Assembly (NCBI GenBank): GCA_016190535.1
Contig: JACPQK010000019.1
Coordinates: forward strand, 1 to 13,333
From: Chloroflexota bacterium
Lineage (GTDB): Bacteria; Chloroflexota; Dehalococcoidia; JACPQK01
Length of the DNA: 13,333 bases
Direction: 5' to 3'
Shown: positions 1 through 13,333 of the stretch, one piece after another
Position numbering within the stretch: the first letter of the stretch is position 1
Layout of the letters: each line of letters begins with the position of its first letter
The notes under the pieces: generated by a model
Database searches by the model: none
What the model was told of the DNA's origin: nothing
The model's input: only the letters and a program-made list of their open reading frames with translations
Made by a program: the position numbers and the translations under genes

Positions 1-579
1 ATGAAGGCTATCGCCAGGGTCTGCCTCCCCCTCTTCGGCCTGGGCCTCCTGCTCCTCGCCCTACCCGGCCCTGCCCTGGCCCTGGGGCCGGTCAATACCG
101 ACCTGGAGTTGCTGTTCCCGCCGGAGCCTGTGGTGGGCCAGGAGCTGGCCCTGGCGGCCCGGGTAAGGGACCCCTCGGGGGCAGGGGTGCCGGGAGTGGA
201 GGTCGTCTTCACCACTACGGCCACCTTCCTCAACGCGGAGAGCGAGCTGGAGTTGGGCCGTGCCGTTACCGACGAGAGGGGCATTACCACCTTCAGCTAT
301 TTACCCCGCAGTGAAGGGGAGATAACGGTCTCCGCCCTCTTTGCCGGAAATGACCAGTACAGGAAGAGAGCCGCCAGCGGCCAGATGGTAGTGCTCCCCG
401 GCCTGCCCCAGTACCACCAGGAGATCGGGCTGCGGGTGCCCGGCGTAGGGGTCTGGCTGCTGGTAGCATTGATGGCCGGCATCTGGGGGACCTTCCTCTG
501 GGCCTTGGGACAGGTGAGGGTCATTTTCCGGGAGGGGCAGGAAGTAGCATCTTCCGAATGGGGGCGCCGTCATGTCTAG
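1..579 (+). CDS. Exported Ig-like-domain protein with C-terminal membrane anchor
   Basis: Seen: residues 1-28 form a typical signal peptide (basic start, Leu-rich core, cleavage near ALALG). Residues about 33-132 are rich in beta-strand patterns of a bacterial Ig-like/invasin-type fold (PEPVVGQEL, AGVPGVEVVF, TDERGITTFSY). Residues about 148-172 form one hydrophobic membrane span, followed by a short, basic-to-mixed cytoplasmic tail. Inference: a single-pass protein holding one Ig-like domain outside the membrane. The ATG is the first base of the window, so upstream signals cannot be seen, but the complete signal peptide argues that this is the real start. It overlaps the next gene by 8 bases, so the two are probably co-translated and may work together at the cell surface, for example in respiratory-complex assembly. 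The exact function is unknown. Confidence 0.75.
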   Translation: MKAIARVCLPLFGLGLLLLALPGPALALGPVNTDLELLFPPEPVVGQELALAARVRDPSGAGVPGVEVVFTTTATFLNAESELELGRAVTDERGITTFSYLPRSEGEITVSALFAGNDQYRKRAASGQMVVLPGLPQYHQEIGLRVPGVGVWLLVALMAGIWGTFLWALGQVRVIFREGQEVASSEWGRRHV

Positions 580-1456
580 ACCCGTCGTACCCGTATTGGC
601 CTTTACCCTGGTGCTGGCCCTGGCCCTGGGGCTGATTTTGGGCATCATCCTGCGTCCCTGGGTAGGTCTGGCGGCGGGCACCTACCTGAGCGTGGATGCG
701 CCTTCTGGCACAGGCTATAGCCGGTCAGCTCTCTCCTATGTTGGAGACAGCAGGTCTGTCAACTGGGGGCACAGCGCCCAGTTCCTCCATCCAGAGCTGG
801 AGGAGGGCAAAGCCTACTATGTGGCCTACGGCTGTGCCAGTTGCCACGGCCTCGATGGGAAGGGCAGCCGCTGGGCGCCCATGGAGGTGTCCAGCCCGGG
901 GCAGATCGGCATCATGGTACGGGCCGGTCCCGGGGGCATGCCCGCCTACCCCAAGGCATACTTGCCGGACGAGCACCTGGAGGCCATCACCTCCTGGCTG
1001 GCCTCCCAGGGGGCGGTGGTAGCGAGGCCCACGCCTACCCCCTTGCCCACCCCGACCCCGGAGCCCACGCCTGCCTCGCCGGAGCCAACGCCGGTTCCCC
1101 CGTCGGAGGGCACCCCTGTCGTCCCATCGGAGGAGGCCTCACCCACCCCCATGCCTACCCCCACGCCCTCACCTACGCCCACACCCGCCGCAGTGGCAGG
1201 TGACCCGGAGCGGGGCCTGGCCCTCTATACCCAGAACAAGTGCTCCCGCTGCCACGGCAAGGCCGGGGCGGGCACGGACCTGGCACCAGCGCTTGACACG
1301 GCGGAGTTCCATGATAAGTTTGCCCAGGATGGCGACCTGGTCCGCTTGCTGCGGGAGGGCATCGGCGACATGCCGGGCTACGACTCCACCAAGCTCCCCG
1401 AACAGGGGCTGGCCGATATCATCGCCTACGTGCGCTCCCTGCGCCCCAAGCCATAG
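572..1456 (+). CDS. Membrane-anchored di-haem cytochrome c with Pro/Thr linker
   Basis: Seen: residues 7-35 form an N-terminal hydrophobic anchor or uncleaved signal. The first class-I cytochrome c domain has CASCH (C88, C91, H92) and a likely distal Met ligand at M123 (GGMPAY). Residues about 152-207 are a low-complexity Pro/Thr/Glu linker (PTPTP repeats). The second domain has CSRCH (C224, C227, H228) and likely ligand M267 (GDMPGY), and ends with the helix IIAYVRSL typical of these domains. Known: such proteins carry electrons outside the cytoplasmic membrane. Inference: a tethered two-haem electron shuttle. The partner oxidase or dehydrogenase is not in the window and may lie upstream. 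The ATG lies inside the end of the preceding gene, indicating translational coupling. Confidence 0.93.
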   Translation: MSRPVVPVLAFTLVLALALGLILGIILRPWVGLAAGTYLSVDAPSGTGYSRSALSYVGDSRSVNWGHSAQFLHPELEEGKAYYVAYGCASCHGLDGKGSRWAPMEVSSPGQIGIMVRAGPGGMPAYPKAYLPDEHLEAITSWLASQGAVVARPTPTPLPTPTPEPTPASPEPTPVPPSEGTPVVPSEEASPTPMPTPTPSPTPTPAAVAGDPERGLALYTQNKCSRCHGKAGAGTDLAPALDTAEFHDKFAQDGDLVRLLREGIGDMPGYDSTKLPEQGLADIIAYVRSLRPKP

Positions 1457-1682
1457 GCCCTCGGCCCTCATCCCCCACCCACCGGATGCTAAAATATCCA
1501 GGGGGCCCCTGTCTCCCCTAGTCGCATGCCGGTGAGAACAGTCTCCGTCCAGGGAGGGCGAGATGCAACCTACTCTACCGCTTGATGGTGCGATAGCGTA
1601 GCCCTGCCCTTTACCCTAATACAGCGATGGGCATTGCCTACCTTCACCCGCCAGATGAAATCCAGCCACTTCTGGCATGTCG

Positions 1683-1758
1683 GATACCTCACCCCCTTGC
1701 TGGCTCCCTTCCTCCTTCGGCACGTTCAGGACAGGCTCTGCAGGAGAAGGGGAAACAG
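1683..1758 (-). repeat. Dispersed repeat, inverted copy of 7110-7183
   Basis: Read on the minus strand, this segment aligns over about 75 bases with 7110-7183. Shared blocks are CTCCTGCAGAGCCTGTCCTG, GAAGGA and GGGGGTGAGGTATC. The core resembles the widespread 'GCTCAGGACAGGC' family of bacterial intergenic repeats. No coding potential is seen. Confidence 0.75.
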
Positions 1759-1946
1759 AAAACTTCAGGGGGTGTCCTGTGAGACTATCTCCCCCCCCTC
1801 TTACGACTAAGGGGGAGCCAGACGCCGTCCTGGTCCCTCGGTCTTGAGGGCCTCAGCCCGAAGGCTTGCCGAAGGAGGGGGTGTTCATCTGGCGGCTGTT
1901 GGAGCAGGCTACGGGCCAATCGCTAGTTTTCGGCTCTAAGCCCCGA

Positions 1947-1975
1947 TTGCCTGGCCTCCCCTGCTGTGGTACTAT
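1947..1975 (+). promoter_or_regulatory. Candidate sigma70-type promoter of speD-speB-M50 unit
   Basis: TTGCCT (1947-1952), a 17-base spacer, then TACTAT (1970-1975). Each box matches consensus at 4 of 6 positions. Predicted start of transcription is near 1982, about 50 bases before the speD start. This is the best-spaced pair in the gap, but the boxes are only moderate. Confidence 0.4.
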
Positions 1976-2021
1976 ATGGATTTGCTGGTCAAAAATAGCC
2001 TGCCCGCCAAACACTGAACAT

Positions 2022-2026
2022 GGAGG
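2022..2026 (+). promoter_or_regulatory. Shine-Dalgarno site fixing the speD start
   Basis: GGAGG lies 8 bases before the ATG at 2035 and overlaps the alternative in-frame ATG at 2020. The upstream ATG has no such site. Initiation at 2035 also gives the usual N-terminus of the family (MHLIIDGYG). Confidence 0.75.
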
Positions 2027-2034
2027 CTCAGCCA

Positions 2035-2427
2035 ATGCACCTGATCATCGATGGATATGGGGCGGACCCCAGCCGACTCCAGGACTTCTCTTTCATCTAT
2101 CACCTGCTGGATGAGTACCCCTCCCGCATCGGCATGCACAAGATCTCCTACCCCCATGTGATAGAGTATAAACAGGGGACCCCGGAGGACTGGGGCCTCT
2201 CCGGATTTGTCTTCATTGCCGAAAGCCATATAAGTATCCATACCTATCCTGCCCGGAGCTATGTGAATATAGATGTCTTCTCCTGCAAGCCCTTCGACCC
2301 GGAGCCCGTGGCCCGGGAGCTCCAGAGGGATTTTTGCTTCGAACATGCCCATACTTGGGTTGTCGACCGGGGCCCCTATCCCGCCCATGCCGCCGCACCA
2401 GCAGCGGGGCAGGAGGCCCGCACCTAG
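2035..2427 (+). CDS. speD: SpeD-family pyruvoyl-dependent decarboxylase
   Basis: Seen: 130 residues, the size of short bacterial/archaeal AdoMet decarboxylase proenzymes. The self-cleavage motif GLSGFVFIAESHISIHTYP places the pyruvoyl-forming serine at S64 (cut between E63 and S64). The processing residues known from the Thermotoga enzyme (Ser55, His68, Cys83) correspond to S56, H69 and C84. The N-terminal HLIIDGYG motif is also present. Odd: the common HTWPE reads HTYPA here, and the stretch before the cleavage motif departs from the usual ANAT region. Known: the classical role is making decarboxylated AdoMet for spermidine. Some SpeD homologues, including ones from Chloroflexota, are instead arginine or ornithine decarboxylases. 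Inference: with agmatinase 5 bases downstream and no spermidine synthase here, an arginine decarboxylase role is possible. Family assignment is firm; substrate is not. Confidence 0.93.
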   Translation: MHLIIDGYGADPSRLQDFSFIYHLLDEYPSRIGMHKISYPHVIEYKQGTPEDWGLSGFVFIAESHISIHTYPARSYVNIDVFSCKPFDPEPVARELQRDFCFEHAHTWVVDRGPYPAHAAAPAAGQEART

Positions 2428-2432
2428 CGAGC

Positions 2433-3329
2433 ATGGCTCAGGACTATTTAGTACCCCTGGGTAACTTCGCCGGCCTCTCCCCCCTGGAGGCGGACTTCGC
2501 CAGCGCCCGGGTGGCCATCGTGCCCGTCCCCTACGATGCTACCGCCACCTTCAGGCAAGGGGCACGGGAAGGCCCCAGCGCCATTATTTCAGCCTCCCCT
2601 GAACTGGAGCTGTACGACGTGGAACTGGACTGCGAGCCGACCCAGCTTGGCATTCACACGCTCCCTTTTGTCGAGCCCGTGCTCGGCGACCCTAAAGCCA
2701 TGGTAGGCCGGGTGGCTAGCGTAGTGGGCGACCTGCTGGGCGCGGGCAAGCTGGTAGGCCTTCTGGGCGGCGAGCACACCATCACCCTGGGGGCAGTGCA
2801 GGCATACGCTGGGGCCTATCCTGACCTGAGCGTCCTCTACCTGGACGCCCACGCCGACCTGCGCGACCAGTATATGGGCACTGGCTACAGCCACGCCTCG
2901 GTGCTGCGCCGCTTGCTAGAGATATGCCCAGCCACGTTAGTCGGAGTGCGCAGCCTCAGCCTGGAAGAGAAGAATTGCCTGGACTCCCCGGAGCTGAGCG
3001 TCGTATGGGGCCACCAACTGTCGGCGGGAATGGGCATGGAGCGGGTGCTCTCCAGCCTCTTATCCCAGGTGTATATCTCCGTGGACCTGGATGTGCTCGA
3101 TCCCTCCCTGGTGCCGGCCGTGGGCAACCCCTCGCCCGGAGGACTGAGTTGGCGGGAGCTGCTGTCCATCCTTCGCCTGGTGGCCCAGAGACGGCGCATC
3201 GTGGGCTTCGATGTCACCGAGCTTTGTCCCGGGGCAGGCCCCCCCGCCTGTGCCTTCACGGCGGCGGCCCTGGTCTATAAGCTTATCGGCTATGCCACCC
3301 ACCCGGGGCGGATCCCCGCGGAGCGCTGA
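2433..3329 (+). CDS. speB: Agmatinase (ureohydrolase family)
   Basis: Seen: 298 residues with the ureohydrolase metal-ligand motifs in order: GGEH (112-115), DAHAD (138-142), SHAS (153-156), SVDLDVLDP (216-224, with ligands D218 and D220) and GNPSPGGLSW. Known: a binuclear Mn enzyme hydrolysing agmatine to putrescine and urea; arginase and formiminoglutamase share the fold. The agmatinase call rests on length, the PSPGG segment and the polyamine neighbour. The start at 2433 was chosen because the protein then begins like family members and sits 5 bases after the speD stop. An AGGAGG lies rather far upstream (16 bases), so translation is probably coupled to speD. An in-frame upstream extension into speD is possible but would add unrelated sequence. 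It likely forms an arginine-to-putrescine route with its neighbour. Confidence 0.9.
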   Translation: MAQDYLVPLGNFAGLSPLEADFASARVAIVPVPYDATATFRQGAREGPSAIISASPELELYDVELDCEPTQLGIHTLPFVEPVLGDPKAMVGRVASVVGDLLGAGKLVGLLGGEHTITLGAVQAYAGAYPDLSVLYLDAHADLRDQYMGTGYSHASVLRRLLEICPATLVGVRSLSLEEKNCLDSPELSVVWGHQLSAGMGMERVLSSLLSQVYISVDLDVLDPSLVPAVGNPSPGGLSWRELLSILRLVAQRRRIVGFDVTELCPGAGPPACAFTAAALVYKLIGYATHPGRIPAER

Positions 3330-3332
3330 GAC

Positions 3333-4448
3333 ATGCGAGGCTCCCTCCCCCTGGGGAAGCTCTTCGGTATACCCTTCCGGATCAACTATAGCTGGTTCGC
3401 GATCTTCGCCCTGCTCACCTTCACCCTGTCCCAGGTGTTACCCCCGAAGGAGCTACAACTGTCCCCCTTGCAGGCCTGGGGCCTGGGCATAGTCACCAGC
3501 CTGCTCTTTTTCGCCTCGGTGGTGAGCCACGAGCTGGCCCACAGCCTGGTGGCCCGGGCCAGTGGCATACCCGTGCGCAGCATCACCCTGTTCATCCTGG
3601 GGGGTGTCTCCCACCTGGGGCGGGAAGCTACCCGGCCAGTGGTCGAACTGGCGATGGCCTTCATCGGACCCCTCACCAGCCTGGTGTTGGGAGCCGCTCT
3701 GCTCTGGGGCCTGGCCCCCGCAACCCGTAGCTCTGCGCCCCTGGTGATGGTAGTGGCCCAGTGGCTGGGGAGCATAAACATACTCCTGGGCCTGTTTAAC
3801 CTCATACCCGGGTTCCCCCTGGATGGGGGCCGGGTGCTGCGGGCCCTCCTCTGGATGGGTACAGGAGACATGCCTAGGGCCACTACCGTGGCGAGTTGGA
3901 TCGGCCGGGGGGTAGGCTACCTCTTCATCCTGGGGGGCCTCTACTTCATCTTCCGGGGAGAGGTAATAGGTGGCATGTGGTTCGCCTTTATCGGCTGGTT
4001 CCTGGAGAATGCAGCCTCCACCAGCCAGCGCCAGCTCCAGGCCCAACTGGCGCTGCAGGGCCTTACCGCCGGGTCCCTGGTCTCCCGGAACTTCGTGACC
4101 GTCCCTTCCCACCTGACCGTGGACGAGCTAGTACGTAACTACCTGCTTCCCATTAACCCCCTGGCCGTGCTGGTCGCCCGGATGGACAACGTGGTGGGGG
4201 TATTCACTCATAAGGTCCTTCACCGCGTCCCCAGGACCACTTGGCCCACGGTCCCCCTCGCTCAGGTAATGACCCCCCTCGCTCGGACACCCACAGTACC
4301 CCCCTCAGCCCCTGCCAGCGAACTGCTGGGCCTCCTCAGCGAAGGGGAGGCCCTGGTCCTGGTCATGGAAGGGAGACAGGTCCTGGGCATCGTAGACTGG
4401 GAGGGCCTCTCCCGCTTCATCCGCATCAGGTCCACCACCTTGAGGTAG
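3333..4448 (+). CDS. Site-2 protease (M50) with C-terminal CBS-like region
   Basis: Seen: 371 residues. Several membrane spans surround HELAH (66-70), the zinc and catalytic motif, and NLIPGFPLDGG (156-166), whose Asp164 is the third zinc ligand. Residues about 247-371 form a soluble region with two CBS-like half-repeats (VSRNFVTVPSHLTVDELV and VMTPLARTPTVPPSAPASELL). Known: this SpoIVFB/Rip-like group cuts transmembrane segments of regulators such as anti-sigma factors, and CBS modules bind adenine nucleotides. Inference: an energy-sensing intramembrane protease; its substrate is unknown. It begins 3 bases after the agmatinase stop with CGGAG (3319-3323) as ribosome site, so it shares the transcript, though a functional link to polyamines is not evident. 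Confidence 0.93.
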   Translation: MRGSLPLGKLFGIPFRINYSWFAIFALLTFTLSQVLPPKELQLSPLQAWGLGIVTSLLFFASVVSHELAHSLVARASGIPVRSITLFILGGVSHLGREATRPVVELAMAFIGPLTSLVLGAALLWGLAPATRSSAPLVMVVAQWLGSINILLGLFNLIPGFPLDGGRVLRALLWMGTGDMPRATTVASWIGRGVGYLFILGGLYFIFRGEVIGGMWFAFIGWFLENAASTSQRQLQAQLALQGLTAGSLVSRNFVTVPSHLTVDELVRNYLLPINPLAVLVARMDNVVGVFTHKVLHRVPRTTWPTVPLAQVMTPLARTPTVPPSAPASELLGLLSEGEALVLVMEGRQVLGIVDWEGLSRFIRIRSTTLR

Positions 4449-4505
4449 CCCTGCCAGCGTCCCTCCTGGTGCTGCCCTGGCGATGGATGTCGCTGTAGGC
4501 CCCAC

Positions 4506-4693
4506 CTACTGTCCTGTCCCCGAAGTACGCCGATAATGTCATTGCGAGGCCCGACGGTTCGAGGTCCTCACCACAGGCTCCAGAGGGCCGTGGCAATCTG
4601 GTGGCAGCGTCTACCCCTCCTCCAGATTGCTTCGTCGGCTGCCGCCTCCTCGCAATGACAATTCATACGCGTACTTCGGGGACACCACACTAG
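4506..4693. mobile_element. MITE-like palindromic element
   Basis: Seen: outer arms at 4506-4530 and 4669-4693 are inverted copies matching 22 of 25 bases, with 15 perfect (GTCCCCGAAGTACGC at 4516-4530 against 4669-4683). Nested inside are GTCATTGCGAGG (4538-4549) with CCTCGCAATGAC (4648-4659), and GCAATCTG (4593-4600) with CAGATTGC (4623-4630). It is flanked by CTAC and CTAG. There is no coding capacity. The inner palindrome is the widely distributed 'GTCATTGCGAG...GCAATCT' bacterial repeat. The whole could fold into a long cruciform or RNA hairpin and may end transcription of the M50 unit. The outer end GACACCACACTAG recurs at 6998 and 7244. Confidence 0.8.
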
Positions 4694-4723
4694 TACAAGT
4701 TGTGGAGTAAAGTGACCTCTATA

Positions 4724-4732
4724 TGCTATAAT
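4724..4732 (+). promoter_or_regulatory. Extended -10 promoter of the iscS-iscU unit
   Basis: TGCTATAAT at 4724-4732 is a perfect extended -10 (TGnTATAAT). No good -35 is seen; TTGTGG at 4700 is 21 bases away. Predicted start near 4739 gives a leader of about 45 bases before the desulfurase gene, whose ribosome site is AGGGGG (4772-4777). Confidence 0.65.
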
Positions 4733-4783
4733 TCCAGTTGCATCGTAGTAGGTCCGGTTCAAGGGCTATCTAGGGGGTAGCAG

Positions 4784-5971
4784 ATGGGCAAACTGATCTA
4801 CATGGACCACGCCGCCACCACCCCGGTGCACCCCAAGGTGCTCGAGGCTATGCTGCCCTACTTCTCGGAGAAATACGGTAACCCCTCCAGCGTCTATGCC
4901 ATTGCCCAGGAGGCCAGGAAGGCGGTGGACGAGGCCCGGGAGCGGGTGGCCCGGGTCCTGGGGTGCCGCCCCAGTGAGGTCATTTTCACCAGCGGTGGCA
5001 CAGAGGCGGACAATGCCGCCATCCGCGGGGCTGCCCTGGCCCTGCGCCCGGTGGGCAACCATATCATCACCTCCAGCGTGGAGCACCATGCGGTGTTCCA
5101 CACCTGCCAGGCCTTGGAGAAGCTGGGCTTTGAGGTCACCTACCTGCCCGTGGACAGCTATGGACAGGTAAGCCCAGAGGACGTGGCCCAAGCTATCACC
5201 GAGCGGACCACGGTCATCAGCATCATGCTGGCCAACAACGAGGTAGGGACAATCCAGCCTATCGCCGAAGTCGCCGCCATAGTGAAGGGCCACCGCCAGA
5301 AAGGGCGCAATATCGTCTTCCATACCGATGCTGTACAGGCCCCCGGGGCCCTGGAGTTGGATGTCAATAAGTGGGGGATGGACGCCATGAGCCTCTCCGC
5401 CCACAAGTTCTATGGGCCCAAGGGAGTAGGAGTTCTCTATCTGCGGCGAGGCACACCCTTTACCCCTTACCAGACCGGGGGCGCTCAAGAGCGGAACCGC
5501 CGCGCTGGCACTGAGAATGTCCCGGGCCTTGCAGGCCTGGCCACAGCCTTGGAGATAGCCCAGGCGCACCGGGAGTCCACCAGCCAGCACTGCCGCCGCC
5601 TGAGGGGCCGCCTCATCGATGGGGTGCTCTCCCGGGTCGAGCGGGTCCGCCTCAACGGCCATCCCACCAGCCGCCTGCCCAACAACGCTAACTTCGTGTT
5701 CGACTTTGTGGAAGGGGAGTCCATCCTGCTCAACCTGGACTTTGCGGGGGTGGCCGCCTCCAGCGGCAGTGCCTGCACCTCGGCCTCCCTGGACCCCTCC
5801 CATGTGCTCCTGGCCATGGGACTGCCTGCCGAGGTGGCCCACGGCAGCATCCGCTTCAGCCTGGGCCCCAACAACACTGAGGAGGACGTGGACCACGTGC
5901 TCTCCATCCTCCCCGGGATCGTCGCCCGGCTGCGGGCCATGTCCCCCCTGACTCAGACCCCCATCAGCTAA
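4784..5971 (+). CDS. iscS: Cysteine desulfurase (NifS/IscS type)
   Basis: Seen: 395 residues, normal for the family. [12 protein letters not shown] opens the fold; [10 protein letters not shown] carries the cofactor-stacking His (H101/H102); D182 lies in HTDAVQ; the PLP lysine is K208 in [12 protein letters not shown]; the catalytic cysteine is C331 in [14 protein letters not shown] follows the PLP site as usual. Known: it removes sulfur from cysteine as an enzyme persulfide and passes it to a scaffold or tRNA-modifying partner. The short active-site segment SSGSACTS and the IscU partner 14 bases downstream suggest Fe-S cluster assembly. NifS and IscS cannot be separated by sequence alone, so the symbol is by type. 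No IscR-like regulator is adjacent. Confidence 0.95.
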
Positions 5972-5985
5972 CCTGGAGGTCCTTC

Positions 5986-6471
5986 ATGTATAGCGACAAG
6001 GTAATGGACCACTTCTTCAACCCCAGGAACGTAGGCATGATCCCCGACGCCGACGGGGTAGGCATCGCCGGGAACCCGGTGTGCGGAGACCTCCTCAAGC
6101 TCTTTATCAAGGTCAAGGACGACGCCATTGAGGACATTAAGTTCCAGACCCTGGGCTGCGGGGCGGCTATCGCCACCAGTAGCATGGTCACCGAGATGGT
6201 AAAGGGGAAGACCCTGGAGGAGGCCAAGACCGTCACCAATCAAGCCGTAGCCCAGGCCCTGGGGGGGCTGCCCCCGGTGAAGATGCACTGCTCCAACCTG
6301 GCCGCCGATGCCGTGCAGAAGGCCATCGAGGACTACGAGGGCAAGCGGGGCATCAAGAAAAGCCGGGAGTCCTTGTTTGAGGGCCAAGGCACGGAGGCCG
6401 GTGTTCGGGGCGGGCGAGAGTCCGAGGCCTACTCTGAGCACCACCACGAAATTCCCGAGGAAGAGGACTAA
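5986..6471 (+). CDS. iscU: Fe-S cluster scaffold protein (IscU/NifU N-terminal type)
   Basis: Seen: 161 residues. It starts MYSDKVMDHFFNPRNVG and holds the three cluster cysteines C33 (NPVCGD, with D35), C58 (LGCGAAIATSS) and C102 (MHCSNLA). Residues 1-130 are the complete scaffold domain. The last 30 residues are an unconserved charged tail ending in an HHH and acidic stretch. Known: the protein receives sulfur from the desulfurase and iron to build a 2Fe-2S or 4Fe-4S cluster for transfer. GGAGGT (5975-5980), 5 bases before the ATG, supports the start. The tail lacks the ferredoxin-like and C-terminal modules of full-length NifU. It is probably the last gene of the unit, with a strong hairpin 13 bases after the stop. 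Confidence 0.95.
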   Translation: MYSDKVMDHFFNPRNVGMIPDADGVGIAGNPVCGDLLKLFIKVKDDAIEDIKFQTLGCGAAIATSSMVTEMVKGKTLEEAKTVTNQAVAQALGGLPPVKMHCSNLAADAVQKAIEDYEGKRGIKKSRESLFEGQGTEAGVRGGRESEAYSEHHHEIPEEED

Positions 6472-6476
6472 CCCGC

Positions 6477-6513
6477 ACCCCTGCCCTCTCCCAGTGGGAG
6501 AGGGTTAGGGTGA
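6477..6513. repeat. CCCTCTCCC hairpin repeat, possible terminator
   Basis: CCCTCTCCC (6484-6492), loop AGT, GGGAGAGGG (6496-6504) is a perfect 9-bp stem, extended imperfectly by CACCCCTG and TTAGGGTG. It lies just after the scaffold gene and could stop transcription or protect the 3' end, but no T-run follows. The same repeat type occurs at 9134-9214 and, degenerate, near 11644. Confidence 0.7.
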
Positions 6514-6832
6514 CGGAGATCAAGCCTGGGGTATGGCGGTATACCAAGGGGAGGGACTCTGCGCCCTCCCCCTTCGTTTCTCTTTGCAGGTGGCAGGCCC
6601 CGGCCCAAGAACTATTACCCCTGGCTGATGGTCATAAACAAATTATGTTGACATTTTGCGCCCCCCTCCTTCGGCGAACTCAGGACGGGGTCTGGCTTCC
6701 CCTCCCTCCGATGAACTCAGGGCATCACTTGGGCGTAAGAGAGGGACTGGGCTCAGCCCAGACCCACGAGAGGCTGCGCCGCAAGGGGTATGTTGCTAAG
6801 GCATGAAGGAATCCGTGGGTGCGGGCCAGCCC

Positions 6833-7010
6833 GCCAGGGGACACCCCCTGAGACCCCTGGCAGGGGGCGGAGCCCCCTGCACCCCGGGGAAGGTGCAGGA
6901 AACCTGCGGTTTCCTGTGGGGGTTTGGGGGTATCTCCCAGAATTCCCTCCCTCCCCTCTCCTGCTGGAGAGCGCCCATTTTTCTAAAGAACTATGGAGAC
7001 ACCACACTAG
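6833..7010 (+). repeat. Hairpin cluster, partner copy of 7007-7256 element
   Basis: Perfect stems: CAGGGGGC/GCCCCCTG (6861-6879, loop GGA) and CAGGAAACC/GGTTTCCTG (6896-6916, loop TGC). It then runs through GGGGGTATCTCCCAGAATTCC and CCCCTCTCCTGC, matching the downstream copy. The right end 6985-7010 matches 7231-7256 at 23 of 26 bases. A matching left end was not found, so this copy looks truncated. Confidence 0.65.
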
Positions 7011-7256
7011 TGTCCCATCTCGGAAATACATTGAATAAATCAGGGCTCGTGCGGGTGCAGGCCGACAGGTCGGCCTGCCGGGGGTCTGGGGGTGTCCCCC
7101 AGATTTCCTCTCTTTCCCCCTCTCCTGCAGAGCCTGTCCTGAGCGGAGGCGAAGGAAGAGGGGGGAAAGGGGGTGAGGTATCAGCCGCCACCAAGGGCGT
7201 GAACCGAGTAGATAGGCGTCAGAATTACTCAAAGAATTAACGAGACACCACACTAG
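7007..7256. mobile_element. MITE-like element bounded by CTAG
   Basis: Left end CTAGTGTCCCATCTCG (7007-7022) and right end CGAGACACCACACTAG (7241-7256) are inverted copies matching 12 of 16 bases. CTAG is present at both borders (7007-7010, 7253-7256), as a 4-bp target duplication would give. Internal perfect hairpins are CAGGCCGAC/GTCGGCCTG (7058-7077) and TCTGGGGG/CCCCCAGA (7085-7103). It contains the dispersed repeat 7110-7183. It is too short for a transposase and no open frame is convincing. It shares its left CTAG with the end of the upstream copy. Confidence 0.65.
7110..7183 (+). repeat. Dispersed repeat, copy of 1683-1758
   Basis: Same repeat as the inverted copy at 1683-1758, with shared blocks CTCCTGCAGAGCCTGTCCTG and GGGGGTGAGGTATC. 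Here it lies inside the CTAG-bounded element, indicating that the repeat can be carried by such elements. Confidence 0.75.
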
Positions 7257-7385
7257 ATAGCAGAACATTGTGGCCGAGATCGTACGCTAAAAGCTTCTTA
7301 ACGCACTAGAGGCTAATAGCGATAGCTTAGATAGCGGAGCAATATGCCGAAATAGGGCGACACAAATGATTTATCGTTCACTCTC

Positions 7386-7414
7386 TTGACAAAACATCCT
7401 GCTGGCCATAGACT
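7386..7414 (+). promoter_or_regulatory. Sigma70-type promoter of the solute-binding protein gene
   Basis: TTGACA (7386-7391, perfect -35), a 17-base spacer, then TAGACT (7409-7414, 4 of 6). Predicted start near 7421 leaves a leader of about 33 bases containing GGAGGT (7441-7446), 7 bases before the ATG at 7454. Confidence 0.65.
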
Positions 7415-7453
7415 TGGGCATACTCTCAATCTGACTTTAGGGAGGTACAAGAG

Positions 7454-9103
7454 ATGTCCAGCAGGCACAGATTCGGGGCAATGGTGGGTATCCTGGTCCT
7501 GTTGCTGGCTGCCTGCGGGCCGGCGGCCACACCCACGGCTGCCCCGCAGCCCACGGCTACGCAGCCGCCCGCTACACCGGCACCAGGCATAGCGACAGCT
7601 ACGCCCACACGGGCGGCGCCCACCACAACGCCTACCCAGGCACCCTCCGCTACGGCCCCCAAGATTGGGGGCACGCTGAAGATGCAGGACAGTGACGGCC
7701 TCACCTGGGACCCCCATGCCCAGCTAGCCGCCGGCCTAACAGATACCTACCATATCTTCGATCCCCTGGTGCGGCTAGACTTTGACCTGCGCCCTATCCC
7801 CTCCCTGGCCGAGTCCTGGGACGCCCCCGATGCCACCACCCTGGTCTTCAAGCTCCGCAAGGGGGTAACGTTCCACGACGGTAGCCCCTTCAATGCCCAG
7901 GTGGCCAAGTGGAACTTCGATCGCATGCTGGACCCCGGCACCATAGCGCCAGTCCCCAAGCAGTCCCTGCTCGCCCTGGATAAGGCCGAGGTGGTAGACG
8001 ACTATACGCTAAGGCTGACGCTGAAGAGGCCGGACTCCGCCCTCCTGTTCAACCTGGGCACCTCCCACTTCTCCATGATGACCCCCCCGGCCGTGGGGAA
8101 GTGGGGCAGGGACGTAGGCCTTCATCCTGTAGGCACCGGCCCCTTTGTCCTGGAGGCTTTGTTTCCCGGGCGCGGCATGAAGCTTACCAGAAATGCCAGC
8201 TACTGGGACTCACCCCGGCCCTATGTGGGCGTGATCGACATGGTGATTACCAGCGACCCTTCCGTGATCATGGCCTCCCTGCTCACCGGCGCTCTGGACC
8301 TGTCCGGTGTTACCCTGCCCGAGCACCTGGACAGGCTGGAGAAAGACCCGGGGATGACCATCCACTCCGCACCAGGCATAGTAACCTGGGGCCTCTATTT
8401 CAACCACTTGAAAGCGCCCATGAACAACCTGGACTTCCGGAAGGCCCTGAACTTGGCGGCGGACCGGGAGGGGATGCTCAAGGCACTCCTCAGGGGGCGC
8501 GGTGATGTGGCCAATAGCCTTGTTTCCACAGCCTTCGCGGAGCATAACAATGGTCTTCCCGGAATAACGCGAAACGTGGCCGAGGCCAAAACACTGGTAG
8601 CCAGGTCTGGCTACGATGGGCGGACCCTGGACTTCGGGTGCTGGCCCGGCATCGCCACGGCTCCCAAGGTGTGCGAGGCCATGCAGGCCCAGTTCAAGGA
8701 GATCGGCGTCAACAGCCAGATCACCATGCACGCCGGCGCTGCCTACGGTCCAGCCCTGGGCGAGCTCAAGTACGATATTGCAGTAATGTACTCGCCCCAC
8801 ATCCCCATCGACACCAGGATCAATATCTTCTACCACCGGCAGGGCAGGCTCAACTCCGGGCGCTTCGGAGATACGCCTCTGGCCCGCCAACTGGAGAAGA
8901 TTATGGAAGACATCAGCATCACCTATGACTTCAATACCAGGAAGCGCCTCTTCGATGAACTCCAGCAGGTGGCCTATGACAACATGGTGGACCTCTACAT
9001 CATGTACCAGCCCGAAGTCCTGGTATCCCGGGCCAGGGTGCAGGACTTCAAGGTACATCCCGGCACCCTGGAGTGGCTAAGCGGGGTGTGGCTGAAGGAC
9101 TAG
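7454..9103 (+). CDS. ABC transporter solute-binding lipoprotein, family 5
   Basis: Seen: 549 residues. The lipoprotein signal ends in LLLAAC with lipidated C21. A Thr/Pro/Ala-rich tether spans 22-70. The mature family-5 fold starts at KIGGTLKMQDSDGLTWDPH, with the hallmarks PSLAESWDAPDATTLVFKLRKG, VTFHDGSPFNA, VGTGPFVL and NLAADREGM. Known: family 5 binds oligopeptides, nickel or various small organic molecules and delivers them to a membrane permease. No permease or ATPase gene is adjacent, so this is an orphan binding protein or one using components encoded elsewhere. Ligand cannot be named. It is transcribed alone from its own promoter. Its TAG stop lies within the CTAG border of a small inverted-repeat element. 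Confidence 0.93.
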   Translation: MSSRHRFGAMVGILVLLLAACGPAATPTAAPQPTATQPPATPAPGIATATPTRAAPTTTPTQAPSATAPKIGGTLKMQDSDGLTWDPHAQLAAGLTDTYHIFDPLVRLDFDLRPIPSLAESWDAPDATTLVFKLRKGVTFHDGSPFNAQVAKWNFDRMLDPGTIAPVPKQSLLALDKAEVVDDYTLRLTLKRPDSALLFNLGTSHFSMMTPPAVGKWGRDVGLHPVGTGPFVLEALFPGRGMKLTRNASYWDSPRPYVGVIDMVITSDPSVIMASLLTGALDLSGVTLPEHLDRLEKDPGMTIHSAPGIVTWGLYFNHLKAPMNNLDFRKALNLAADREGMLKALLRGRGDVANSLVSTAFAEHNNGLPGITRNVAEAKTLVARSGYDGRTLDFGCWPGIATAPKVCEAMQAQFKEIGVNSQITMHAGAAYGPALGELKYDIAVMYSPHIPIDTRINIFYHRQGRLNSGRFGDTPLARQLEKIMEDISITYDFNTRKRLFDELQQVAYDNMVDLYIMYQPEVLVSRARVQDFKVHPGTLEWLSGVWLKD

Positions 9104-9255
9104 TGCTTAGTTGCATAGTTGCCTGTACTATTTCCTCTACCCTTGCGGGAGAGGATTAAGGTGAGGGGTAGCTTCAATTTCACCCTCACCTAGCCTCTCC
9201 CGTCAAGGGAGAGGGACTCTTTTGCAGTAACGGGAATTTTGAAACTAAGTACTAG
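9100..9255. mobile_element. Small inverted-repeat element bounded by CTAG
   Basis: Left end CTAGTGCTTAGTT (9100-9112) and right end AACTAAGTACTAG (9243-9255) are inverted copies with 12 of 13 matches, each bearing CTAG. The interior is a long imperfect palindrome (9134-9167 against 9181-9214) built of CCTCTCCC/GGGAGAGG units with a TTCAATTT-type loop. There is no coding capacity. It probably acts as a transcript-ending or stabilising hairpin for the binding-protein mRNA. The left CTAG includes that gene's stop codon. Confidence 0.65.
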
Positions 9256-9345
9256 CCGGGGAGAAGCCTCAACACCCAGCGATTGTGTCAAGAGGGCGAG
9301 GGAGCCGTCACCTCTCAGGGACAGCTCCCTCGCTCATCCCCGGGC

Positions 9346-9372
9346 ATAAAAAGGCCTCCCTTCCGGGAGGCC
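9346..9372 (-). terminator. Rho-independent terminator of the BFN/zinc-ribbon unit
   Basis: On the minus strand: GGCCTCCC, loop GGAA, GGGAGGCC, then TTTTTA. The perfect 8-bp GC-rich stem with a T-run lies 26 bases after the zinc-ribbon stop. On the plus strand the hairpin is preceded by A's and has no T-run, so it serves the minus-strand unit. Confidence 0.88.
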
Positions 9373-9397
9373 GAGCTTGGGGGACTCCTGGAGCCCC

Positions 9398-9712
9398 TCA
9401 GTCCTTTTTGTGTTCGGCGAGGAGCCTCCGGAAATCACCGTCGAAGGTGTCCAGGAAGCTATGTATATCTAACACGTCATCGGCCGTTACCGGCTCCCCC
9501 AATTCAGGCGCTGCTTCCAATGGCTCCGCCTGACGGCCTTCCTGAACCATGGCAGCTATCAGGCTCTGGGTGTGGCATCCGGCACAAATAACGCTGAGGA
9601 ACCACAGGTCCTCCTGTTGCCCCAGCACCTGGACGTCCCGGGGCTTGAGGTTCTCTCCACAGTTGTTGCACTTGATGTGGGATACCAGCCAGCGGAACTG
9701 CCTGAGGTTCAT
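9398..9712 (-). CDS. Small zinc-ribbon protein, function unknown
   Basis: Seen: 104 residues. Two CxxC pairs, C15/C18 (KCNNCG) and C43/C46 (CAGCH), are spaced as in a treble-clef or zinc-ribbon fold. The remainder is a hydrophilic acidic stretch ending in a short predicted helix (DVLDIHSFLDTFDGDFRRLLAEH). I do not recognise a named family. The start ATG overlaps the stop of the BFN gene by 4 bases (ATGA), so both are translated together. The haem motif CxxCH formally occurs (CAGCH), but there is no signal peptide, so a zinc site is far more likely. A nucleic-acid or protein-binding role is only a guess. Confidence 0.85.
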   Translation of the reverse strand: MNLRQFRWLVSHIKCNNCGENLKPRDVQVLGQQEDLWFLSVICAGCHTQSLIAAMVQEGRQAEPLEAAPELGEPVTADDVLDIHSFLDTFDGDFRRLLAEHKKD

Positions 9713-10254
9713 CCCTTTCCCCCACCCAGGTCCTCCAGGTCCAGCTTCTCGATAACATCCCGGAAGGCGGACAGGCGCTTCAGCTCCTCCTCGCCCACCT
9801 CACCGCTACCCTCGGCTTCGGAGGAGGTCACCGGCTTGCCGGTCTCCGGGTCGAGGAGAATGCCCGCCCGTTCCAGCACCGTCTCGTCAGCGTAGATGGG
9901 CACCTTCGTGCGCACGGCCAGGGCCAGGGCGTCGCTGGGGCGTGAGTCAATGTCCACGTCCCGGTGGTCTAGCGTCAGACGGATGCGGGCATAGAAGGTG
10001 TCGTTCTTGAGGTCGCATACCGTGATGGAGGTGATAGTTGCCCCCAGGGAGGTGATCACGTTGTGGAGGAGGTCATGGGTCATGGGGCGGGGCACGGCTA
10101 CATCGTGCAGCTTTATGGCAATGGCGTCGGCCTCGGCGGGTCCGATCCAGATGGGGAGATAGCGGTTGGCCACCTTCTCCTTGAGGATCACCACCCGGTG
10201 ATAGTTTGTCAAGCTTACCCGCACACTGTCGATTACCATCTCAATTGGGGACAT
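9709..10254 (-). CDS. Bifunctional nuclease (BFN, DUF151) domain protein
   Basis: Seen: 181 residues. The BFN domain (about 4-135) has the characteristic YLPIWIGPAEADAIAI and DSRPSDALALAVR motifs and YADETVLERAGI at its end. It is followed by an acidic helical tail (154-181). Known: plant BFN proteins show DNase/RNase activity; the bacterial role is not settled. The start was set at ATG 10254 because GGAGGAGGT (minus strand, 10269-10261) lies 6 bases upstream; a TTG two codons earlier abuts the ribosome site and is unlikely. It has its own promoter (10336-10307) and overlaps the following zinc-ribbon gene. Family identification is secure; activity is not inferred. Confidence 0.93.
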   Translation of the reverse strand: MSPIEMVIDSVRVSLTNYHRVVILKEKVANRYLPIWIGPAEADAIAIKLHDVAVPRPMTHDLLHNVITSLGATITSITVCDLKNDTFYARIRLTLDHRDVDIDSRPSDALALAVRTKVPIYADETVLERAGILLDPETGKPVTSSEAEGSGEVGEEELKRLSAFRDVIEKLDLEDLGGGKG

Positions 10255-10306
10255 CGGCAAACCTCCTCCCAGTTAGCCACAACCGTCATTAGCCGCTTGC
10301 AAATCT

Positions 10307-10336
10307 ATTCTAAGCCCAGGGTTGAAGGGCTGTCAA
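10307..10336 (-). promoter_or_regulatory. Sigma70-type promoter of the BFN unit
   Basis: Minus strand TTGACA (10336-10331, perfect), an 18-base spacer, then TAGAAT (10312-10307, 5 of 6). Predicted start near 10300 gives a leader of about 46 bases with a strong ribosome site. Confidence 0.7.
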
Positions 10337-10358
10337 TCTTGGTGTCCCTGGGGCAGTG

Positions 10359-10464
10359 TGTCATTCTGAAGGAGCCCCGACCGTGTCGGGACGACTGAAG
10401 AATCCGTCCTCCGGTGGGGGGCCGGTGTGGGGGTTACGGATGCTTCACTTCGCTCAGCATGACA
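10359..10464. repeat. Palindromic 'GTCATTCTGA' intergenic repeat
   Basis: TGTCATTCTGA at 10359 pairs with the inverted CAGCATGACA ending at 10464, and GAATCCGT pairs with ACGGATGC inside. This is the common bacterial repeat of the form TGTCATTCTGAG...GAAGAATC. It lies between DUF951 and the BFN promoter and may end pyrF-DUF951 transcription. No CTAG border is seen here, unlike the three elements on the left. Confidence 0.7.
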
Positions 10465-10495
10465 TACTACCTGGGTTTCGGTCCCCTCGTCAAAC

Positions 10496-10708
10496 TCAAA
10501 TTGATACACTACCGTCCCTGGGGGCGCTGGGGGTGACCCAGCCCCGGAGGCGCTTCTCCAGAGTAGAGCGGGGCAGCAGCACCCGCCGCCCGCAGCGGCG
10601 ACAGCGCAGGCCGATATCCCCCCCCACCCGCACTACCTCCCACTCATCGCTACCGCAAGGGTGGGGCTTGCGCAGGCGCAGCACGTCGCCGGAACGTACC
10701 TCTATCAC
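10496..10708 (-). CDS. DUF951 family small protein
   Basis: Seen: 70 residues with the family pattern: an acidic start, [13 protein letters not shown] (7-19), W23, [13 protein letters not shown] (28-40) and an R/L-rich end. HPC plus CxxC suggests one zinc site. Known: DUF951 proteins are short and conserved in Firmicutes, Chloroflexota and relatives, with no settled function. The start is GTG at 10708, overlapping the pyrF stop (GTGA), with GGAGG 7 bases upstream inside pyrF. The last 13 residues are unlike the family core. It is co-translated with pyrF, though no pyrimidine role is implied. Confidence 0.88.
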
Positions 10709-11520
10709 AGGAGGGCCTCCCGGTTCGCCTCTATCTCTCGACGGAGTGATAGGGCCGCCTTACGAGCAGCCAGGGCGAAGTCCAGGCCGCGGCTGGCGTA
10801 GATCACCTGGCGAGAGACGGCGATGATGGCCCCTTCCCCCCGGGCATCAGCGCCCTCTCGAACGGCGGCCGCCAGGTCTCCCCCCTGCGGGCCAACGCCA
10901 GGGATGAGGAAGGGCATCCCCGGGCACAGCCGCCGCAGTCGCTCTACATCCTGGGGATACGTGGCGGCCACCACCAGCCCGATATTCCCCCGGGTATTCC
11001 ATTCCTGGGCCCGCTGGGCCACCACCTCGAAGAGGGGCAGGTGCTCCCCTTGGGAGGAGGTACACTCCAGGGACTGGAAATCCCTGGAGCCCGGGTTGGA
11101 GGTGCGGCAGAGGAGGAAGACCCCCTTTTCCTCGTATTCCAGGAAAGGTTCCACGGAGTCCTGGCCCAGGTAAGGGTTGACGGTGGCGGCATCGAAGCCA
11201 AAGGTCTGGAACAGGGCCCGGGCGTACACAGTGGCCGAATGGCCCACATCCCCCCTCTTGGCATCACCAATGACGGGGATGTCCCTGGGGATGTAGGCTA
11301 CCAGCCGTGAGAGGGCCGTTAGCCCTTCCAGGCCCAGGGCCTCGAAGAAGGCCAGGTTTGGCTTGTAGGCGCATACCAGGTCCGCCGTGCCCTCCACGAT
11401 GGAGCGGCAAAAGTCGTATACGGGCACGGGGGGCATCAAGGAGGGGTCCGGGTCCAGGCCCACGCAGAGCAGGCTCCGGTTTCGCCGGGAGGCGGCCAGT
11501 AGCTTGTCCATGAAGTTCAT
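10705..11520 (-). CDS. pyrF: Orotidine 5'-phosphate decarboxylase, type 2
   Basis: Seen: 271 residues from MNFMDKL. The active-site set is LCVGLDPD (D23), [10 protein letters not shown] (K53), the signature DAKRGDVG (86-93, with D86, catalytic K88 and D91), [16 protein letters not shown] and PGVGPQGGD. The long form with TSNPGS is the type 2 enzyme found in mycobacteria, Chloroflexota and others. Known: converts OMP to UMP, the last step of pyrimidine synthesis. The ATG at 11520 was chosen over an upstream TTG because the upstream frame runs through the promoter boxes (11562-11534). A second ATG at 11511 is possible. No Shine-Dalgarno site is visible, consistent with a nearly leaderless mRNA. 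Confidence 0.93.
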
Positions 11521-11533
11521 GGTTCGGGCTGCG

Positions 11534-11562
11534 ATGATAGCAGGCCCCGATACCGGGGTCAA
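11534..11562 (-). promoter_or_regulatory. Sigma70-type promoter of pyrF, near-leaderless
   Basis: Minus strand TTGACC (11562-11557, 5 of 6), a 17-base spacer, then TATCAT (11539-11534, 5 of 6). Transcription should begin near 11527, only about 7 bases before the pyrF ATG. The spacer contains a near-palindrome CCGGTATCGGGG. Confidence 0.7.
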
Positions 11563-11643
11563 GGGCTTGTTCTCCCCGATCCGGGGATTTGTTCGGTAAG
11601 ACCTGCCCTCTCGAAGGACGGGGGTGCTCCCCCTCCCCCAAGT

Positions 11644-11658
11644 ACCCTCTGGGAGAGG
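11644..11658. repeat. Degenerate CCCTCTCCC-type hairpin
   Basis: CCCTCT-GGG-AGAGGG is a 6-bp perfect stem embedded in CT-rich DNA (about 11605-11665) between the crotonase stop and the pyrF promoter. It looks like a decayed copy of the repeat at 6484-6504 and might act as a weak terminator of the crotonase unit. Confidence 0.5.
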
Positions 11659-11669
11659 GGGTATCCCTG

Positions 11670-12473
11670 TTACTCGTCCCGGAACACGGGGGCCCGTTTC
11701 TCCAAGAAGGCGGCGTGGCCCTCCCGGGCCTCTCTACTGGAGAAGCACAGGCCCTGGGCCCAGGCCTCAAAGGCCAGGTGCTGCCGGTAGTCGTTGTCCA
11801 AGCCCTGGTAAACAGCGCGCCGGGTGAGCTTGAGGGCCAGGGCAGGCCCCCTGGTCAGCTCTGTAGCCAGCGCCTGGGCTGCCTCCATAAGCTGGGCATG
11901 GGGTACCACCTGTCCCACCAGCCCGATGCGCAGGGCCTCCTCCGCCGGCATGATCCGGTTGGTGTAGAGGATGCGCAGGGCCGTCTCCACGCCCAGCAGG
12001 CGGGGCAGGTAATAGGTGAGGCCCATGGGGATAAGCCCCCTCTCCAGGAACAGAGGGACGAAGCTGGCCCCCTGGGAGGCGATGCGCAGGTCGCAGGCCA
12101 GGGCCAGGGAGAGACCACCCCCGGCGGCCACGCCGTTGACGGCGCAGATGGTAGGCTTGCCCAGGTCGTGCAGGGTGGCGAGGGCCCTGCCGAACCAGGC
12201 GAGGGGCTCGCCGGGTAGGCTGGCGCTGGCCTCGGCGATCCAGCGGGCGGGGTCCTCCCCCCGGGCCCGCAGGTCCATCCCGGTGCAGAAGGCCCGGTCC
12301 CCGGCACCGGTGAGGATAACAGCCTTCACCTCCGGGTCGGCCTCGGCGGCCTCCAGGGCCTGGACTATCTCCTGCATCATGGGGTCGGTGAGGGCATTGC
12401 GGTGCCGGGGGCGGTCCAGGGTTAGGACAGCGGCCCCCCCGCACTTCTCGCAGAGGATGTCGTGGAACTTCAT
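11670..12473 (-). CDS. Enoyl-CoA hydratase/isomerase (crotonase) family protein
   Basis: Seen: 267 residues. It starts as the family does (VLTLDRPRHRNAL). The first oxyanion-hole segment is AFCTGMDL (61-68); the second is NGVAAGGGLSLALACDLRIAS (113-133). LPRLLG (156-161) and ALRIGLVGQVV (180-190) follow. Known: superfamily members bind acyl-CoA and stabilise an enolate; reactions include hydration, isomerisation and hydrolysis. Odd: by my alignment the two hydratase glutamates (rat E144, E164) are Ser122 and Phe142, and the Asp often present after GLxP is missing (GLIPMG). A normal hydratase reaction is therefore doubtful. It lies 24 bases after the preceding gene on the same strand; no clear ribosome site, so coupling is likely. 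Confidence 0.92.
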   Translation of the reverse strand: MKFHDILCEKCGGAAVLTLDRPRHRNALTDPMMQEIVQALEAAEADPEVKAVILTGAGDRAFCTGMDLRARGEDPARWIAEASASLPGEPLAWFGRALATLHDLGKPTICAVNGVAAGGGLSLALACDLRIASQGASFVPLFLERGLIPMGLTYYLPRLLGVETALRILYTNRIMPAEEALRIGLVGQVVPHAQLMEAAQALATELTRGPALALKLTRRAVYQGLDNDYRQHLAFEAWAQGLCFSSREAREGHAAFLEKRAPVFRDE

Positions 12474-12497
12474 AGAGCGGCTGCTTGCCCGCCTGGG

Positions 12498-13181
12498 TTA
12501 TGGACTGTCCCGGCGGAAGACGGCGGTCTCCACAACCTGGACGCAGGCGGGATAGCTGGCTTCAGGATAGAGTTTCCCTATTTGAGCAGCGGGTACCCCG
12601 GCATCGGTGGCTGCCGTCTCGTAGAGGGCCAGGAACCGTGTCCCGCCCGGGCTCTCAGTACTGGCAGTCCGCTCCTGGACCGCCTCCCCGAAGCTACCGG
12701 TATGGTAGAAGCCCGTAGCCACCACCTCGGGGACCCGGATGTCACAGAACCAGCGGCGAAGCTCGTCCAGCTTTGCTGGGTCCTGGCAGTTGATGCGGTG
12801 GACCAGCAGGCTCTGGGAGCGTTTGGGTTCGCTGGGGCCAAACACGCGGCGCAGCACCCGGTACTGCACTCGGTTGGGGCTGCGCACCCCCTTGGTCTGG
12901 TCGTAGTCCTGGCGCAGCTTCGGCATGTGTTTGGAGGTGAACTCCGCCCTGGCCGCCTCGAAGTCCCGGTGATAGAACTCGTACATGATGAGGAACCTGT
13001 CGCTGCCCCGGGGCACGGTCTTGAGTACGTTGTGGAACATCAGGGGCCAGGAATGGAAGCCTGCCTGCTGCACATCCCGGAAGTGGACCTCCTTATACCA
13101 GCGATTGAACTCGGGTTCGTCCGCCGGGTCCCTGGTGTTGGATGGCGTGTAGCCGATGTAAGTGGGATCCCGTCCGTCCAT
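12498..13181 (-). CDS. Tandem dimeric alpha/beta-barrel (EthD/Dabb-like) protein
   Basis: Seen: 227 residues made of two related halves. FNRWYKEVHFRDVQQAGFH (25-43) matches LRRWFCDIRVPEVVATGFYH (141-160), and DRFLIMYEF (61-69) matches TRFLALYET (181-189). The WYxxxHxxDV pattern is typical of ferredoxin-like EthD/Dabb domains, which pair into a beta-barrel. The histidine of the first half (H33) is Arg in the second. Known: such domains occur in small-molecule monooxygenases, isomerases and accessory proteins. Inference: an intramolecular pseudo-dimer, perhaps acting with the crotonase next to it on the same aromatic or acyl substrate. GGAGGT (13191-13186), 4 bases upstream, supports the start. 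No signal peptide. Confidence 0.75.
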   Translation of the reverse strand: MDGRDPTYIGYTPSNTRDPADEPEFNRWYKEVHFRDVQQAGFHSWPLMFHNVLKTVPRGSDRFLIMYEFYHRDFEAARAEFTSKHMPKLRQDYDQTKGVRSPNRVQYRVLRRVFGPSEPKRSQSLLVHRINCQDPAKLDELRRWFCDIRVPEVVATGFYHTGSFGEAVQERTASTESPGGTRFLALYETAATDAGVPAAQIGKLYPEASYPACVQVVETAVFRRDSP

Positions 13182-13207
13182 GTTGACCTCCTACCTGTGA
13201 TGGGGAA

Positions 13208-13213
13208 AGTATA
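13208..13213 (-). promoter_or_regulatory. Possible -10 box of the EthD-like/crotonase unit
   Basis: TATACT on the minus strand (13213-13208) matches 5 of 6 and lies about 25 bases before the EthD-like start. No acceptable -35 is seen at 16-18 bases. Nothing else could be identified in 13214-13333. Confidence 0.3.
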
Positions 13214-13333
13214 CTCCAGGTGCGAAGCTGGAGGAAGGCTTGAGGCAAATCCTTGCTCCGTAGATTCTTGCTACATGCCAGGTTGGGCGCAAATGGGGCC
13301 CAACAATCACCTCACAGGTTGTACCTGATACCC

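Follow-up and report, generated by a model that had tools for sequence, protein, structure and literature searches.

The speD-speB gene pair of the window (by which we mean the whole stretch of 13,333 nucleotides that was analyzed) very probably forms an arginine-to-putrescine operon, in which a SpeD-derived arginine decarboxylase (SpeDA) is paired with an agmatinase. In the pathway that we propose, the SpeD homologue would cleave itself between E63 and S64, with S64 becoming the pyruvoyl group, the SpeD homodimer would decarboxylate L-arginine to agmatine, and the neighboring agmatinase would hydrolyze agmatine to putrescine and urea. Where spermidine is made, its source would be a second, ordinary SpeD together with SpeE, encoded at another site of the genome; alternatively, SpeY would make homospermidine. 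We infer the self-processing, the substrate and the flux of the window SpeD, as well as the resemblance of the window's own genome to that of its closest relative, G001. An earlier note on this DNA had raised the possibility of a pyruvoyl arginine decarboxylase, and this now appears well supported by the tree, the gene neighborhood, and the gene inventory of relatives. SpeD-derived arginine decarboxylases are already published as a kind (PMC10407285), and a SpeDA from Chloroflexota would add a member to it, because the assayed Chloroflexota enzyme in that paper is a SpeDC (ornithine decarboxylase).

Table 1. Positions of the speD-speB pair, key SpeD residues, and the gene downstream
Feature	Position	Strand	Basis
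speDA, class 1b SpeD homologue, predicted pyruvoyl-dependent L-arginine decarboxylase, 130 aa	2035..2427	+	PF02675, TIGR03330, tree; ATG at first base, stop codon ends at last base
Self-cleavage site E63/S64	2221..2226	+	Invariant in 20/20 homologues and 116/116 window-type rows
H69-T-Y-P-A73, substrate-side strand	2239..2253	+	Alignment
Catalytic Cys84 (C83 in T. maritima)	2284..2286	+	116/116 window-type rows
speB, agmatinase, 298 aa	2433..3329	+	TIGR01230, motifs; 5 bases after speD; ATG at first base, stop codon ends at last base
M50 family metalloprotease with CBS domain	3333..4448	+	PF02163, PF00571; 3 bases after speB

The only family found in the window SpeD by profile search is PF02675 (90.4 bits, E value of 1.2e-25; cut-off, 25). 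There is no match to the PdaD-type PvlArgDC fold (PF01862), and a PdaD identity was set aside because of the different fold. The AlphaFold2 model (pLDDT of 88) has the T. maritima AdoMet decarboxylase (AdoMetDC) structures 1vr7/1tlu as its top PDB matches (E value of about 2e-7). A further in-frame ATG is located upstream of the chosen start, at 2020. S56, E63, S64, H69, and C84 are all present and are invariant across 20 aligned homologues, and E62, S63, H68, and C83 (T. maritima numbering) are found in 116/116 window-type SpeD rows. The complete self-processing site that the earlier note had described, with an agmatinase 5 bases on, is therefore confirmed, and self-processing should convert S64 to the pyruvoyl group. 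None of the 116 window-type rows has the F49 or the W70 of ordinary SpeDs, and in the HTYPA segment of the window SpeD, Y and A replace W70 and E72 of ordinary AdoMetDC. The same note had taken HTYPA as a clue to an altered substrate pocket. The segment is indeed changed, but as a clue it is weak: at position 73, the counterpart of E72 in T. maritima, 72 of the 116 window-type sequences have Glu and 29 have Asp, and the motif in most window-type SpeDs is HTFPE or HTFPD. With the AdoMetDC equivalog model TIGR03330 (cut-off, 75.65), the scores are 70.3 bits for the window SpeD, 62 for the SpeD of the nearest relative locus, L001, and 66.2 for the Vampirovibrio protein P0122, all of them below the cut-off, against 140.8 for the ordinary SpeD of G001. 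Since two other window-type proteins pass this cut-off (L012, 81.6; L216, 87.6), the score alone does not separate the types. One Pro is described as fully conserved in AdoMetDC and not in SpeDA (PMC10407285), and both candidate columns for this residue are Pro in the window SpeD.

The window SpeB passes the NCBIfam agmatinase model TIGR01230 (208.3 bits; cut-off, 174.3), while its score with the arginase model TIGR01229 is 94.3 bits, far below the cut-off of 227.6. It contains GGEH (112), DAHAD (138), and DLDVLDP (218), which we take to be metal-ligand motifs. Agmatine is the compound that this neighboring SpeB needs. The M50 protease gene is perhaps cotranscribed with speD-speB and has no known role in the pathway. 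As had been noted previously, no spermidine synthase is found in the window, among the 12 ORFs scanned (of 63 listed, at least 80 aa), and no speY was seen there. It is rather unlikely that SpeD makes agmatine and that the ureohydrolase then acts mainly on N1-aminopropylagmatine, which would give spermidine without free putrescine. Most spermidine synthases tested in one study also make N1-aminopropylagmatine (PMC11107197), and the agmatinase model probably does not separate the two substrates, but nothing favors this alternative over a plain agmatinase, and relatives that contain speY would need putrescine. The two activities of SpeB may also coexist.

The association of window-type speD with speB extends well beyond the window. 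The best 80 homologous loci from a scan of species genomes are, by their titles, 60 Chloroflexota and 3 Eisenbacteria, with the rest Desulfobacterota-like. SpeB is encoded near the window-type speD in 69 of these 80 loci, which argues that the pairing is not due to chance; some of the 11 loci from which SpeB is absent are at contig ends. When 136 window-like speD ORFs were compared (some genes are present twice in this set, and a few phage, SpeDC-like, and cut-off rows are included), speB was directly downstream in 102 and slightly further away in 8 more. In seven of these 8, speY is between speD and speB, and in one locus it is just beyond them; the speD/speY/speB layout is a published SpeDA arrangement (PMC10407285). 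The M50 protease gene is found in 20 of the best 80 loci, and the gene order speD-speB-M50-nifS-nifU is common to the window and L001, which is in genome G001.

In order to see what other polyamine genes accompany the window type, we inventoried the genomes of 50 of these 80 loci. A SpeE-family match is present in 42/50, and at least two SpeD homologues (PF02675) are present in 39/50. Reading the second SpeD in each of these 39 showed it to be intact and ordinary in 33, including G001, and degenerate in 6 (G002, G003, G007, G008, G010, and G040). The gene directly downstream of the intact ordinary SpeD ORFs is speE in 33/35 cases. The eight genomes that lack a SpeE-family match (G009, G012, G014, G016, G023, G029, G031, and G036) have one SpeD each, and four of these (G012, G016, G029, and G031) are among the 9/50 genomes that have SpeY. 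PdaD was found in 0/50 genomes and an OKR-type decarboxylase above the cut-off also in 0/50, with one weak match in G040. PF02784 matches are present in 47/50 genomes, and of 17 such proteins scanned, 12 pass LysA, one passes SpeA (Eisenbacteria G041), and four pass neither. In the genomes sampled, the window-type SpeD is mostly the sole visible candidate for making agmatine. A gene-inventory pattern of this sort has been used to predict SpeDA (PMC10407285). The earlier note had named speE, speA, pdaD, and a second speD as the genes to look for in the full genome. In G001, which is the only genome of its order in the collection searched, speE is present and adjoins its own ordinary SpeD, and no separate arginine decarboxylase was seen, with no match to PdaD, an OKR-type decarboxylase, or SpeA and a single PF02784 match that is LysA.

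This inventory bears directly on whether the window SpeD is a bona fide AdoMetDC that merely lies beside speB, which we consider very improbable. The fold and the processing residues are indeed the same, and in two lineages described below (the order of G003 and the class of G040), an intact pyruvoyl site was seen almost exclusively in the window type, although speE is kept. However, because an ordinary SpeD is present in 33 genomes, including G001, the window type is not needed as an AdoMetDC there. The AdoMetDC explanation would give these genomes, in which speE almost always follows the intact ordinary SpeD, two AdoMetDCs while leaving their agmatine without a visible source, and the absence of F49 and W70 from every window-type row also counts against it. 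The ordinary SpeD-speE pair in the nearest genome is the reason that we set it aside.

The tree is consistent with the assignment of the window SpeD as SpeDA. Published SpeDA enzymes include those of Vampirovibrio chlorellavorus (SpeD2), "Ca. Marinimicrobia," Capsulimonas, and DPANN (PMC10407285). Of the V. chlorellavorus proteins, SpeD1 restored spermidine, and arginine was the only substrate that SpeD2 decarboxylated (PMC10407285, Table 2). By database search, P0122, a protein named Vampirovibrio chlorellavorus, is 99% identical to the window-like SpeD of MW495066. We take P0122 to be the assayed SpeD2 because it is without the ordinary HTWPE motif; its identity to the window SpeD is 38%. 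In a careful, unrooted tree of 71 rows, a split with support of 100/100 separates 34 ordinary SpeDs from 37 rows that comprise the window type, the huge phage rows, and the Vampirovibrio SpeD2 type, so that the placement that the earlier note had proposed as a check puts the window SpeD with the Vampirovibrio SpeD2 type. The assayed SpeDA enzymes in our trees are one bacterial lineage (taken from Vampirovibrio) and phage HTVC201P, and the trees are without the SpeDA of Marinimicrobia, Capsulimonas, DPANN, Gimesia, and Sulfolobus. A quick tree made before this one placed the assayed HTVC201P arginine decarboxylase with phiN3 and SpeDC-like rows rather than with the window type, a place that is unsure because of its long branch.

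SpeD-derived decarboxylases are published, as the earlier note had stated, but its Chloroflexota precedent does not concern arginine: the assayed SpeD2 of Anaerolinea thermophila is SpeDC, an ornithine decarboxylase (PMC10407285, Table 1). SpeDC may itself have arisen from the SpeDA clade that includes Vampirovibrio (PMC10407285). On these grounds, the window SpeD might be imagined to be a SpeDC and the ureohydrolase an arginase, with putrescine made from arginine by way of ornithine, but we regard this as extremely improbable. The diagnostic residues of SpeDC are Gln, Thr, Phe, and Tyr (PMC10407285). None of these is found in the window SpeD at the corresponding places, which we inferred from the SpeDC-like proteins L100 and L147 of G045 and at which the window SpeD has V59, E63, T70, and F87. 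The ureohydrolase passes the agmatinase model and fails the arginase model. Both the diagnostic residues and the HMM scores disagree with SpeDC plus arginase, which was set aside. If the window SpeD is a SpeDA, a widespread group of Chloroflexota would be added to the known range of SpeD-derived arginine decarboxylases, and this suggests that names such as "S-adenosylmethionine decarboxylase" on window-type genes are wrong.

The surprising part of this analysis is not the window pair but the degenerate SpeD of relatives. The order of G003 (Dehalococcoidia), where it is present in 16/18 genomes, contributes 16 distinct sequences, and the class of G040 (with Thermosulfurimonas dismutans), where it is present in 37/41, contributes 36; a second degenerate copy in G075 is of the same kind. 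We compared the columns that are conserved in at least 90% of 33 live ordinary SpeDs. C83 is lost in 52/52 distinct degenerate sequences, E62 in 49, and S63 in 39, while F49, P51, G53, H68, T69, W70, P71, E72, Y75, A77, D79, R112, and G113 are kept in 52/52. Variation in at least one of the two groups is found at columns L4, G5, L12, C15, A33, A39, F46, H47, G56, I60, H64, I67, F81, T82, and G84, which means that the loss extends beyond the pyruvoyl side. Among 120 listed of 1,236 homologues of the Dehalococcoidia degenerate type, 104 lack C83, and F49, H68, W70, and E72 are kept in 104/104 of these. The gene directly downstream is speE in 61/61 degenerate SpeD ORFs (some genes being counted under two locus ids), and dN is less than dS in 13/13 pairs, with ratios of about 0.04 to 0.17. 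Judged by these sequence comparisons, the degenerate SpeD genes are not decaying. The T. dismutans protein is a weak match (E value of 0.0057), at positions 214-285 only, to TIGR00535, a 334-position AdoMetDC model that we take to be the eukaryotic form. One origin and two origins of the degenerate SpeDs are not discriminated (AU P value of 0.516). No natural fusion of degenerate and live SpeDs is found among the 120 listed of 1,236 proteins, all of which are ≤173 aa.

The degenerate SpeD is accompanied by a window-type SpeD in 34/37 genomes of the class of G040 and 14/16 of the order of G003. The 41 genomes of the class of G040 comprise 34 with both, 3 with the degenerate type only, 2 with the window type only, and 2 with neither, and the window-type SpeD was read in all 36 genomes that have one. 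In seven of these genomes (G063, G069, G079, G082, G083, G088, and G097), in which the SpeDs are on a near-genome-sized contig, both SpeDs are present with no further PF02675 match. PF01536 is found in 0/41 genomes of this class, which is uninformative because control genomes are equally without a match. In the order of G003, which was searched with the degenerate SpeD as the query rather than PF02675, 14 of 18 genomes have both, G054 and G056 have the degenerate type only, G006 has the window type only, and G057 has neither. Five genomes (G055, G058, G059, G060, and G061) have both SpeDs but no ureohydrolase match, and the PEDWG segment has been lost from the live SpeDs of these five. In both lineages, where speE is kept, the window type is nearly the sole pyruvoyl-competent SpeD seen and so may carry out, or share in, AdoMet decarboxylation there.

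We suggest tentatively, and with somewhat more doubt than confidence, that in these relatives the degenerate SpeD and the window-type SpeD form a heterodimeric AdoMetDC, which would be compatible with the arginine decarboxylase reading of the window. The speE-linked degenerate SpeD would supply the AdoMet-binding side (F49, S55, H68, W70, and E72), and the speB-linked window-type SpeD would bring in the pyruvoyl group together with the catalytic Cys. Paired with itself, the live subunit would decarboxylate arginine; paired with the degenerate SpeD, it would form an AdoMetDC, and putrescine and spermidine synthesis would be coupled by the shared subunit. This suggestion concerns the relatives that carry a degenerate SpeD; in G001, the closest relative of the window, the ordinary SpeD is intact. 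The residue pattern fits such a division, in that the degenerate SpeD appears to keep what a partner's active site would need and to have lost what its own would need. Its speE linkage, low dN/dS ratios, and frequent co-occurrence with the window type point in the same direction, as do the five genomes of the order of G003 that keep both SpeDs without a ureohydrolase match. Thermodesulfobacterium thermophilum presumably belongs to the class of G040. This species was chosen for study among those that accumulate spermine/thermospermine, and its aminopropyltransferases are active (PMC11107197, Table 1), so decarboxylated AdoMet should be made there.

Other observations do not fit so well. The genome G054, which consists of one contig of 2,135,487 bases, has a degenerate SpeD and speE but is without a match to either a window-type SpeD (degenerate-SpeD query) or a ureohydrolase, and a miss is unlikely because the same query found the window type in 8 near relatives. 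The draft contigs of G056, G064, G087, and G101 are also without a window-type match, and G087, G092, and G100 each have one further divergent SpeD. Further columns, such as G56 and G84, are changed too. Alternatively, SpeE might be the target of the degenerate SpeD, or the window type might decarboxylate AdoMet without a partner.

The eukaryotic enzyme offers a precedent for a site built by residues of two halves. In eukaryotic AdoMetDC, each half of the sandwich contributes residues, with the pyruvoyl Ser in strand 4 and a Cys next to it and the His and the ribose-binding Glu in strand 12; prokaryotic AdoMetDCs carry the union of the residue sets conserved in the two halves (PMC1282579). In T. 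brucei AdoMetDC, Y243, S249, and E266 are around the ligand (PMC5201418), and by our comparison their spacing (6, 17) is that of F49/S55/E72 in T. maritima. If the suggestion is true, the two SpeDs would correspond, as unfused bacterial proteins, to the N- and C-terminal halves of eukaryotic AdoMetDC and would be a bacterial case of an enzyme whose partner subunit chooses the substrate. A degenerate SpeD fixed beside speE would be a testable natural intermediate for the origin of the two-half enzyme. Among the listings of one open-licence library, we found no published bacterial dead SpeD partner; papers on the trypanosomatid prozyme and on SpeD were among those that came up. The Trypanosoma AdoMetDC-prozyme pair (PMC5201418) likewise has a dead paralogue beside a live one. 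However, the prozyme relieves autoinhibition of its partner, whereas the degenerate SpeD keeps substrate-side residues and has lost key catalytic ones, and the SpeDs of the relatives are bacterial, unfused, half-size proteins.

The window SpeD itself can be compared with three kinds of known enzyme. With the class 1b AdoMetDCs (T. maritima 1tlu/1vr7 and B. subtilis SpeD), it shares the fold and the self-processing residues, but F49 and W70 are replaced, A77 is changed to N, and G84 is changed to K. Its gene adjoins speB, not speE, and its score is below the TIGR03330 cut-off. Like the SpeDC of Anaerolinea thermophila, it is predicted to be a substrate-shifted SpeD, and the SCK-x-F/Y-D segment after the catalytic Cys is common to the window SpeD and the SpeDC-like G045 proteins, but it has none of the diagnostic residues Gln, Thr, Phe, and Tyr at the places assigned to them above. 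Fusions of SpeD to SpeDC in which the SpeDC half is degraded have also been reported (PMC10407285). The window SpeD differs from published SpeDA enzymes in its Chloroflexota-like host, in that no speY is seen, and in having HTYPA instead of the commoner HTFPE/D. Like them (PMC10407285), it is a class 1b SpeD with S63/H68/C83 whose gene is beside speB, with speY in some relatives, and, as with SpeDA, the nearest relative's genome has a second, ordinary SpeD with speE.

Some speE-linked SpeD proteins of the relatives (L148-L163, L178-L207, L245-L252, and L273) keep the AdoMet-side residues (F49, H68, W70, and E72) and lack the pyruvoyl centre, including its catalytic cysteine. Such degenerate proteins are encoded by 16 of the 18 genomes in one Dehalococcoidia order (that of genome G003) and by 37 of the 41 in the class of Thermosulfurimonas. 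Two of them were scored against NCBIfam TIGR03330, which still labels both AdoMetDC. G054, a single-contig genome, encodes a degenerate SpeD (locus L151) and speE, and a search of this contig gave no match to a window-type SpeD, the predicted pyruvoyl arginine decarboxylase, and none to a ureohydrolase.

Also in the order of G003, six window-type SpeDs with an intact pyruvoyl centre (L168, L169, L170, L171, L177, and L272) have lost PEDWG, and they carry IHVFPE or a variant of it. A ureohydrolase search of the six genomes encoding them found no match in five; the sixth, G062, has an unlinked ureohydrolase. The positions changed in these six proteins are candidate determinants of arginine specificity. 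Within the class of Thermosulfurimonas, G092, G087, and G100 each encode an additional, very divergent SpeD-like protein (L240, L241, and L242, respectively).

The gene order speD-speB-M50 protease-nifS-nifU is common to the window and L001, the locus of the closest genome. Among the best 80 homologous loci, the M50 protease is present in 20 and nifS in 21. This gene order has no known functional link.

Coordinates of the shared gene order in the window
Feature	Positions
speD	2035-2427
speB (agmatinase)	2433-3329
speD to nifU	2035-6471

Two records labelled as phage also encode SpeD homologues. MW495066.1 (L126 and L265), titled "Microcystis phage MaAM05," contains a speD-speD-speE-speB cluster, and it also encodes ribosomal proteins S1, L21, and L27, isp genes, and trpS. 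Its window-like SpeD is 99% identical to that of Vampirovibrio chlorellavorus, and the record looks like a bacterial contig deposited under a phage name. LR756501.1 (L125), a 735-kb uncultured phage record, contains a window-like SpeD gene (44.6% identity), whose product groups with the Vampirovibrio SpeD2 type, for which arginine decarboxylation is reported (PMC10407285).
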